DNA of 64,000 bases from Candidatus Chlorohelix allophototropha. GTDB lineage: Bacteria > Chloroflexota > Chloroflexia > Chloroheliales > Chloroheliaceae. Location: the NCBI RefSeq assembly GCF_030389965.1, contig NZ_CP128399.1:1602934-1666933 (forward strand), written 5' to 3'. The notes beneath the pieces were generated by a model. That model saw only the letters and a list, made by a program, of their open reading frames with translations. It was not told the origin of the DNA and did not search any database. This document shows positions 1 through 64,000 of the stretch, piece by piece (within the stretch, counting starts at the first letter, position 1; each line of letters starts with the position of its first letter). The position numbers and the translations under genes were made by a program.

Positions 1-250
1 CTCCAAAAATGCGTCCGAAAAAGCCCTTGTTATGGTCGTGGTCATGCCCATGTTCGTGATCATGGTCGTCGTGGTCATGTTCGTGATCATCGTGATTGTG
101 TTCCAGATTCAGCGTATGGGCGCGCGAATGCTCATCTTCGTGGTCATGCTCGTGATCGTCGTGGCTATGTTCGTGATCATCGTGATCATGCTCGTGGGGT
201 TCAACCACTTCGTTTTTCAAACTTGCTAATGTTTTGGGCTTCTCGGACAT
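1..250 (-). CDS. N-terminus of a His-rich protein, probably a metal (zinc-type) transporter; cut by the window edge
   Basis: Reading leftward from an ATG at 250, behind a good ribosome site (ggaggt, 5 nt spacer), the first 83 codons give a hydrophilic head of about 17 residues, then some 55 residues dominated by His and Asp/Glu (HDHDDHEH-type repeats), then GFFGRIFG as the window ends. His/Asp-rich heads of this kind occur on cation diffusion facilitators and other zinc, nickel or cobalt handling proteins, where they bind metal in the cytosol. A metal efflux transporter is the best guess because the promoter carries an SmtB/ArsR-like operator, but the membrane domain is outside the window. 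A metallochaperone is the main alternative. The repeat-driven open frame on the opposite strand is not a gene. Confidence 0.7.
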   Translation of the reverse strand, partial: MSEKPKTLASLKNEVVEPHEHDHDDHEHSHDDHEHDHEDEHSRAHTLNLEHNHDDHEHDHDDHDHEHGHDHDHNKGFFGRIFG

Positions 251-298
251 TTTTTACCTCCATAAATTAACTACACTAATGTTTTATATGATAACATG

Positions 299-329
299 AT
301 TATACAACTATTTGAATACTTGTTCAAAT
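299..329 (-). promoter_or_regulatory. Promoter with SmtB/ArsR-like operator for the His-rich gene
   Basis: On the minus strand a -35 TTGAAC (322-327) and a -10 TATAAT (299-304) are 17 bp apart. The perfect inverted repeat ATTTGAA-N6-TTCAAAT (310-329) covers the -35 and part of the spacer. Its core TGAA-N6-TTCA (313-326) has the half-site and spacing known for ArsR/SmtB zinc and cadmium sensors. Repression in the absence of metal is the inferred logic; no regulator gene of this family is in the window. Confidence 0.6.
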
Positions 330-457
330 AAACATATAGATATATAAAATGCTGTGATGTATAGCACCCTGACGATGTGAAATGGTTTATAAAAAATAAG
401 CAAGGGGACAGATATTATGTACTTATCAACAATTAGACTTTAAAAAGGAGAAATAAA

Positions 458-667
458 ATGGATAAAGCGCAGAAAACCGAACACGAAGAAGTTCTCTCAG
501 ATGAAGCTCTGGATAATGTGAGCGGCGGTAGAGTGAATATTGCATACAAGCCAAACAATTTTGAAATTCAGGACTGTATGTCGCAGTATAACCAAGCGCA
601 ACATCTGGCTTCGCGCGTTTTGAAAAATAGAGATGATACCACTAACTCTATAATCGGCAAATTTTAG
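458..667 (+). CDS. Short double-glycine leader peptide, putative RiPP precursor
   Basis: A 69-residue peptide behind a strong ribosome site (aaggag, 7 nt spacer). Residues 1-24 form an acidic, hydrophilic leader ending in LSDEALDNVSGG, the double-glycine motif cut by C39-type peptidases during export. The remaining 45 residues would be the core: basic and polar, Asn/Gln-rich, with a single Cys (residue 40) and two Tyr. The GG motif matches the one in the Nif11-like precursor at 2658-2996 (L-x-D-E-A-L-D-x-V-x-G-G), so both may be read by the same machinery. It is followed 120 bp later by an MbtH-like gene on the same strand. No known bacteriocin family is recognised. Function as a modified peptide is inferred. 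Confidence 0.7.
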   Translation: MDKAQKTEHEEVLSDEALDNVSGGRVNIAYKPNNFEIQDCMSQYNQAQHLASRVLKNRDDTTNSIIGKF

Positions 668-789
668 GCTGCCTTGCGCTGTTTGATTTGCTCCAAGTTC
701 TGGTAAGATATATTCAGCGTGCTACTATCGTTGTTTTGTAGTACCAAAATATATTTTGAATGATTCAAGCTCGAACGAAGGAGTTTACG

Positions 790-1011
790 ATGAGTTGGGA
801 TGACCGTGAAGATAACACTATATATAAAGTAGTAATGAACCATGAAGAGCAGTATTCAATTTGGCCTGCCTACCGCGAAAATGCTTTAGGCTGGAGCGAT
901 GTTGGGAAATCGGGTACTAAACAGGAGTGCCTTGATTATATCAAGGAGGTGTGGACGGATATGCGTCCGCTTTCATTGCTTCAGAAGATGGAAGAACAAA
1001 CCGAGGGCTGA
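790..1011 (+). CDS. MbtH-like protein
   Basis: MbtH-like proteins are small chaperone-like partners that bind and activate adenylation domains of nonribosomal peptide synthetases. This 73-residue protein carries the family signature: [10 protein letters not shown], then GW, then [17 protein letters not shown], with the three conserved Trp at residues 25, 35 and 55. The start is set at the ATG at 790, which has an aaggag site 6 nt upstream; an in-frame upstream ATG at 760 lacks one. A bidirectional terminator follows. No synthetase or adenylation domain is encoded anywhere in this window, so its partner must be elsewhere or it is an orphan. Its place next to a GG-leader peptide gene is unusual. 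Confidence 0.92.
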
Positions 1012-1041
1012 TAAGCCCATAAACAGATATAAATATAAAAG

Positions 1042-1066
1042 AGGGGCGCTACAAACGCCCCTTTTT
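1042..1066. terminator. Bidirectional intrinsic terminator
   Basis: A 7-bp stem (AGGGGCG/CGCCCCT, 1042-1048 with 1056-1062) and a 7-nt loop, followed by five T on the plus strand; the minus strand reads CTTTTAT after the hairpin. It sits between the MbtH-like gene and the convergent peroxiredoxin gene and would end both transcripts. Confidence 0.85.
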
Positions 1067-1073
1067 GGTTGCT

Positions 1074-1610
1074 TTAATTAATGGTTTTTTGACCGGGCTT
1101 CCAGTTTGCGCCGCAGCGTTCGCCGGTTTGTAGGGCTTCCAGTACGCGCAGGATTTCATCCACATTGCGCCCCACGCTCAGGTTATGTACCACTTCGTAT
1201 TGCACTGTGCCATCCGGGTCAATCAGGAACAAACCGCGTAACGATACTCCCTGATCCTCAATCAATACGCCGTAATCGCGGCTGACACGTAAGGTTTGGT
1301 CGGCGGCGAGCGGATAGTTGATCAAGCCGATGCCGTTGTTAGCTGGCGCGGTTTCAATCCATGCTTTGTGGGTGTATTTGCTATCGGTGCTGACACCTAC
1401 TACTTCTGCATTAAGGGCTTTGAAATCGGCAATTCTTTCGCTGAAAGCGGTCACCTCAGTAGGGCATACATAGGTAAAATCCATCGGATAGTAGAACAAT
1501 ACCAACCATTTTCCGCGATAATCGGATAGTTTCACATTTTCGTCAAGGGTATCAAGATTTTTGGTGCTGGGCATATTAAAATCGGGCGCTGCTTTACCTA
1601 CCAGTGACAT
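1074..1610 (-). CDS. 2-Cys peroxiredoxin (AhpC/Prx1 type)
   Basis: Reduces hydrogen peroxide and organic peroxides in the cytosol. The 178-residue protein has the peroxidatic Cys at residue 49 in the motif FTYVCPTE and the resolving Cys at residue 166 in GERCGANW, so it is a typical 2-Cys enzyme that works as a dimer with intersubunit disulfides. Length is normal for a bacterial Prx1/AhpC. The ATG at 1610 has a gggaggt site 7 nt upstream. It appears monocistronic with its own consensus promoter (1678-1705) and a PerR/Fur-like palindrome just upstream, which suggests peroxide- or iron-linked control. No AhpF or dedicated reductase is adjacent; thioredoxin is the likely reductant. Confidence 0.97.
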   Translation of the reverse strand: MSLVGKAAPDFNMPSTKNLDTLDENVKLSDYRGKWLVLFYYPMDFTYVCPTEVTAFSERIADFKALNAEVVGVSTDSKYTHKAWIETAPANNGIGLINYPLAADQTLRVSRDYGVLIEDQGVSLRGLFLIDPDGTVQYEVVHNLSVGRNVDEILRVLEALQTGERCGANWKPGQKTIN

Positions 1611-1636
1611 TTTTATAACCTCCCATAAATATTAAC

Positions 1637-1648
1637 CCCCAATTGGGG
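1637..1648. promoter_or_regulatory. Perfect palindrome in the peroxiredoxin 5' leader
   Basis: CCCCAATTGGGG is a 12-bp perfect palindrome lying between the predicted transcription start (about 1671) and the ribosome site of the peroxiredoxin gene. It may be a repressor site or a small RNA hairpin. No regulator can be assigned from sequence. Confidence 0.35.
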
Positions 1649-1677
1649 ATAGTTTTAATTTTTATCTTACAGAGGCT

Positions 1678-1727
1678 ATTATAGCAAATATTAAATCGTT
1701 GTCAATAGTAATTAGTAATCATTATTA
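1678..1727 (-). promoter_or_regulatory. Peroxiredoxin promoter with PerR/Fur-like box
   Basis: On the minus strand TTGACA (1700-1705) and TATAAT (1678-1683) are 16 bp apart, both perfect to consensus. Immediately upstream, TAGTAATCATTATTA (1713-1727) resembles the 7-1-7 PerR/Fur box TTATAATNATTATAA with a few mismatches. A site upstream of -35 could serve a repressor or an activator. The match is by eye only. Confidence 0.6.
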
Positions 1728-1739
1728 GTTAAGATTGTG

Positions 1740-2417
1740 TCAAAGTATATTTACAGCTCTCGAAGCCAACACTGCCAGTACCACTAGCGAAATGGAAGCC
1801 TGCGCCATCACCAGTATTTTAGCCTTTGCGCTCAATACCGCCGTATCGGTGGGACTGAAAGCCGTACTGTGGTTGAAGGCTAGAAAGATGTAATCTATAA
1901 ACATCGGTACCCAGTTATCCCAATCATCCTCATGCATATTCATTTGAGGGAACAGAAAATCTGGGCGTGTGTCGCAGTGGGTGTGACGCGCTACCGGCCC
2001 GCCTCGGTCTATTTCCCAGTACCAAACCGAGAACGTCATTACATTCGCGGTCCAAATCAAACCAGCATCTCGCAACAAGTTGGCTGCTTCAATACTTTTG
2101 GTTAAAAGCGAGGTGATTAGTAACACCACACTACTGGCAAGTGCTAACGTTACGACTCCGGTAATTATCAAACCGAGGATGCGGGTAAGCCGCTGATGCC
2201 CACGCAACCGTGACATAGTGAGTGGAATCATTAACATCACGATAGCCAAGAAGGGCAACCAGTTTGGGCCAATTGACAACCTATCCGAAATTACAAGAAA
2301 TATTCCACTGGTGAACAGCAGCGCAAGAATTACGGGCCAGCGTCGGATGCTAATCCACTGCTCATGTGGAATAGGCACATGTTTTTTGCCGGGTTTATTC
2401 TCAGTAGTTGCGGGCAT
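1740..2417 (-). CDS. DUF1345-like integral membrane protein
   Basis: A 225-residue protein with about six hydrophobic segments (near residues 27-45, 53-69, 80-104, 118-135, 172-186 and 200-222) and a basic, Pro-rich N-terminus. The block VWYWEIDRGGP, then DFLFPQ, then FIDYIFLAFNHSTAFSPTDTAVLS followed by AK is characteristic of a family of bacterial membrane proteins related to DUF1345. Biochemical function is unknown; some relatives are described as channel-like, but nothing here proves it. The gene stands alone between the peroxiredoxin promoter and the RiPP precursor and has no obvious ribosome site stronger than background. Confidence 0.7.
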   Translation of the reverse strand: MPATTENKPGKKHVPIPHEQWISIRRWPVILALLFTSGIFLVISDRLSIGPNWLPFLAIVMLMIPLTMSRLRGHQRLTRILGLIITGVVTLALASSVVLLITSLLTKSIEAANLLRDAGLIWTANVMTFSVWYWEIDRGGPVARHTHCDTRPDFLFPQMNMHEDDWDNWVPMFIDYIFLAFNHSTAFSPTDTAVLSAKAKILVMAQASISLVVLAVLASRAVNIL

Positions 2418-2576
2418 ATTTTATCCCTTTGTGAAAAACAGTTTTATCTACCCTGTTCTATTTAACACAAAACGCGGGAATTTACCAGATTCTTTCGGCT
2501 GAATCGGGAAAGAAGGCTATAGATTTCCATTTTCTGGGTGTGTTTGCAATGAGGGGAATGTGGATTTGCAAATAAG

Positions 2577-2620
2577 AGGGGAATAACCTCAAACTCATCT
2601 AGGGCTATGGTTATTCCCCT
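2577..2620 (-). terminator. Stem-loop downstream of the Nif11-like precursor
   Basis: A perfect 12-bp inverted repeat (AGGGGAATAACC at 2577-2588 and its complement at 2609-2620) with a 20-nt loop lies 38 nt past the stop of the precursor gene. On the minus strand it is followed by CTTATTT, a modest T-tract. It could be a terminator or a 3'-stabilising hairpin for the abundant precursor mRNA. Confidence 0.55.
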
Positions 2621-2657
2621 GCGAGAAACAAAAGCCTATTAGCGTAATAGCGCCGAA

Positions 2658-2996
2658 TTAATGACCGCCAATACCTCCCATACTTCCTGGATTCAGATTG
2701 CCGGGGTTTATTGCTGAGTTGCCCCTAATGTTCCTGGAACCCCACGATATTGTAACACTCCCGCCGCCGGCAACTTGGTCGAGTGCCTCATCGGGAAGTT
2801 CACCGCTTGCGCCGGGAGCAATACGTGTGGACCCAGCAGCGATGAGTTCTTCGGAAGTGAAGGAATAGCCGTTTTCGGCAGCTAAAGCGACAACAACGTC
2901 CGCTGAAATGTTATTACCCAGAGAGACAACCTTGCTTCTCAATGCATCATCCTTGTCCATGTTTTCCAGAAACTCGCTTGCAGCTTGTTCAGACAT
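2658..2996 (-). CDS. Nif11-like leader RiPP precursor peptide
   Basis: The 112-residue product has a Nif11-type leader: an N-terminal helical region starting SEQAASEFLENMDKDDALR, then DVVVALAAENGYSFTSEEL, and a GG cleavage motif ELPDEALDQVAGG ending at residue 78. The predicted core (residues 79-112) is Gly/Asn/Ser-rich without Cys, with one Trp, one C-terminal His and the near-repeat NPGNLNPG. Nif11-leader precursors feed lanthipeptide, radical SAM and related modification enzymes. Here the only such enzyme is the B12 radical SAM protein encoded 350 bp upstream on the same strand, so C-methylation or a related modification of the core is inferred. The lack of Cys argues against lanthionine chemistry. 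A good ribosome site (aaaggag) precedes the ATG. Confidence 0.88.
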   Translation of the reverse strand: MSEQAASEFLENMDKDDALRSKVVSLGNNISADVVVALAAENGYSFTSEELIAAGSTRIAPGASGELPDEALDQVAGGGSVTISWGSRNIRGNSAINPGNLNPGSMGGIGGH

Positions 2997-3347
2997 AATA
3001 GGTCTCCTTTCAAGTTGGTATAACGATTGATGTTACAACAATAACTTTAATGCTCTATTAAATTAGGGTTATTGCCCTAGAAAGCTACAATTTGCAGACG
3101 ATATTAGAAAACGAACAATTATTGTAAAAAAGCGAAGGGACTAAGCGATGTGATTTAAGTTAATAGAATTACTCAAAAAAACGCCAGAAAAGTTGGATAT
3201 GACTGTTTTGATATAAAGCTTGAAATATTACTATAAGATGTCGAGATTACACCTACAAACCTCTTGTAGTGTAGCAAAGAATCTAGAACTTAAAGGTTAA
3301 GAATTTGTAAAAAAACTCTTGGTTGATCAGCTATATTAGGTGTTTGC
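2997..3347 (-). other. Enzyme-precursor intergenic region with two hairpins
   Basis: This AT-rich stretch has no gene. It holds a hairpin at 3248-3273 (CTACAA/TTGTAG, extended by four more pairs around a bulge) about 75 nt past the stop of the radical SAM gene, and a smaller TAGGG-N6-CCCTA repeat at 3064-3079 in the likely promoter region of the precursor. No convincing -35/-10 pair was found, so whether the precursor is transcribed separately is open. A hairpin between enzyme and precursor could set different expression levels. Confidence 0.45.
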
Positions 3348-5297
3348 TTAAGCTTTCTGCCGCAACCCTATCGGAAGAATTTTATCCAGCAGCATGTCAG
3401 ATGTTTCGGCTACCGGAAGCGCGAGACTTAGGAAAAAACTCCCATCTTGCATCATCAGTCCTTTTTCACAGAATTCCAGCAACTTTGCTCTAACTTGAGA
3501 ATCTGTTTCTTTAAGGTTCAGGCTCGTTTTCAAGGCTAGAGAAGAATGGGGCTTTTCGCTGCATGCATGATATAGCAGGGCATAGGACTCATCAAAATTA
3601 TACTCAATTGGGTTGGAGCGGTCTCGCCTGTCAAAAATTTGCAACTCCCCAGAGTTTATGCGAAACCGCAAACTGGGCAATTCCTGCGGATTTTGCCAAG
3701 CTGTATTCCACTGTTCCACCTGATTGTTTAATTCCTCATAGGCTTTTAAGGGAAGGGATTGCTCAAACTCGTAATCAAAAAAGTAAGCTATCCGGTTCAG
3801 GTCTATGGTTTCGGGATAAGCCAATGCATAACTGGCATCCGGGCGCATGAATCGGGTTGGGAAATTCTCCCGTTCAGTGTAACTGGGGCTAAAACGCTGC
3901 AGCCACATCCGGGTTGCTATTGTAGGCGGTTCTAAATGAAACAGCTTTGACATCAGCGCAGCTTGCTGCCGGTAATCTTCCTCCGTCTCTCCGGGGAAGC
4001 CCCAGATAATTTGCCATGCCACATGTATCCGGTAGTATTTCGCCCAACGCAGCGTGTTTACATTCTGGATTCCGGTAATCCCTTTCCTCATCAGTTGCAG
4101 CACATGGCTGTTAAGGGATTCGATTCCGGGTTGGATTTGATTTATACCCGCATCCTTAAATTTTTTGATTTGACCCCTTGATTGATTGGCTTTTACCTCA
4201 TAAAATAAATTAAATTTGGTAGGCAATGCAGCAAGTCGGCTCAGGTATGTGTCAGCTTCCTTGTAATCTAGGATACTGTCGGTTGCTCCCAAACAGAAAT
4301 GGGGGTAACCGGATAACTCAGATAATTCTTCCAGCACCCGATCAATAGATTTCTTGCGATAATCAATTCCCATTCCATTTAACCCGCAGAAGGAGCAATG
4401 GCGCTTATGCCCCCACCAACATCCCCGCGAACTTTCAAACGGTAGCGAAATCTCGCCCAAAAATTTATCGGTGAGCAATTCAAGGGCATGGGCGCGTTCA
4501 AAATACTCGGTAAAATCGGGGGTGGGCAACTCATCTAGTTCCCGTAGAAGGGGGCGGTTTCTAGGAGTGGTAATTTGCCCGTTGCGTTTGCAGACCACAC
4601 TTGGAATGTTTGCCGGGTCTTTGCCTTCCTGCAATGCCTGTAAAAATTCTGGGAATGCTTTATCTCCCTCTCCTATCACGGCATAATCTATAAAGTCTAG
4701 GGCACGTACTAGTTCAATGCCCATTTCCCCTTCAAAATTCGCCCCTCCAAAAATCAGGGTGATGTTAGGGTAGCGACTTTTTAGGGCGCGCGCGAGGGCA
4801 AAGGAGGCACAGTTTTGTTGAAAAGTGGTGGTAAAGCCGACCACTTGGAAATTATGCCAAGCTATATTTTCAACCAACTTCTCGATATAGAGGGGGGCTT
4901 CTATGCGCCGAATTTCCACCAACCGCTCCACCGTTATGTTTGCTTCCGCGGTTACTGCGCCAACAATGGCTGAATATATTTCGGGGAAAGTGTCATTCTG
5001 GTCAGGGCTGGCATCCCCAAATGCGGCAAGTGAAAACAACCACTCTCCCAATACGGGGATGATGGTTTGACTGAGACAGTAATAAGGCTCTAAACCGATT
5101 TGTTTGGCGAAGTCTAGGTTTAAATGAAAGGTGGTGGTTGGAAAGCCGTGTGCTTCTGCAATTGACTTTAGCAAGCCGATTTGCAGCGAAGGTCTTTTAA
5201 ACTGTGCAAAAGGCATGGTTACCAACGCTACTGAGAGCTTTTTGCTTTCTGCCGATTCTACAACGTTATCTTCAATTTGAGTGAAATCTTGGTTCAT
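3348..5297 (-). CDS. B12-binding radical SAM protein, RiPP maturation type
   Basis: A 649-residue enzyme. Residues about 23-70 (SVALVTMPFAQFKRPSLQIG) and 150-230 (VVGFTTTFQQNCASFALARA then LIFGGANFEGEMG) form the cobalamin-binding-like region. The radical SAM core begins at ESSRGCWWGHKRHCSFCGLN, with the Fe-S ligands at C293, C301 and C304. This CX7CX2C spacing, rather than the standard CX3CX2C, is typical of the RiPP maturation radical SAM protein 1 family (TIGR03975). Members of that family act on GG-leader peptides, some as C-methyltransferases. The Nif11-like precursor lies downstream on the same strand, which fits an enzyme-substrate pair. The B12-binding motif DxHxxG of classic corrinoid proteins is not visible, as is usual in this subgroup. 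Exact chemistry cannot be told. Confidence 0.92.
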   Translation of the reverse strand: MNQDFTQIEDNVVESAESKKLSVALVTMPFAQFKRPSLQIGLLKSIAEAHGFPTTTFHLNLDFAKQIGLEPYYCLSQTIIPVLGEWLFSLAAFGDASPDQNDTFPEIYSAIVGAVTAEANITVERLVEIRRIEAPLYIEKLVENIAWHNFQVVGFTTTFQQNCASFALARALKSRYPNITLIFGGANFEGEMGIELVRALDFIDYAVIGEGDKAFPEFLQALQEGKDPANIPSVVCKRNGQITTPRNRPLLRELDELPTPDFTEYFERAHALELLTDKFLGEISLPFESSRGCWWGHKRHCSFCGLNGMGIDYRKKSIDRVLEELSELSGYPHFCLGATDSILDYKEADTYLSRLAALPTKFNLFYEVKANQSRGQIKKFKDAGINQIQPGIESLNSHVLQLMRKGITGIQNVNTLRWAKYYRIHVAWQIIWGFPGETEEDYRQQAALMSKLFHLEPPTIATRMWLQRFSPSYTERENFPTRFMRPDASYALAYPETIDLNRIAYFFDYEFEQSLPLKAYEELNNQVEQWNTAWQNPQELPSLRFRINSGELQIFDRRDRSNPIEYNFDESYALLYHACSEKPHSSLALKTSLNLKETDSQVRAKLLEFCEKGLMMQDGSFFLSLALPVAETSDMLLDKILPIGLRQKA

Positions 5298-5359
5298 ATA
5301 ACCTCCTGAACAGATTCTACAAAGAAAATGCGATTGGTTTGAAAGGTTTAAGCCAACTT

Positions 5360-5382
5360 TGCCAGAAAAATATTATCTGGCA
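5360..5382 (-). terminator. Stem-loop after the EamA gene
   Basis: TGCCAGA (5360-5366) pairs with TCTGGCA (5376-5382) just past the stop of the EamA transporter gene and ahead of the radical SAM gene. There is no strong T-run after it on the minus strand, so it is a weak or partial terminator at best. Confidence 0.4.
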
Positions 5383-5385
5383 GCC

Positions 5386-6300
5386 TCATAAAGATTTCGG
5401 TTGCCGGAATTTCAGTTCTGTTACCAGCACTACGCTTGCCAGCACTATCCCAAAGCCAAGTAGCATGCCAAGACTCACCGATTCGTTTAGGAAGAGCATA
5501 CCCCATACGATGCTAAAAACCGGTACTAGAAAGGTGACGGTGCTGGTGCGAGTCGGACCGACGCTTTGGATGAGCCGGAAGAAAAGCAGATACCCTATTG
5601 AGGTGGAGAGAAACGCCAGCCCTAACACGCTCACCACTACTTCCCATGAGGGAAAGGTGGCAGGCACTCCGGTGGCTGCCAGCGGAAGCAGCAGCAGACT
5701 CGCCGTTAGCTGTTGCCAAGTGGCAAGCGTTAGTGAGGTAGTATTTCTTAAAGCCAACTTGATGTAAACGCCGGAAATCCCGAAGCAAAGGCTTGCAACC
5801 AGCGCAAACACAATTGAGAGGATCACTTCCCCGCTAAGCGGTAAGGGGCTAAGCCCTACCAACACTACTACCCCAATTAATCCCATCAAAAGCCCTGCGC
5901 CCCTACGCCAAGATAAAGAGTCTTTCAGCCAGATTGCTGCCACCAATGCAGTAAATAGTGGAGTGGTGGAGTTGATGACTGCGCCATAAGAGGCGGTCAA
6001 ATGAATTGTGGCGGTGGAGATTAGGGTGAAAGGGATGGCGGAATTGAGCGCACCTACGATAAAAAAGGGAAGAATTCTGCCATCGCTCTTGAAATGCTTA
6101 CGTGCTACTAGCGCGTATAGAACCAGCGCAATACCCGCTAACCCAACCCGAAGCTCAATCAGAAAGGCAGGGGCGAGTACTGGTGAAGCGATTCTGAGAA
6201 AGATGTAAGAAGCACCCCAGATAGCAGCAAGCAGGATTAGTCTCAGGAAATCCGGGAATTTCAATTGGTGGTAACTCCGGTTGACGAATTTTAAGCGCAC
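5386..6300 (-). CDS. EamA/DMT family transporter
   Basis: A 304-residue (or shorter) inner-membrane protein with ten hydrophobic segments arranged as two EamA repeats. The first repeat starts LILLAAIWGASYIFLRIASP, the second after residue 160. Members of the drug/metabolite transporter superfamily export or exchange small metabolites and amino acids. The first possible start is a GTG at 6300 with no ribosome site. A TTG at 6264 has a ggag sequence 10 nt upstream and would place the start just before the first membrane helix, so it is a good alternative. It lies 88 bp upstream of the radical SAM gene on the same strand. Export of a peptide product is possible but not typical of the family. Confidence 0.9.
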   Translation of the reverse strand: MRLKFVNRSYHQLKFPDFLRLILLAAIWGASYIFLRIASPVLAPAFLIELRVGLAGIALVLYALVARKHFKSDGRILPFFIVGALNSAIPFTLISTATIHLTASYGAVINSTTPLFTALVAAIWLKDSLSWRRGAGLLMGLIGVVVLVGLSPLPLSGEVILSIVFALVASLCFGISGVYIKLALRNTTSLTLATWQQLTASLLLLPLAATGVPATFPSWEVVVSVLGLAFLSTSIGYLLFFRLIQSVGPTRTSTVTFLVPVFSIVWGMLFLNESVSLGMLLGFGIVLASVVLVTELKFRQPKSL

Positions 6301-6319
6301 ATGAAGAAAGAACTTGGTT

Positions 6320-6325
6320 ATTATA
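6320..6325 (-). promoter_or_regulatory. -10 element upstream of EamA gene
   Basis: A consensus TATAAT on the minus strand 20 bp before the GTG at 6300. The -35 region is weak. If used, transcription would begin about 13 nt before that GTG, leaving no room for a ribosome site, which favours the internal start at 6264. Confidence 0.4.
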
Positions 6326-6355
6326 GCACACCGGATTGCTGTGGAAATTACAAAA

Positions 6356-6377
6356 GCAAGGGGCTTAAACCCCTTGC
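6356..6377 (-). terminator. Terminator of the acetate transporter gene (CAGGCAAGGGG family)
   Basis: A perfect 8-bp stem GCAAGGGG/CCCCTTGC with a 6-nt loop, followed on the minus strand by TTTTGTAATTT. It ends the gene whose stop is at 6400. The sequence is nearly the same as stem-loops at 23625 and 25701. Confidence 0.8.
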
Positions 6378-6399
6378 CTGATAGTATCCTTGAGGATGG

Positions 6400-7017
6400 C
6401 TAATTGCGTGGACCTAGGGGTAAGAGAATGCGCTTGTACAGCGGGTTTAGTACACCTGCTGCTGATACATACCATGCGCCCGCCGCTGTTGCCAGCCCTA
6501 CGTAACCGCCCGCCTCACTGGTAATAAAGCCGAGGTCGGCGAGAATGAGCAGCACGAAAGCTATCTCTAGCAAGGTGAACACGGTGAACAGCGCCCAGTT
6601 AATGCGGAAAGTTGCTACCCACATGTAGAGGGTAAAGATAGCAAAAGCGATTAGGAATACGCCCACGCCGGTTTTGCCGGACGAGCCGTAGGTTACTATC
6701 TTTAGGTTTTCCATAACTTTTAATGCACCCAACGCCAACCAGAACGCGCCATAGGTCGAAAAAGCGGTTGCGCCAAAGGTGTTATTCTTCTTAAATTCCC
6801 ACATACCCGCCAGCAATTGTGTCAACCCGCCGTAGAATAGAGCCAGCGGTACAAATAATTGTGCTAACTCTGGGGCGGTAATTTTGGCGTTGTTCAGGCT
6901 TAAAATGAAGGTGGTGACGGCAAATGCTGCCAATCCCAACGGACCGGGGTCGGCAATTGGGCTTTCAATTACAATAGGGCTGGATTGGGTTTGGGGTTTT
7001 TCCATACTCGTAAGCAT
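6400..7017 (-). CDS. Acetate uptake transporter family protein (GPR1/FUN34/YaaH, SatP-like)
   Basis: A 205-residue membrane protein of the family that moves acetate and succinate with protons. Diagnostic blocks are GPLGLAAFAVTTF, FYGGLTQLLAGMWEFKKNNT and GATAFSTYGAFWLALG near residues 30-105, followed by four more hydrophobic segments, six in total. Start choice: ATG at 7017 has gaggag 12 nt upstream, while the ATG four codons later has none. A promoter (TTGCAA-N17-TAAAAT, 7221-7249) gives an unusually long leader of roughly 200 nt. It is monocistronic with its own terminator. Confidence 0.93.
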   Translation of the reverse strand: MLTSMEKPQTQSSPIVIESPIADPGPLGLAAFAVTTFILSLNNAKITAPELAQLFVPLALFYGGLTQLLAGMWEFKKNNTFGATAFSTYGAFWLALGALKVMENLKIVTYGSSGKTGVGVFLIAFAIFTLYMWVATFRINWALFTVFTLLEIAFVLLILADLGFITSEAGGYVGLATAAGAWYVSAAGVLNPLYKRILLPLGPRN

Positions 7018-7634
7018 AAAATATAATAGCTCCTCTCTGAATTCAACTGATCTTGATTATCAAAACTGTTCTCCGTCGAAACGGTGGCAAGGCAAACTCT
7101 AATAAGCCGGGGCAAAATCCCGTTGCAAAAAATCCCGATTCTTGATGAAGGCTCCTGGAAAAACTGATTCAGGCGGATCTCAAGATATTTCGTAAGGTTA
7201 CTGAAGACTTAAGTTTGTAAATTTTATCACAAACAAAACAAATTTGCAAAATATTCGTTCGAGAATACTTCGAAGCTCGATTTGTACAGGCACACCTTTC
7301 TTTTCAAATTATTTGGGCTATTATGCTTGCACGCACCCTATTATTCACAACTTATCGTTTTGATTCTAACCGACTTGCATTTTTGAAAGCACAAATTTGT
7401 GAGGACTGGAAATAGCGCAAAGCTGTTAAAGTTTAGCTATCTACCTACATTTGTGGATTCTATTACAGCTATTAATTTCACCTCTAAAATTCTAATTAGT
7501 ACCATTCAATACAGGGTATAGTAGAGTAAAAAGGTATTGAACGAAATTTACAAACGCCTCGAATTCTGCTAAACTTTAGGAAATGCTCTTTGTACTATCA
7601 ATTCACCTGACATATAGCTACTTTGGAGATTTGT
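7018..7634. other. Intergenic region between divergent genes
   Basis: About 600 bp without a convincing gene. It contains the acetate transporter leader and promoter (7221-7249, minus strand) and, nearer the XRE gene, an inverted repeat TTCAATAC (7505-7512) / GTATTGAA (7534-7541) with centres 29 bp apart. That repeat could be an operator for the XRE regulator downstream. Nothing else was recognised. Confidence 0.5.
7221..7249 (-). promoter_or_regulatory. Promoter of the acetate transporter gene
   Basis: TTGCAA (7244-7249) and TAAAAT (7221-7226) on the minus strand are separated by 17 bp. The start would be near 7214, giving a long 5' leader. Confidence 0.5.
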
Positions 7635-8036
7635 GTGGGAAGAAAACCTAAAGATGATTCTTACGGGAAGAGAAATAGCCAATCTCCTCTTGCTCTTTAT
7701 CTAGACCGCCTCTGCCGCGAACGCAATATATCCTTAAGAGCCGCAAGCCTTGCAGCAGGGCTTGGCGAAGCTACTCTAGGTAATATTGTGCGCGGATACC
7801 GTCATCCTGACCCCGCAACACTGCGGAAGATAGCCATTTACTTTGGGTTGAGTGAAGATGCGTTGTTGGAGATGGCGGGTCATCGTACCACTAATAACAA
7901 TACTAGTCGTCCGGAAATCAATGACCCTGAACTGCGGGTGTATCTGCTTCCAGACCGCATCAATAATTTGCCGCGCCGTGATTTAAACCTTCTTAAAGAT
8001 GTCTTACGCCATTTGATGGAAGAAAACAAATCCTGA
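7635..8036 (+). CDS. XRE-family helix-turn-helix regulator
   Basis: A 133-residue DNA-binding protein. Residues about 15-75 form a Cro/CI helix-turn-helix (LDRLCRERNISLRAASLAAG then ATLGNIVRGYRHPDPATLRK, ending in LSEDALLEMAGH). The C-terminal 50 residues (LRVYLLPDRINNLPRRDLNL) are short and carry no recognised ligand domain. The start is placed at GTG 7635, six nt after a tttggag site; an upstream TTG at 7623 overlaps that site. It is followed by a methyltransferase gene 160 bp away. Targets are unknown; the inverted repeat at 7505-7541 may be its own operator. Confidence 0.9.
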   Translation: MGRKPKDDSYGKRNSQSPLALYLDRLCRERNISLRAASLAAGLGEATLGNIVRGYRHPDPATLRKIAIYFGLSEDALLEMAGHRTTNNNTSRPEINDPELRVYLLPDRINNLPRRDLNLLKDVLRHLMEENKS

Positions 8037-8198
8037 TATAGGGCATATAGACGGTCAGAAAATATATATAATCTGACAGCTATTTAACCTTTTCTTAAGT
8101 TGTAAATCTGTTATAATTATCCACATCAAAGCGTGCTGCCATGCAGAATTACGTTGAAGCGAGTACAGCAATTTCAGTTTTGCTGCGGGAAGTTAAGC

Positions 8199-9101
8199 AT
8201 GAGTTCTGAAGAAGTTCCTACCCACGTTGAAAAAAACGAAATAAATGCCAGTTTTGTACGTCATACTCCCAGCAGGCATCCCAGCGCCGATAGCGGTAAT
8301 GTAAGTAATCGGTTAACCGACTTGCCGCGCGATCTGGAACCGATTCGCCATCACTGGGAACAGCGTGGTCGCAAGTATGGCTTGTCCCCAAGCGCAAGTT
8401 GGGTAGATGAGACAATGCTGCAACGTGAAGGTTTGGTACTGGCGCGCTATATCAATGATGACGATACGGTGCTGGATGCCGGATGCGCCAATGGCTATAC
8501 TACCTTGCAACTGGCACGGATGCGCCAGATTCGGATTACCGGCATTGATTATGCGCCCAGTATGATTGAACATGCCAATGTAAACCTCAGTCGGGCAGGG
8601 CATATTAAAGGGGCGGCTTTTTTCAAGGTAAACAATTTCCTGAAATTGGATTTTGCCGATAATACTTTTGATAAGGTTTATACCAAACGCACCTTAATCA
8701 ATCTAGGTAGCCCGATTTATCAAAAGGCGGCGATTTTAGAAGCGCACCGGGTGTTAAAACCGGGCGGACTTTTCATGGTCTCAGAAGTTACAGTACAAAG
8801 CTCTGAGAAACTAAATAGATTGCGCCAGAAATTAGGTCTGGAAGCGATGTCCCCACTCTGGCATAACTGTTATCTGGATGAGCCGGAAATTCTACGTTTT
8901 ATAGAGCCTTATTTCGAAGTTAAACGCATCAAACATTTTAGCAGTACCTACTATGTGCTTACTTGGGCAATTTACCCCTTCTTTGTGCGCAATGGGCAAC
9001 GTAATTATCGTGGCTTCTTGCATCGCGTCAGCGCACTTCTTCCCCAAATTGGCGATTATGGTCTACAAAAGTTGTACGTGCTGAAAAAGCGAAGTCGGTA
9101 A
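8199..9101 (+). CDS. Class I SAM-dependent methyltransferase
   Basis: A 300-residue protein. After a hydrophilic, variable head of about 60 residues comes a Rossmann methyltransferase domain: motif I VLDAGCANGYTT, the acidic loop GIDYAPSMIEHAN, and the motif near AHRVLKPGGLFMVSEV, all in the order of the Methyltransf_11/25 families. The acceptor substrate is unknown. The ATG at 8199 has a gggaag site 6 nt upstream; a longer reading from 8133 lacks one. It sits upstream of an ABC ATPase gene, 83 bp away, with no functional link visible. Confidence 0.9.
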   Translation: MSSEEVPTHVEKNEINASFVRHTPSRHPSADSGNVSNRLTDLPRDLEPIRHHWEQRGRKYGLSPSASWVDETMLQREGLVLARYINDDDTVLDAGCANGYTTLQLARMRQIRITGIDYAPSMIEHANVNLSRAGHIKGAAFFKVNNFLKLDFADNTFDKVYTKRTLINLGSPIYQKAAILEAHRVLKPGGLFMVSEVTVQSSEKLNRLRQKLGLEAMSPLWHNCYLDEPEILRFIEPYFEVKRIKHFSSTYYVLTWAIYPFFVRNGQRNYRGFLHRVSALLPQIGDYGLQKLYVLKKRSR

Positions 9102-9184
9102 TTTAATGTTAGACGGGTAGCAGTAGTTCTGCTAAAATATCTGCAAGTTCGCCGAAATTTTTTACCTGATTGTGAGGATTATAA

Positions 9185-10738
9185 TTGGCTCAGCTTGATC
9201 AAAGTGGAGAAGCCCCTGTACTTGAAGTGCGCGGAATTACCAAACGCTTTCCGGGCGTTTTGGCAAATGATAATATAAATTTCAGACTACAGCGGGGCGA
9301 GGTTCTGGCTTTTCTGGGTGAAAATGGAGCGGGCAAATCCACTCTGATGAATATTCTGTACGGGCTATACCACCCTGATGAAGGGGAAGTATTACTGAAC
9401 GGCAAACCGCTAAAATTCAGTGGACCTAACGAGGCAATTCGCGCCGGAATCGGCATGGTACATCAGCATTTTATGTTAGTTCCCACCCTCACCGTCACCG
9501 AGAATATTATACTGGGCAACGAAATAGCCAAAGGGGGCGGGCGTTTAGACCTCAAGACGGCTTCTAAAAATATTTCTGAGTTGAGCGCCCGCTACGGCTT
9601 AGCTTTAGACCCTAATGTGTTGGTAGGCGATCTGACGGTAGGGATGCAACAACGGGTTGAGATTGTCAAGGCTTTTTACCGCAATGCCAATATCCTTATT
9701 CTTGATGAACCCACTTCGGTGCTTACTCCGCAGGAAGCGGATGATCTGGCAAACATTATTCGCAATTTCACCGCGCAGGGCAAATCGGTTATCTTTATCA
9801 GCCACAAACTTAGAGAGGTATTGCAAATAGCTGACCGGGTAGTGGTATTACGGGGCGGCAAGGTGGTGGGTAGCGTGGATGATCTTTCCAAAGCGACTGA
9901 AGCCAGTTTAGCTTCTTTGATGGTTGGGCGCGAAGTGGTATTACAGGTTAATAAAGGTCCCTCACATCCCGGTGAAGAAGTGCTGGTGGTGCATGATGTG
10001 AAAGCGCTGGATGATCGCGGCGTGGCAATTTTGCAAGGTGCAAGCCTTAGTGTTAGAACTGGTGAAATATTGGGAGTAGCCGGAGTTGAGGGGAACGGTC
10101 AAATTGAATTGGTGGAAGTGCTGACTCATCTGCGACATGCCACCGGAGGAAGCGCAACTCTAAACGGTATGGATTTGCTACATTCTAGCACTCGCAAAAT
10201 TACGGAAGCAGGCGTGGGCTATATACCGCAAGATCGGCAACGTTTCGCAATGGTGCTTTCGTTTGGCGTGGATTACAACATGGTGCTGAGTTCGTATTAT
10301 CGCGAACCTTTCTCAAACGGACTAACTATCAATGAAAAAAAGGTAGATGAATACGCGCTAGAGTTGGTGAAACGGTTTGATGTGCGTACTCCTACGGTAC
10401 AAACTCCCAGTGGCTCACTTAGCGGGGGCAATCAGCAGAAATGCGTGGTAGGGCGTGAATTCAGTCGCAAGAATAAGTTGATGATTGCGGTACAGCCTAC
10501 TCGTGGCTTGGATGTCGGCTCAATCGAATTTATCCATAATGGCTTGGTGGAACAGCGCGATGCGGGGGTGGCAGTGTTATTGGTCAGCAGCGAATTGGAC
10601 GAGGTTATGTCTCTTTCTGACCGCATCGCCGTGATGTACAAAGGACGTGTTGTAGCAATTGTTGAGGCGGATAAGGTAACTCGCGAGGAACTCGGCTTGC
10701 TGATGGCGGGTGCGGGAACAACGGCAGGTGCGGTCTAA
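9185..10738 (+). CDS. Sugar/nucleoside-type ABC transporter ATP-binding protein (two ATPase domains)
   Basis: A 517-residue duplicated ATPase like RbsA, MglA and the nucleoside uptake protein NupO/YufO. The N-terminal domain has a full Walker A (GENGAGKST), a Q-loop in VHQHFMLVPTLTV, a modified signature LTVGMQQRVEI and Walker B LILDEPTS. The C-terminal domain has a degenerate Walker A (GVEGNGQ), signature LSGGNQQK and Walker B lacking Glu (IAVQPTRGLD), as is normal for this class, so one ATP site is non-canonical. The start is a TTG at 9185 with gagga upstream. Permease and solute-binding genes normally follow; here an unrelated EamA gene overlaps the 3' end instead, so the partner subunits must be elsewhere. 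Confidence 0.95.
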   Translation: MAQLDQSGEAPVLEVRGITKRFPGVLANDNINFRLQRGEVLAFLGENGAGKSTLMNILYGLYHPDEGEVLLNGKPLKFSGPNEAIRAGIGMVHQHFMLVPTLTVTENIILGNEIAKGGGRLDLKTASKNISELSARYGLALDPNVLVGDLTVGMQQRVEIVKAFYRNANILILDEPTSVLTPQEADDLANIIRNFTAQGKSVIFISHKLREVLQIADRVVVLRGGKVVGSVDDLSKATEASLASLMVGREVVLQVNKGPSHPGEEVLVVHDVKALDDRGVAILQGASLSVRTGEILGVAGVEGNGQIELVEVLTHLRHATGGSATLNGMDLLHSSTRKITEAGVGYIPQDRQRFAMVLSFGVDYNMVLSSYYREPFSNGLTINEKKVDEYALELVKRFDVRTPTVQTPSGSLSGGNQQKCVVGREFSRKNKLMIAVQPTRGLDVGSIEFIHNGLVEQRDAGVAVLLVSSELDEVMSLSDRIAVMYKGRVVAIVEADKVTREELGLLMAGAGTTAGAV

Positions 10739-11663
10739 AATAGCCGTGGCGCATGAAACGGAGGCGCTTGTCCAAGAGGTAGCGCAGCATGGCGAAGCCC
10801 AGAAAGAAAAGCGGCTTGGATTAATCTATTCGCTGGTAGCGGTTGGGTTCTTTGGAACCAGCGCAGTGATGGTATTATATGCCAATCCTGTTCCCCCGGT
10901 GGAGAAATCCTTCTGGCGACTTATTATCGCTACTCTGTTTATTTTTACTCTGCTCAAAATTACGCATGAGCCACTGGGAATCAAGCGGAAAAGTCTGCCA
11001 CGTTTCGCGCTTTACGGGCTGATAACCGCCGCACATTTTGTACTTTATATTGCTAGCTTGAGCTTTACCACTGCTGCGCATACACTAACACTGGTTTATA
11101 CTTCGCCCGCTTTTGTGGCAATTTTCTCAGCCATTTTCCTGAAGGAACATATCAGTAAACGGCGTTGGGGGGGGGTGGCTATAGCAGCGTTGGGAGTGGG
11201 GATACTTGCGGGGTTTGAGCCAAAGCTAACGCCTGAAATGCTGCTAGGAGATTCGATGGCGCTGGCTTCGGCAGTTGCCTATGGTTTATACTCAATTGCG
11301 GGTAGGCGTGAAAGGAATAACTATTCGCTCTTATCCTACGCTTTTGGGTTGTACGGTTTTGCCATGCTATGGATGTTTCCGGCGGCTTTGCTCAGTTTTT
11401 CATTAGGAGAGGGGTTTAAGTTATACTCGTGGGGACCGGCGCTGGCGCTGCTAGGGCTAGGGATTGTGCCGTTAGGCTTAGGTCATACGCTTTACAATGC
11501 CGGGTTGCGCCGCTTGAATGCTACCTATGTGAATGTAATTGCGACACAAGAAGTAACGTTGGGGGTATTTTTTGCTTGGGCATTCTACGGTCAGGTTCCA
11601 TCCATTAGTTCGCTATTTGGAGCCTTAGTTACTCTTTTAGGGGTGTTGGTAGTTCTGATATAG
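10710..11663 (+). CDS. EamA/DMT family transporter
   Basis: A 317-residue protein with a hydrophilic N-terminus of some 35 residues, then ten hydrophobic segments in two EamA repeats (first around LGLIYSLVAVGFFGTSAVMV, second after residue 170, GDSMALASAVAYGLYSIAG). It probably exports a small metabolite. The open frame starts with a GTG at 10710 inside the end of the ABC ATPase gene (29-nt overlap). GTG codons at 10728 and 10746 are alternatives and none has a clear ribosome site, so translation may be coupled to the upstream gene. It is not closely similar to the EamA protein at 5386-6300. Confidence 0.9.
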   Translation: MREQRQVRSKIAVAHETEALVQEVAQHGEAQKEKRLGLIYSLVAVGFFGTSAVMVLYANPVPPVEKSFWRLIIATLFIFTLLKITHEPLGIKRKSLPRFALYGLITAAHFVLYIASLSFTTAAHTLTLVYTSPAFVAIFSAIFLKEHISKRRWGGVAIAALGVGILAGFEPKLTPEMLLGDSMALASAVAYGLYSIAGRRERNNYSLLSYAFGLYGFAMLWMFPAALLSFSLGEGFKLYSWGPALALLGLGIVPLGLGHTLYNAGLRRLNATYVNVIATQEVTLGVFFAWAFYGQVPSISSLFGALVTLLGVLVVLI

Positions 11664-11766
11664 TGTATTGCAAACCGGGCGATTTAATTTATAATATTAG
11701 GGACTGATGGGACACTGTTTTATCTTCAAGGAAAACCTGCAAATCATAGAATGAGAGAACATTCCC

Positions 11767-12588
11767 ATGACTAAAATTCTGGTTGTTGACGACGAGCCTT
11801 TTATAACCGATATGGTGGAGGCAACCCTTGTAGCGGAAGGCTATGAGGTAAATAAAGCCTATAGTGGCGAAGATGCACTTACCTCTATTCAAACTGACCC
11901 ACCCGACCTCGTTTTACTTGATTTAATGCTTCCCGGGATGAGTGGCTATGATGTCAGTCGTTTTATGCAGCGCGAAGCTCAGTATAGCCATATACCAATA
12001 ATCATGGTAACCGCCCGTAGCGCTACTCACGACCGTAGTTCTGGTTATGAAACTGGTGCGGATGATTACATTACCAAGCCTTTTAACCCGGATGAATTGT
12101 TGATTCGGGTGCGCGCCCAGTTGCATCATGCCAACCAAACGGATTTTTCTAAGCTAACCGGGCTTCCGGGAAGTCGTGCGGTGCAAATGGCTATTCAGAA
12201 GCACACAAAATCAAATAAACCTTGGTCAATCATCTATGCTGATATTGAAAACTTCACTTCTTACAATGAAGTTTATTCTTTTCAGAAAGGCGATCAAGTC
12301 CTGCGGAAAATTGCCGGCATTTTGAAGCAAGCAGTGGACGATAAAGGTAACAAGGATGCTTTCGTAGGTTACGCCGGGCGCGATGACTTTGTAATAATCA
12401 CAACCCCAAACCATACCGATGCTATTATCAAACGTGCTGAAAAGCTGTTCAAGGAAATTGCAGACGATTTTTTCAATTCTGCTGACCGGAAAAACGGCTA
12501 TTTCTCTTATGTTAATCATGCCGGTTTAAGTTTAAAATTACCCCTGATGTCTCTCTCTTTCGATATAGTGGACAACGGCGGAGATTAA
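11767..12588 (+). CDS. Response regulator with degenerate GGDEF domain
   Basis: A 273-residue two-domain protein. Residues 1-120 are a receiver domain with the acidic pair D8/D9, phospho-acceptor D52 (LLDLMLPG), T82 and K104 (KPF). Residues about 130-260 follow the pattern of a GGDEF domain (TGLPGSR, IIYADIENFTSYNEVYS, VGYAGRDDFVII), but the active-site motif is GRDDF instead of GG(D/E)EF. It is therefore unlikely to make cyclic di-GMP normally and may act as a sensor or protein-interaction module. There is no adjacent histidine kinase. It lies upstream of recA, which has its own promoter. Confidence 0.9.
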   Translation: MTKILVVDDEPFITDMVEATLVAEGYEVNKAYSGEDALTSIQTDPPDLVLLDLMLPGMSGYDVSRFMQREAQYSHIPIIMVTARSATHDRSSGYETGADDYITKPFNPDELLIRVRAQLHHANQTDFSKLTGLPGSRAVQMAIQKHTKSNKPWSIIYADIENFTSYNEVYSFQKGDQVLRKIAGILKQAVDDKGNKDAFVGYAGRDDFVIITTPNHTDAIIKRAEKLFKEIADDFFNSADRKNGYFSYVNHAGLSLKLPLMSLSFDIVDNGGD

Positions 12589-12595
12589 AGAACAA

Positions 12596-12624
12596 TTGAC
12601 TAATTGGCACAAATGGGCTAAAAT
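12596..12624 (+). promoter_or_regulatory. recA promoter
   Basis: TTGACT (12596-12601) and TAAAAT (12619-12624) are 17 bp apart, giving a start near 12631 and a leader of about 100 nt. A LexA site of either the GAACN4GTTC or the CTGTN8ACAG type was not found by eye. Confidence 0.55.
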
Positions 12625-12728
12625 CCTGATGTAATAATAGAACAAATCTTCCGATTTGATGCATATTCAGGTTGAACCGTGTCAAATAAAAAGCCTTAAC
12701 CGGCAGAAAGTGAAAAAGCGAGAAAAAT

Positions 12729-13865
12729 ATGGCTAAAGGTAGCTCTAAAAACTCGGTAGAGAAGGAAGAAAAAACAGTTACTGAAAAAGGGACAGATCGC
12801 GAGCGCGATAAAGCTATCGATACTGCCATAACTCAAATAGAGCGAGCCTTTGGTAAAGGCTCAATTATGAAAATGGGCGATGCTAGCGCAAAAATGGCGG
12901 TTGAGGCTATTTCTTCCGGCTCAATTTCGCTGGATATTGCGCTAGGTGTAGGTGGAATACCGCGCGGACGTATCATCGAAATTTACGGTCCTGAATCTTC
13001 TGGTAAAACTACGCTAGCTTATCACATTGTTGCCGAAGCTCAAAAAACGGGTGGAATTGGCGCATATATAGACGTAGAACATGCGGTTGACCCGATTTAT
13101 GCCGGTAACTGTGGTGTTGACCTTGACAACCTCTATATTTCTCAACCGGACACGGGTGAGCAAGCGTTGGAAATTGCCGAAACCTTGGTACGTAGTGGCG
13201 CAATTGATGTGGTAGTGATTGATAGTGTGGCTGCGCTTACTCCTCGCGCCGAAATTGAAGGCGACATGGGCGATTCGCATGTCGGTTTGCAGGCACGTTT
13301 GATGTCGCAAGCACTGCGCAAATTGACGGCTGCCGTCAGTAAAAGCAGCACCTGCCTTATCTTTATCAACCAATTACGTAGCAAAATCGGGGTGATGTTT
13401 GGCAATCCCGAAACCACTACCGGCGGTAATGCTCTCAAATTCTATGCTTCGGTGCGCTTGGATATTCGCAAGGTGGAAGCGATTAAGAATGGACAGGAAG
13501 AAACCGGAAACCACGTGCGGGTTAAGGTAGTAAAAAACAAGGTTGCGCCTCCTTTCCGCAAAGCTGAATTTGATATTATGTTTGGGACTGGTATCAGCAA
13601 AGAAGGCGATTTGATTGATGTCGGTGTCCAAATGAACATTATCCGCAAGAGTGGGGCTTTCTTCTATCTTGGCGATGCTCGTCTTGGGCAAGGTCGTGAA
13701 AATGCCAAAGAATATCTCAAGCAAAACCCTGATGTAGCGGAAGAGATAGAAAGCCAGATTCGGCAGCAATCTAACCCTGACCGTGCTTTGCCTTCGGGTA
13801 ATGGCTATGGTGTAGCGGTTATTGAGCCTGAACCGGAAGATGAAGCCGAAGACCTCGAATTTTAA
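12729..13865 (+). CDS. recA: Recombinase A
   Basis: The DNA strand-exchange protein of homologous recombination and the co-protease of the SOS response. The 378 residues include Walker [10 protein letters not shown] (87-95), the block [18 protein letters not shown], Walker [11 protein letters not shown], loop L1 region [20 protein letters not shown] and loop L2 region [26 protein letters not shown]. The first 25 residues are a Lys/Glu-rich extension absent from shorter RecA proteins, and the tail is acidic ([13 protein letters not shown]), as usual. recX follows on the same strand after a stem-loop. The ribosome site is weak. Confidence 0.99.
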
Positions 13866-13874
13866 ACTGCCTTT

Positions 13875-13917
13875 GGGTTTTAGGCTACGGGCTTCAACAG
13901 CTTGTAGCTTGAAACCC
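13875..13917 (+). terminator. Stem-loop between recA and recX
   Basis: GGGTTT (13875-13880) pairs with AAACCC (13912-13917), and inside it GCTAC pairs with GTAGC. A T-rich tract (GATTTATTTTAT) follows. It probably ends most recA transcripts and lets some read through into recX, a common way to keep RecX low. Confidence 0.55.
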
Positions 13918-13943
13918 GATTTATTTTATAAAGCCGGAAATAC

Positions 13944-14684
13944 ATGTTCAGATCAAATAAACCGCCACAACCACAGTTTCACGGGAGTGGTATTATCACT
14001 TCGGTTGATACCCAGAAAACCGACCATGAGCGAGTCAATATATTTCTGGATGGGCAATATGCCTTTAGCCTAACCGCTATATTGGCGGCAGAGCAGCGCC
14101 TTATCGCCGGGAAATATCTGGACGCTGAAGCGGTGGCAGAACTACAAAGCGCCGATCTTTACCATCGGGCATTGTCGGCAGCGTTAAATATGCTTTCCCG
14201 CCGCGCTCATACCGAGGCGGAAATCCGCAACAAACTTAAGCGTGCTTACCCCGATATCGCTACTTCCACCGTTTCGCGCGTATTGGCTCGTTTGAAAGAG
14301 CTAAAATATCTGGATGATGAAGAGTTTGCGCGTATGTGGGTGCAAAGCCGCACTAGTTATGCGCCGCGCGGAAGCTTGTTAATCAAGCGCGAGTTATCGG
14401 CTAAGGGGGTAAAAGAGGAACAGATTGATGAAGCAGTCAATGCTGTACTGGCTACTCCGCAAGAAAGCGAGGATGGCGAAGAGCGCACGTTGGAGGAGCA
14501 GCAGGCTCTAGAACTGGCGCGGCGCAAGGCACATAGCTTGGCTGGCGAAGATTGGGCAGGCTTTTACCGCAAAATGGGCGGCTTTCTGGCACGGCGTGGT
14601 TATAACTTTTCGATAATCAATGAGGTAGTACGGGAAGCTTGGAAAGAACTTAAAGAAGAGTCTCCGGGCGAGGATTTGGAGTAA
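13944..14684 (+). CDS. recX: RecX regulatory protein
   Basis: RecX binds RecA filaments and limits their activity. The 246-residue protein has the RecX three-helix repeats: ALNMLSRRAHTEAEIRNKLK, VLARLKELKYLDDEEFARMW, and SYAPRGSLLIKRELSAKGV, plus a final repeat near the C-terminus (FYRKMGGFLARRGYNFSIIN). An N-terminal beta-rich segment of about 70 residues precedes them, and a Glu-rich insert sits around residues 172-190, making it longer than the roughly 150-residue E. coli protein. Its position 78 bp after recA supports the call. Confidence 0.93.
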   Translation: MFRSNKPPQPQFHGSGIITSVDTQKTDHERVNIFLDGQYAFSLTAILAAEQRLIAGKYLDAEAVAELQSADLYHRALSAALNMLSRRAHTEAEIRNKLKRAYPDIATSTVSRVLARLKELKYLDDEEFARMWVQSRTSYAPRGSLLIKRELSAKGVKEEQIDEAVNAVLATPQESEDGEERTLEEQQALELARRKAHSLAGEDWAGFYRKMGGFLARRGYNFSIINEVVREAWKELKEESPGEDLE

Positions 14685-14701
14685 TAGAAGGAAGCGGAAC
14701 A

Positions 14702-14908
14702 ATGAAGAAAACCTTTACAGCTATGTGTGTTTACGAAGATGGTAGTAAGGATGAAGCGGTGGTGATCGTTACCAGCGAAGGTACGATTTTTCAGGTAGCG
14801 TGGGAAATTTCTAACGGCGAGAAAGACCGGGCGGTAATCGAAGCGGAAAGCGCCGAAGAAGCGTTTGCGATCTGGTGTGAGGATAACGGCTTTGTAGCCG
14901 TATCCTAA
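14702..14908 (+). CDS. Small hypothetical protein
   Basis: A 68-residue acidic protein (EDGSKDEAVVIVTSEGTIFQ, then AVIEAESAEEAFAIWCEDNG) with an aaggaag site 7 nt before the ATG, 17 nt after recX on the same strand. No family was recognised. The predicted pattern of beta strands followed by a short helix is compact, and the good ribosome site and close spacing suggest it is real and cotranscribed with recX. Confidence 0.65.
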   Translation: MKKTFTAMCVYEDGSKDEAVVIVTSEGTIFQVAWEISNGEKDRAVIEAESAEEAFAIWCEDNGFVAVS

Positions 14909-14953
14909 AATATGCCCGCTTGTAAAAAGCAGGCAAACTATCCTTCAGGAAGC

Positions 14954-15448
14954 TTAACGAGTGCGAAAGAGCTTTTCAAGCCATTGTCCGGCAACCCCCG
15001 CCAGATAAATGAGTGTTTCATTATCGCTGTTAGTGAAACCGCCCAACTTATCGTACATACCGAGTCCGGCAACTATTACCTCATTAATCCGCACCGGCGC
15101 AAATAAAAGTTGGGGGGTATTTTTTCTGCCCGGTTGCTCATAACCACCCGGTATTTCAAGTCCTGTATCGCGGGTAAATTCCAATAGTTTCAGGATATGC
15201 CCTTCCGAGAAATGCGCCTCTGGATAGGAAGCAAGGCACGGTTTTTGCTCAGCTAAGGCGAGAATAGCGAAGGCAGACCGCGCTTTTAGCAACAGGCTGG
15301 TTGCTTTCGCCAATTCATAAATAACTTGCTCAGGATTTGTACATCGGTTCAAGCGCCGCGCTATTGCTTTATCAATGTGTTCTAGGCTATTCAGGTTTGT
15401 AGCTTGCGGTAACGTTGAATACATGGTTGGGGTAGCGTAATTGTACAT
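14954..15448 (-). CDS. GAF-like domain protein
   Basis: A 164-residue soluble protein. From about residue 28 it follows a GAF fold pattern: ARRLNRCTNPEQVIYELAKA, then SLLLKARSAFAILALAE, LLFAPVRINEVIVAGLGMYD, and a final helix ETLIYLAGVAGQWLEKLF. GAF domains bind small molecules or cyclic nucleotides in signalling proteins; here the domain stands alone, with no kinase or output domain. The ATG at 15448 has aggag 7 nt upstream. A shorter plus-strand open frame over the same bases is rejected. Confidence 0.7.
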   Translation of the reverse strand: MYNYATPTMYSTLPQATNLNSLEHIDKAIARRLNRCTNPEQVIYELAKATSLLLKARSAFAILALAEQKPCLASYPEAHFSEGHILKLLEFTRDTGLEIPGGYEQPGRKNTPQLLFAPVRINEVIVAGLGMYDKLGGFTNSDNETLIYLAGVAGQWLEKLFRTR

Positions 15449-15596
15449 ATAGCACTCCTGAAACTGATAGCCTAATTAAACCAAAATGAATTGTATAAGT
15501 TAATGTTACAGGTTGGATATTACGAGAAACATTAAATCAACACAGTACCTTTTTCTCAATTGTAAGTACTATAAACCGCTGTTAGAGGCTGTAATT

Positions 15597-15625
15597 TTGA
15601 CTAATTGCTTTGCGTTATATATAGT
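15597..15625 (+). promoter_or_regulatory. Promoter of the ECF sigma operon
   Basis: TTGACT (15597-15602) and TATAGT (15620-15625) are 17 bp apart, a housekeeping-type promoter 30 bp before the sigma factor start. No ECF-type autoregulatory promoter was recognised. Confidence 0.5.
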
Positions 15626-15654
15626 GAAAGCAGAGTTAACCGTGAGCAAAAGGA

Positions 15655-16218
15655 GTGCGGAAAATCTCTGTTGAAGCTGAACTGGTTGCAAAAGCAAAAG
15701 CCGGAGAGGTAGCAGCATTTGAGCGGATTGTAATGGAATTTGAACCGAAGCTTTCGCGTTTTATTTACGGGTTAGTAAATGAGCGTGAGCTTTCGGAGGA
15801 CTTGGTACAGGAGACTTTTGTCTCGGCATACCGCGCCCTGCCTTCCATGCCTGCTGACCTTAAATTATCGGCTTGGTTGTATAAAATAGCTTTAAATAAA
15901 GTCAGGAGCGAGAAGCGCAAGAAACGCCCCGTTCCATGGCTTCCATTGCCCTTTTTTGGGCAGAATAATGACGAGGAAGCCCCTGCGCTGGAATTGCCCG
16001 ACCCTTCGGCTGATACGGCAGAGTCGATAGCAAAGCGCGATGCTATTATCGGGGTCTTGAAAAAGCTTCCGTCCGATCAATCGGCGGCGCTATTGATGGA
16101 TGCGCAGGGCTTTGATGATGACGAAATTGCAGAAGCGCTAGATTGTAGCACCGGAGCGGTGAGGCAAAAGTTGTTCCGGGCGCGCAAAGCTTTTAAAGCG
16201 CTTTATGAGGATAATTAA
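15655..16218 (+). CDS. ECF-type RNA polymerase sigma factor
   Basis: A 187-residue sigma-70 family regulator of extracytoplasmic function type. Region 2 spans roughly residues 10-80 (FERIVMEFEPKLSRFIYGLV, ELSEDLVQETFVSAYRALPS, LSAWLYKIALNKVRSEKRKK). A Pro/acidic linker follows, then region 4 (IGVLKKLPSDQSAALLMDAQ, DDEIAEALDCSTGAVRQKLF). The GTG at 15655 is the first start after an in-frame stop and lies partly within the best ribosome site, so the true start is uncertain. Its stop overlaps the next gene by 14 nt, a coupled arrangement typical of sigma/anti-sigma pairs. Confidence 0.93.
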   Translation: MRKISVEAELVAKAKAGEVAAFERIVMEFEPKLSRFIYGLVNERELSEDLVQETFVSAYRALPSMPADLKLSAWLYKIALNKVRSEKRKKRPVPWLPLPFFGQNNDEEAPALELPDPSADTAESIAKRDAIIGVLKKLPSDQSAALLMDAQGFDDDEIAEALDCSTGAVRQKLFRARKAFKALYEDN

Positions 16219-17185
16219 ATTGGCTAAAGAATTTAAGCCACAATTTAATAACGAGGAAGAATTCCACTTTCGTGTGCGTGAGGATATTAATTCTACCCTA
16301 GAATCGGTAGAACTGGAATCACGGCGTACCCGGATTATGGCGCAAATCAGACGAGAGCAGTTATCTCGCGTTGCCCCGTTAAAAGTGCGATCCACGGGTT
16401 TTCGCTTATCGCCTTATATGGTAGGGGGGTTCGCAACGTTGGTGCTGGCGGTTGGGCTGCTATTCTTCATTGTGCTTTCTAACGAATCCAAAACTTTCAG
16501 CACTACGAAGGGCATTGGCGTAGCTCAGCAGTTACCTACTGCTGGTCTCGCCGCTTCTTCTAATGAGAGTAGCGTTAGTGATAGCGCTGTCGGTGCGCCT
16601 AAAGCGGCTCTTCCCAATACAACCGCAGCGGCAACGACAATAGCGGCGGTAGCGGCAAGACAACCCACCAATGCGGCAGCAACTACCGTTGTGGCTGCTG
16701 CTACTACCGCGGCTGCTACTACTGCGGCGGCAGGTGCGATACCACCACAACCAACAGCCGCACCAAACTTTTTCATACCGAGCGAGTTGTGGTTGCAATA
16801 TCCCGCTTCTCAGTTTATAACAATAGATAATGAAGTGGAGCTGGCTTATCTACGCAAATTGACAACCACACTTACTGAGAATGACAAGCTAAGAGTTGGA
16901 TTAATAGAGCCGCTTGGTTTCAACCAATACCGGGCATTGCGTGTTAGCGGGGTAAGCGTCGATTCGGTCGCTCAATATTACCGAACCGCCGCAATCCAGC
17001 ACACTTTGAAGCTTGAGGCTATATCCGCCAGCGATGCAGGAAATATTTCGTGGCAATGGTTATACTTGAACGGCGCGAATGAGCATTATGGCGTTCTGGT
17101 AGTGGCATTCAAAGAGGATGCTCCCAATCCCTTTGGCAATGGCAATATTAATCGTGGTGAAATTCTGATACTTATAGCATCATAA
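16205..17185 (+). CDS. Single-pass membrane protein, putative anti-sigma partner
   Basis: A 326-residue protein with a cytoplasmic head of about 75 residues, one membrane segment (GGFATLVLAVGLLFFIVLS), an extracytoplasmic linker very rich in Ala and Thr (about residues 135-180), and a folded C-terminal domain of about 140 residues with no recognised family. Overlap with the ECF sigma gene and this topology suggest an anti-sigma factor. The HXXXCXXC zinc motif of ZAS anti-sigma proteins is absent. A TTG at 16220, with gagg upstream, is an alternative start. Function is inferred from context. Confidence 0.7.
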   Translation: MRIIKLAKEFKPQFNNEEEFHFRVREDINSTLESVELESRRTRIMAQIRREQLSRVAPLKVRSTGFRLSPYMVGGFATLVLAVGLLFFIVLSNESKTFSTTKGIGVAQQLPTAGLAASSNESSVSDSAVGAPKAALPNTTAAATTIAAVAARQPTNAAATTVVAAATTAAATTAAAGAIPPQPTAAPNFFIPSELWLQYPASQFITIDNEVELAYLRKLTTTLTENDKLRVGLIEPLGFNQYRALRVSGVSVDSVAQYYRTAAIQHTLKLEAISASDAGNISWQWLYLNGANEHYGVLVVAFKEDAPNPFGNGNINRGEILILIAS

Positions 17186-17306
17186 GAATTGGTGCTAAAC
17201 ATTTCAGGCTAGCTAGTTGCTTTTACTAAATATTAACTTTTTTTAATACTGGCTTTTACCAATTTGAGCTAGGATGAAATAAGTCACGTTGAAAAGAGGT
17301 GCCGTT

Positions 17307-17573
17307 ATGTCGGATTTCTCTAAATTTATAGTTCAGCTCAAGCAACTGTCAAAATACCAACATGATATTTCGAATTACCTTACCACGGTTTCGATAACCA
17401 TTGATTTTTGCGATTCGATTCCGGGTTTGAGTGCTGAAGAATTGATGGAGTTGAAAGAACTGGTTTCAAAAACAATTGAGAAGGCAAATCTTAGTAAAAC
17501 TCTTTTGAGAACCTTGCAAGAAACCGTCGGCAAAGAAGAATTCATGGTCGCTTCGACCGACTCAAATAATTAG
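17307..17573 (+). CDS. Small DHp-like protein (histidine phosphotransfer helix motif)
   Basis: An 88-residue, mainly helical protein. Residues near 15-35 read KYQHDISNYLTTVSITIDF, which resembles the H-box of histidine kinases and Spo0B-type phosphotransferases (HDxxN followed by a hydrophobic helix). A second helix follows (AEELMELKELVSKTIEKANL). There is no catalytic ATPase domain and no room for one. The ATG at 17307 has gaggt 6 nt upstream; a TTG at 17289 is rejected. It may be a stand-alone phosphotransfer or dimerisation protein; this is inference from a short motif. Confidence 0.6.
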   Translation: MSDFSKFIVQLKQLSKYQHDISNYLTTVSITIDFCDSIPGLSAEELMELKELVSKTIEKANLSKTLLRTLQETVGKEEFMVASTDSNN

Positions 17574-17648
17574 TACCATAAATTTGGTTGGTGTATAATC
17601 AAGGGCGTTTAAGTGTGTGCGCCTTTTTTGATTCTAGGGAGTGAATCC

Positions 17649-18641
17649 ATGAAAGCCATGATTTTACGCCAACCGAGTGACATTGATACTAAACCTCTGG
17701 TATTGGAAGATTTACCCATCCCTGAACCTGCTCCGAATCAGCTTCGCCTTAAAGTGCATGTGTGTGCCTTGTGCCATACCGATTTGCATATTGTAGAGGG
17801 CGAAATTGCGCCCCATCTGAGTCCAGTAGTGCCGGGTCATCAGATTGTGGGGGTGGTGGACAAGCTTGGCGAAGGCGCAACCCGTTTCAGTATCGGTCAG
17901 CGATTGGGCGTGCCATGGTTGTATCGCACCGACCAGACCTGCTGCTATTGCCAAAAGGGGCTGGAAAATCTGTGTGAACACGGCAAATTCACCGGATATG
18001 ATGCCAATGGTGGTTATGCCGAATATCATGTGGTGGATGAAGCTTTCGCTTATCCCATTCCCGAACGTTTCAGCGATATTGAAGCCGCTCCGCTGCTTTG
18101 CGCCGGAGTAATCGGCTACCGCGCCTTGCGCCTGTCCGAAATCAAACCGGGCGGGAGATTAGGGTTGTACGGATTTGGCGCATCGGCGCATATCTCCCTC
18201 CAAATTGTCCAACACTGGGGTTGCGAGGTGTATGTATATACGCGCGGCGAAAACCACAAGCAATTGGCGCGAGAATTAGGCGCAAAATGGGTGGGCGGGG
18301 TGGGCGAGGAAACGCCGCCGCTGGATAGCGCGATAATTTTTGCCCCTGCTGGCGGCTTGGTGGTGGAGGCGTTAAAGAGGCTGGATAAGGGCGGCACGCT
18401 GGCGTTGGCGGGTATTTACATGACTCCCATTCCGCAGTTTGATTATCCTTTGCTATACGGAGAACGCACCATCCGCAGTGTGGCGAACAGCACCCGCCAA
18501 GATGCGCTTGATCTGCTGAGGGTGGCGGCAGAGATTCCGGTACGCACCGAAACGCAGCTTTTCGATTTGGACGGGTTAAATCAGGCGTTGGCAGACCTCA
18601 AATACGGCAAGATTAAAGGTTCAGGTGTGGTAAAGATTTAA
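17649..18641 (+). CDS. Zinc-dependent alcohol dehydrogenase
   Basis: A 330-residue medium-chain dehydrogenase that interconverts alcohols and aldehydes with NAD(P). Catalytic zinc ligands are Cys42 (CHTDLHIVEG) and the His of PGHQIVG. The four structural-zinc cysteines occur in QTCCYCQKGLENLCEHG. The nucleotide-binding fold has GLYGFGASAHISLQ. The protein fits the AdhA-like, zinc-binding alcohol dehydrogenase subfamily. The start at 17649 follows a good gggag site; the longer open frame from 17613 does not. The substrate is not known and neighbours do not help. Confidence 0.93.
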   Translation: MKAMILRQPSDIDTKPLVLEDLPIPEPAPNQLRLKVHVCALCHTDLHIVEGEIAPHLSPVVPGHQIVGVVDKLGEGATRFSIGQRLGVPWLYRTDQTCCYCQKGLENLCEHGKFTGYDANGGYAEYHVVDEAFAYPIPERFSDIEAAPLLCAGVIGYRALRLSEIKPGGRLGLYGFGASAHISLQIVQHWGCEVYVYTRGENHKQLARELGAKWVGGVGEETPPLDSAIIFAPAGGLVVEALKRLDKGGTLALAGIYMTPIPQFDYPLLYGERTIRSVANSTRQDALDLLRVAAEIPVRTETQLFDLDGLNQALADLKYGKIKGSGVVKI

Positions 18642-18691
18642 CGGCACATATCCCCAAGCTAGGTATGATGAAAGGGAGCAGGAAGTAGGGG

Positions 18692-19240
18692 CTAAAATTT
18701 CTCGAAAGATTTTACAATTATGTGTCTTTCATCATCGGTAGAGAAAATTAATGTCGGGTCGTAATATATTCTAGACGGGTAACTATAGACCGGGTCAAAC
18801 TCAATCTCTACTTTGGTTTTCTCGTTGTTTTTTCCATGCCAAGTTCCATTTTGCGGGGCATATTCTTTTGCCAAACCAAAAATCACCGGGATGGTAAATT
18901 CTTCAAGATTATAAGGAGGGGGCGGACATACAGGGTTAAGCGCGCCTCGTTTACAGGTAGCAGTATAATCTGTGACAACTCCTCCTCTAACGGTCATATT
19001 GTAGGTAAACTCCCAATTCCCACTGTAAAAAGTTAACACGCTGATACGGTAATCGGTGATGCCGTGCGCGTTCCAACGCTGCTCTGCTTCCGTTACTTGC
19101 TGCGCTAGTCCTGTATCAGGTCCGGGCGGTATGTTTGACAAGATTAACCAAATAATGAGAAAAGGTAGTGGGGTAAGCAGCAGCGCTACTACCTTTAAGA
19201 AATCGCCCAGCCTGATTTTATCTTCATGCCTATAGTACAT
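18692..19240 (-). CDS. DUF6174-like membrane-anchored protein
   Basis: A 182-residue protein with a cytosolic head, one hydrophobic segment (VVALLLTPLPFLIIWLILSN) and an exported domain. The pattern AEQRWNAHGITDYRISVLTF, then EIEFDPVYSYPSRIYYDPTL, is that of the DUF6174 family of small exported proteins. A Cys pair (TATCKRGALNPVCPPPP) may form a disulfide. It begins 7 nt after the Ldh-type gene on the same strand, so it is probably the last gene of that operon. Function is unknown. Confidence 0.65.
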   Translation of the reverse strand: MYYRHEDKIRLGDFLKVVALLLTPLPFLIIWLILSNIPPGPDTGLAQQVTEAEQRWNAHGITDYRISVLTFYSGNWEFTYNMTVRGGVVTDYTATCKRGALNPVCPPPPYNLEEFTIPVIFGLAKEYAPQNGTWHGKNNEKTKVEIEFDPVYSYPSRIYYDPTLIFSTDDERHIIVKSFEKF

Positions 19241-19247
19241 TTATAAA

Positions 19248-20264
19248 TTAACTCAGCAAAAACTCATAGGTATGGTCTTCAAGCTCGATTTCGCCCTTTG
19301 CCAGAATTTCGGCTTTGCGCCGCTGGCTTTCTTCTCCCGGCAAGCGAATCTCGGTAACGCCCGGCGCTTTATCGCTGGCTTTAATATCGTGGATTAGCTG
19401 CTCGGCTTGTGCTTCGAACACTTCCTCATCTACGAACAAATCGGGGCGAATTGCCAAATACAGACCATTGAAATGGGCGGGTTGATGAATTATCGGGTCG
19501 ATTTTGTCATTGCCCGTTTGAGTACCAAGCATCGAGTTGCACATAAGCTCAAACATAAATGCCAAGCCATAGCCTTTATATCCTGCAAAGGGCAACAGGC
19601 GCGGGCGGTTGGTGGCATCCATCGTGGCGAAGGGGTCGGTGGTAGGTTTACCTTGTAAATCAACTGCCATGCCTTCTGGCAAAGACTTTTTATCGCGCTG
19701 CGCTACTAGAATCTGGTTGAAAGTTCCGGCGCTGGTTGCCATATCCAAAACCACCGGGGGCTTATTCTTGCGCGGAACGCCGATGGTGAGTGGGTTGGTG
19801 CTGAGCATGGGTATTATCCCGCCGGGCGGCACAACCACTGAAGGGGCGGTGTTTATCACAATTCCGATTAAACCTGCTTCTGCCATCATTTGGCTGTAAT
19901 AGCCTAGTAACCCGCTCGCCCCGCCGTTGCGCATGCCCACCAACGCCACACCGTTTAGCTGCGCTTTGGCAATTGCTAGTTTGTTGGCGTAGTGGTGAAT
20001 GTAATAGGGAAAGTGGAAACCGCCATCCACCAGCGCGGACACGGGTGTTTCGCGCTGTACCGTCAGTTCGGTGCGGCGACTAGCCCCCTCTTGATACTGA
20101 ATCAAGTTATTGTACAGGTGGCGAAAGCCATGTGTGCGCTTGCCCCAAAGTTCCGCCTCCAGATAAATCGGCGCGGCGATTTCCGCCTCAACCTGCGGCA
20201 CACCGTTGCGGGTCATTTTGGAGATGCCCAATTCCAACAATTTCTCAATTTTAAGGGTTACCAT
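19248..20264 (-). CDS. Ldh family malate/lactate-type dehydrogenase
   Basis: A 338-residue member of the LDH2/MDH2 family (type-2 malate/L-lactate dehydrogenases, including YlbC- and ureidoglycolate-dehydrogenase-like proteins), which reduce 2-oxo acids with NAD(P)H. The family blocks are present: an active-site region RTHGFRHLYNNL, SGLLGYYSQMMAEAGLIGIV, the substrate-binding GIIPMLSTNPLTIGVPR, LDMATSAGTFNQI and FAGYKGYGLAFMFELM. The start is placed at the ATG at 20264, immediately after the stop of the cupin gene; an upstream GTG lies inside that gene. The exact substrate cannot be told. Confidence 0.92.
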   Translation of the reverse strand: MVTLKIEKLLELGISKMTRNGVPQVEAEIAAPIYLEAELWGKRTHGFRHLYNNLIQYQEGASRRTELTVQRETPVSALVDGGFHFPYYIHHYANKLAIAKAQLNGVALVGMRNGGASGLLGYYSQMMAEAGLIGIVINTAPSVVVPPGGIIPMLSTNPLTIGVPRKNKPPVVLDMATSAGTFNQILVAQRDKKSLPEGMAVDLQGKPTTDPFATMDATNRPRLLPFAGYKGYGLAFMFELMCNSMLGTQTGNDKIDPIIHQPAHFNGLYLAIRPDLFVDEEVFEAQAEQLIHDIKASDKAPGVTEIRLPGEESQRRKAEILAKGEIELEDHTYEFLLS

Positions 20265-20266
20265 CT

Positions 20267-20743
20267 TTAGCCTATTCCAAAATGTTCTTTTAAACGCTGC
20301 ACCCATGCCAACCCCGCTTCAAAATCATCGGCGGGAGGCGCCCAAACGGCAAAAGTTTTATGGGTTTCCTCTAAATATGGACCTTCCAGCACCTCATACA
20401 ACACTGTACCGGATTCGAGAGCGGCGAGGCTGTGCCAAGTGCGAGGTGGTACTTCTACCCCAAGCCGGGTTGTTCCTTCTTCCAGCAAAACGCAACCGGT
20501 AGGCGTACCGCTTTCATCGAAACTGAACAGGGCGGCGCGTCCTTTCAGAATGATAAACGCCTCGACTTTATCAGGATTCTCATGTTTATGCGGCATTACA
20601 TAGCTGTCAGGTTCTACCGCATTCAGCATACGCTGTATCGGGTCGGGATGTGCGTGGAAGCGATGGATGGCGCGGCGGCGGGGCGAAACTTGCGCTTGCT
20701 GCCGCACCTGCTCAATCAAAGTCTCATTTATGGGAATTAACAA
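20267..20743 (-). CDS. WbuC family cupin
   Basis: A 158-residue cupin. HRFHAHPDPIQRMLNAVEPD, then YVMPHKHENPDKVEAFIILK, with metal-binding His/Glu residues, match the WbuC family, first named in O-antigen gene clusters. The second cupin motif contains PPRTWHSLAALESGTVLYEV. It is inferred to bind metal and act on a sugar-like or small substrate, but the activity is not known. Its stop abuts the start of the Ldh-type gene, and it begins 10 nt after the phosphoribosyltransferase gene, so the three are likely one operon. Confidence 0.9.
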   Translation of the reverse strand: MLIPINETLIEQVRQQAQVSPRRRAIHRFHAHPDPIQRMLNAVEPDSYVMPHKHENPDKVEAFIILKGRAALFSFDESGTPTGCVLLEEGTTRLGVEVPPRTWHSLAALESGTVLYEVLEGPYLEETHKTFAVWAPPADDFEAGLAWVQRLKEHFGIG

Positions 20744-20752
20744 GAAGGGCTA

Positions 20753-21229
20753 TTACCTTTCAGGGTCCCAAGGATACACAATCCAGGCATCTGTCTCTTC
20801 CGCATAGAAATCCGGTTTCTCAGTAGGTGGAAATTGGCTGTTGCTTGGCTTGAAGTGCAAAACTGCCACATCTACTTTTGCTCCGGCGCGAAGAAGCCTT
20901 TCACGCACCACCATTACCGTTTGTCCGGTATCCCACACATCATCTACTACCAGCACTTTGTGTCCATATACCTGTGAATCTTCTGGGAATTGCAGGAAGA
21001 TGGGTTCGTCACGCCGCTTTTGTCCTTCATAGAACATAACTGCCGCTACCAGTATGTTGCGGATATTGGTTTTTTCGCTGATTAGGCAAGCCGGAACCAT
21101 ACCCCCGCGAGTTATTACCAGAATGTTGTCGTAGTCATTGGGTAGATCGCGCAAAATCTGGTTTACCATCCGTTGAATATCTGCCCAATTGATGTACTGC
21201 TTGCTCAGAATGTTCTCCTTCCTGCTCAA
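20753..21229 (-). CDS. Phosphoribosyltransferase, Gpt-like
   Basis: A 158-residue type I phosphoribosyltransferase, probably for purine base salvage. The PRPP-binding loop is VLVVDDVWDTGQT and an upstream VITRGGMVPACLI loop is present, as in xanthine/guanine enzymes. The open frame starts with a TTG at 21229 lacking a ribosome site. An excellent aaggag site (21215-21220) sits 6 nt upstream of an in-frame CTG at 21208, so a rare CTG start is possible. First gene of a four-gene minus-strand operon. Confidence 0.88.
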   Translation of the reverse strand: MSRKENILSKQYINWADIQRMVNQILRDLPNDYDNILVITRGGMVPACLISEKTNIRNILVAAVMFYEGQKRRDEPIFLQFPEDSQVYGHKVLVVDDVWDTGQTVMVVRERLLRAGAKVDVAVLHFKPSNSQFPPTEKPDFYAEETDAWIVYPWDPER

Positions 21230-21305
21230 TTATTACCGTAACATCGTGAATATTAGCACAGCCCTCAAAGGCGGGCAAATTTTCCAAAATAATCCCATAA
21301 ACCTC

Positions 21306-21350
21306 TTGACAATTGATTAACACCACCATATAATATTAACAGCGTTAATA
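21306..21350 (+). promoter_or_regulatory. Consensus promoter with TetR operator
   Basis: TTGACA (21306-21311) and TATAAT (21329-21334) are 17 bp apart, a perfect match to consensus. A perfect 17-bp palindrome, TATTAACAGCGTTAATA (21334-21350), starts at the end of the -10 and covers the likely transcription start. It is an ideal site for autorepression by the TetR-family product encoded 41 bp downstream. Confidence 0.8.
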
Positions 21351-21390
21351 AAACTTACATAGTAAATAAAACTAACACCGTCTATAGAAA

Positions 21391-22092
21391 ATGATTAAAC
21401 AAAGCCGACGAGAAAAACTGCGAGAAGCGACCCACGAAGAAATTAAGCGGGTGGCGCAACAACAAATGGCAGAGCAAGGCGCGGCAGGCTTGTCTTTGCG
21501 GGCGATTGCAGCACAAATGGGTATGTCCGCTCCTGCTCTCTACAACTATTACGCCAGTCGCGATGAACTGGTAACAGCTTTGCTTGTGGATGCTTACACT
21601 TCTTTAGCCGAAAAAATAGAGGCTGAAGCCGCGAAGCATCCCGAAGCCGAATACGGGGCGCGTTTTTTGGCAGCTACGCTGGCATATCGCGAATGGGCGT
21701 TGGCTAACCCAACCCTTTACGCACTGATTTTTGGCACTCCCATACCGGGTTACAAAGCGCCGAAAGAAATAACTGTGCCTGCCGCTATTCGCTCAACCGC
21801 CACCTTTATCATTATTTTGGCACAGGCATGGGGTGCGGGTAAGGTCAAGATACCGGAAGGTTATGCGCTATTGCCAGAAAAGCTGGAACAGCATTTGAAA
21901 ATATGGGCAGAGAGCATTGGGCTGGATATTTCCACCTCGTTGTTGGCATATAGCCTATCCGGTTGGGGAGTAATCCAAGGACTGGTAACGCTCGAATTGT
22001 TCAACCATCTCCAACCCACTACCGGAGACCCCGCAGACCTTTATCTGTTGCAGGCAAAAGCCTACTTGCACCAACTTGGGCTGGAAGTTTGA
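21391..22092 (+). CDS. TetR-family transcriptional regulator
   Basis: A 233-residue repressor. The N-terminal helix-turn-helix is EIKRVAQQQMAEQGAAGLSL, then RAIAAQMGMSAPALYNYYAS. The C-terminal part (ALIFGTPIPGYKAP, then LLAYSLSGWGVIQGLVTLEL) resembles the WHG-type ligand domain. It heads a likely three-gene operon with a DUF4188 protein and an NAD-dependent epimerase-like protein, and a palindromic operator overlaps its promoter, so it probably senses a small molecule handled by those two enzymes. Confidence 0.95.
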   Translation: MIKQSRREKLREATHEEIKRVAQQQMAEQGAAGLSLRAIAAQMGMSAPALYNYYASRDELVTALLVDAYTSLAEKIEAEAAKHPEAEYGARFLAATLAYREWALANPTLYALIFGTPIPGYKAPKEITVPAAIRSTATFIIILAQAWGAGKVKIPEGYALLPEKLEQHLKIWAESIGLDISTSLLAYSLSGWGVIQGLVTLELFNHLQPTTGDPADLYLLQAKAYLHQLGLEV

Positions 22093-22119
22093 ATTAAGCC
22101 TTAATGTAAGGAGTTATAA

Positions 22120-22626
22120 ATGTCAAAGATATTTGCGGGGCGCTATACCGCCGCCTCGGATGAGCCTGTCGTTGTTTTTATGGTCGGAATGCGTATCAAC
22201 CGCTTCTGGCAAGTCACTAAATGGTTACCAGTTGCCAAAGCGATGACTCCTATGCTCAAGACGCTTTATCAAAACCCGGAGAAGGGTTTTATGGGAGGGC
22301 AATTTTTCCTATCTTGGCGAGGGCTAATGCTAGTGCAATACTGGCGTTCTTTTGAAGAACTAGAGGAGTTTGCCCGAAACCCTTCTGACCCACATTTACC
22401 AGCTTGGCGACAGTTCAACAAAAATGTAGGTAAGGATGGTTCGGTGGGGATTTGGCACGAAACCTATATAGTGCAACCCGGTAAATATGAATCGGTTTAT
22501 GGCAATATGCCAAAATTTGGGCTTGCCGCTGTGACAAATCATGTTCCGGCAGTGGGGAATCGTGAGACTGCCCGCCATCGGTTGGGTAGGGAAGCTGTGT
22601 CTGTTAACGGTAATGATAATAAATAA
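22120..22626 (+). CDS. DUF4188 domain protein
   Basis: A 168-residue protein matching the DUF4188 pattern nearly throughout: VVVFMVGMRINRFWQVTKWL, AMTPMLKTLYQNPEKGFMGG, VQYWRSFEELEEFA, LPAWRQFNKNVGKDGSVGIW, HETYIVQPGKYESVYGNMP. Members resemble dimeric alpha-beta barrel mono-oxygenase-like proteins but have no firm function. A ggag site precedes the ATG. It is the second gene of the TetR operon. The C-terminal 20 residues are variable and basic. Confidence 0.9.
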   Translation: MSKIFAGRYTAASDEPVVVFMVGMRINRFWQVTKWLPVAKAMTPMLKTLYQNPEKGFMGGQFFLSWRGLMLVQYWRSFEELEEFARNPSDPHLPAWRQFNKNVGKDGSVGIWHETYIVQPGKYESVYGNMPKFGLAAVTNHVPAVGNRETARHRLGREAVSVNGNDNK

Positions 22627-22657
22627 GTTAAAACCCAAATATAACGGGAGTAATGAA

Positions 22658-23608
22658 ATGAGTATCACAAATGAATTGCATCTGGTTCTGGGAACCGGAC
22701 CCCTCGGTAAAGCTACTATGCAGGCGTTGGTGGCACAGGGCAAGCGTGTGAGAATGGTAAACCGCAGCGGAAAAGCCAATGTACCCAATGGTGTTGAAGT
22801 CGTGGCAGGGGATGTAACCAAACTCGATAGTGCAAAATCTTTATGCCGTGAGGCTTCGGTAATATATTTATGCGCCCAACCCGCCTATCATCGCTGGCAG
22901 GAAGAATTTGAACCTTATATGACTTGTGCAATTGAAGCGGCTTCCGCTTCCGGCGCAAAGCTTATCTTTGGCGATAACCTGTATATGTATGGTGAAGTAG
23001 CCGGCGAAATAAACGAAAACCTACCCTATAAAGCTCAAACCAAAAAGGGAAAAGTACGCGCTCAAATCGCTACTACGCTGCTGGAGGCACATCGCGCCGG
23101 AAAGGTACGCGCCGCTATTGGTCGCGCTTCCGATTTCTTTGGACCGGAAGTGCTTGATTCGGCATTAGGCAATCGAATCTTTTATCCCGCGTTGGCGGGT
23201 AAGTCCGCTGGTGCGGCAGGAGATCTAGATGCGCTGCATACCTATACCTATATCAAGGATTTTGGGGTAGGTCTGGCGACATTGGGTTTGCGGGACGAGG
23301 CGTTAGGGCAGGTTTGGCATGTACCTAATTCCGAGACCATCACCACCCGCCAATTCCTTAATCTGGTATTCGAGGAAATCAAACTCCCGCCAAAAATGAG
23401 CGGAATAAGTAAAACAATGATGCGGATGGCAGGGTTGTTTATTCCCGGCGCACGCGAGACGGTAGAAATGATGTATGAGTTTGAAAAGCCCTTTGTAGTG
23501 GACAGTCGTAAGTTTGAAAACACCTTTGGTATAAAAGCTACTCCGGTGCGTGCGGCAATCCACGAAACAGTGGAATGGTACAAGAGCAATCCCCAGAAGA
23601 AGCATTAA
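22658..23608 (+). CDS. NAD-dependent epimerase/dehydratase family protein
   Basis: A 316-residue extended short-chain dehydrogenase-like protein with the nucleotide-binding motif LVLGTGPLGKA at residues 9-19 and a predicted active-site Tyr in NLYMYGEV; the usual YxxxK is not clearly present, so activity may differ from standard epimerases. C-terminal helices (TVEMMYEFEKPFVVDSRKFE) are typical of the family. The start at 22658 has a gggag site; a longer reading overlaps the previous gene. Third gene of the TetR-controlled operon, ended by a terminator at 23625. Confidence 0.9.
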   Translation: MSITNELHLVLGTGPLGKATMQALVAQGKRVRMVNRSGKANVPNGVEVVAGDVTKLDSAKSLCREASVIYLCAQPAYHRWQEEFEPYMTCAIEAASASGAKLIFGDNLYMYGEVAGEINENLPYKAQTKKGKVRAQIATTLLEAHRAGKVRAAIGRASDFFGPEVLDSALGNRIFYPALAGKSAGAAGDLDALHTYTYIKDFGVGLATLGLRDEALGQVWHVPNSETITTRQFLNLVFEEIKLPPKMSGISKTMMRMAGLFIPGARETVEMMYEFEKPFVVDSRKFENTFGIKATPVRAAIHETVEWYKSNPQKKH

Positions 23609-23624
23609 AGATATTTGCTACAGG

Positions 23625-23655
23625 CAAGGGGTTAAAACCTCTTGTCTTTATTTCC
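23625..23655 (+). terminator. Terminator of the TetR operon (CAGGCAAGGGG family)
   Basis: CAAGGGGTT (23625-23633) pairs with AACCTCTTG (23636-23644) with one G-U pair, followed by TCTTTATTT. It is close in sequence to hairpins at 6356 and 25701. The rest of the 300-bp gap to the MarR gene holds only that gene's promoter. Confidence 0.75.
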
Positions 23656-23829
23656 TCAATTACCACTCTACACAGCCCTAGTTTCCAGAAAGATAGCAGA
23701 CAACTCCCGAAAACGACAATGCGCGGCAGAAAAAAGCTCAGAAACCACGCCCAATTGATAAAACTTCTCCTCTAGCATGCTTATCTTGATATAATTCTGA
23801 ACGGCAAAAACCCAATTTGGTGGGAAGTC

Positions 23830-23886
23830 TTGACAAAATGAAAATAGGTAATATACTACCTATATAAGAAAGGTAATATATTACCT
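23830..23886 (+). promoter_or_regulatory. Promoter with tandem palindromic operators for the MarR operon
   Basis: TTGACA (23830-23835) and TATACT (23852-23857) are 16 bp apart. Two copies of a 16-bp palindrome occur, AGGTAATATACTACCT (23846-23861, one mismatch) and AGGTAATATATTACCT (23871-23886, perfect), with centres 25 bp apart. The first covers the -10 element, the second the transcription start region. A 25-bp spacing puts two dimers on nearly the same face of the helix, suited to cooperative binding by the MarR-type product. Confidence 0.85.
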
Positions 23887-23914
23887 ATATAACAAGAGGC
23901 GGTATATTGTAAAT

Positions 23915-24376
23915 ATGACAAAGGCACATGAATTCAAACCGGAGATGGCACAATTATTTTTTGATTTTTTTGTTATCGAAAAAGCTTTGGCTAATGTTTT
24001 TGATAGCGTTTACGCTGAACAGCAGGTGACGACGAAACAATGGCTAGTTCTTGCGATAGCGTCCAATATAGAAGACCCTTCTATTTCAACTATAGCCAAA
24101 ATTCTCAGCACTTCACATCAAAATGTGAAAGTAATTGCCCAAAATCTTGAAAAAAATGGCTTCGTGGAACTTGTACCTTCCAAGTCAGACAAACGCACTA
24201 CGGTAGTACGAACTACCGAAAAACTTGATAGGCTCAATGAAGCTAGGGGCAATAGGGATAATGATAATTTGGTTCTGCTTTTTGACGAGTTTGATCAAAC
24301 TGAACTGAACAACCTTTTGGGTTATTTGGAGAGATTTAAATTACATTTAGAAAAAGTCAAGGGAGAATTAACTTAA
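23915..24376 (+). CDS. MarR-family transcriptional regulator
   Basis: A 153-residue winged-helix repressor. The winged-helix core is TTKQWLVLAIASNIEDPSIS, then IAKILSTSHQNVKVIAQNLE, KNGFVELVPSKSDKRTTVVR, with the Asp/Lys/Arg wing typical of MarR. The C-terminal helix (ELNNLLGYLERFKLHLEKVK) forms the dimer interface. It is transcribed from a promoter covered by two matching palindromes and sits just upstream of a membrane protein gene (14 bp gap), so it most likely represses both. Confidence 0.95.
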   Translation: MTKAHEFKPEMAQLFFDFFVIEKALANVFDSVYAEQQVTTKQWLVLAIASNIEDPSISTIAKILSTSHQNVKVIAQNLEKNGFVELVPSKSDKRTTVVRTTEKLDRLNEARGNRDNDNLVLLFDEFDQTELNNLLGYLERFKLHLEKVKGELT

Positions 24377-24389
24377 AATTGGAGGTTTT

Positions 24390-25511
24390 ATGCTTAAAAT
24401 ATTTTTCGCTTTCATCGTTATAGTACATGGTCTGATACACTTGATGGGCTTTGTGAAGGCTTTTAATTTTGCGGAAATGAGCCAACTGACACAACCTATT
24501 TCTAAAGTATCTGGAATAATCTGGTTGCTAACTACGCTACTGTTTTTGGCTACGCTGGTGTTATTTTTCACCAAATTTGATTATTGGTGGCTAATAGGGG
24601 TAGTAGCGCTTGTGCTATCCCAAATATTAATTATTCAAAATTGGGACGATGCAAAGTTTGGCACTGTGGCTAATATTTTAATATTAATTCCGGTTTTCAT
24701 CGCATCATTGAACGTTCTGCCCACTAGCTTTCAAAACATGTACAAAGCAGCGGTGCAAGAAAGAATCCGCCCTATTTCAGATAATTCGATTGTCAGCGAG
24801 AACGACATTGCGCATCTTCCTGCGCCTGTACAGAACTATTTACGCTATACCGGCGTAATCGGAAAGCCCAGAGTCTATAATTTCTGGGCGATAAATTCCG
24901 GTAATATGAAACAGTCACCCAAAAGCGATTGGATAACCGTCAAAGCCCAACAGTATGATTTCTTTGATGAGCCTGCCCGCTTGTTCTATATCCAATCCGA
25001 TTTATTCGGTGTTCCGTTTGATGGCTTGCATGCTTATACTGGTAACAGCGCTACCATGCAGATAAAAGTAGCCTCGTTGCTTCAGGTTGCAGATGCGAAA
25101 GGCGCAAAAATGAACCAGAGTGAGAATGTAACCATATTTAACGAAATGTGTATGTTTGCGCCAGCCACGCTTATTGACAAAAACATTAAGTGGGAAGCTC
25201 TAGACTCCCTGACAGCAAAGGCTTGGTTTACTCACAACAATATCACTATTAGCGCAACCCTCTATTTCAACGAAAAAGGGGAGTTGATTGATTTTTCCTC
25301 GGACGACAGATTTTTGTCACTGGATGGGAAAGATTACGCCAGCTATAGATGGTCAACCCCGGTAAAAGATTACAGAGATTTTGAGGGAAGGAAAGTACCA
25401 GTATATGGAGATGCCATCTGGCATATGCCCGAAGGTGATTACACCTATGCCAAGTACCAACTCGAAAACATAGTATTTAACTCTAAAGAATTTACCTTGC
25501 TTGCGAATTAA
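24390..25511 (+). CDS. DUF6544-like membrane protein
   Basis: A 373-residue protein with four hydrophobic segments in its first 115 residues (FFAFIVIVHGLIHLMGFV, WLLTTLLFLATLVLFF, LIGVVALVLSQILII and TVANILILIPVFIASL), then a soluble domain of about 250 residues. The soluble part (HLPAPVQNYLRYTGVIGKPR, then NSGNMKQSPKSDWITVKAQQ, and DGKDYASYRWSTPVKDYRDF) matches the uncharacterised DUF6544 (also called DUF6920) family. The ggaggt site is excellent. Its close link to the MarR gene suggests it is the regulated partner. Function is unknown. Confidence 0.75.
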   Translation: MLKIFFAFIVIVHGLIHLMGFVKAFNFAEMSQLTQPISKVSGIIWLLTTLLFLATLVLFFTKFDYWWLIGVVALVLSQILIIQNWDDAKFGTVANILILIPVFIASLNVLPTSFQNMYKAAVQERIRPISDNSIVSENDIAHLPAPVQNYLRYTGVIGKPRVYNFWAINSGNMKQSPKSDWITVKAQQYDFFDEPARLFYIQSDLFGVPFDGLHAYTGNSATMQIKVASLLQVADAKGAKMNQSENVTIFNEMCMFAPATLIDKNIKWEALDSLTAKAWFTHNNITISATLYFNEKGELIDFSSDDRFLSLDGKDYASYRWSTPVKDYRDFEGRKVPVYGDAIWHMPEGDYTYAKYQLENIVFNSKEFTLLAN

Positions 25512-25541
25512 AGATGAAGTTACGTAACTATTCACCCCCTA

Positions 25542-25615
25542 CCCCCTCAAGGGGGAAGAGGAGAGAGGAGCCCAAGGGGACACCCCTTGCCACCCCGCAC
25601 AGGGGTTGCACCCCT
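25542..25615. repeat. Cluster of three stem-loops in an intergenic repeat
   Basis: Three GC-rich hairpins lie in tandem: CCCCCT-CA-AGGGGG (25542-25555), CAAGGGG-ACA-CCCCTTG (25573-25589) and AGGGGT-TGC-ACCCCT (25601-25615). The surroundings are C/G-rich compared with nearby DNA and encode nothing. It resembles a dispersed intergenic repeat, but only one full copy is present in this window. Confidence 0.5.
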
Positions 25616-25700
25616 GAGAACCCCGCTCGGATTCCTTTAGCTACATAGGTCTATTTTCTATCTGGCTGAAAGTTACTAATAAATGGGCTTTCGCGACAGG

Positions 25701-25733
25701 CAAGGGGCTTACGCCCCTTGTCTCTTTTTTTCT
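25701..25733 (+). terminator. Terminator after the DUF6544-like gene (CAGGCAAGGGG family)
   Basis: A perfect 8-bp stem CAAGGGGC/GCCCCTTG with loop TTAC, followed by TCTC and a run of seven T. It acts on the plus strand, 190 nt past the stop of the DUF6544-like gene. The convergent cysteine-synthase-like gene ends right beside it but lacks T's on its side. Confidence 0.9.
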
Positions 25734-27174
25734 ACTGATTTTTGCGTTGTTGTGCAATAAATTCTAGCAGGTCGCTACGGCTGATAATGCCTACCGGTTC
25801 GCCCTCATGCTCAATTACCAGTGCGGGGGTGGATGGCGTAAAAAGACTGATAATGGCTTCGATCTCTTCGCTTTCATCTACCGTGGGCAAGGGTGTATCC
25901 ATTATTTGCTCAACGGTTTGGATTACGATTTCAGGATTCTTGAAGATTTTCTCAAGCAGGGTTCTTTCCTGAAGGCTTCCCACGATCACATGCTTACCGG
26001 TTAAGCTCAATTCTCCGGTAACGGGCAATTGGCTGATTCCGTGTTGGTGCAGCAGCGAAATCGCTTCCGCCACCGTCTCATCGGCTCGAACGGTAAAGAA
26101 AGGTGGCTCGTTTTGTCCGGGTTTATGGCTGTGAATAAGGTCAAATACGCGGGGATGAGAAGGAAAACGCTCGGTAAAGCCCTGATCGTGCATCCAGGCA
26201 TCATTGTAAATTTTGCTGAGGTAACTGCGTCCACTGTCCGGCAGCAATACTACCACAACCTTTGACTCATCCAGATTTTTAGCGACTTCCAGAGCGCCGA
26301 CCAACGCTGCACCGCACGAACCGCCCACCAATATGCCTTCTTCACGTACCGCTTTACGCGCCATCAGGAAAGCATCACGGTCACTGACCGTCACCCATTC
26401 GTCAATTAGGTTCAGGTCAACCGTACCGGGGATGAAATCCTCGCCGATACCTTCAATCTTGTAAGGACGCGCTACCGACTGGGTATAAAGCGAACCTTCG
26501 GGGTCAACTCCAACAATGCGTATTGCCGGGTTTTGTTCTTTCAGGTATTTGGCAACGCCGCTGATAGTGCCGCCCGTCCCTACGCCCGCCACGAAATAAT
26601 CGATTTTCCCGGCGGTTTGTTGCCAGAGTTCTGGACCGGTGGTTTCGTAATGGGTTTGAGGGTTCATCGGGTTAAAATATTGGTTGGGCTGGAATCCGCC
26701 CGGTATCTCGCGTGCCAGCCGATCCGCTACGCTGTAGTAGCTCTCAGGGGATTCGCGTGCTACAGAGGTGGGGGTTATAACCACTTCTGCGCCATAAGCT
26801 TTGAGCAGCGAAATTTTCTCTTGGCTCATCTTATCGGGCATTATAAAGATGGCTTTGTAGCCCTTGATGGCGGCAGCAATCGCTAGACCAACCCCAGTGT
26901 TGCCGCTGGTCGGTTCAATAATCGTCCCACCCTTCCTCAGCAACCCGCGCTTTTCTGCTTCTTCAATCATGCGAATACCGATGCGGTCTTTCACGCTCCC
27001 GCCGGGATTGAGCATTTCAAGTTTGGCAAGTACGGTAGGTTTTAAACCTCTGGTCAGTTTGGGCAAGCGCACCAATGGGGTATTGCCAATTAATTGCAAC
27101 ACATTGTCGTAAGCCTGTATTTCGCCAACGCCAAATTGGTCAGTTTGGCTTGAGGCTTTTATTTCGGTGGTCAT
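25732..27174 (-). CDS. Cystathionine beta-synthase with C-terminal CBS pair
   Basis: PLP enzyme that joins serine and homocysteine to cystathionine (or, less likely, makes cysteine from activated serine). The 480 residues split into a catalytic domain of about 340, with PLP Lys62 in NPGGSVKDRIG, PTSGNTGVG and the phosphate loop GTGGTISGV, and a C-terminal pair of CBS domains (FFTVRADETVAEAISLLHQH; DESEEIEAIISLFTPSTPAL). The block GEDFIPGTVD is typical. The start at 27174 has an aggggaaag site 2-6 nt upstream. No cystathionine gamma-lyase gene adjoins, so the pathway role is inferred from the domain layout. Confidence 0.93.
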   Translation of the reverse strand: MTTEIKASSQTDQFGVGEIQAYDNVLQLIGNTPLVRLPKLTRGLKPTVLAKLEMLNPGGSVKDRIGIRMIEEAEKRGLLRKGGTIIEPTSGNTGVGLAIAAAIKGYKAIFIMPDKMSQEKISLLKAYGAEVVITPTSVARESPESYYSVADRLAREIPGGFQPNQYFNPMNPQTHYETTGPELWQQTAGKIDYFVAGVGTGGTISGVAKYLKEQNPAIRIVGVDPEGSLYTQSVARPYKIEGIGEDFIPGTVDLNLIDEWVTVSDRDAFLMARKAVREEGILVGGSCGAALVGALEVAKNLDESKVVVVLLPDSGRSYLSKIYNDAWMHDQGFTERFPSHPRVFDLIHSHKPGQNEPPFFTVRADETVAEAISLLHQHGISQLPVTGELSLTGKHVIVGSLQERTLLEKIFKNPEIVIQTVEQIMDTPLPTVDESEEIEAIISLFTPSTPALVIEHEGEPVGIISRSDLLEFIAQQRKNQ

Positions 27175-27313
27175 ATCTTTCCCCTTTAAGCCCAAGAAAA
27201 TGAGACCTTATTTCCACAGTAAGTAATAGCAGACTCGGATTTTAACCTTATAGCAACCCGGTGTCAATGAATTATCCGATTAAAATGTTGAATAAGTTGA
27301 TAGAATTAGTGGA

Positions 27314-28051
27314 TTATTCGGGAATATTCACCGGCTTAATTCCAAGCACCTGTGAATGCTGCACTATTGCCTCTTGTACATACTTATCCCAATATTTCCA
27401 ATCGTGTTTGCCGGGATGCTCGACATATTGATGCGGTAATCCCAACTTTTGCAAATGGGCATGAAATTCGCGATTATCTTTGATTAAGCTATCGAAAGTG
27501 CCACAATCAAAGCTGACTACCGGGAAATTCTCGGCAGTTAATTTTGAGGATATCTGGAAAAGATCGAGATCGTCCAGAATGGTTTTGTCCGGTAAGCCCC
27601 ATTTCTTTAAGCCGTCCGCATTGGGGATGACGCTAGAGTGCGCAAAAACTGAGCTAAATTTATCAGGATACTTCAAGCCCAGTCGCAACGCACCGAAGCC
27701 GCCCATCGAAAGTCCACCGATAACCCATTTACCCTTGCGAGTATTGAAAAGGCTATTAACCTGCTCGTACAAATCTTGAATGACCATATCCTCGTAACGA
27801 AGTTTGGCATGTAGATTTGCCCACATGTTATTATTTCCGGTGGGCATTACCACCAGTAGCGGTAAATCGCGCACATATTCACTCAGCCTAGATTTTTGCA
27901 CCCAGGAGGAATGGTTATCGTACATGCCATGTAGCTGTAAAAGAACCGAATAAGGACCAGAGCCTACTCTATCCGGTTCAGGTAGTATAGCGGTGTAATC
28001 TATCGAGTGCCCCAGAGCGCGACTCTGAAGTTGTATAGTAGCAATTGTCAT
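27314..28051 (-). CDS. Alpha/beta hydrolase esterase (esterase D/tributyrin esterase type)
   Basis: A 245-residue serine esterase. The nucleophile elbow is GLSMGGFGAL with Ser115; the oxyanion region is LLQLHGMYDNHSSW; the acid and His are probably in VSFDCGTFDSL and EHPGKHDWKYWDKY. The family includes S-formylglutathione hydrolase and mycolyl-transferase-like esterases. The start at 28051 follows aggggaaa. It lies 11 nt after the membrane glycosyltransferase gene on the same strand, so it may share its transcript. No signal peptide is seen. Confidence 0.9.
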   Translation of the reverse strand: MTIATIQLQSRALGHSIDYTAILPEPDRVGSGPYSVLLQLHGMYDNHSSWVQKSRLSEYVRDLPLLVVMPTGNNNMWANLHAKLRYEDMVIQDLYEQVNSLFNTRKGKWVIGGLSMGGFGALRLGLKYPDKFSSVFAHSSVIPNADGLKKWGLPDKTILDDLDLFQISSKLTAENFPVVSFDCGTFDSLIKDNREFHAHLQKLGLPHQYVEHPGKHDWKYWDKYVQEAIVQHSQVLGIKPVNIPE

Positions 28052-28061
28052 ATATTTTCCC

Positions 28062-29402
28062 CTAAAAAATACGTCTGATAAATACTGAACCAAGAATCGC
28101 AACCAGCGTCAACCCTAAACTCAGGGCGCTACCTGCCCAGCGATGCTGTTCATCTCTAGCATTAAAGTAGCGCTGGAGAGACTCCCCCGCCACTGCTATT
28201 GGTAGTGTGGCGACAATTGCCAGTGCAGGGGTTATTAAGGCGAGGCGTTCAATTTTATAAGAGCCGATGAAATTAAGCAAGATAGCATAGGTTAAAGGGA
28301 AGGCTATTAGAATCCGGCTTATCCGCGCCTTTTCACCGCGTAAATAGAAGCTAAGCGCAAAACTAAATCCAGCCAAAACAAATAGCCCTGAGTCATTTTG
28401 CAATGCCGTTTTCAGGAATTCTCCGGCTGTTCCTGCCGAGGCGTTGGGAATTGCTGCCAAGCCTTCCAGAAAATATTGCCAGCCAAAAAGCCAGCCGGGA
28501 CAAAGCACGCTAAATCCGGCAACAAACCCGCCAAGCGCAATGCCGCTGAATTTAAAGCGGGCTGAAACTGTTTTCCCCTGCACTAGCGCAATTGCGAGCA
28601 AGGGGAGAAGCAGCAAGATTGCGCCATACGAGGAGGTGGTAGTCGCGCCCACCAATGCCCCTGCCCCAACCAGAAAGAGTAAGTTAGGCTTGTGGTAGGC
28701 TCTGGCGATAAAGTAGAGGCTGCTAGCTACCAGCGCTACGCTTAAATTTTGCGAAACCAGCGCCGGGGTAATCTGGTAGGAGAGCCAGCAAGCCGCAAAC
28801 AATAGGGCAGCAATAACCGCATCTCGCCTAGATTGCCAGAATAGCCCTGCCGCTCCATAGACGGCGAAGATGGCAAATATCCCTAAGCCTAGATTGAGCA
28901 GACGCAACAAATCTGCCACAGGTTCAGGGGTAAGACCGGTCGGTGAGGCGATATTTCCCGCGCTGACCTGTTGAGCAAAGTTCAGTTCGGCGGCAACTGC
29001 GCCCAAATAAAGATAAAAAGGTGGGTTTACATAACTAAAAGGTTTCCAATCGCTTTCGGCAATGACTCTGATACTGCTTTTGGCAAAATCAAGCTCGGCG
29101 TTGGTATAGGCGGGCGCGTTTTTCAAGGTTTGGTAACGCAATATTCCGCCCAACGCCAGCGCCGCTATTAACGCCAAAATAACCCAATTAGCGGAGAGCC
29201 AGCCAAATCCACGTTTAAGGCTAAAACTACCCACCGCATACAGCCTGTACGCCCCCGCTAACGCCATTAGTCCAATTGTCATTGCCAACCAGAGTGGGCT
29301 TTTGAAGGGTACGAAATAATCCCCGGTTAGCGCCAGCGTGTAAGCCAGCACGCCCAGTCCTACAATCAGTGTATCGAGATAGCGAAGGCGAGTTTGTCTC
29401 AT
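28062..29402 (-). CDS. GT-C-like multi-membrane-span protein, probable glycosyltransferase
   Basis: A 446-residue protein with about ten hydrophobic segments. A periplasmic loop reading RYQTLKNAPAYTNAELDFAK, then SYVNPPFYLYLGAVA, is like those of GT39/ArnT-type glycosyltransferases that use lipid-linked sugars, but the classical Asp-Glu catalytic pair is not certain. Its ATG overlaps the stop of the upstream 781-residue glycosyltransferase gene by 4 nt (ATGA), so the two are translationally coupled and likely work together on a cell-surface glycan or protein. Confidence 0.75.
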   Translation of the reverse strand: MRQTRLRYLDTLIVGLGVLAYTLALTGDYFVPFKSPLWLAMTIGLMALAGAYRLYAVGSFSLKRGFGWLSANWVILALIAALALGGILRYQTLKNAPAYTNAELDFAKSSIRVIAESDWKPFSYVNPPFYLYLGAVAAELNFAQQVSAGNIASPTGLTPEPVADLLRLLNLGLGIFAIFAVYGAAGLFWQSRRDAVIAALLFAACWLSYQITPALVSQNLSVALVASSLYFIARAYHKPNLLFLVGAGALVGATTTSSYGAILLLLPLLAIALVQGKTVSARFKFSGIALGGFVAGFSVLCPGWLFGWQYFLEGLAAIPNASAGTAGEFLKTALQNDSGLFVLAGFSFALSFYLRGEKARISRILIAFPLTYAILLNFIGSYKIERLALITPALAIVATLPIAVAGESLQRYFNARDEQHRWAGSALSLGLTLVAILGSVFIRRIF

Positions 29403-31744
29403 TTTACGATTCGCACCTTGCCGATTGTTACGGAGTTGCTGCCGTCTGTTAGAGGCAGCGGGGTAAACTTGCCGTCATTCAGGTACAAGCCTAACACCAA
29501 ATTATACTCGCCCGGCGCAAGGTTGCCGGGTAGCGGTAGATTGGGGTTATCGGTCAGGATTTCGCCCACTTTCCACTTTGAGGTGGGATATTCCCCTAAC
29601 AACGGTTGGGTATCGCGGTTTACCACGTTTGTTTCGGGCTTGTCGGTAGGGCGCAAATGCACATAAATTACGTAATCTTTTTGAAGCGGTTGTATGACTT
29701 GCCAATAAACGCTCAAGCCGATGATGTCCCCTGCCTTGTAATCGTCCCATTTGTCCTGTGTTCGCGCCTGACCGGGCGGGGGCAAATACAACCCGTTGGC
29801 AGAATCGATTTTGCCGGAGTTCACACCTAGCAATTTAAGCTTACCAAAATCGGCGCTAACCGGATGCTGAAGTGCCAGCGTATCAGGCGTTACTCCGGTG
29901 CGAATAATGGTATAGGGTGGACCGGGCATATCAATGGTCTTGGTTGGGATTTCTTCGGCAATCAGAGAAGGTTGCAACAGTTCGGAGTAACTCCCCTTAT
30001 TGCCTAAACTTGTCGCTCGGTCACGGTTTATTGCCACAAACTGGATGCCACGTTCGCGATAATATGACAGCGGGTATTCATCCGCGCCTTTGTCGTCAAA
30101 AACCGTAATAGTGTTTGGATATGCGCCCCATTGTTGCTGGCGCATCTCCAACAATTTCAACGCACCGGGACCCGCATTGGTTTTAATCCAATCCTCAGCG
30201 CGTTTGAAACTGTAGGGTTGGTCGTTGAAATTATCACCATAAAAGATGGAGTTGAGAGGCAACCACATTACCACTACCACCAATAGACCGGGCAAAACCA
30301 GTCTTGCGGAATTTTTAAATAGCTTATTTAGTTTGAACTCAGGCAAGCGCTTGACCAGCCAATCAAATGCCCAGACGATAAACAACGCCGCAAAAATAGC
30401 AAAATATACCAACAAGGGCAACATATTCCGGCGGTAAATCAGGCGATAACTATTACTGACCAGCAAGTAGGCGAAAGGAAAGGACAATACCAGCCAATCT
30501 GCCCATTTGCGCCGGAATAATAGCAGCAAAATACCGCCCATCCCTAGCAAAAACAGGCTAAAGCTGTCGTCTGATATGACCTGAAGGTTGCCGAGCCAGG
30601 CATAATCAGTAGAATAGCCCACCTGCGAGAAACGATATTTGAGGATATTAGCAGCTTGATTATCATCAATGGTGCGAATATGGGCAAAAATCAGGGGGGT
30701 GGTTACTAGCAGCACTATACCGATAGAAATTAGGCTTGCCAACAGCTTGCGATTTATATATTGGCGATAAATATTTACTAATATTGAACCGTTTTCGGGA
30801 GTAGTTTGGATGAGCCTGAGCAGGTGTGCCACGAACGGGATTACTACTAAAACTGCGCCGTTCCATTTGGTGCTGATAGATAGCCCTACCACTGTCCCGC
30901 AAAGGATATAATCTCGCCAACGCCCCTTTTTAACGATATTGCCAGCCGGAAGCAGCAGGGCAATGGCAAGCGTTGCCAGCGGCATATCCACCGCCACATA
31001 ATGAGAATGCTCAACTGCCAGCGCGGAAAAACAGATAAATCCGGCGGCAAGCAAGGCGGCGCGCCTATCTTGCCAGAGGCTTTTAACCGCATAATAAGCC
31101 AGCGGTATAGCAGCCGTTCCGGCTATTGCGCTTAGGGTACGCGCCCAAATATAAGCTTCGGGGGCAGTGGTGATGGCGTAGGTGCGGTCGGGCAGGTCGT
31201 TGAGCGAGTGGTAAAGCCCGGTAAAGCTGCCCCACAGATATTGCAGCCCCGCTACCAGCGCGTTTAAATATATAAAAAAGGTGGGGTAGTAAAAATTGGT
31301 GGGTTCTAGCGTGCCGGTTTTAATTATTTTGGTGGCGGAATCCACCAGCAAGCTTTCGTCCGCACCCGAAATATACGGCAACCCGCTACGCTGTCCCCAA
31401 ACTCGCAACCAGAAGCCAAAAAGGGTCAATAGGGCGATTGTGACCCCGTAAAACGAAATACGTTTTTGCAGAAGCCGAATCCAGCCAAACTCGCTCTCTT
31501 GCCAATAAGTCGCGATTGTTAGCACAAGCGTTAAAGCCAGTAGCGCCCATACGCCGGATTCGCCTACTAACCAAAGTTTGCCGCGTACCAGTTGCACTGC
31601 CAACGCCAACAAAAATAGACCCGCTGCAATGGCAGAAGAAAGGCGTAATAGCTTGCCCGCAGGATTTGTTGAATTGGGTCGGTTGTCTGTAGCGGAGATA
31701 GCTTCTTCTCGCTCGGCGACACGATTATCAGGCTTTAGTTCCAT
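29399..31744 (-). CDS. GT39-family-like membrane glycosyltransferase (PMT/ArnT type)
   Basis: A 781-residue protein. Its first 470 residues contain 11 or more hydrophobic segments, with the first extracytoplasmic loop SGADESLLVDSATKIIKTGT carrying the acidic Asp-Glu pair typical of GT-C transferases, followed by FYYPTFFIYLNALVAGLQYL. The last 260 residues form a soluble beta-rich domain (VIYVHLRPTDKPETNVVNRD, GEYNLVLGLYLNDGKFTPLP) of unknown role. Sugar is probably moved from a polyprenyl-phosphate donor to an external acceptor. It lies upstream of, and overlaps by 4 nt, the second glycosyltransferase. No clear ribosome site precedes the ATG. Confidence 0.85.
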   Translation of the reverse strand: MELKPDNRVAEREEAISATDNRPNSTNPAGKLLRLSSAIAAGLFLLALAVQLVRGKLWLVGESGVWALLALTLVLTIATYWQESEFGWIRLLQKRISFYGVTIALLTLFGFWLRVWGQRSGLPYISGADESLLVDSATKIIKTGTLEPTNFYYPTFFIYLNALVAGLQYLWGSFTGLYHSLNDLPDRTYAITTAPEAYIWARTLSAIAGTAAIPLAYYAVKSLWQDRRAALLAAGFICFSALAVEHSHYVAVDMPLATLAIALLLPAGNIVKKGRWRDYILCGTVVGLSISTKWNGAVLVVIPFVAHLLRLIQTTPENGSILVNIYRQYINRKLLASLISIGIVLLVTTPLIFAHIRTIDDNQAANILKYRFSQVGYSTDYAWLGNLQVISDDSFSLFLLGMGGILLLLFRRKWADWLVLSFPFAYLLVSNSYRLIYRRNMLPLLVYFAIFAALFIVWAFDWLVKRLPEFKLNKLFKNSARLVLPGLLVVVVMWLPLNSIFYGDNFNDQPYSFKRAEDWIKTNAGPGALKLLEMRQQQWGAYPNTITVFDDKGADEYPLSYYRERGIQFVAINRDRATSLGNKGSYSELLQPSLIAEEIPTKTIDMPGPPYTIIRTGVTPDTLALQHPVSADFGKLKLLGVNSGKIDSANGLYLPPPGQARTQDKWDDYKAGDIIGLSVYWQVIQPLQKDYVIYVHLRPTDKPETNVVNRDTQPLLGEYPTSKWKVGEILTDNPNLPLPGNLAPGEYNLVLGLYLNDGKFTPLPLTDGSNSVTIGKVRIVK

Positions 31745-31859
31745 CTATGAAAGCGCTACTTTACTGTTTAAGTTAACCATATGAGCGCTTATTTTAGCAG
31801 ATTTTCAGGGACTTTACTAAAAGGTGGGTGAAGCAGCAGAATTTTATAAAATAAAAAGG

Positions 31860-31931
31860 CTCCGCAACTAGGATTCGAACCTAGAACCTACCGGTTAACA
31901 GCCGGTTGCTCTACCGTTGAGCTATTGCGGA
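31860..31931 (-). tRNA. tRNA-Asn (GTT)
   Basis: A 72-nt cloverleaf: acceptor TCCGCAA with TTGCGGA, D-arm GCTC/GAGC, anticodon loop CTGTTAA with anticodon GTT, T-arm with GGTTCGAATCC, discriminator G. The terminal CCA is not encoded. It lies downstream of the bS21 gene on the same strand. Confidence 0.98.
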
Positions 31932-32042
31932 ACGGTTTAATTACCGAGGGAATTATATCTATTGTGAGCCTGCTTGTCAAGCTTTACAGGCTATCATTTT
32001 TGAGGGGGAAACAAGAACTGCTTTCCCCCTCCCACAAACTTC

Positions 32043-32231
32043 CTAACCGCGTTGTTGCTTGCGGCGTTGACGTTGTTGGCTCTTTTTCATTTTCTCCCGG
32101 CGTTCTACGCCTTTGGAAACGAAGAATCGCTTTCGTTTAAATTCGCTCAGCACGCCGGCTTTCTTAACCTGCTGGGTAAATCTTCGCAGCAAATTCTCAA
32201 AGCTTTCGCCATCTTCTTGCACTACTTGCAC
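32043..32231 (-). CDS. rpsU: Ribosomal protein bS21
   Basis: A 62-residue, strongly basic small-subunit protein: ESFENLLRRFTQQVKKAGVL, then FKRKRFFVSKGVERREK and a Lys/Arg/Gln tail. It sits at the decoding platform near the anti-Shine-Dalgarno of 16S rRNA. Start is a GTG at 32231 with aaggggtg about 7 nt upstream. A stem-loop (GACTCT/AGAGTC, 32271-32290) lies in the leader and a -10 at 32328-32333 on the minus strand would start transcription before it. Confidence 0.96.
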   Translation of the reverse strand: MQVVQEDGESFENLLRRFTQQVKKAGVLSEFKRKRFFVSKGVERREKMKKSQQRQRRKQQRG

Positions 32232-32270
32232 GCTTTATCACCCCTTCCTGACACAGTATTTATATGGGAA

Positions 32271-32290
32271 GACTCTTAATATAGAGAGTC
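32271..32290 (-). promoter_or_regulatory. Hairpin in the bS21 leader
   Basis: GACTCT (32271-32276) pairs with AGAGTC (32285-32290) over an 8-nt loop, about 40 nt before the GTG start. It may be a regulatory structure in the rpsU leader; the function is unproven. The likely -10 is TATAAT at 32328-32333 (minus strand). Confidence 0.4.
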
Positions 32291-32416
32291 ATAATTGCAA
32301 TTTTATTCTCTGGCGAAACGTTCATGTATTATATCACATTCCGCATTTATTTATGCTGTGCTATTATAGTACAAATTTTGTCAAAGAACCATAATTTGGC
32401 GTTCAGGAGAATTCAG

Positions 32417-33517
32417 GTGACCCACGACCACAAACTTTACGAAGAAAAAGTTTATAACATTAACGTAGAATCCTCGGAAATTCTTATATCACCCGCCGAG
32501 ATAAAAGAAATGTTGCCGCTGACCGCAGTTTCAGAAAGAACCGTGTTGCGGGGTAGGCAGGCTTTAAATAATATATTGGATCGTAAAGACCACCGTATCT
32601 TTATGGTGGTGGGACCTTGCTCGATTCATGACCCTAAAGCGGCTGAGGAATATGCTCATCGCTTGTGCAAACTTGCGGCTGAGGTTAGCGACACGATATT
32701 TGTGATTATGCGGGTCTATTTCGAAAAGCCGCGTACTACTGTCGGTTGGAAGGGTTTTATCAATGACCCGCAAATGGACGATTCGTTCAAGATGCAAGAA
32801 GGGCTGATTTCGGCACGCCGTATCATGCTGCAAATAGCAGAGATGGGTTTGCCCATCGGCACTGAGGCACTAGACCCTATTGCAATCCAGTATTTCTCCG
32901 AATTGATTACTTGGGCGGCAATTGGCGCGCGTACTACCGAATCACAAACTCATCGCGAAATGGCAAGCGGTCTTTCTATGCCGGTAGGTTTCAAGAATGG
33001 CACTGATGGCAGCGTGCAGGTGGCGATTGATGCGCTGCTCTCCACTTTGCGTCCGCATCACTTTTTGGGGGTGGAACAAAACGGACGGGTAGCAGTATTC
33101 GGTACGCGAGGGAATCGCTACGGTCATTTGGTTTTACGCGGCGGGGGTGGTCGCCCGAATTATGACTCGGTAAGTATTTGGATGTGCGAACAGAGCCTTG
33201 AAAAAGCCAAACTCCCCTTAAACATCGTGGTAGATTGCAGCCACGCCAACTCGTTTAAAGATCATAATCTGCAACCGTTGGTGGTCAAAAATGTGGTGAA
33301 CCAGATTCTGGAGGGCAACAAATCTATTGTGGGTATGATGATGGAGAGTCATCTTTTTGAAGGTAGTCAGCCAATCCCTAAAGACCTTTCTATGTTAAAA
33401 TATGGAGTGTCAGTAACCGATAGTTGTTTGGATTGGGAAGCTACCGAAGAAATAGTTCGATATGCGCACCAAAAATTACGCGATTATCTACCGGGTAGAT
33501 TTAAGAAAGTCAGATAA
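32417..33517 (+). CDS. 3-deoxy-7-phosphoheptulonate synthase (DAHP synthase), class I
   Basis: First step of the shikimate pathway: phosphoenolpyruvate plus erythrose 4-phosphate give DAHP. The 366-residue protein shows VVGPCSIHDPKAAEEYA, the PEP motif KPRTTVGWKGFINDP, IGARTTESQTHREMASGLSM, GVSVTDSCLDWEATE and MMMESHLFEG, all of the AroF/G/H type. Being of that type, feedback inhibition by an aromatic amino acid is likely, but which one cannot be told. Start is the GTG at 32417, 7 nt after aggag; upstream reading frames lack a site. It precedes the tRNA-tuf cluster without sharing its promoter. Confidence 0.97.
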   Translation: MTHDHKLYEEKVYNINVESSEILISPAEIKEMLPLTAVSERTVLRGRQALNNILDRKDHRIFMVVGPCSIHDPKAAEEYAHRLCKLAAEVSDTIFVIMRVYFEKPRTTVGWKGFINDPQMDDSFKMQEGLISARRIMLQIAEMGLPIGTEALDPIAIQYFSELITWAAIGARTTESQTHREMASGLSMPVGFKNGTDGSVQVAIDALLSTLRPHHFLGVEQNGRVAVFGTRGNRYGHLVLRGGGGRPNYDSVSIWMCEQSLEKAKLPLNIVVDCSHANSFKDHNLQPLVVKNVVNQILEGNKSIVGMMMESHLFEGSQPIPKDLSMLKYGVSVTDSCLDWEATEEIVRYAHQKLRDYLPGRFKKVR

Positions 33518-33560
33518 TCGAATGGACGGCAAATTAGGGCAAATAAAGGGCTAAAAAAAT

Positions 33561-33589
33561 TTGACAAACAGGCATGTCATGTCTATAAT
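33561..33589 (+). promoter_or_regulatory. Strong promoter of the tRNA-tuf cluster
   Basis: TTGACA (33561-33566) and TATAAT (33584-33589) are 17 bp apart, fully consensus. It is 35 bp ahead of the first tRNA and is the only plausible source for the three tRNAs and tuf downstream. Confidence 0.92.
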
Positions 33590-33623
33590 ATAAAACTGTT
33601 TTGAGGGGTAGTACCCGTGACAT

Positions 33624-33695
33624 GCCGACGTAGCTCAACGGCAGAGCAACTGTTTTGTAAACAGTCGGTTGGGGGTTCGATTCCCTTCGTCGGCT
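33624..33695 (+). tRNA. tRNA-Thr (TGT)
   Basis: 72-nt cloverleaf: acceptor GCCGACG with CGTCGGC, D-arm, anticodon loop TTTGTAA giving anticodon TGT, T-arm GGGGGTTCGATTCCC, discriminator T. CCA is not encoded. First of three tRNAs ahead of tuf. Confidence 0.97.
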
Positions 33696-33733
33696 TCCTT
33701 TAGAAAATTAAATAAGATTTAGCATTTTTACGT

Positions 33734-33821
33734 GGACAGATGGCCGAGTGGTTAATGGCAACGGACTGTAAATCCGTCGAGCGGAAGCTCTTCACAGGTT
33801 CGAATCCTGTTCTGTCCACCA
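33734..33821 (+). tRNA. tRNA-Tyr (GTA)
   Basis: 88-nt type II tRNA with a long variable arm: acceptor GGACAGA with TCTGTCC, anticodon loop containing GTA, T-arm GGTTCGAATCC. The 3' CCA is encoded (33819-33821), unlike its neighbours. Confidence 0.97.
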
Positions 33822-33852
33822 TTTTTATTGGTGCTAAATCTATTGACGGTAA

Positions 33853-33925
<73 letters not shown>

Positions 33926-33968
33926 TCTTATTTTGTCCAATCTTTACAAAGATTAGAGAGGTAAAAAA

Positions 33969-35174
33969 GTGGCAAAGCAGAAGTTTGAGCGCACAAAACC
34001 GCACGTGAACGTAGGAACAATCGGACACGTTGACCACGGCAAAACCACCCTGACCGCCGCAATCACCAAAACCTTGGCGATGCGCGGCAAAGCCAAGTTT
34101 CGCGCCTTCGATAGCATCGACAACGCGCCGGAAGAACGCGAACGCGGTATCACCATCGCCATCGCGCACGTGGAGTATGAGACCGACAATCGGCACTATG
34201 CTCACGTGGATTGCCCCGGTCACGCCGACTACATCAAAAACATGATCACCGGTGCAGCCCAAATGGACGGCGCAATTCTGGTAGTGAGCGCGCCGGACGG
34301 CCCGATGCCGCAGACCCGCGAGCACATCTTGTTGGCACGTCAGGTGCAAGTACCTTCGATGGTAGTTTTCTTGAACAAATGCGACGTAATGGAAGACGAA
34401 GAGTTGCTGGAACTGGTGGAGATGGAAGTACGGGAACTGTTGTCGAAGTACAACTTCCCCGGTGATGACATACCGGTGGTACGTGGCAGCGCCTTGAAAG
34501 CGTTGGAATGCCAGTCCACAGACTTGAACGCCCCAGAACTGAAGTGCATCTTTGACCTGATGAAAGCAGTAGACGACTACGTACCGACCCCGGTACGTGC
34601 GATAGACAAACCGTTTCTGATGCCAATCGAAGACGTCTTCGCGATCAAGGGACGTGGTACGGTAGTAACAGGACGGATCGAACGCGGTACGGTGAAGGTC
34701 GGGGAAGAAATCGAGATCGTAGGAATGTCGGAAGAACTGCCGCGCAAGAGCGTAGTAACGGGCGTGGAAATGTTCCAGAAGACGTTGGACAGCGGGCAAG
34801 CAGGGGACAACGTAGGCTGCTTGTTACGAGGTATAGAGCGGACGGACGTACAACGCGGGCAAGTGTTGGCGAAACCGGGATCGATCAAGCCACACACCAA
34901 GGTGAAAGCGGAAGTGTACGTATTGTCGAAGGAAGAGGGTGGGAGACACACCCCCTTCTTCAACGGGTATCGACCGCAGTTTTACATACGAACAACGGAC
35001 GTAACGGGATCGATCAAGTTACCGGACGGGATGGAAATGGTAATGCCTGGAGACAACGTGCAGATGACGGTAGAGTTGATCGTACCGGTAGCAATCGAGC
35101 TAGGGTTACGGTTTGCGATCCGAGAGGGTGGACGAACGGTAGGAGCGGGTAGCGTTACCAGCATCATCGAATAA
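33969..35174 (+). CDS. tuf: Elongation factor Tu, copy 1
   Basis: The GTPase that carries aminoacyl-tRNA to the ribosome. It has 401 residues with the full G-domain motifs (GHVDHGKTT, switch I ending [26 protein letters not shown]) and domains II and III ([40 protein letters not shown]). GTG start with gaggt 6 nt upstream. The protein is identical to copy 2 at 45189-46394; about twenty nucleotides differ, all silent. It follows three tRNAs, as tufB does in E. coli, and ends with a terminator at 35195. Codon choice (many GTA, GGA, CGG, TTA) looks unlike that of the neighbouring ribosomal genes. Confidence 0.99.
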
Positions 35175-35194
35175 TCCATCGCAATAAAACTTGT

Positions 35195-35230
35195 AAAGGA
35201 GCGGGCATTTTGTTCGCTCCTTTTCTGTTT
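35195..35230 (+). terminator. Terminator after tuf copy 1
   Basis: AAAGGAGCG (35195-35203) pairs with CGCTCCTTT (35215-35223), followed by TTTTCTGTTT. It ends the tRNA-tuf transcript. Confidence 0.9.
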
Positions 35231-35259
35231 CCGTTCAAGTGTTATTGTGGGAGTAAAAT

Positions 35260-35640
35260 ATGCGAACTATAGCATTGATAGCACATGACAACATGAAAAG
35301 TGAAATCGTAGAGTGGGTGCGAACCTACCGCGAAGAGTTAAGCCATTATAAATTATGCGCAACCGGCACGACCGGGCAGCGCGTGATGGATGCCACTGGG
35401 TTGGAAGTAACGCGCTATCTAAGTGGCCCACTAGGTGGTGATGCTCAGATTGGTTCTTTGGTTGCTACCGGAGAAGTACATGCCGTTATTTTTTTCGTAG
35501 ACCCACTTACCTCAATGCCCCATGACCCTGATATAAGAATGCTCCTCAGGATTTGCAATGTGCATAATGTGCCGCTGGCTACCAATCGCGCTACCGCTGA
35601 CCTGCTAATTTCTTCAGCGCATTTGATTCCTGAAGGATAG
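35260..35640 (+). CDS. mgsA: Methylglyoxal synthase
   Basis: Converts dihydroxyacetone phosphate to methylglyoxal and phosphate, a bypass of lower glycolysis under phosphate limitation. The 126-residue protein has the family features: AHDNMKSEIVEWV (active-site His9 and Asp10), ATGTTGQRV for phosphate binding, the SGPLGGDAQIG loop and FFVDPLTSMPHDPDI. A gggag site precedes the ATG. It sits alone between tuf and the convergent Hsp20 gene. Confidence 0.97.
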   Translation: MRTIALIAHDNMKSEIVEWVRTYREELSHYKLCATGTTGQRVMDATGLEVTRYLSGPLGGDAQIGSLVATGEVHAVIFFVDPLTSMPHDPDIRMLLRICNVHNVPLATNRATADLLISSAHLIPEG

Positions 35641-35659
35641 AAATAACTAGATTTAAAAC

Positions 35660-35690
35660 AAAAAAAACCCGGAACAACCGGGTTTGTATT
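35660..35690. terminator. Bidirectional terminator between mgsA and the Hsp20 gene
   Basis: AAACCCGG (35665-35672) pairs with CCGGGTTT (35678-35685). On the minus strand it is followed by a run of eight T and TTTT again, so it mainly ends the Hsp20 transcript; on the plus strand it is weaker. Confidence 0.9.
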
Positions 35691-35718
35691 TACGGATTAA
35701 ATAAGTCGAGATGGAATT

Positions 35719-36201
35719 CTAGTTTACAGCAACTGTCTGCGGGTTAACGGTCTGAATGGAAATACGTTTTACCTGCGCCTGTTCGGATTTAGGGAGGGTC
35801 AGTCGCAATAGTCCATTTTCGTAAACCGCTTCAATTTTTTCTGATTCGATTGCAATCGGCAACTTCACTTGGCGGAAAAACTTGCCCTTACCCAATTCGG
35901 AAAGATGCGTCTTGAAGTTGTCGTTTTCACCATGTGGGAAGGCATTTGTATAATCATATTCGCCGCTGATAGTCAGCACTTTGTCTTTGACGTTAAGTTC
36001 AATCTCTTTTGGATCGATACCGGGCAATGAAGCCAATAGGTAAAAATTGCCGTTGTCCTCATACACATTCAAAGTAACGCTTTTGGTACTGTACCCGTAA
36101 CGGTAGGGTGCAGTGGGAGTATTGTCAAAAAGCTCATTAACTATATTATTAAGGGATGCTACTTCGTCAAAGAGCGAAGGGCGAATAATCATTCTGGTCA
36201 T
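35719..36201 (-). CDS. Hsp20-family small heat shock protein
   Basis: A 160-residue ATP-independent chaperone that holds unfolding proteins. An N-terminal flexible arm (LFDEVASLNNIVNELF) is followed by the alpha-crystallin domain (residues about 45-145: YEDNGNFYLLASLPGIDPKE, VLTISGEY, FFRQVKLPIAIE, AVYENGLLRLTLPKSE) and a short C-terminal tail. The ggaggt site 8 nt upstream is good. No CIRCE element was found upstream, so control is not by HrcA through that site; a TATAAT at 36264-36269 (minus) is a likely -10. Confidence 0.97.
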   Translation of the reverse strand: MTRMIIRPSLFDEVASLNNIVNELFDNTPTAPYRYGYSTKSVTLNVYEDNGNFYLLASLPGIDPKEIELNVKDKVLTISGEYDYTNAFPHGENDNFKTHLSELGKGKFFRQVKLPIAIESEKIEAVYENGLLRLTLPKSEQAQVKRISIQTVNPQTVAVN

Positions 36202-36401
36202 CTAAAGTTACCTCCAAACTAATAATTATTTTCAAATCTATTGTGTTCGTACTTACATAATGAATTATAGCCTAGTAGTATTAGAGCAAAGTATGACGGG
36301 TATAAGAGCAGTGTTTGAAAACAGTTTGAGAAGTGTTAGAGCGCATTGCTGTTGTATAATATGATAGTTGGTTATCATTAATCTTGTAGAGAGGAATCGG
36401 C

Positions 36402-37358
36402 ATGAGCGATGAGCAGAAGGCTGAAGGGTTGCCTCAGAAGGTAGAAGGTGAAGTAGTGCCTGCCCAGTTGGATGAGGACTTTGACGAAATATCTGAAGAG
36501 GATTTCGAGGATGACGAGGAATTTAGTGATGAAGAGGATTTCGAGGACGATGACGACTTCGAAGAAGAAGAGTTTGATGAAGATGACGACTATGATGATA
36601 ACGAGGAAGTAGATCTTCAACTTCAGGCACGCCAATTGGCTGATGCGCTTTCCAATAGTGGGCTGCTATCGCAAGTTTCCGCTATGTTTGGTGGCGGTGG
36701 TGGTGTTATACCGGGGGAGGCCGCTTTTGCGCGTGGACGCGGTTTACAGACGCTTGGCGACCTTGAGGGCGCTGCTGAGTCCTATCTAGATGCTATTGAG
36801 CAAAATCCTCTGCATTTACGGGCTTATACTGCTTTAGGTCAGATTTTGTTGGCGATGGACAAACCCAATGATGCGATTCCTTTCCTCGAAAAAGCTATGG
36901 AGCTTGACCCTTATGATGCCGGGAGTTATCTATATCTTGGCTATGCTTATTATGCCAAACAAGATTATGCTGTCTGTGTCGATTATTTTGGGAAAGTTGT
37001 CAAATTAGAACCAACACACCATCTTGCGCTGAATAATAAAGGTTTCTGCCAGTATCTTATCGGCGACCTTGAAGGTGCGGCTGTATCTTTCAGTAAGGCA
37101 GGGGACGTGGGAAGCGACCGCTCGTACTATAACTTGGGAATGGTGCAATTATTGCGGGGTAAAGAGAAAGAGGGTTGGCAAGCCTATGATGATGCTGCTG
37201 ATCTAGATCCGTATGGTTCCCAAATTGCTGATCATTTCAGTGATCTGAAAACTGCTATTGACCGTTATCCGAAAGCCGCAAGTTTGGTGGCTGAGGCTCA
37301 GCGCAAATTGATTGAGCGCGCCGAATCGATGGGCATAGCTTCGGAAAATGATGGGTAA
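36402..37358 (+). CDS. TPR-repeat protein with acidic N-terminal tract
   Basis: A 318-residue cytosolic protein. Residues about 24-68 are almost all Asp/Glu/Phe (DEDFDEISEEDFEDDEEF), then a Gly-rich linker (FGGGGGVIP), then at least five tetratricopeptide repeats (for example AESYLDAIEQNPLHLRAYTA, AIPFLEKAMELDPYDAGSYL, GKVVKLEPTHHLALNNKGFC). TPR proteins hold partners together; the acidic tract is presumably disordered and could mimic nucleic acid or bind basic proteins. Function is unknown. A -10 TATAAT lies at 36355. Confidence 0.8.
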   Translation: MSDEQKAEGLPQKVEGEVVPAQLDEDFDEISEEDFEDDEEFSDEEDFEDDDDFEEEEFDEDDDYDDNEEVDLQLQARQLADALSNSGLLSQVSAMFGGGGGVIPGEAAFARGRGLQTLGDLEGAAESYLDAIEQNPLHLRAYTALGQILLAMDKPNDAIPFLEKAMELDPYDAGSYLYLGYAYYAKQDYAVCVDYFGKVVKLEPTHHLALNNKGFCQYLIGDLEGAAVSFSKAGDVGSDRSYYNLGMVQLLRGKEKEGWQAYDDAADLDPYGSQIADHFSDLKTAIDRYPKAASLVAEAQRKLIERAESMGIASENDG

Positions 37359-37377
37359 GTTCCAAAGCCTTAACTAT

Positions 37378-37419
37378 AAAAGTTAACCCTCTTCTGTTTG
37401 AGAAGAAGGGGGTTAACTT
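37378..37419 (-). terminator. Terminator after the sugar aminotransferase gene
   Basis: A long stem AAGTTAACCCTCTTCT (plus strand) pairs with AGAAGAAGGGGGTTAACTT, with one bulged base, and is followed on the minus strand by TTTTATAG. It lies just past the stop at 37431 and ahead of the convergent TPR gene's end. Confidence 0.75.
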
Positions 37420-37430
37420 AGAGCGACTAA

Positions 37431-38579
37431 CTAATTAAAGACCTCGTTCAATTGGGTAAGGATGTACTCAACATCTAGCAGGGAAAGGTGTGCAAACATA
37501 GGCAGGCGTAGCAGCGACTCGCTCACATAATCAGTCACCGGCAAATTTGCTACGTTACCATTGAAATAATCCACCATAAAGGGCGAAGAATGTAACGGCA
37601 CATAGTGGAATGTGCAGCTAATACCGCGTTTCTTCATGGCTGACATTATCTCGTCCCGCCGCCCGTTGTTGATAAGCAAAGCAAAGATATGCCCATTGTT
37701 AGTGGCATTTTGATGGAACACTGGTCGTTTGACCAATCCCTTAGCTTCAAGTTCGGCAGTACCGGAATAGTAAGTATTCCAAATAGCTTTGCGGTTTCCG
37801 ATTAATTCAGCGGTTCTTTCAAGCTGAACCTTGAGTAAAGCCGCTAACATATCGGTCAATACGAAACTGCTACCAAGACTAACCCAAGTATATTTATCAA
37901 CTTCACCCCGTAGGAAGGCAGCGCGATTGGTGCCCTTCTCACGAATAATTTCGGCTTTGTGGGCAAGCTTGGTATTGTTGGTAAGGAATGCGCCCCCTTC
38001 GCCACAACTGATGTTTTTTGTAGCGTGGAAGCTGAAGCAGCCGATATCACCGATGGTACCAAGCGCCCGCCCATTCCAGTTTGCACCTACACCTTGTGCC
38101 GCATCCTCGACCACGTAAAGATTATGACGTTTGGCGATGTCCATAATCGCATCCATATCGCAACCTTGCCCGGCATAGTGTACAGGCATAATTACGCGGG
38201 TGTTAGGGGTGATGGCAGCTTCAATTTTCGAAGCGTCAATATTGAAGGTATCAGGGTCTATATCGACAAATACCGGAACTGCACCTTGCCGAATAATGAC
38301 ATTGGCGGTAGAAGTAAAAGTGAAACTTGGCAATATGACTTCATCGCCGGGTTTTAACTCAAGGGTCATCATTGCCAATTCCAAAGCGTGGGTGCAACTG
38401 GTTGTAAGCAATGCATGTTTGACATTAAACATTTCGCATATCAACTTTTCAGTTTCGCGGCAGAATTTACCATCGCCTCCCAGTGATTTCATCTGTATGG
38501 CGCGTTGCACTGCCAAGTATTCTGCTTCACCTACAGTTGGTTCTGAGAATTGAATGGTTCTTTGTATAGTCTCCATCAT
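37431..38579 (-). CDS. DegT/DnrJ/EryC1 family sugar aminotransferase (WecE/RffA-like)
   Basis: A 382-residue PLP aminotransferase that converts a dTDP-4-keto-6-deoxyhexose to the 4-amino sugar. PLP Lys188 lies in FHATKNISCGEGGAF, and Asp159 is in VVEDAAQGVGA. The block REKGTNRAAFLRGEVDKYTW, then VSLGSSFVLTDMLAALL, is close to WecE/RffA, so dTDP-4-amino-4,6-dideoxygalactose formation is likely. Other nucleotide-sugar genes are not adjacent; a GT4 glycosyltransferase follows upstream on the same strand (67 bp away), suggesting a small surface-glycan unit. The start could be Met1 or Met2. Confidence 0.88.
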   Translation of the reverse strand: MMETIQRTIQFSEPTVGEAEYLAVQRAIQMKSLGGDGKFCRETEKLICEMFNVKHALLTTSCTHALELAMMTLELKPGDEVILPSFTFTSTANVIIRQGAVPVFVDIDPDTFNIDASKIEAAITPNTRVIMPVHYAGQGCDMDAIMDIAKRHNLYVVEDAAQGVGANWNGRALGTIGDIGCFSFHATKNISCGEGGAFLTNNTKLAHKAEIIREKGTNRAAFLRGEVDKYTWVSLGSSFVLTDMLAALLKVQLERTAELIGNRKAIWNTYYSGTAELEAKGLVKRPVFHQNATNNGHIFALLINNGRRDEIMSAMKKRGISCTFHYVPLHSSPFMVDYFNGNVANLPVTDYVSESLLRLPMFAHLSLLDVEYILTQLNEVFN

Positions 38580-38646
38580 ATTGCTTACCTGCTTGTTTTG
38601 CTGATATATTTATTAATGTTCAAGATAATCACCGATTTTGTATTTA

Positions 38647-39855
38647 TTAAACACTTACCGGTATTTTGGCTTGTTCTACTGGAGCATAAGTCTTAATACC
38701 CAGAGTTGAGTCGTACAAATCCATCATGTCTTTTATCAAACGATCGAGGCTAAACTCAGCACGCACTCGCGCCAAGGCATTATTAGCGAGTTGATTTGCC
38801 AGTACCGGGTTACCAAGTAGTTTTAGGATGCCTTGTGCAAGTGCTTCACCACTTTCAAGTTCTACCAGTAATCCACATTTTTCATTAACTATCGCTTCTT
38901 GAAAACTTGGATGGTTGGTAAAAACACAGGGTTTGCCCATTGCCATAAATTCAAGCATCATGAGCGAAAAACCCTCGTGAATTGATGACATCACTGTAAT
39001 ATCCATCGCTTCTACATAGGGAAGGTAGTTAGCTTGGAACCCGGCAAAATGAAAATATTGACCGATACCCAAGCGGGAGACTTGTTCTTTTAGCTCTTTT
39101 TCAAGATTACCATTGCCTACAATGACGAAATTAACTGCACCTATTTCTTTAATGACTCTTGCGGCGGCATCGACAAAGTATTTATGCCCCTTTTGTTCTA
39201 CCAAACGCCCTACAGCCCCAATTAATGGTAATTCGGGATCAAACCCTAACAACTCTTTAGCTCTTCGAGGATTGTGTTTAGGGATAAATTTTTCAAGCTC
39301 AATTCCACAATAGGAACGATATACTTTTTGGGGGTCTCGTCCCAGCAAATTAATTTGTTCGTTCCGGTTAGAATTTGAATCGGTAATAATATAATTCGTT
39401 ACCAGATCAAACGGTTTCATCAAATAACGAGAATATTTTTTAAAATTTGAGGACGGTGGCACATGTTCTGTTCTTAAAATAACTTCTATACCTGCCAGTT
39501 TCGCCGCTAGAATAGGTCGCTTGCCACCGTCATAATTCGAAGTCTGAATATGGATAATGTCTATATTGTTTTTCTTAAAAATTTGCGCTAAATTCCACAC
39601 ATCTTTAGCGAAGCTAATGCCTCTCGAATTGCCGGGAAAAGGCGCGACCAGTAATTCTAAGCCGGACTTTTGCACCTCTTCAATGAAGCGTGGAGGGCTA
39701 AAGCCCCGATTATATCCTGAGATAACTACACACGGAAGATAGCGAGTGCGGTCAATATGTTTTAATAAATTAAGCACATAAATCTCAACACCACCGAATT
39801 CTGTTCCATCGTAAATATAGGCAACTTTTTTGATCTTGTTGTACGACTGTTTCAT
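38647..39855 (-). CDS. GT4 family glycosyltransferase
   Basis: A 402-residue cytosolic glycosyltransferase of the GT-B fold. Features are the N-terminal GTEFGGVEIYVLNLLKHI, a second half beginning GAVGRLVEQKGHKYFVDAAA, and the retaining-type motif EGFSLMMLEFMAMGKPCVFT. It uses a nucleotide sugar and probably transfers to a lipid or protein glycan. The link with the WecE-like gene next to it on the same strand is the best clue to its role. The acceptor is unknown. A plus-strand hairpin is not involved. Confidence 0.9.
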   Translation of the reverse strand: MKQSYNKIKKVAYIYDGTEFGGVEIYVLNLLKHIDRTRYLPCVVISGYNRGFSPPRFIEEVQKSGLELLVAPFPGNSRGISFAKDVWNLAQIFKKNNIDIIHIQTSNYDGGKRPILAAKLAGIEVILRTEHVPPSSNFKKYSRYLMKPFDLVTNYIITDSNSNRNEQINLLGRDPQKVYRSYCGIELEKFIPKHNPRRAKELLGFDPELPLIGAVGRLVEQKGHKYFVDAAARVIKEIGAVNFVIVGNGNLEKELKEQVSRLGIGQYFHFAGFQANYLPYVEAMDITVMSSIHEGFSLMMLEFMAMGKPCVFTNHPSFQEAIVNEKCGLLVELESGEALAQGILKLLGNPVLANQLANNALARVRAEFSLDRLIKDMMDLYDSTLGIKTYAPVEQAKIPVSV

Positions 39856-40007
39856 TGCTATGACCCTGTTTCATTGCTTTTAGGTTTATTGGTGTATCAA
39901 GTATTACTACTTAAAATTTAAACCAATCTCTTAACTATATGATTACCTTTGTAATATAGGCTGGTTTCATTTCTGTAATTTCTAATCTATTGAAGGATTG
40001 AGGCAAG

Positions 40008-40027
40008 GGACGGGTGGTAACCCGTCC
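40008..40027. terminator. Stem-loop after leucyl aminopeptidase gene
   Basis: GGACGGGT (40008-40015) pairs with ACCCGTCC (40020-40027) over a GGTA loop, 12 nt past the stop of the pepA gene. T-run is weak on both strands, though the plus side has TTTAAATTT. Confidence 0.5.
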
Positions 40028-40039
40028 ACTTTAAATTTC

Positions 40040-41500
40040 TTAGGCGTGGGCTAATACGAAATCGACAAGGCTGCGAATAATGTAACCGCTGGAACCCTTT
40101 GCGAGGTAAGGTTTTTCGCCCTCAGTGTAGGCAATTCCAGCAATGTCGATGTGAATCCATGGCAAATCACCGGTAAATTCCTTTAGGAAGGCGGCAGCGG
40201 TGCAAGAACCACCAGCCCGACCACCTGTATTCATTATATCGGCGATACTGCTCTTGATTTGTTCGCTATATTCGGGAAAGAGTGGCAATTGCCAAGCTTT
40301 TTCCCCTGCTTTCTCGGTGGTGTCGAGAAACTTCCTACTAAACTCATCGTTTGTACCGAATATTCCCGGTGCTGCATATCCCAGCGCAATTACCATTGCC
40401 CCGGTCAGGGTTGCCAAATCCACCAGTTTGGTAGCGCCGAGTTGCCGGGCATAAGTCAAACCATCGGCAAGAACAATGCGACCTTCTGCATCGGTATTGA
40501 TTACTTCGATGGTTTTTCCTTCAAGGCTGCCGATTACATCGCCGGGGCGATAGGCATTGCTACTAGGCATATTTTCGGCGGCTGGTACAATACCAAGCAC
40601 ATTTATTTTTGGTTTGAGTTGTGCCAGAATACGCATTGCGCCGATTACCCACGCGCCGCCGCTCATATCCATTTTCATATCGCCCATGCCATCAGCAGGT
40701 TTAATGCTGATACCGCCGCTATCGAATGTAATACCTTTGCCTACCAGACCGAAATAGGGTTCATTCTCACCAGCGCCCTTATATTTGAGGACGATCATGC
40801 GAGGTTCGTGGGCGCTGCCCTGACCTACCGCTAGAATGGCTTTGAAACCGCCTTCTTCCAACCTTTTTTTGTCGAGTGCATCAAACTCCAAACCGTAGGT
40901 TTCTGCCATCTTGCGGGCTTCTTCTGCCAGCAATTCCGGGTACATATTATTGCCGGGTTCGTGCGCCAGTGAGCGGCTGAAATTAGCGGCTTCGCCAAAA
41001 ACAACTCCGCGCTCAAGTGCATCTTTGATAACCTTTTGATCGCTTAAAAACACTACGTCTTCTAGAATTTTTTCTTCTTTGCCTTCTCCGGTACGGTAAG
41101 TGCCGGGGTCAAAGGTGCTTAAAACAATTCCTTCGGCGTAAACCTGTGCCACCGCCGCCGCATCTAGTTCTCCGAATGGAAGGGCGAAAGCAATTTTTTT
41201 AGCGCCTTTTTTACGGAGTTGGCGGGCGGCTGTTCCGGCGAGATTGCGAGCGAAGCTTAGTTTGAAATCGGTTTTTTTCCCTGCCCCGATGACCAGTAAT
41301 CTATTTGCAGGACCGCCTTCCGGGTAGATTGAATTATCACTATCTAATGGTTTGGCAGCGCTGCCCAATTCCCGAAATTTATTAACCAATTCTTTAGTTT
41401 TATCATCAAGTAGCTCTGGCAAGTTGATATCATCACTGAAAATACCCACTACCAGTGCGTCAAAGTCCCCTGATACTTTAGAATCAATTCTAATACGCAT
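40040..41500 (-). CDS. pepA: Leucyl aminopeptidase (M17 family)
   Basis: A 486-residue cytosolic hexameric zinc/manganese aminopeptidase. The catalytic domain has GKGITFDSGGISIKPADGMG, DMSGGAWVIGAMRI, NAYRPGDVIGSLEGKTIEV and the signature NTDAEGRIVLADGLTYA. An N-terminal macro-like domain of about 160 residues precedes it. The stop is 13 nt before a stem-loop. It is monocistronic and divergent from the str operon. Confidence 0.97.
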   Translation of the reverse strand: MRIRIDSKVSGDFDALVVGIFSDDINLPELLDDKTKELVNKFRELGSAAKPLDSDNSIYPEGGPANRLLVIGAGKKTDFKLSFARNLAGTAARQLRKKGAKKIAFALPFGELDAAAVAQVYAEGIVLSTFDPGTYRTGEGKEEKILEDVVFLSDQKVIKDALERGVVFGEAANFSRSLAHEPGNNMYPELLAEEARKMAETYGLEFDALDKKRLEEGGFKAILAVGQGSAHEPRMIVLKYKGAGENEPYFGLVGKGITFDSGGISIKPADGMGDMKMDMSGGAWVIGAMRILAQLKPKINVLGIVPAAENMPSSNAYRPGDVIGSLEGKTIEVINTDAEGRIVLADGLTYARQLGATKLVDLATLTGAMVIALGYAAPGIFGTNDEFSRKFLDTTEKAGEKAWQLPLFPEYSEQIKSSIADIMNTGGRAGGSCTAAAFLKEFTGDLPWIHIDIAGIAYTEGEKPYLAKGSSGYIIRSLVDFVLAHA

Positions 41501-41701
41501 TAGTTTCTCCCCTTTTTATGTTGATAGAAGCGTTTAAATGGTACAATAAAAAAAGACTGTATGCAATTGTGTACCCCAATTGTTTAGCAAATACTAAGCC
41601 TAAACACATGCAAAAGTTTGTGTTTTAGGCTATAATATATAGGTTGCTCAAGTGCTTTGAATGGTTCCCAAATAGCTCAATAAATTGGGAAGTTTCTAAG
41701 T

Positions 41702-41731
41702 TTGACAAAGACATCCGGCTCATAGTATAAT
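41702..41731 (+). promoter_or_regulatory. Promoter of the rpsL (str) operon
   Basis: TTGACA (41702-41707) and TATAAT (41726-41731) are 18 bp apart, both perfect. It drives a leader of about 130 nt before rpsL and could serve the whole translation gene set downstream. The rest of the gap 41501-41701 holds only the divergent pepA start and nothing recognised. Confidence 0.9.
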
Positions 41732-41812
41732 GACCACCCATTGCAACAAAAGGCAATGCTCAACTGCGGGCTACCCCCCGACTATCGGTTGAAAAGATAA
41801 CATCTAGTTTGG

Positions 41813-41836
41813 GAGCCTTGTAAGGCTCAGTTTTTT
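41813..41836 (+). terminator. Putative attenuator in the rpsL leader
   Basis: GAGCC (41813-41817) pairs with GGCTC (41824-41828), extended by a possible U-A pair, followed by AG and TTTTTT (41831-41836). It stands between the promoter and the TTG start of rpsL (41867), so it may terminate transcription unless an alternative fold forms. A competing pairing of GGCT with AGCC (about 41849-41852) is possible. Confidence 0.5.
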
Positions 41837-41866
41837 GTGAAGGCGTAAAGCCACGGAGGAACTCAG

Positions 41867-42328
41867 TTGCCGACGATTAACCAATTGGTGCGCAAAGGGC
41901 GCAAACGTATTATAAAAAAGACCAAAGCCCCGGCGCTCCGCTTTAACCTGAATTCGTTAAAACAACGCGTGACTCGCGGGCGAGGCTCTCCCCAGAAGCG
42001 TGGTGTATGTACGATAGTACGTACCATGACCCCAAAGAAACCGAACTCAGCGCTTCGTAAAGTAGCTCGTGTGCGTCTTTCCAACGGTATGGAAGTTACC
42101 GCTTACATTCCGGGCGAGGGTCACAATTTACAGGAACACTCGGTAGTGTTGATTCGTGGTGGTCGTGTAAAAGACCTCCCCGGTGTGCGTTATCACATTG
42201 TACGTGGTGCGTTAGATACACAGGGTGTAAAAGACCGCAAAAAAGCCCGCTCAAAATATGGCACTAAAGTTGCCAAGGGCAAAGGCAAAGGCGCACCAGT
42301 TAAGGGCGCACCAGCCAAAAAGAAGTAA
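41867..42328 (+). CDS. rpsL: Ribosomal protein uS12
   Basis: Small-subunit protein at the decoding centre. It has 153 residues: the usual [12 protein letters not shown] start, the [17 protein letters not shown] block (streptomycin-site Lys in the normal form), the [13 protein letters not shown] region, and a basic Lys/Gly tail of about 20 residues that is longer than in E. coli (124). An insertion ([16 protein letters not shown]) before SPQKRGVC sets it apart from the short type. Start is a TTG with cggagg upstream. Confidence 0.99.
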
Positions 42329-42477
42329 AATAAAGAGAATGCTCAATTCGCCCCGTTGATGGGCACAGAGAATATACAAAACTCGGTAGGGTCGTTAATT
42401 CAGCGACGTGGTTCGCTAGAAAACGCTACTCTACCAATTTTTGCGCGTAATGCAGGAATTTTTAAGGGAGAAACAGA

Positions 42478-42948
42478 ATGCCGCGAAGAGCTAGAGTTAC
42501 CCGGCGGGAAATATTGCCCGACCCTGTTTACAAAAGCCGGACAATCCAGAAAATCATCAATAAGATAATGTACGGCGGTAAAAAGGGATTGTCAGAGCGG
42601 ATCGTGTATACCGCGCTCGAAATTATGGGAACCCAGACCGGGCGCGAACCAATGGAAGTTTTTGAGCAAGCGATGCGAAACGCTACCCCTCGTCTTGAAG
42701 TAAAACCAAAACGAGTAGGTGGTGCGACTTTGCAAGTGCCAGTAGATGTCAAAGGTGAACGCGGTACTTCGCTTGCAATACGTTGGATACTAAACTCTGC
42801 TAGAAACCGTTCCGGGAAAAGCATGGCTGAGAAACTCGCTGCCGAGTTTTTAGATGCTTCTAATAATACTGGAACAACTATCAAGAAGCGTGAAGACACC
42901 CACAAAATGGCTGAGGCTAACAAAGCTTTTGCTCATTATAAGTGGTAG
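42478..42948 (+). CDS. rpsG: Ribosomal protein uS7
   Basis: 156-residue 30S head protein that binds the 3' domain of 16S rRNA and touches E-site tRNA. Contains VKPKRVGGATLQVPVDVKGE and AIRWILNSARNRSGKSMAEK. The gap of 149 bp before it is larger than elsewhere in the set. Strong aagggag site. Confidence 0.99.
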   Translation: MPRRARVTRREILPDPVYKSRTIQKIINKIMYGGKKGLSERIVYTALEIMGTQTGREPMEVFEQAMRNATPRLEVKPKRVGGATLQVPVDVKGERGTSLAIRWILNSARNRSGKSMAEKLAAEFLDASNNTGTTIKKREDTHKMAEANKAFAHYKW

Positions 42949-42987
42949 GCGATTAAAGAGTAGTATTAAAGCTTAGGAGGTAATCCT

Positions 42988-45066
42988 GTGGCAGTTGACG
43001 CTGCACTGGAAAGAACCCGTAATATCGGCATTATCGCCCATATTGATGCGGGTAAAACAACTACAACAGAACGTATCTTGTATTACACAGGGCGCGTATA
43101 TAAAGTCGGCGAAGTGCATGAAGGCGCGGCTACAATGGACTACATGGCTCAGGAACGTGAGCGTGGTATTACCATTACAGCAGCCGCAACTACTTGTTTT
43201 TGGGCGGATCACCGCATCAATATAATTGATACCCCCGGTCACGTAGACTTCACCGTTGAGGTGCAGCGCTCTCTGCGTGTACTTGATGGTGGTGTGGTTG
43301 TATTTGACGGTGTGGCAGGGGTTGAGCCTCAATCCGAAACCGTGTGGCGGCAAGCTGACCAGTATGGTGTGCCACGTATTTGTTTCGTTAATAAGATGGA
43401 TCGCACTGGCGCCAGCTTCTATCGCTGCTTCGATATGATTATCGAACGGTTAGGGGCTAATCCGGTGGCAATCCAACTGCCCATCGGTCTCGAACAGAAT
43501 TTCAAGGGCATTATTGACCTTATTGAGAATAAGGCAATCATTTACACCGATGATATGGGTAAAACCATGGAATCGGCTGAAATTCCCGCCGATATGATTG
43601 AAGAAGTCCAAAAGATGCGGGAAAAGATGATTGAGAAGATTGCCGAAACCGATGATGAATTGACCCTCAAGTTTTTGGAGGGTGAGGAAATCACCGTTGA
43701 CGAATTGCACATTGCTATTCGAAAGGCAACTATTGCCCGTAAACTCGTTCCGGTAATATGTGGGGCGGCTCTACGTAACAAGGGTGTTCAGCCTTTGCTG
43801 GATGCAATTGTGAGTTATTTGCCTTCTCCGCTGGACAAAGACGAAATTACTGGTATTAACCCGGATACGGAAGAACCAGAAACCCGCTCTTTGGACAGCA
43901 ATGCACCTTTCTCTGCGCTAGCTTTCAAGATTGTAGCCGATCCTTACGGGCGGTTAGCCTTCTTCCGGGTATATAGCGGTAAGGTGAAGAGTGGTTCATA
44001 CATTCTGAACAGCACCAAAGGCAGAAAAGAGCGTGTAGGGCGCATTGTCCGGCTTCACGCAGACAAGCGAGAAGATGTAGAAGAGGTCACAGCCGGTGAT
44101 ATTGCAGCCATCGTAGGTTTGAAGGATACCTTTACCGGTGATACGCTTTGCGATCCTGAAAATCCGATTGTGCTGGAGCGCATCAAGTTCCCTGAACCGG
44201 TTATCGAGCTTTCGCTGGAGCCAAAGACCAAAGCCGACCAGGATAAGATGGGCATTGCTCTTTCCAAGCTTGCTGAAGAAGACCCTACTTTCCGGGTGAA
44301 AACCGATGAGGAAAGTGGTCAGACCATTATTAGTGGTATGGGCGAGTTGCACCTCGAAATCATCGTTGATCGTATGAAGCGCGAGTTCCGGGTTGAAGCT
44401 AATGTAGGTCGTCCGCAGGTAGCTTACCGCGAGACTATTACTAGCAAGACTAAGGCTGAAGGTCGCTTCGTAAGACAATCGGGTGGTAAAGGTCAGTACG
44501 GTCATTGCTGGATTGAAGTTGAACCGTCCGAACGCGGAGTTGGGTTTGAGTTCGTCAACAAAATCGTGGGTGGCTCTATTCCGAGAGAATATATTCCGGG
44601 TATTGAACACGGTGTTAAAGAAGCCTTGCAGAATGGTATTGTTGCCGGTTATCCGGTAATCGATGTCAAGGTCACTCTCATCGACGGTAGCTATCACGAA
44701 GTTGACTCTTCGGTAGATGCCTTCAAGATTGCCGGTTCGATAGCTATCAAAGAAGGTGTACGCAAAGCGCACCCCGCTATCCTTGAGCCGATTATGAAGG
44801 TTGAGGTCGTTACCCCTGAAGAGTTCCTCGGTTCAATTCTGGGTGACTTGAACTCACGCCGTGGTCAGATAATGGGTTCTGATACTCGTGGTGGTAATAC
44901 TCAGGTAATTATGGCGCACGTGCCGCTTTCCGAGATGTTCGGCTACGTTAATGACCTGCGCAGTAGTACTCAGGGTCGTGCCGTATATTCTATGGAGTTT
45001 GACCACTACGAGGCATTGCCTAGAACACTGCAAGAAGAATTGGTTGCTAAAGTCCGCGGGCAGTAG
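42988..45066 (+). CDS. fusA: Elongation factor G
   Basis: 692-residue GTPase that drives translocation. G motifs [30 protein letters not shown] are present, and domain IV contains [18 protein letters not shown] and [23 protein letters not shown] start with an ideal ggaggt. Codon use here favours GGT and CGT, unlike the adjacent tuf. Standard place in the str operon. Confidence 0.99.
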
Positions 45067-45188
45067 TTATTTGAGGCGAGGGTGATATTATTGCCCTTGC
45101 CGTATCTTTAGAACTTATCAGTAGTTAGGCTAGAACTTCCGGTTGGTGTTCCGGAAGCGATTTACACAGATTTTAAGGAGGAAAACAG

Positions 45189-46394
45189 GTGGCAAAGCAG
45201 AAGTTTGAGCGCACAAAACCGCACGTGAACGTAGGAACAATCGGACACGTTGACCACGGCAAAACCACCCTAACCGCCGCAATCACCAAAACCTTGGCGA
45301 TGCGCGGCAAAGCCAAGTTTCGCGCCTTCGATAGCATCGACAACGCGCCGGAAGAACGCGAACGCGGTATCACCATTGCCATCGCGCACGTGGAATATGA
45401 GACCGACAATCGGCACTATGCTCACGTGGATTGCCCCGGTCACGCCGACTACATCAAAAACATGATCACCGGTGCAGCCCAAATGGACGGCGCAATTTTG
45501 GTAGTGAGCGCGCCAGACGGTCCGATGCCGCAGACCCGCGAGCACATCTTGTTGGCACGTCAGGTGCAAGTACCTTCGATGGTAGTTTTCTTGAACAAAT
45601 GTGACGTAATGGAAGACGAAGAGTTGCTGGAACTGGTGGAGATGGAAGTACGGGAACTGTTGTCGAAGTACAACTTCCCAGGTGATGACATACCGGTGGT
45701 ACGTGGCAGCGCCTTGAAAGCACTGGAATGCCAGTCCACAGACTTGAATGCCCCAGAACTGAAGTGCATCTTTGACCTGATGAAGGCAGTAGACGACTAC
45801 GTACCGACCCCGGTACGTGCGATAGACAAACCGTTTCTGATGCCGATCGAAGACGTATTCGCGATCAAGGGACGTGGCACGGTGGTAACAGGACGGATCG
45901 AACGCGGTACGGTGAAGGTCGGGGAAGAAATCGAGATCGTAGGAATGTCGGAAGAACTGCCGCGCAAGAGCGTAGTAACGGGCGTGGAAATGTTCCAGAA
46001 GACGTTGGACAGCGGGCAAGCAGGGGACAACGTAGGTTGCTTGTTACGAGGTATAGAGCGGACGGACGTACAACGCGGGCAAGTGTTGGCGAAACCGGGA
46101 TCGATCAAGCCACACACCAAGGTGAAAGCGGAAGTGTACGTATTGTCGAAGGAAGAGGGTGGGAGACACACCCCCTTCTTCAACGGGTATCGACCGCAGT
46201 TTTACATACGAACAACGGACGTAACGGGGTCGATCAAGTTACCGGACGGGATGGAAATGGTAATGCCTGGAGACAACGTGCAGATGACGGTAGAGTTGAT
46301 CGTACCGGTAGCAATCGAGCTAGGGTTGCGGTTTGCGATCCGAGAGGGTGGACGAACGGTAGGAGCAGGTAGCGTTACCAGCATCATCGAGTAG
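45189..46394 (+). CDS. tuf: Elongation factor Tu, copy 2
   Basis: Second tuf gene, in the canonical str-operon slot after fusA. The 401-residue product is identical to copy 1 (33969-35174), with about twenty silent base differences spread along 1.2 kb, consistent with gene conversion between the two. GTG start with aaggagg 8 nt upstream. Homology ends sharply at both edges: the flanks of the copies share nothing obvious. Confidence 0.99.
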
Positions 46395-46409
46395 TTTCAC
46401 CGAAAAATT

Positions 46410-46444
46410 CAGGAGTAGGGGGCGGGTAGAAACTCGCCCTCCTG
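46410..46444 (+). promoter_or_regulatory. Stem-loop in tuf-rpsJ spacer
   Basis: CAGGAG ... GGGCGGGT pairs with ACTCGCCC-TCCTG across an AGAA loop, without a T-run. It could be an RNA processing or read-through element between the str and S10 gene sets. No promoter was found here. Confidence 0.4.
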
Positions 46445-46483
46445 CGGCGCAAAAGTACGCGCCCCTAGGGAGGATTTTAGTAA

Positions 46484-46792
46484 ATGGCTGAACAAAAGAT
46501 AAGAATACGCCTGAAAGCCTACGACCATAAAATTCTGGATCAGTCGGCGCAGCAGATCGTAGATGCCGCCGAGCGAACCGGGGCAGTGGTAGCGGGTCCC
46601 GTTCCTTTACCAACTAGGATTGAGAAGTTTACTGTAACTCGCTCACCTTTTGTTGATAAGGATTCGCAGGAACACTTTGAAGTCAGGACTCATAAGCGCC
46701 TGATTGACGTTATCAAGCCCAGCCAAAAGACCATCAATGCGTTAATGCGCTTGAACCTTCCAGCGGGCGTAGAGATCGAAATTAAACTGTAG
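46484..46792 (+). CDS. rpsJ: Ribosomal protein uS10
   Basis: 102-residue 30S protein, also part of transcription antitermination as NusE. Pattern [20 protein letters not shown], then [20 protein letters not shown] and [13 protein letters not shown]. First gene of the S10 set; ggagg upstream. It starts 89 bp after tuf. Confidence 0.99.
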
Positions 46793-46815
46793 AGGTTTTT
46801 GCAAAGGGCGTATTT

Positions 46816-46834
46816 CTCTGTCAGGTTGACAGAG
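46816..46834 (+). promoter_or_regulatory. Hairpin between rpsJ and rplC
   Basis: A perfect 8-bp stem CTCTGTCA/TGACAGAG with a 3-nt loop (GGT), in the 75-bp spacer before rplC. No T-run follows. It may be a ribosomal-protein binding structure or processing site; nothing further can be shown. Confidence 0.4.
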
Positions 46835-46867
46835 TGCAGGCGCTCCAAGTCGTAAGGACAACGAGAA

Positions 46868-47533
46868 ATGGTAAATGCAATACTGGGCAAAAAGCTCGGC
46901 ATGACCCAGATCTTCAATGAGAAGGGCGAAGCAATCCCGGTAACCGTAGTGCAAGCAGGCCCCTGCAAAGTGGTCGATATACGCACTCAAGATAAGAACG
47001 GTTACGAAGCTGTGCAAATCGGCTTCGAAGAGAGCGCTCGTCTGAAAAAACCTCAAAGAGGTCATCAGAAGGAACTCCTTCGCATTGAAGGAGAGGGTAT
47101 CAGCGCCAAGACCTATGGTCTAAAATTTTTGCGCGAAGTAGAAGCCACTAATCCTATCGCGGATTATAAGGTGGGAGACGAGATCGGTCCGGATGTGTTC
47201 AAGGAAAACGAACTAGTGGATGTCACCGGAACCAGCAAAGGCAAGGGTTTCGCCGGTGTGATGAAACGTCACAACTTCCACGGTGGTCCTAAAACTCACG
47301 GTCAGAGCGATAGACGACGTGCCCCCGGTAGTATCGGTGCGGGTACAACTCCAGGTCGTGTGGTAAAAGGAATGCGTATGGCGGGACACATGGGTCAGGA
47401 TCGCGTAACCGTCCACAACCTTAAAGTGGTAAAAATAGATACCGAGAACAGTCTGATTTTAATCAGAGGTGCGGTACCCGGTGCGGATGGCGGCCTGTTG
47501 GTTATTCGCAAAGCGGTTAAACCCGTCAAGTAG
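46868..47533 (+). CDS. rplC: Ribosomal protein uL3
   Basis: 221-residue 50S protein binding near the peptidyl transferase centre. Contains GKKLGMTQIFNEKGEAIPVT, VDVTGTSKGKGFAGVMKRHN and GGPKTHGQSDRRRAPGSIGA. Length is normal. Strong position in the S10 set; the start has aaggac upstream, a modest ribosome site. Confidence 0.99.
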   Translation: MVNAILGKKLGMTQIFNEKGEAIPVTVVQAGPCKVVDIRTQDKNGYEAVQIGFEESARLKKPQRGHQKELLRIEGEGISAKTYGLKFLREVEATNPIADYKVGDEIGPDVFKENELVDVTGTSKGKGFAGVMKRHNFHGGPKTHGQSDRRRAPGSIGAGTTPGRVVKGMRMAGHMGQDRVTVHNLKVVKIDTENSLILIRGAVPGADGGLLVIRKAVKPVK

Positions 47534-47543
47534 GAGGACAGCA

Positions 47544-48191
47544 GTGCAGGCAACAGTTTATAACATCAAAGGCGCCGAGGTAACAACCGTAGAACTAGAC
47601 GATAATATCTTCGGGATTGAGCCTAACGCCGCGGTTATGCACCAGGCATTAGTGCGCCAGCATGCCAATGCCCGTCAGGGTACAGCAAGCACCAAAACCC
47701 GCCAAGAAGTACGGGGTGGTGGTAAAAAGCCCTATCGCCAAAAAGGTACCGGCAACGCCCGTCAGGGTAGCCGCCGAGCGCCGCAATATACTGGTGGTGC
47801 GGTAATTTTTGGACCTAGACCACGCAGTTATGAGAAGGATATGCCACGCAAAATGCGTCGTTTGGCAGTTCGCTCAGCACTTTCGGTTAAAGTCATAGAA
47901 GACAATTTGCTTTTCATTGATGGCTTTGAAGGGCTTGAACCACGTACCAAATCAATGGCTGAAGCACTTACTGCTTTGAAATTGAACGACCAGAAAGTGC
48001 TAATTCTGGTAGCCGAAAGAGATGAAACAGTGTATAGAGCAGCCGGTAACTTGGCAAATGTCAAAACACTGGTGGCAGGCTATCTGAATCTGGACGACAT
48101 GTTTAAGTACACCAAAGTAATTGTACCGCTGGGTGCATTGGATGTGATAAATCGCATTCTAGGCAGTAGCACAGCAGCAGAACAAGAATAG
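47544..48191 (+). CDS. rplD: Ribosomal protein uL4
   Basis: 215-residue 50S protein lining the exit tunnel. Contains RQEVRGGGKKPYRQKGTGNA, then RQGSRRAPQYTGGAVIFGP. In E. coli it represses its own operon; whether it does here is unknown. The start is the GTG at 47544, 4-5 nt after aggagg, not the frame's earlier ATG, which lies inside rplC. Confidence 0.98.
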   Translation: MQATVYNIKGAEVTTVELDDNIFGIEPNAAVMHQALVRQHANARQGTASTKTRQEVRGGGKKPYRQKGTGNARQGSRRAPQYTGGAVIFGPRPRSYEKDMPRKMRRLAVRSALSVKVIEDNLLFIDGFEGLEPRTKSMAEALTALKLNDQKVLILVAERDETVYRAAGNLANVKTLVAGYLNLDDMFKYTKVIVPLGALDVINRILGSSTAAEQE

Positions 48192-48211
48192 AGGGCGGCG
48201 GAGATAAAGCT

Positions 48212-48496
48212 ATGGATATGTATGGAATTATCAAGCGCCCTCTGATTACCGAACGCGCCAATGATAAGGCCGCAGAGGGCATCTACACATTTGAGGTAGA
48301 TATTCGCGCTAACAAGGTGCAGATCAAAGACGCAGTTGAAAAGATTTTCAGCGTGGAAGTGATCAGCGTGAACACGATGCACATGCACCGAAAACAGCGC
48401 CAGCGCGGGCGCATCCAGGGCTACACCAACACGGGCAAGAAGGCAATCGTGCGCTTGAAGCCCGGCGACAGGATAGAAGTTTTTGAGGTAGCGTAA
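48212..48496 (+). CDS. rplW: Ribosomal protein uL23
   Basis: 94-residue protein at the exit-tunnel rim, where trigger factor and SRP dock. Pattern [20 protein letters not shown], then [20 protein letters not shown] and the basic loop [23 protein letters not shown] at 48212; a second ATG two codons later is possible. Confidence 0.98.
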
Positions 48497-48498
48497 AA

Positions 48499-49326
48499 AT
48501 GCCAATAAAAAAGTTTAAGCCTACATCGCCCGGTAGCCGGGGTCGCGCAATCAGCGATTACTCGGATATTACCAAGCATAAGCCCGAAAAGAAGCTCACA
48601 ATAATTCTTAAGAGTAAGGCTGGGCGCAATAACCAAGGTCGTATTACAGTTCGCCACCAAGGTGGTGGACACAAACGCCGCTACCGCTTAATAGATTTCA
48701 AGCGTGACAAGTTTGGGGTGGCTGCAAAGGTAATAGCAATAGAGTACGATCCAAACCGCTCATGCCGAATTGCATTGCTGCGCTACTCTGACGGTGAGGT
48801 GCGCTATATACTTGCACCCCATGGCTTGAAAGTGGGCGATAATGTAAAGAGTGGTCCTGAAGCCGAAATTCGCGTAGGGAACTCCCTACCGCTAAAAAAT
48901 ATACCGCTCGGTACTCAGATCCACAACGTTGAATTGTACGCCGGGCACGGCGGTCAAGTAGTGCGTTCAGCCGGTACGGTGGCGCAACTTATGGCAAAAG
49001 AGGGCAAATATGCCACTCTGCGCATGCCGAGTGGTGAATTCCGAATGGTGCGGGTCGAATGTATGGCAACCATCGGACAGGTCGGCAACCTTGACCACGA
49101 AAACGAGCGTTGGGCTAAGGCAGGTAAATCTCGCTGGAAGGGCATCCGTCCTACCGTGCGCGGTTCGGTAATGAACCCGAGAGACCATCCCCATGGTGGT
49201 GGTGAGGGTCGTGCCCCAGTTGGTTTGAAACATCCCAAGACTCCTTGGGGTAAACCAGCAATGGGTTATCGTACCCGCAACAACAAGCGCACAAACCGCT
49301 TTATTGTACGGCGCAGAACTAAGTAG
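48499..49326 (+). CDS. rplB: Ribosomal protein uL2
   Basis: 275-residue 50S protein essential near the peptidyl transferase centre. It begins just 2 nt after rplW. Motifs: [40 protein letters not shown], and [20 protein letters not shown]. Normal length. Confidence 0.99.
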
Positions 49327-49350
49327 GGTAAGGATTAACCTAATCCCCGT

Positions 49351-49378
49351 CCCCCCTTTTCCAATAGGGGAAGGGGGG
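49351..49378. repeat. C/G-rich stem-loop between rplB and rpsS
   Basis: CCCCCCTTTTCC pairs with GGGGAAGGGGGG over AATA, allowing two G-U pairs. No T-run. It is unlike the rest of the operon in base composition and resembles the G/C-rich hairpin repeats at 25542. Confidence 0.4.
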
Positions 49379-49403
49379 AAACAAGTGATTTGGTGGAGGA
49401 AAG

Positions 49404-49685
49404 ATGTCGAGGTCATTAAAAAAGGGACCGTTTATCCAAGAGCGGTTGCTGGCTAAGATAGAAGGATTGAACGCTGCCGGGCAGAAAAAAGTGCTGAAGA
49501 CTTGGTCGCGAAGTAGCACAATCTTCCCTCAGATGGTAGGACATACCATCGGCGTGTATGATGGTCGTCGCCATGTGCCGGTCTATGTAACCGAAAATAT
49601 GGTGGGTCACAAGCTGGGCGAATTTTCGCCAACCCGCAATTTCCGGGGTCACGCCGGTGACGAGAAGAAAGCGAAAGGGCGGTAG
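49404..49685 (+). CDS. rpsS: Ribosomal protein uS19
   Basis: 93-residue 30S head protein: [20 protein letters not shown], then [20 protein letters not shown] and [20 protein letters not shown]. It starts 77 bp after rplB, and its ribosome site is strong (gtggagga). Confidence 0.99.
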
Positions 49686-49693
49686 GTGAGGAA

Positions 49694-50035
49694 ATGGAAG
49701 TAAGCGCTACAGTAAAATCCGTTCATCACTCGCCTCGCAAAGTACGCTTGGTGGTGAATCTTATTAGGGGTAAGAAGGTAGATGATGCGCTGGCAATATT
49801 AAAGCATTTACCGCAGCATTCGGCACGTGATGTAGCCGCGGTACTGCAAAGCGCCAGAGCTAATGCCGAAAATAACCTTCTTATGTCGCCAGAGAAATTG
49901 TATATCAAAGCCATCATGGCGAACGAAGGCTCCCGTCTCAAGCGGATTCATGCCAGAGCGCGTGGGCGCGCTGACCGAGTCGTAAAGCGGTTAAGCCACA
50001 TTACAGTTACGGTAGAAGAGCGAGAGGAGGAGTAA
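49694..50035 (+). CDS. rplV: Ribosomal protein uL22
   Basis: 113-residue exit-tunnel protein: SVHHSPRKVRLVVNLIRGKK, then NNLLMSPEKLYIKAIMANEG and the tunnel loop RIHARARGRADRVVKRLSHI. The macrolide-site loop looks intact. Confidence 0.99.
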   Translation: MEVSATVKSVHHSPRKVRLVVNLIRGKKVDDALAILKHLPQHSARDVAAVLQSARANAENNLLMSPEKLYIKAIMANEGSRLKRIHARARGRADRVVKRLSHITVTVEEREEE

Positions 50036-50713
50036 TTGGGACGCAAAGTTAATCCTATCGGCTTCCGGCTGGGCGTAACGAAAGACTGGCAGAGCCGCTG
50101 GTTCGCCGAAAAGGAATATACCAACTTACTGCATGAAGATATCAAGCTGCGCAAGATTATTTTCGGTCGTCTAAAGGCTGCGGCTTTGAGCAAAATCGAA
50201 ATTCAACGCAGTTCGAATAACCTCGAAATCACGTTGCATACTGCCAAGCCCGGCATTGTTATCGGAAAGAGCGGGCAAGCGGTAGATCAGCTTAAGAAAG
50301 AAATCGAGGATATGACGGGTAAGAAGGTGAAGCTCAATATCGAAGAGATTCGCCAGCCTGAACTCGATGCCTATCTGGTAGCAGAAAGTATCGCTGAACA
50401 GATCGAAAAGCGCGTGAATTACAAACGTGCCATGAAACAATCGGTTACCCGCGCTATGCGCTTGGGTGCTAAAGGCATCAAAATCAAGTGCAGCGGTCGT
50501 CTGGCAGGCGCTGAAATGGCGCGAAACGCAATGGAAAAGGATGGGCGAATCCCGCTTCAAACTATCCGTGCCGATATTGATTACGGCTTGGTACACGCTT
50601 TTACCACTTACGGACGCATCGGCGTAAAAGTGTGGATTTACAAGGGTGATGTACTACCCGGCCAGATGAAGAAAGTGAACCTAATGCCGGTTCAAGCCAG
50701 CGCTGAGGAGTAA
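50036..50713 (+). CDS. rpsC: Ribosomal protein uS3
   Basis: 225-residue 30S protein at the mRNA entry. KH motif [20 protein letters not shown], then [20 protein letters not shown]. It starts with a TTG directly after the rplV stop, using the gaggaggag inside rplV's end, so translation is coupled. Confidence 0.98.
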
Positions 50714-50719
50714 TTTACC

Positions 50720-51208
50720 ATGTTAATGCCTAAACGAACCAAATACCGCAAGCAGCATCGCGGGAGAATGACAGGCAAAGCAACCCGCGGTAATTTCATA
50801 GCCTTCGGCGAGTTTGGCTTGATGGCTCTTGAACCGGGCTGGGTTGACAGCCGCCAAATCGAGGCGACACGCCGTGCCATTACTCGTTATGTGAAGCGCG
50901 GTGGTCAAATCTGGATACGTATTTTCCCGGATAAACCGGTAACCGCCAAACCTGCCGAAACCCGCATGGGTAGCGGTAAGGGCGCGCCCGATCATTGGGT
51001 GGCAGTAGTTAAACCGGGTAGAGTTTTGTTTGAAATTGGCGGCGTTCGCCGTGAACTGGCGGAAGAGGCTATGCGCCTTGCCGGTCATAAGTTGTCGATA
51101 CGAACCAAATTCGTAGACCGCCTAACTGCTCCCAAACCCGGCATTGCCGAGAAAGAAGAAGCGGAATTGGTGGATGATAGTGCTGAAGCCGGAGAGGGCG
51201 AGGAGTAG
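50720..51208 (+). CDS. rplP: Ribosomal protein uL16
   Basis: 50S protein at the tRNA acceptor-arm contact of the A site. [40 protein letters not shown] and [20 protein letters not shown] are conserved. At 162 residues it is about 20 longer than usual, owing to an acidic C-terminal tail ([17 protein letters not shown]). ATG at 50720 or 50726. Confidence 0.99.
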
Positions 51209-51215
51209 TTAAAAA

Positions 51216-51422
51216 ATGAGAATTAATGAACTACGCGCCTTGAATGATGAGCAGCTTGCAGAACAAGTGCGAAATCTGAATATAGAACTCTTTAACCTGC
51301 GCTTTCAGTTGGCTGCTTACAAGAATCCCAGCCCGGCGCGTTTTGGTCAGGTTAAGAAGGAAATCGCCCGCATCAAAACCATTCAGCGGGAACGCGAGTT
51401 GCATAATCTGGTGGCGCAATAA
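51216..51422 (+). CDS. rpmC: Ribosomal protein uL29
   Basis: 68-residue helical-hairpin protein at the exit site: LRALNDEQLAEQVRNLNIEL, then LAAYKNPSPARFGQVKKEIA. It begins 7 nt after rplP. Confidence 0.97.
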   Translation: MRINELRALNDEQLAEQVRNLNIELFNLRFQLAAYKNPSPARFGQVKKEIARIKTIQRERELHNLVAQ

Positions 51423-51452
51423 CAGGCTGGTAGTTGAATTTTAAGGAACGAA

Positions 51453-51764
51453 ATGATGGCTGAAAATCTGGAACAAATTAAAGAGACAGCTTCTGCCGCT
51501 ACCGAGCCGAAAAAAGTGCGTACCGCTAAGGTCGGCAAGGTAGTGAGTACCAAGATGGATAAAACCATCGTGGTGGAAGTGGAATATCTTAAAAAACATA
51601 AGTTGTATAAGAAAGCTATTCGTCGTCATACCAAATTTAAGGCGCACGACGAAGAGAACACTGCAAAGTTGGGCGATGTGGTACGAATTGAAGAGTGCCG
51701 ACCTATCAGCAAGGAAAAACGTTTCCGGCTGGTGGAGATAATCGAAAGAGGAGTTGCCCTGTGA
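51453..51764 (+). CDS. rpsQ: Ribosomal protein uS17
   Basis: 30S protein with an OB fold: [20 protein letters not shown], then [20 protein letters not shown] and [20 protein letters not shown]. 103 residues; the first 20 are an Ala/Glu/Lys extension not present in shorter forms. Its TGA overlaps the GTG of rplN. Confidence 0.98.
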
Positions 51765-52132
51765 TACAGCCTACTACTCGTCTCAAGGTCGCCGACAACA
51801 CCGGGGCAAAAGAAGTTATGTGTATCCGGGTGATGGGTGGGAGCAGCCGCCGCTATGCGGGTATAGGCGACATTATAGTGTGCGCGATAAAATCGGCTTC
51901 ACCTGGTGGTCAGGTCAAAAAAGGTCAGGTGGTAACTGCTGTAGTGGTGCGCACTAGAAAAGAATACCGCCGCCCAGATGGCAGCTATATCCGCTTCGAT
52001 GATAACGCAGCGGTACTTATAAACCCTGCTACCAATAACCCGACTGGAACTCGTATATTCGGACCTGTCGCACGTGAGTTGCGCGAGAAACAATTTATGC
52101 GAATAGTCTCCCTGGCGCCGGAAGTATTATAA
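51761..52132 (+). CDS. rplN: Ribosomal protein uL14
   Basis: 123-residue 50S protein of the intersubunit bridge: [40 protein letters not shown] and [20 protein letters not shown]. The GTG start overlaps the rpsQ stop by 4 nt (GTGA); a longer reading frame inside rpsQ is not the gene. Confidence 0.98.
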
Positions 52133-52163
52133 AGCGTATCGAGGGATAAACGGAGTAACGGAA

Positions 52164-52514
52164 ATGGCAAAAGTGCGCAAGGGTGATACGGTACAGGTGA
52201 TCACCGGGAAATATAAACAGAAACGAGGCACGGTAAAACGCGTATTGCCTGAAAGTAATAAGGTGATCGTGGAAGGCGTTAACATAGTTAAACGCCATAT
52301 CAAAGCCCGCTCCCAGATACGTCAAACCGGTATCGTGGAAGTAGAAGCGCCTCTGCAAGTTAGTAATGTAATGCTGGTTTGCCCACGTTGCAATGAAGCA
52401 GTACGAATCGGCTTCCGAGAAGAGAACAACGAGAAAGTTCGTTTCTGCAAAAACTCTGCTTGCGGAGCAACTATCCCGGATGCAACTGGGTGGGTCAGAC
52501 ATACTGCCGACTAG
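52164..52514 (+). CDS. rplX: Ribosomal protein uL24
   Basis: 116-residue assembly initiator protein of the 50S subunit. KOW motif KVRKGDTVQVITGKYKQKRG, then IVKRHIKARSQIRQTGIVEV. The C-terminal half has a four-Cys zinc-ribbon-like segment (CPRCNEAVRIGFR, then CKNSACGATIP). A 154-bp spacer follows, with no gene but a possible CTGCC/GGCAG hairpin near 52571. Confidence 0.98.
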   Translation: MAKVRKGDTVQVITGKYKQKRGTVKRVLPESNKVIVEGVNIVKRHIKARSQIRQTGIVEVEAPLQVSNVMLVCPRCNEAVRIGFREENNEKVRFCKNSACGATIPDATGWVRHTAD

Positions 52515-52668
52515 GCGGGGAACTAACTTAAAAATTAAACTGGAACAATTAATTAACCCGCACAAAGACCGCTGCCCTTCACTGCCCGGTACGGGTAAGG
52601 TGGCAGGTCAACGGGGGCCGACAAGGTTACCCGAATAGGTTTGGAGTGGGAAGGAGCGTACAGTTAAA

Positions 52669-53349
52669 GTGGCAGATAAAGGCAAAGCAGGGGGTAAGCA
52701 ACCGCCAAAGGGAGGAAAGCCGCAACAGCAGCAATCCCAGGGGTCAGCTTCCAAAGGAGCACCGAAAGGTGTTACCGTAGAAAAATCAATCGGGCATGCA
52801 GCGCAAGTACCAAATCTCAAGACTAAGTATCTCGCTGAGGTTGTACCGGCATTGATGAAGGAATTTAACTTCCAGAATGCAATGCAAGTTCCCAGAGTCA
52901 ATAAAGTAATAATCAACATGGGTTTGGGTGAAGCCATTGCCAATGCCAAAGCATTGGATGCCGCAGTAAGTGACCTTACCGCGATAGTTGGGCAGAAACC
53001 AGTTGTAAACCGCGCCAAGAAAAGCATTGCCGCCTTTAAGTTAAGAGAAGGAATGCCTATCGGCGTAAGCGTGACATTACGTGGGGATCGGATGTACGAG
53101 TTCCTCGATCGCCTTATGAATATAGCACTTGCCCGTGTTCGTGACTTTACTGGAGTACCGACCAAGTCATTTGATGGGCACGGAAATTATACTCTGGGTC
53201 TGAAGGAACAAATCATCTTCCCGGAGATTGATTACGATAAAGTTGATAAACTGCGCGGTATGGAGGTGACGATTGTTACCTCTGCCACGAACGACGAAGA
53301 AGGTCAGAAGCTGCTCGGGCTTCTGGGTATGCCGTTCCGCAGATCATAA
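52669..53349 (+). CDS. rplE: Ribosomal protein uL5
   Basis: 50S protein contacting 5S rRNA and P-site tRNA. The conserved body starts at about residue 48 ([20 protein letters not shown], then [40 protein letters not shown]). With 226 residues it is about 45 longer than usual, from a Lys/Gly/Gln/Pro-rich, disordered N-terminus ([20 protein letters not shown]). The GTG start at 52669 has aaggag 12-14 nt upstream; a later start would remove the extension, so this needs checking. Confidence 0.95.
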
Positions 53350-53369
53350 GCAGAAGGAAACCGGACAAG

Positions 53370-53555
53370 ATGGCAAAAGAATCAATGGTTGTTAAGTCTC
53401 AACGCAAGCCGAAGTTCAAGGTCCAGGGTTATAATCGCTGCAAGATTTGCGGACGTTCCCGCGCCTATATGCGAAAATTCGGGATGTGCCGCATTTGCTT
53501 CCGCGAAAACGCTTTGAAAGGCGTTTTACCCGGTGTCAAGAAATCAAGCTGGTAG
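53370..53555 (+). CDS. rpsN: Ribosomal protein uS14, zinc-binding type
   Basis: 61-residue 30S protein of the short, zinc-binding (Z) form: [20 protein letters not shown] then [19 protein letters not shown], with CXXC-N12-CXXC. Gram-positive and many other phyla use this form; E. coli has the longer zinc-less one. Confidence 0.98.
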
Positions 53556-53635
53556 CGTAAGAGCAAAGACCGCCTCGAGAAACAGTGCCGGGCAGGAAGC
53601 CCCGCTGAGAGAAGGCTTTTAAGGGGAGTTTATAG

Positions 53636-54049
53636 ATGAACGTAACCGATCCGATTGCGGACATGTTGACCCGAATCAGGAACGCATCCTCGGCTCGCCA
53701 CTCGGAAGTAATAATGCCGAGCAGCAAGCTGAAGGTATCTATTGCAAAGATTCTGCAGGATGAAGGCTATGTCCTGAATTTTTCCGAAGAGCAGACTGAA
53801 GCAATGAAGTTGCTGAAAATACAATTGAAATACGTCGGCAGTGCCAGTGGCGGCTCCAAGCGAGCAGTTATTACTGGCATAAAGCGCGTCAGCCGTCCCG
53901 GTTTGCGCATATACGCCAAGCGTAGCGAAATCCCAAAGGTAATGAATGGCTATGGCATTGCTATAGTTAGTACTCCGCAAGGTGTAATGACCGGGCGACA
54001 GGCATGGCGCGCCGGCGTAGGCGGCGAAGTGCTGGCGTACGTCTGGTAG
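53636..54049 (+). CDS. rpsH: Ribosomal protein uS8
   Basis: 137-residue 30S protein: [40 protein letters not shown] and [22 protein letters not shown] at 53636 with aagggg 8 nt upstream. Confidence 0.98.
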
Positions 54050-54069
54050 TTAAATAGGAGGACGGAAAA

Positions 54070-54621
54070 GTGTCGCGTATTGGACGCAAGCCGATAACCC
54101 TTCCCAAGGGCGTAGAGGTAAAGATTGAGGAAGGCAACCTCGTTCATGTCAAGGGGCCAAAAGGCGAATTATCCCGCCAACTGGATCCCACGATTGTCTT
54201 TGAGCGAAACGATGCCACCATCGAGGTAAAACGTCCGGATGATAGCAACAGAAGTCGCGCTATGCATGGTTTGACCCGTACTTTGCTTGACAACATGATT
54301 GTCGGAGTGAGTGCTGGCTACCGTCGTGACCTGGAAATCGCCGGCGTAGGTTACCGTGCTGTTAAAGATGGCAATGACTTGGTGCTATTACTGGGCTTCA
54401 GTCATGCTACTAAGTTGCAGCCCCCCGAGGGTATTACATACGTGGTAGAAAGTGCCACTAAAGTCTCGGTGCAGGGCATAGATAAAGAAATTGTAGGCGC
54501 TCAAGCCGCTCGTATTAGGGCGCTGCGTCCGCCGGAACCATACAAAGGCAAAGGCATTCGCTTAGCCGGTGAAGTAATTCGCCGCAAGGCTGGTAAAGCC
54601 GGTAAAGCTGGTAAGAAATAA
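54070..54621 (+). CDS. rplF: Ribosomal protein uL6
   Basis: 183-residue 50S protein: SRIGRKPITLPKGVEVKIEE, then VKGPKGELSRQLDPTIVFER, and ALRPPEPYKGKGIRLAGEVI. GTG start with aggagg upstream; Lys/Ala-rich tail. Confidence 0.98.
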   Translation: MSRIGRKPITLPKGVEVKIEEGNLVHVKGPKGELSRQLDPTIVFERNDATIEVKRPDDSNRSRAMHGLTRTLLDNMIVGVSAGYRRDLEIAGVGYRAVKDGNDLVLLLGFSHATKLQPPEGITYVVESATKVSVQGIDKEIVGAQAARIRALRPPEPYKGKGIRLAGEVIRRKAGKAGKAGKK

Positions 54622-54680
54622 GACTACAGGTGCAGGGTATTTGATACTCTGCCCTAATATTAGGGAGCTTGTAAAAGATT

Positions 54681-55052
54681 ATGCGCAGAATTAGACGAGA
54701 TTTGAGTCCGCGACAGCGGCGGCAGATTCGGGTGCGCAGCAAGATAAGTGGTACACCCGAAAGACCGCGCCTCAACGTCTTCCGTAGCGCCAACCACATC
54801 TACGCGCAGGTGATCGATGATTCTATCGGTCATACCCTTGTCTCAGCGAGTACGATGGATAAGGAGGCCCGCCCTGATTTTAAGGACGGTATCAACAAGA
54901 CTGATGAGGCGAAACTGGTAGGAAAGATTGTAGCAGAGCGCGCCAAAGAGAAAGGCATTACCAAAGTGGTCTTTGACCGTGGCGGTTATCTTTATCACGG
55001 GCGTATTAAGGCACTGGCTGACGCCGCCCGCGAAGCCGGTTTGGACTTTTAA
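54681..55052 (+). CDS. rplR: Ribosomal protein uL18
   Basis: 123-residue 5S-rRNA binding protein: [20 protein letters not shown], then [20 protein letters not shown], and [23 protein letters not shown] at 54681; normal length. Confidence 0.98.
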
Positions 55053-55067
55053 GGAGCGCGAATTCAG

Positions 55068-55844
55068 ATGGCAAGAATTGATGCAAGCAAATTGAATTTG
55101 GAAGAGCGCGTGGTCCAAATCAACCGCGTGGCTAAAGTGGTAAAAGGTGGTCGCCGCTTCAGCTTTAGCTCTATGGTAGTGGTTGGCGATGGTCAAGGTT
55201 TTGTAGGCGCTGGTATCGGTAAAGCCGGTGAAGTGCCGGATAGCATTCGCAAAGGTGCTGAAGATGCTAAGAAGAACCTGATCAGAGTGCCTCTTGAGGG
55301 TTCCACCATACCACACGAAATTACCGTGAAGTTCGGCGCTAGCAAAGTAATGCTGCGACCCGCTTCTCCCGGTACTGGTGTGATTGCAGGTGGTGGGGTA
55401 CGTGCCGTTCTTGAAGCCGCAGGTATCAAAGATATTCTCTCAAAGTCGCTAGGTAACAACAACCCAGTTAACACCGTGCGCGCCACTTTACTGGCACTTT
55501 CTCAATTGAAAGTGCGCAATGACGAAGAAATCAAGCGTAGCAAACCGTTCCGTACCTTCGGGCTTGGTCCTACCGATGAGAAGGTGGCAGTACCTGAGCG
55601 CAAGTTCGGTATCCTTGTGCCAGTCTCCAGCGGTAGTGATCGTGGGCCTCGCCGTGACAGAAAAGATCGTGATGGCGGTGGTCGTGGTAAACCCGGTGGT
55701 GGTGGCGGTCAACGCCGTGATGATCGTCGAGGTGGTGGAAACCGCCCTGCAGGTAGAGGCGCTCCGAGAAGTGAGAATGGGGTTAGACCTGAGTCTGAAG
55801 CTCCAAAACCTGAGACGAGTGGCGGCGAGTCTTCCGCTAATTAA
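55068..55844 (+). CDS. rpsE: Ribosomal protein uS5 with long RGG-like tail
   Basis: 30S protein for decoding accuracy. The standard body (residues about 1-165) has [40 protein letters not shown] and [20 protein letters not shown]. The final 90 residues are an unusual Arg/Gly/Asp-rich, disordered tail ([20 protein letters not shown]) ending acidic. The length of 258 compares with about 165 in most bacteria. No frameshift is visible: the frame is open and codon use continues unchanged. Confidence 0.97.
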
Positions 55845-55938
55845 CAGGAATTTCGTTTTGAGGGGGTAAACATTTTGAATGTTGCCCCTTATAAACCGGA
55901 AATTACACTTGAGATAAGTTGTAAGAAATAGGTAAGCG

Positions 55939-56154
55939 ATGGCTGATAATAAAGTGAACAATCAAGCGGAAACTACGGGTAAGACTGTTACCTTTACACT
56001 GGTAAGAAGCACTATTCGTTCGCGCGCTGATCACAAGCAAACTATTGCTTCGTTGGGTTTGCACCACTTGCGCCAGTCCAACACGCTGCCGGATAACCCG
56101 GCGGTGCGAGGCATGATTAAGTACGTGCGCCATTGGGTGAAGGTCGAAGAGTAG
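55939..56154 (+). CDS. rpmD: Ribosomal protein uL30
   Basis: 71-residue 50S protein: TFTLVRSTIRSRADHKQTIA, then LGLHHLRQSNTLPDNPAVRG. A 94-bp spacer before it contains a hairpin at about 55861-55885 (ACATT/AATGT inside GGGG/CCCC). About 10 residues of N-terminal extension. Confidence 0.95.
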   Translation: MADNKVNNQAETTGKTVTFTLVRSTIRSRADHKQTIASLGLHHLRQSNTLPDNPAVRGMIKYVRHWVKVEE

Positions 56155-56172
56155 GTTAAGGAGTATAAACTA

Positions 56173-56658
56173 ATGCAACAGCATGACTTAAAACCGGCTC
56201 CTGGTAGCACCTCGGCTCCCAAGCGCGTAGGTCGTGGTCACGGTTCTGGTTTGGTAAAAACCAGCGGCTTTGGTCAGAAAGGTCAAAAAGCTCGTACCGG
56301 ACATCACAAAGTACCGGTCTGGTTTGAAGGCGCACCTTCTAAGGTTAACACCTTTAAGCGTACCGGTTACAAACGTGGTACTGGATTCAACAACCCAAAC
56401 CGGGTTGAATATGAAGTGGTAAACCTTTCACAATTGGAAGATTGGGAAGGTGGCGAGGTCACAGTTGAAACTTTGATAGCGCGCCGCTACATACGTACTA
56501 ACAAACCGGTAAAGGTGTTGGGTAGAGGCGAGATTAGCAAAGCTCTGACCGTGAGAGTTCATCGCCTGAGCGAAAGCGCAAAGCAGAAGATAACGGCTGC
56601 CGGTGGCAACTATGAGGAATTGACTCCCGCGGAGAGCGGTGAGGAAAACGCCGATTAG
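56173..56658 (+). CDS. rplO: Ribosomal protein uL15
   Basis: 161-residue 50S protein: KRVGRGHGSGLVKTSGFGQK, then ARTGHHKVPVWFEGAPSKVN. Last r-protein before secY, with a Glu-rich tail. ATG at 56173; moderate ribosome site (aaggag). Confidence 0.98.
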   Translation: MQQHDLKPAPGSTSAPKRVGRGHGSGLVKTSGFGQKGQKARTGHHKVPVWFEGAPSKVNTFKRTGYKRGTGFNNPNRVEYEVVNLSQLEDWEGGEVTVETLIARRYIRTNKPVKVLGRGEISKALTVRVHRLSESAKQKITAAGGNYEELTPAESGEENAD

Positions 56659-56792
56659 GTGATAAAGCATCAGGTTAAAGGATATAAAATTGCTATTAGG
56701 CAAAATCTTGTATAATAGCAAAGTTGCCTGTAGCAGACTAAATTCTGCAATCTGATGCTAAACCTAAATCCTGCGGAGGAAAATCACCAACA

Positions 56793-58157
56793 ATGCTAAA
56801 AGCTGTTATCAAAGCATTTGGAATACCTGACCTTCGGCGGCGCATATTTTTTACGCTGGGTATTCTCGTAATCTTTAGAGTTATCGCCCACGTACCGCTG
56901 CCCGGTATTTCAAGTGAGATTAAATCTAGGCTTACAAACCTGATAAGTGGCGTTGATGCGCCGGCAGGTAGCAGCCAGGGTATCGGTAGTGTGCTGGGCT
57001 TCTTGAATATATTTTCGGGTGGTAGTCTCAGTAACTTCTCGATTGTGGCAACCGGGGTATATCCCTATATTACCGCTACAATTATTATGCAGTTGTTACA
57101 GCCGATTATACCTGCACTTGAAAACCTTTCAAAAGAAGGTGAGCGAGGGCGCGCTGTAATTAATCGCTGGCAGCATATCATTACTGTGCCGATTGCGGCA
57201 GTTACCGCCTACGGTCAAATAGTATTGCTGAAAAGCCAGAATGTAATTACCGGAACGGACGCTCAGAAACTCTCATTATTCGGTGCAAGCTCTGACTTCG
57301 GGCTAACCGTTACCGTTGTTATCTCGATGACAGCCGGAACGATGATACTAGTCTGGATGGGTGAGCTAATAACCGAATTTGGTATCGGTCAAGGTGTCTC
57401 GGTGCTTATTTTTGGAGGTATCGTCTCGAACCTACCTTCAACCCTTGTGCGTACCAGCCAGACAGGTGTTGCTCAAAACATCATCTCTATACTGATTATA
57501 GTAGTTGTAGCTTTACTATCAATTGTAGGGATTGTACTGGTTCAAGAAGGGCAGCGCAAAATACCGGTCAAGTTTCCGCGTCAAACGCAGGGCAACCGGG
57601 TTTATGGCGGTCAAAGCACCTATATACCTTTAAAGGTGAACTCAGCCGGTATGATTCCGCTGATTTTTGCCAGTAGTATTATCATATTTCCAACTACAGT
57701 GGCGGGCTTCTTCGTTCGTCCCAACCAGCCCGATGATGTGATTAGCCAAGCGGCAAACTGGGTAGTTGTGAACTTTGGTCCTAGCAGTATTCTGTATCAA
57801 GTAGTGTATTTTGGAATGGTGGTAGGTTTCACCTATTTCTATACACTCGTGCTCTTTAACCAACAAAATATTACGGAAAGTCTCCGGGACAGAGGTGGCT
57901 TCATACCGGGTTACCGACCGGGCAAACCGACCAATGACTTTTTAATGAAGGTTTTGAATCGCATAACTTTGCTGGGCGCTTTGTTCCTAGGCACAATTGC
58001 GGTGCTACCCTTCTTGCTGGGCGCTATAGTCCAGTCTCAGGTCAATACATTCTTGAGCAGCACTTCGCTCTTGATTGTGGTAGGTGTAGCTGTAGATACC
58101 ATGAAACAGCTTGAAGCCCAGTTAACTATGCGCGAATATCAAGGCATACTCCGCTAG
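56793..58157 (+). CDS. secY: Preprotein translocase subunit SecY
   Basis: 454-residue core of the Sec channel with ten membrane segments. Motifs: IARVP-like HVPLPGISSEIKS, IFSGGSLSNFSIVATGVYPY, the cytosolic loops VQEGQRKIPVKFPRQTQGNR and FIPGYRPGKPTNDFLMKVLN. The start has gcggagga 8-10 nt upstream. A -10-like TATAAT at 56711 hints at an added promoter, though its -35 is weak. Confidence 0.99.
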   Translation: MLKAVIKAFGIPDLRRRIFFTLGILVIFRVIAHVPLPGISSEIKSRLTNLISGVDAPAGSSQGIGSVLGFLNIFSGGSLSNFSIVATGVYPYITATIIMQLLQPIIPALENLSKEGERGRAVINRWQHIITVPIAAVTAYGQIVLLKSQNVITGTDAQKLSLFGASSDFGLTVTVVISMTAGTMILVWMGELITEFGIGQGVSVLIFGGIVSNLPSTLVRTSQTGVAQNIISILIIVVVALLSIVGIVLVQEGQRKIPVKFPRQTQGNRVYGGQSTYIPLKVNSAGMIPLIFASSIIIFPTTVAGFFVRPNQPDDVISQAANWVVVNFGPSSILYQVVYFGMVVGFTYFYTLVLFNQQNITESLRDRGGFIPGYRPGKPTNDFLMKVLNRITLLGALFLGTIAVLPFLLGAIVQSQVNTFLSSTSLLIVVGVAVDTMKQLEAQLTMREYQGILR

Positions 58158-58241
58158 TTGTAGTGATCTTGTATAAAGGCCTGATAAAGTAGAGCTATAT
58201 AAACGATAAACAGAATTTATATGTTCTTCTCTACTTTTCAG

Positions 58242-58271
58242 TTGTCGCCTTTCTTAAGCCTATGTTATAAT
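58242..58271 (+). promoter_or_regulatory. Internal promoter before adk
   Basis: TTGTCG (58242-58247) and TATAAT (58266-58271) are 18 bp apart in the 190-bp spacer between secY and adk. It would give adk and infA an independent start. Confidence 0.6.
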
Positions 58272-58347
58272 AAGTGTAGCATTTCACAAAGTGCGCTTAT
58301 TTAGGTTAGGCTAGCTTGCAAAGATGGAAGTTTAGGAAGGGAGCCGC

Positions 58348-59034
58348 ATGTATATAATTTTACTTGGAGCACCAGGGGCAGGAAAAGGCACACAAGCCAA
58401 ATTGTTATCGGAACGATTGGATATAGCACATGTATCCAGTGGAGACTTGTTACGCGATAACATTAAACGCGGTACAGATTTAGGCTTGCAAGCCAAAGGT
58501 TTTATGGATCGTGGCGAGTTGGTACCGGATGGAACGGTTATCAATATGATAGTAGAGCATCTGTCAACGCCTAGTTGCGTTCACGGTGCTATGTTGGATG
58601 GTTTCCCGCGTACTATCCCGCAAGCCGATGCTTTGAATGTGGCGTTGCAAAATGGCTTTAGGCAGGGCGTGACCGCAGTATTGTACATAAAGGTGGAAAA
58701 CGAAGAACTGTTAAGCCGCCTTAGTGGTCGCTGGATTTGTAGGTCATGCCAAACTCCCTATCACGAAGTCTACAACGCGCCTCGCGTAAAAGGGGTGTGC
58801 GATAGTTGTGGGGGCGAGTTATACCAGCGGGAAGATGATACCCGTGCCACCGCTGAGCGCCGTTTGCAGGTTTATTTTAACCAGACGTTGCCATTGATTG
58901 ACTACTATAACAAACGCGATTTGCTCATCGAGATAGACGGGCAACGTGAAGTAGAAGAAGTCAATCGAGACCTGATCACTGCTCTAAAGAAAGTGGAACA
59001 GCCGGGGGGGGTCACTGAGTCGTTGTTGGCGTAA
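58348..59034 (+). CDS. adk: Adenylate kinase
   Basis: Interconverts ATP + AMP and 2 ADP. The 228-residue protein has the P-loop GAPGAGKGTQA, AMP site SSGDLLRDNI, DGFPRTIPQADAL and a lid with four Cys (WICRSCQTPYH, then GVCDSCGG) that probably binds zinc. It lies after secY as usual, but the methionine aminopeptidase gene often found next is missing. Confidence 0.99.
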   Translation: MYIILLGAPGAGKGTQAKLLSERLDIAHVSSGDLLRDNIKRGTDLGLQAKGFMDRGELVPDGTVINMIVEHLSTPSCVHGAMLDGFPRTIPQADALNVALQNGFRQGVTAVLYIKVENEELLSRLSGRWICRSCQTPYHEVYNAPRVKGVCDSCGGELYQREDDTRATAERRLQVYFNQTLPLIDYYNKRDLLIEIDGQREVEEVNRDLITALKKVEQPGGVTESLLA

Positions 59035-59164
59035 CGACTCATTGCAAGCGTCAGGCATCTGTTAAATAAAGACGATTCCGAGTTGGCGGTCTCTCTGCAA
59101 GGTGAGTAGGTGGGCCGCTATTCTTACCTGTAAAAGTAGAAATACATAAAACAGGAAAAAACAG

Positions 59165-59386
59165 GTGAGCAAGAAAAGAGACGTAATAGAAGTAGAAGGA
59201 AGAGTGATTGAAGCCTTACCCAACGCTATGTTCCAGGTAGAACTGGAAAAAGGTCACAAAGTGCTGGCAACGGTAAACGGAAAAATCCGTTTAAACTTCA
59301 TTCGTATTTTGCCGGGTGATCGCGTTCTGGTAGAGCTATCGCCTTATGACCTAACAAGAGGGCGAATCACCTATCGCTACAAATAA
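59165..59386 (+). CDS. infA: Translation initiation factor IF-1
   Basis: 73-residue OB-fold protein blocking the A site during initiation: [20 protein letters not shown], then [20 protein letters not shown] and [23 protein letters not shown] start at 59165, 131 bp after adk; no gene lies between. Sequence is fully typical. Confidence 0.99.
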
Positions 59387-59452
59387 CAAAAATAGCAAGG
59401 GCACATGGCAACCTCGCTATGATAATAATATTGAAAATGCCATTTTGGGAAT

Positions 59453-59482
59453 TTGCCAAGCCTACACGGGTTGTGGTATAAT
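59453..59482 (+). promoter_or_regulatory. Internal promoter before rpmJ
   Basis: TTGCCA (59453-59458) and TATAAT (59477-59482) are 18 bp apart in the spacer between infA and rpmJ. It could drive the alpha set (rpmJ to rplQ) independently of the upstream genes. Confidence 0.6.
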
Positions 59483-59574
59483 TTCCACTTGTCTGTATCA
59501 ATAGGAAAAAATCAAAACGATATAAAGCGCTTTAAATTAGGGTGCTGTAATCGTGAAATTGAGGGAATTGAGCG

Positions 59575-59688
59575 ATGAAGGTACGAGCATCGGTGAAGCC
59601 GCGCTGCGAAAAATGCAAAATAATCCGGCGTAAGGGAGTAGTAATGGTGATTTGTTCTACTCCTAAACATAAACAGCGGCAAGGCTAG
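59575..59688 (+). CDS. rpmJ: Ribosomal protein bL36
   Basis: A 37-residue zinc-binding 50S protein, too short for most gene finders: [19 protein letters not shown] followed by [18 protein letters not shown]. Ligands are Cys11, Cys14, Cys27 and His32. Tail KHKQRQG is diagnostic. It starts 25 bp before rpsM on the same strand. Confidence 0.97.
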
Positions 59689-59712
59689 TAAGATTTCTGG
59701 AGGATAGACCGC

Positions 59713-60093
59713 ATGGCGAGAATTGCCGGGGTTGATTTGCCCCGCGATAAAAGAGTTGAAATAGGTCTCACCTATATTTTCGGTATCGGGCTAAAAACGA
59801 GTCAGAAAATTCTCGAAACGGCTAATATAAGCCCCGATACTAGGGTTCATACACTTACCGATGATGAAATTCATCGGTTGCGTGAGATAATCGATCGCGA
59901 GTACCGTGTAGAAGGTGACTTGCGTCGAGAAGTAAACCTGAATATTAAACGCCTGGTAGAGATTGGTTGCTATCGCGGCAAGCGCCACCGCGCCGGATTA
60001 CCGGTTCGCGGACAGCGCACCCGTACTAACGCGCGTACTCGCCGTGGTGGACCTCGCCGTACCGTTGCCGGTAAGAAGAAAGCGACGAAGTAA
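59713..60093 (+). CDS. rpsM: Ribosomal protein uS13
   Basis: 126-residue 30S head protein at the subunit bridge: [20 protein letters not shown], then [20 protein letters not shown] and [20 protein letters not shown]. Strong start with ggagg. Confidence 0.99.
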
Positions 60094-60151
60094 TCTAGTT
60101 TTAATAGCCAGGTGGGCTTTCCCACTGGTAGGCTGAGCTAAAGGAGCAAGG

Positions 60152-60559
60152 ATGGCTGAGAAAAGTGGCGGTAAAAAGCGCGTTGCCAAGGTAAAACGCC
60201 GGGAACGGAAGAATGTTCCGAAGGGGCAGGCGCATATTCAATCTACTTTTAACAATACAATTGTTACTTTGACCGACCCCAAGGGAAATGTATTAGCCTG
60301 GGGTAGTGCAGGCGCAAGCGACTTTAAGGGTTCTCGGAAAAGCACCCCTTATGCCGCGCAAGTAGCCGCGGAAGGTGCTGCACGCCGGGCGATGGATCAT
60401 GGCTTGCGTCAGGTAGAGGTATTTGTGAAAGGTCCGGGCTCCGGGCGTGAAGCCGCAATCCGCTCCTTGCAGGCGAGTGGTATTTCGGTGGTATCTATTA
60501 CTGATGTCACCCCGATCCCACACAACGGTTGCCGCCCTCCCAAGCGCCGTCGTGTATAA
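60152..60559 (+). CDS. rpsK: Ribosomal protein uS11
   Basis: 135-residue 30S platform protein: [20 protein letters not shown], then [20 protein letters not shown] and [13 protein letters not shown] at the C-terminus. Basic N-terminal extension of about 15 residues. Confidence 0.99.
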
Positions 60560-60602
60560 GGTTGATCTGAAGCGTCTAACGAATATAAATTAGTGAGGAA
60601 TA

Positions 60603-61232
60603 ATGGCTAGATATACTGGTCCGGTCTGCAGGCTCTGCCGGCGCGAGGGTGTAAAGTTAATGCTCAAAGGGGAACGCTGCATGACTCCCAAGTGCGCCTT
60701 CGAGAATCGACAGGAAACACCCGGTGTGCACGGTGCAAAACGCCAGCGCAAACTCAGCGATTATGGCACGCAGTTGCGCGAGAAACAAAAGGCACGCCGC
60801 ATTTATGGAGTGCTGGAAAAGCAATTCCGCAAACACTATGATGAAGCGCGGCGACAAACCGGCGCTACTGGTGAACGATTGCTCCAAATTTTGGAATTGC
60901 GAATGGATAACCTGATTTACCGGATGGGGTTTGCCGATTCCCGTAAGCAGGCGCGACAACTGGTTAGACATGGTCATTTTGCTATAAACGGGCACAAAAC
61001 TGATATACCTTCCTATATTGCCAAAATCGGTGATACGGTTACCCTTGTCGAAAGAAGCAAGGAAAAAACCTATTTCAAGGTTGTGGCGGATAGTATTGGA
61101 AAGCATGATGCTCCGTCTTGGCTTACTCTTGACGCTAAGGGTTTAACGGGTCGAGTAGTACGGTTGCCTGAGCATGCCGAGATTGATTCGTTACTTGAGA
61201 CTAACCTTATAGTTGAATATTATAGCCGCTAG
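60603..61232 (+). CDS. rpsD: Ribosomal protein uS4
   Basis: 209-residue primary 16S binding protein. N-terminal zinc site Cys9, Cys12, Cys26, Cys31 (PVCRLCRREG ... GERCMTPKC), then the S4 domain LRMDNLIYRMGFADSRKQAR. The zinc-type form differs from E. coli's zinc-less form. In E. coli S4 represses the alpha operon; this gene's own place in the set is the same. Confidence 0.99.
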   Translation: MARYTGPVCRLCRREGVKLMLKGERCMTPKCAFENRQETPGVHGAKRQRKLSDYGTQLREKQKARRIYGVLEKQFRKHYDEARRQTGATGERLLQILELRMDNLIYRMGFADSRKQARQLVRHGHFAINGHKTDIPSYIAKIGDTVTLVERSKEKTYFKVVADSIGKHDAPSWLTLDAKGLTGRVVRLPEHAEIDSLLETNLIVEYYSR

Positions 61233-61306
61233 TAGTCAATTGTCGGCAACCGGATTGGATATTATTTAACCCGGTTCCCCAACTAAGGAAGAGGAGGCTG
61301 GAGACC

Positions 61307-62356
61307 TTGTTCGATGTAGCGTTGAAGGTCGAGAATGTGGCTACTGCGGAGAATTACGGCAGGTTTAAAATTGAACCGCTGGAGCCCGGATACGGTATAA
61401 CCTTGGGTAACGCCTTGCGTCGCATCCTGCTATCATCTATTCCTGGCGCGGCGATTACTTCAATCAAGATAGATGGCGTGTCTCATGAGTTTACATCGCT
61501 TCCCAATATCAAGGAAGATGTAACTGAGATTATCTTGAATGCTAAACGTATCCGTTTGCGCAGTTTTAGTGAGCGCCCGGTACGCATGAACCTGTCATTG
61601 CGGGGCGAACGGGTCGCTTGTGCTGGCGATATTGAAGCGCCGGGTCAGTTGGTTGAAATTATCAATATTGACCAACCGATTGCTACACTTGATAGCTCAG
61701 ATGCCCGTTTGGATATGGAACTGACGGTTGAAAGAGGCGTAGGTTATATACCTGCGGAAAACCGTGACAATATGCCTATCGGTGTGATTCCGGTGGATGC
61801 AATTTTCACGCCTATACCGCGCGTAAATTATGTGGTCGAACACACCCGTGTTGGTCAGATGACTGATTATGACCGCCTGTTGCTGGAAGTCTGGACCGAT
61901 GGTTCAATCGAACCGGGCGAGGCACTTAGCCAGGCTGCCACTATCCTGAGGCAACATAGTGAAATTATAGCCAACTTTAACCGCACCGCTGAACCGGAAC
62001 GGGAACAGTTGCCCGGCGCTGGAACTATTGAACCTAAACTTTATGAAACGCCGATCGAAGACCTGAATTTGTCGGTGCGTACTTATAACTGCTTAAAGCG
62101 CAGCAATATTACTAAGGTCGGTCAAATTCTGGCGATGGACGAAAAAGATCTGTTGAGTGTTCGCAATTTCGGGCGGAAATCTTACGACGAGTTGCGAGAA
62201 CAACTGATTCGACATGGCTTTATGAGTACTGCCACTCCCATTGGACCTTTTTCCGGCACTGGATTGTATGAGGACTCCGATGAAGATGGAGCACTTTTAT
62301 CTGCTGACGGTGGAGATGGTTTATACGGCGGCAACGGTGGCTTGGACGACGAATAG
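61307..62356 (+). CDS. rpoA: RNA polymerase subunit alpha
   Basis: 349-residue subunit that nucleates RNA polymerase. N-terminal domain: ENYGRFKIEPLEPGYGITLG, then GNALRRILLSSIPGAAITSI. C-terminal domain: TPIEDLNLSVRTYNCLKRSN, then DEKDLLSVRNFGRKSYDELR, which contacts UP elements and regulators. A 35-residue Gly/Asp-rich tail follows it. TTG start at 61307 with ggagg upstream. Confidence 0.98.
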   Translation: MFDVALKVENVATAENYGRFKIEPLEPGYGITLGNALRRILLSSIPGAAITSIKIDGVSHEFTSLPNIKEDVTEIILNAKRIRLRSFSERPVRMNLSLRGERVACAGDIEAPGQLVEIINIDQPIATLDSSDARLDMELTVERGVGYIPAENRDNMPIGVIPVDAIFTPIPRVNYVVEHTRVGQMTDYDRLLLEVWTDGSIEPGEALSQAATILRQHSEIIANFNRTAEPEREQLPGAGTIEPKLYETPIEDLNLSVRTYNCLKRSNITKVGQILAMDEKDLLSVRNFGRKSYDELREQLIRHGFMSTATPIGPFSGTGLYEDSDEDGALLSADGGDGLYGGNGGLDDE

Positions 62357-62388
62357 TTAGAAAAGATATAATCGCGAGGATTTAGATC

Positions 62389-62745
62389 ATGAGACACGGA
62401 GTAGCCGGTCGTAAATTTGACCGACCTACAGGGCAACGCCTCTCAATGTTCCGCAATTTGCTGATATCAGTTATTGCTCACGAACGCATTCGGACCACCG
62501 AGGCTAAAGCTAAAGAAATCCAGCCTATGATTGAACATCTGGTTAGAATCTCCGTTGAGGATAATATCCCCAATCGCCGTATTGTAACCAGTAAATTGTC
62601 CAACTCTGCGGCGGTAAATAAGCTCTTTACAGTTATCGGTCCGCGCTATACTGACCGCAGAGGCGGCTATACCCGTATTATTAAATTGGGTACTCGCTTG
62701 GGCGATAATGCGGAGATGGTAATTATAGAGTTCGTACCTGCTTAA
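62389..62745 (+). CDS. rplQ: Ribosomal protein bL17
   Basis: 118-residue 50S protein at the exit tunnel: MRHGVAGRKFDRPTGQRLSM, then HERIRTTEAKAKEIQPMIEH, and RRGGYTRIIKLGTRLGDNAE. It follows rpoA by 32 bp. Confidence 0.99.
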   Translation: MRHGVAGRKFDRPTGQRLSMFRNLLISVIAHERIRTTEAKAKEIQPMIEHLVRISVEDNIPNRRIVTSKLSNSAAVNKLFTVIGPRYTDRRGGYTRIIKLGTRLGDNAEMVIIEFVPA

Positions 62746-62772
62746 TCCATATCTGTTCGGTAGGGTTGGTTT

Positions 62773-63546
62773 GTGCGTAATATCAAGCTTGTTTTGGAAT
62801 ATGACGGCACAAACTTTGCAGGCAGTCAGTTACAAGCTAACGGGCGTACTGTACAGGGTGAGCTTGAAAGGGCAATTGCAGAATTAACCGGATTATCATC
62901 CGGGGCGCATTGCCGGGTACAATTGGCAGGAAGAACCGATTCGGGGGTTCATGCGGAAGGGCAGGTTGCTAATTTTAAAACGGATAGCAACCATTCGACT
63001 GAAATTTTCAGGAGAGGTTTAAATGCTCTCCTCCCCGTCGATCTGGTGGTTACAATAGCGGAAGAAGTGAGCAAGGATTTCCACGCCCGCTTCAGTGCCA
63101 CAGAGCGCGAATACCGCTATGAAATACTTAACCGGAGAAGTCGCTCTCCACTAAGTCGGCATTATGTTCACTGGGTTAAAACCCCGCTTGATGTGAACAA
63201 TATGGCAGAAGCAGGCAAAGTTCTGGTAGGCAGGCATGATTTTGCCAGTTTTGCCGGAGCAGGAATGGGTGTCCCGGACACCGAGAGCGAAGGTAAACCG
63301 GGTACAGTACGCGAGTTGCGCCGTCTTGAATGGCGTAGCGGTAAGGGTAGCCTGATTGAGTTCTGGGTTGCTGCTAACGCTTTTTTGCCGCATATGGTGC
63401 GGAATATTGTTGGAACTTTGCTGGAAGTGGGCGCAGGAAAAATAAACTTGCGCGAGTTTGAAGAAATCTTTGCGGCATGCGATCGCCGCCGGGCAGGGCC
63501 AACCGCCCCACCGAGCGGATTGTATCTTGTATCGGTAAAATATTAA
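62773..63546 (+). CDS. truA: tRNA pseudouridine synthase A
   Basis: 257-residue enzyme that makes pseudouridine at tRNA positions 38-40. Catalytic Asp is in AGRTDSGVHAEGQVANF; other motifs are GLNALLPVDLVVTIAEEVSK, REYRYEILNRRSRSPLSRHY and LPHMVRNIVGTLLEVGAGK. GTG start at 62773; the ribosome site is poor. Usual place between rplQ and rplM. Confidence 0.97.
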   Translation: MRNIKLVLEYDGTNFAGSQLQANGRTVQGELERAIAELTGLSSGAHCRVQLAGRTDSGVHAEGQVANFKTDSNHSTEIFRRGLNALLPVDLVVTIAEEVSKDFHARFSATEREYRYEILNRRSRSPLSRHYVHWVKTPLDVNNMAEAGKVLVGRHDFASFAGAGMGVPDTESEGKPGTVRELRRLEWRSGKGSLIEFWVAANAFLPHMVRNIVGTLLEVGAGKINLREFEEIFAACDRRRAGPTAPPSGLYLVSVKY

Positions 63547-63577
63547 CCGAGGTTTTAAAATCAGGAGTTATTCAGGA

Positions 63578-64000
63578 ATGGCTAAGACATACTCGCCCAA
63601 AGCAGCTGACATCAAGCGCGAATGGCATATAATCGATGCTAAAGGGCAAACTCTGGGTAGAGTCGCCACCGAGGTTGCTACCTTGTTACGTGGCAAGCAT
63701 AAAGCTATGTACTCTCCCCATATGGATACTGGTGACTTTGTAGTGGTAATAAATGCCGCAGAAATTGTGGTTTCAGGTAATAAACTGAATGATAAAATTT
63801 ATTATCATCACACCATGTGGCCTGATGGTTTCCGGCAAGAAAACCTCAGTGACCGCATAAACAGGCACCCAACTTGGCCGCTGTTTGATGCGATCAAGGG
63901 GATGATACCCCACAGTAAGCTTGGGCGGGCTATGATCAAGAAGTTGAAGATTTATGCCGGGGCAGAACATCCGCACTCTGCACAGCAGCCTAAAGAATAT
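63578..64000 (+). CDS. rplM: Ribosomal protein uL13, truncated by the window edge
   Basis: The first 141 codons of uL13: REWHIIDAKGQTLGRVATEV, then LLRGKHKAMYSPHMDTGDFV, GMIPHSKLGRAMIKKLKIYA and AEHPHSAQQP. The protein is nearly complete (typical length 142-150), so few codons are outside. ATG at 63578 follows caggag; rpsI would be expected next. Confidence 0.98.
   Translation, partial: MAKTYSPKAADIKREWHIIDAKGQTLGRVATEVATLLRGKHKAMYSPHMDTGDFVVVINAAEIVVSGNKLNDKIYYHHTMWPDGFRQENLSDRINRHPTWPLFDAIKGMIPHSKLGRAMIKKLKIYAGAEHPHSAQQPKEY

Follow-up and report, generated by a model that had tools for sequence, protein, structure and literature searches.

PoyC methylates the Cβ of Ile and Val (PMC11285071), and PoyB and PoyC have jointly been assigned to Met, Gln, Ile, Thr, and Val (PMC5682303). 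The CX7CX2C motif is unusual and has been pointed out in both PoyC and the bottromycin methylases (PMC5682303), and the RREs of proteusins have been described as C-terminal fusions (PMC7470986). Stand-alone LanM domains are also known: PoyF, a dehydratase of polytheonamide biosynthesis, acts on the same residue that PoyC methylates, and EmbM of the phospeptin system is a Thr kinase with a Nif11 peptide as its substrate (PMC9505594).

The locus described here lies in a 64-kb stretch of DNA (the window; C1:1602934-1666933) from ‘Candidatus Chlorohelix allophototropha’ L227-S17. The source assembly comprises 6,086,194 bases in five contigs (C1, 2,961,161 bases; C2, 2,453,413 bases). The genome is closed and consists of two chromosomes (2.96 and 2.45 Mb), a 375-kb chromid, and two plasmids (241 and 55 kb; PMC10972752), so that gene absences carry weight. 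On the minus strand, where all features of the locus lie, the gene for a 649-aa enzyme (3348-5297) is followed 351 bp downstream by the gene for a 112-aa peptide (2658-2996). A first-pass annotation had paired these two open reading frames as a RiPP locus, and its coordinates, strand, motifs, and gene order were reproduced, except that it put the gap at 350 bp.

The enzyme matches TIGR03975, the family of B12-dependent radical SAM RiPP C-methyltransferases, at 606 of 606 profile positions (603 bits, cut-off 281.85; 6.2e-181), in agreement with the first-pass assignment, and its gene is the sole one in the closed genome above that cut-off. It contains a cobalamin-binding domain (residues 114-218, 4644-4958; PF02310, 35 bits, cut-off 32.1) and a radical SAM core (residues 289-443, 3969-4433; PF04055, 61 bits, above cut-off). 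The CX7CX2C motif is formed by C293, C301, and C304 (4386-4421) within SSRGCWWGHKRHCSFCG, and these Cys residues are unchanged in the 11 relatives compared. The fold of the AF2 model (pLDDT 78.9) matches those of TokK, TsrM, OxsB, and CysS in a Foldseek search. A strong Shine-Dalgarno sequence, AGGAGG, precedes the gene (5302-5307). Compared by description, PoyC and PoyB likewise have B12 and radical SAM domains, CX7CX2C, and a RiPP substrate. Family membership makes C-methylation at an unactivated carbon the probable activity.

The final 90 residues of the enzyme adopt a bbb-aaa-bb fold in the AF2 model (pLDDT 94.6), and residues 541-628 (3414-3677) form a PqqD-like winged helix, a probable leader-binding RRE. 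Alignment of the C-terminus by hhalign to a PqqD profile, built for this analysis from 10 Chloroflexota sequences rather than taken from 5SXY/3G2B, gave a probability of 95.8% over 76 columns; controls (other segments and column shuffles) reached at most 1.8% against the same profile. RREs are recognized at a PqqD profile match of at least 80% (PMC7470986), and the C-terminus exceeds this value with the home-built 10-sequence profile. The best Foldseek matches of the domain were just generic winged helices, and searches of Pfam and of PDB sequences with it returned nothing useful. Its C-terminal position is that described for proteusin RREs (PMC7470986). The modeled domain suggests that the enzyme binds the leader by itself.

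The peptide matches the Nif11 leader model TIGR03798 over the full profile, positions 1-68 (47.9 bits, cut-off 32.3; 1.2e-12), and Pfam Nif11 (44.8 bits, cut-off 23.8); among leader models it matches TIGR03798 alone and not the proteusin (NHLP) model TIGR03793. By this match and by leader comparison, the leader comprises residues 1-78 (2763-2996) and ends in LPDEALDQVAGG, with AGG at residues 76-78 and the GG site at 77-78. The predicted core of 34 residues (2661-2762), GSVTISWGSRNIRGNSAINPGNLNPGSMGGIGGH, contains 9 Gly, 5 Asn, and no Cys. The GG-site leader and the Cys-free, Gly/Asn-rich core that had been read from the DNA alone are thus borne out. The core without Cys and the lack of a LanC gene anywhere in the genome set the peptide apart from the lanthipeptides.

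A strong Shine-Dalgarno sequence, AAGGAG (3004-3009), precedes the peptide gene. The 351-bp gap holds a promoter-like site, TTTACA-16-TAATAT (3101-3128), which may drive the peptide gene separately; the promoter scan found such sites no more often than expected by chance. Past the peptide gene is a terminator-like hairpin (2577-2620; −20.4 kcal/mol, z −3.5) followed by UCUUAUUU, and an Rfam scan of the first 12 kb of the window returned no RNA family. Elsewhere in the window, a 69-aa GG-type peptide, LSDEALDNVSGG, with Cys in the core and no Nif11 domain, is encoded beside an MbtH gene (458-667 and 760-1011, plus strand). This MbtH gene is the only one in the genome, and the main NRPS condensation-domain cluster lies 0.75 Mb away at C1:846-859 kb.

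TIGR03975 is rare in Chloroflexota (10 of 400 genomes); a search of four same-family genomes found it in three (L030-L032). In all three, a Nif11 gene lies directly upstream of the orthologous enzyme gene on the same strand, with a gap of 20-84 bp; the enzymes are 53-54% identical to the window enzyme, and the clade has support of 100/98. The window locus differs in its reversed order, peptide after enzyme, and its wider gap. Protein families and this preserved adjacency together back the RiPP reading and the probable C-methylation proposed by the first-pass annotation, which had taken relatives without a GG-leader peptide as grounds for abandoning it. That description is false for the same-family genomes and true only of distant relatives: a Nif11-like match was found near the enzyme in 0 of 45 Nitrospirota/Nitrospinota-type loci. 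This is very probably a RiPP locus, and the two genes probably make up a real, functional module, judging from their sequences. We consider it likely that the adjoining Nif11 peptide is the substrate of the enzyme.

Outside the family, the neighbors of the enzyme vary. In Ktedonobacteria-like and other Chloroflexota the enzyme is accompanied by small peptides of other kinds whose ends are Val-rich, for example GHGVGVAVIW, and in Actinomycetota relatives the gene immediately upstream encodes a small protein with a leader from an unnamed family; the members submitted gave no NCBIfam match apart from marginal, unrelated ones. A leader family with the pattern RIT..DI..L..KL..F...L...E, apparently absent from NCBIfam, adjoins TIGR03975 enzymes in several phyla (L048:5681-5980, L049:5621-5950, L053:2290-2649, L061:5508-5819, and L069:7860-8638). 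TIGR03975-family genes are also widespread across Nitrospira genomes, with no Nif11-like peptide near them (L075-L121). The precursors seen with TIGR03975 members include pheganomycin-type, CefA (Cys at every fifth position), and Os1348 peptides and those with unnamed leaders. The enzyme family thus appears to work with many leader types, and the tree places the Nif11 pairing in at least two separate clades.

The first-pass annotation had stressed the Gly/Asn-rich NPGNLNPG portion of the core, an emphasis that the relatives do not sustain. The cores of L030-L032 have 12-15 residues and are V/I/T-rich (KVTITIEF, SISITITIKF, and KISITVTIKF); none of the relatives' cores has an NPGNLNPG-like part, and what they have in common is V/I/T-rich strands with an aromatic residue at the end. 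An NHLP peptide beside L063 contains VSVSWG, and rhizobial Nif11 peptides have poly-Val cores. Within the window core, SVTISW (2742-2759) alone resembles the cores of L030-L032 and L063. Because the relatives lack NPGNLNPG and share these strands, SVTISW is, on sequence comparison, the likelier and a plausible target. The window core is nonetheless the least typical of the four, with 34 residues, one Val, and a V/I/T score of 3 of 8 versus 6 in the three closest relatives. A score of at least 5 was obtained for 11 of 25 enzyme-adjacent peptides (9 of Nif11/NHLP/Os1348 type and 16 with other leaders, some from near-duplicate loci, chosen by leader or adjacency though partly after the cores had been seen) versus 2.4% of ordinary C-termini. 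Alternating V/I/T residues with an aromatic end were considered as an enzyme-specific substrate mark and rejected as unspecific, since 8 of 11 Nif11 peptides encoded away from the enzyme score at least 4 and the window core scores 3; the pattern is a trend only. By analogy, the PoyC-like CX7CX2C motif, the V/I/T-rich cores of the closest relatives, and the rhizobial poly-Val cores make Cβ methylation of Val/Ile the most likely reaction.

No C39 domain is encoded within the window; all those of the genome lie outside it. The one strong C39 gene is on chromosome 2 (C2:230-236 kb), where it matches TIGR03796 and has neighbors matching TIGR03797 and TIGR03794, and this is the single complete NHLP exporter of the genome. 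The earlier statement that an exporter/peptidase is missing thus holds for the window and not for the cell, and leader removal after GG with export in trans would be the natural course. The exporter region (L025:1794-8939; C2:225.8-232.9 kb) includes an ABC2 subunit with ~700 extra N-terminal residues that look FHA-like by eye.

Counting the window peptide, the genome has 11 TIGR03798 matches, of which 8 exceed the cut-off. A locus at C1:751-755 kb (L022) combines a Nif11 paralogue (C1:754 kb) with a LanM dehydratase domain (DUF4135) without a cyclase and an aldo-keto reductase. The trio (L022:3327-6739) recurs in a second genome, G004 (L149:7315-11082), is conserved in two genera, and is a candidate PoyF- or phospeptin-like RiPP locus. 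Five Nif11 peptides are encoded in tandem at L020:7427-9557 (C1:2007.4-2009.6 kb), three with cores starting (I/L)NPQPL, and no modifying enzyme is obvious nearby. A pair of short Nif11-like proteins (L021:6798-7073 and L010; C1:2912.8-2913.5 kb) ends in EKRVS.(G/A).F(R)(L/V)GP without GG and is conserved in relatives (L144, L147, and L148).

The leader of the window peptide resembles that of the LanM-associated paralogue (47%) more closely than the leaders next to the relatives' enzymes (37-41%). Cross-talk between the two loci is possible, judging from the leaders, because this nearest leader adjoins a LanM domain without a cyclase and such domains are known to stand alone in PoyF and EmbM. 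In an alternative that we regard as unlikely, the enzyme would methylate several Nif11 peptides in trans and the window peptide would primarily be a substrate of the LanM-type dehydratase/kinase, the two working jointly or in parallel in the manner of PoyF and PoyC. The leader similarity, T-I/S-R-N-S elements shared by the cores (GSVTISWGSRN and ATIYISRNSV), a dehydratase in a genome devoid of LanC, the action of PoyF on the residue methylated by PoyC (PMC9505594), and a single exporter common to 11 peptides all point toward this arrangement; against these stand a leader tree that lacks resolution, a distance of 0.85 Mb between the loci, and the few core Ser/Thr in a clear dehydration context. 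We are likewise doubtful of a broader scheme, a dispersed combinatorial polytheonamide-like toolkit working in trans, with a PoyC-like methylase, a PoyF/EmbM-like LanM with an aldo-keto reductase, 11 Nif11-type precursors, and an NHLP exporter on the other chromosome; if real, it would operate in a type-I-reaction-centre phototroph.

The enzyme might also act on the adjoining peptide by a reaction other than simple Cβ methylation, such as iterative methylation, the placing of a methyl group on Trp, Asn, or Gly, or other B12-radical SAM chemistry. The very different precursors that accompany TIGR03975 members and the broad joint assignment of PoyB and PoyC (PMC5682303) allow for this; the cores of the nearest relatives, composed almost solely of V/I/T/S with an aromatic end, make it quite improbable. 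An accidental or decayed adjacency, with a non-peptide or unlinked substrate, would fit the distant relatives devoid of nearby Nif11-like peptides and the gene order unlike that of the nearest relatives. Random placement of the sole TIGR03975 gene within 351 bp of a Nif11 locus on the same strand has P ~0.0015 (based on the 7 merged Nif11 loci of the source genome), the pair is kept in three same-family genomes, and the enzyme carries a PqqD-like, probably leader-binding domain, all of which render such coincidence extremely improbable.

For the preferred reading, modification of the adjoining peptide by Cβ methylation, we propose a mechanism that, taken in full, seems reasonably probable. The Nif11 leader would be bound through the C-terminal PqqD-like domain, and a 5′-deoxyadenosyl radical generated at the CX7CX2C [4Fe-4S] cluster would abstract the Cβ hydrogen of a β-branched residue, with Val81 and/or Ile83 of SVTISW as the likeliest sites. 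Methylcobalamin would then donate the methyl group, as in the valine reaction of PoyC. Cleavage after GG would release the core for export by the one NHLP-type system, encoded on chromosome 2 (HlyD, C39 peptidase-ABC, and ABC), which is predicted to serve every GG-type Nif11 peptide of the cell.

With this module, a Chloroflexota order represented in enrichment culture by its founding member gains a probable Cβ-methylating B12 radical SAM enzyme together with a small Nif11 substrate. The system is minimal, comprising one enzyme with its own putative leader-binding domain and one 112-residue peptide; together with the short-core orthologues (12-15 residues), it would be convenient for studying how PoyC-type enzymes choose among Val/Ile sites, and the same systems would be convenient for asking whether scattered enzymes modify Nif11 peptides in trans.

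The combination, which the first-pass annotation had thought uncharacterized, is not new: existing annotations of rhizobial plasmids already pair Nif11 with TIGR03975, along with a PoyD-type epimerase and in one case (Mesorhizobium) a complete NHLP exporter, so that the locus adds a member to a known type of system. In S. meliloti pHRB800, Mesorhizobium sp. L-2-11, and R. leguminosarum, as in the window, a Nif11 precursor lies beside TIGR03975, and the exporter is of the same type; the rhizobial enzymes are 33-36% identical to the window enzyme and fall in another clade of the tree, and their clusters, unlike the window locus, have poly-Val/Ala cores and an epimerase. A search of the source genome for the PoyD-type epimerase (TIGR04517) gave no match, and the control genomes were silent too. 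The rhizobial precursors with poly-Val C-termini, AEAVVTVVVVVV, beside epimerase and TIGR03975 genes (L131:1217-3494, L151:2063-2452, and L152:3119-3478) are candidates for heavily C-methylated peptides rich in D-residues. The Chloroflexota MAGs L030-L032 share the orthologous enzyme and the adjacent Nif11 gene with the window and differ from it in the upstream, closely spaced peptide gene with its short core. In the polytheonamide system, the leader is of the NHLP type and epimerase, N-methyltransferase, and dehydratase genes are clustered, whereas the window has a Nif11 leader and no adjacent tailoring gene. Compared with the prochlorosins, which are Nif11 lanthipeptides, the window has no LanM beside the peptide, no Cys in the core, and no cyclase in the genome; like them, the source genome combines many dispersed Nif11 precursors with few enzymes and a presumably shared exporter.
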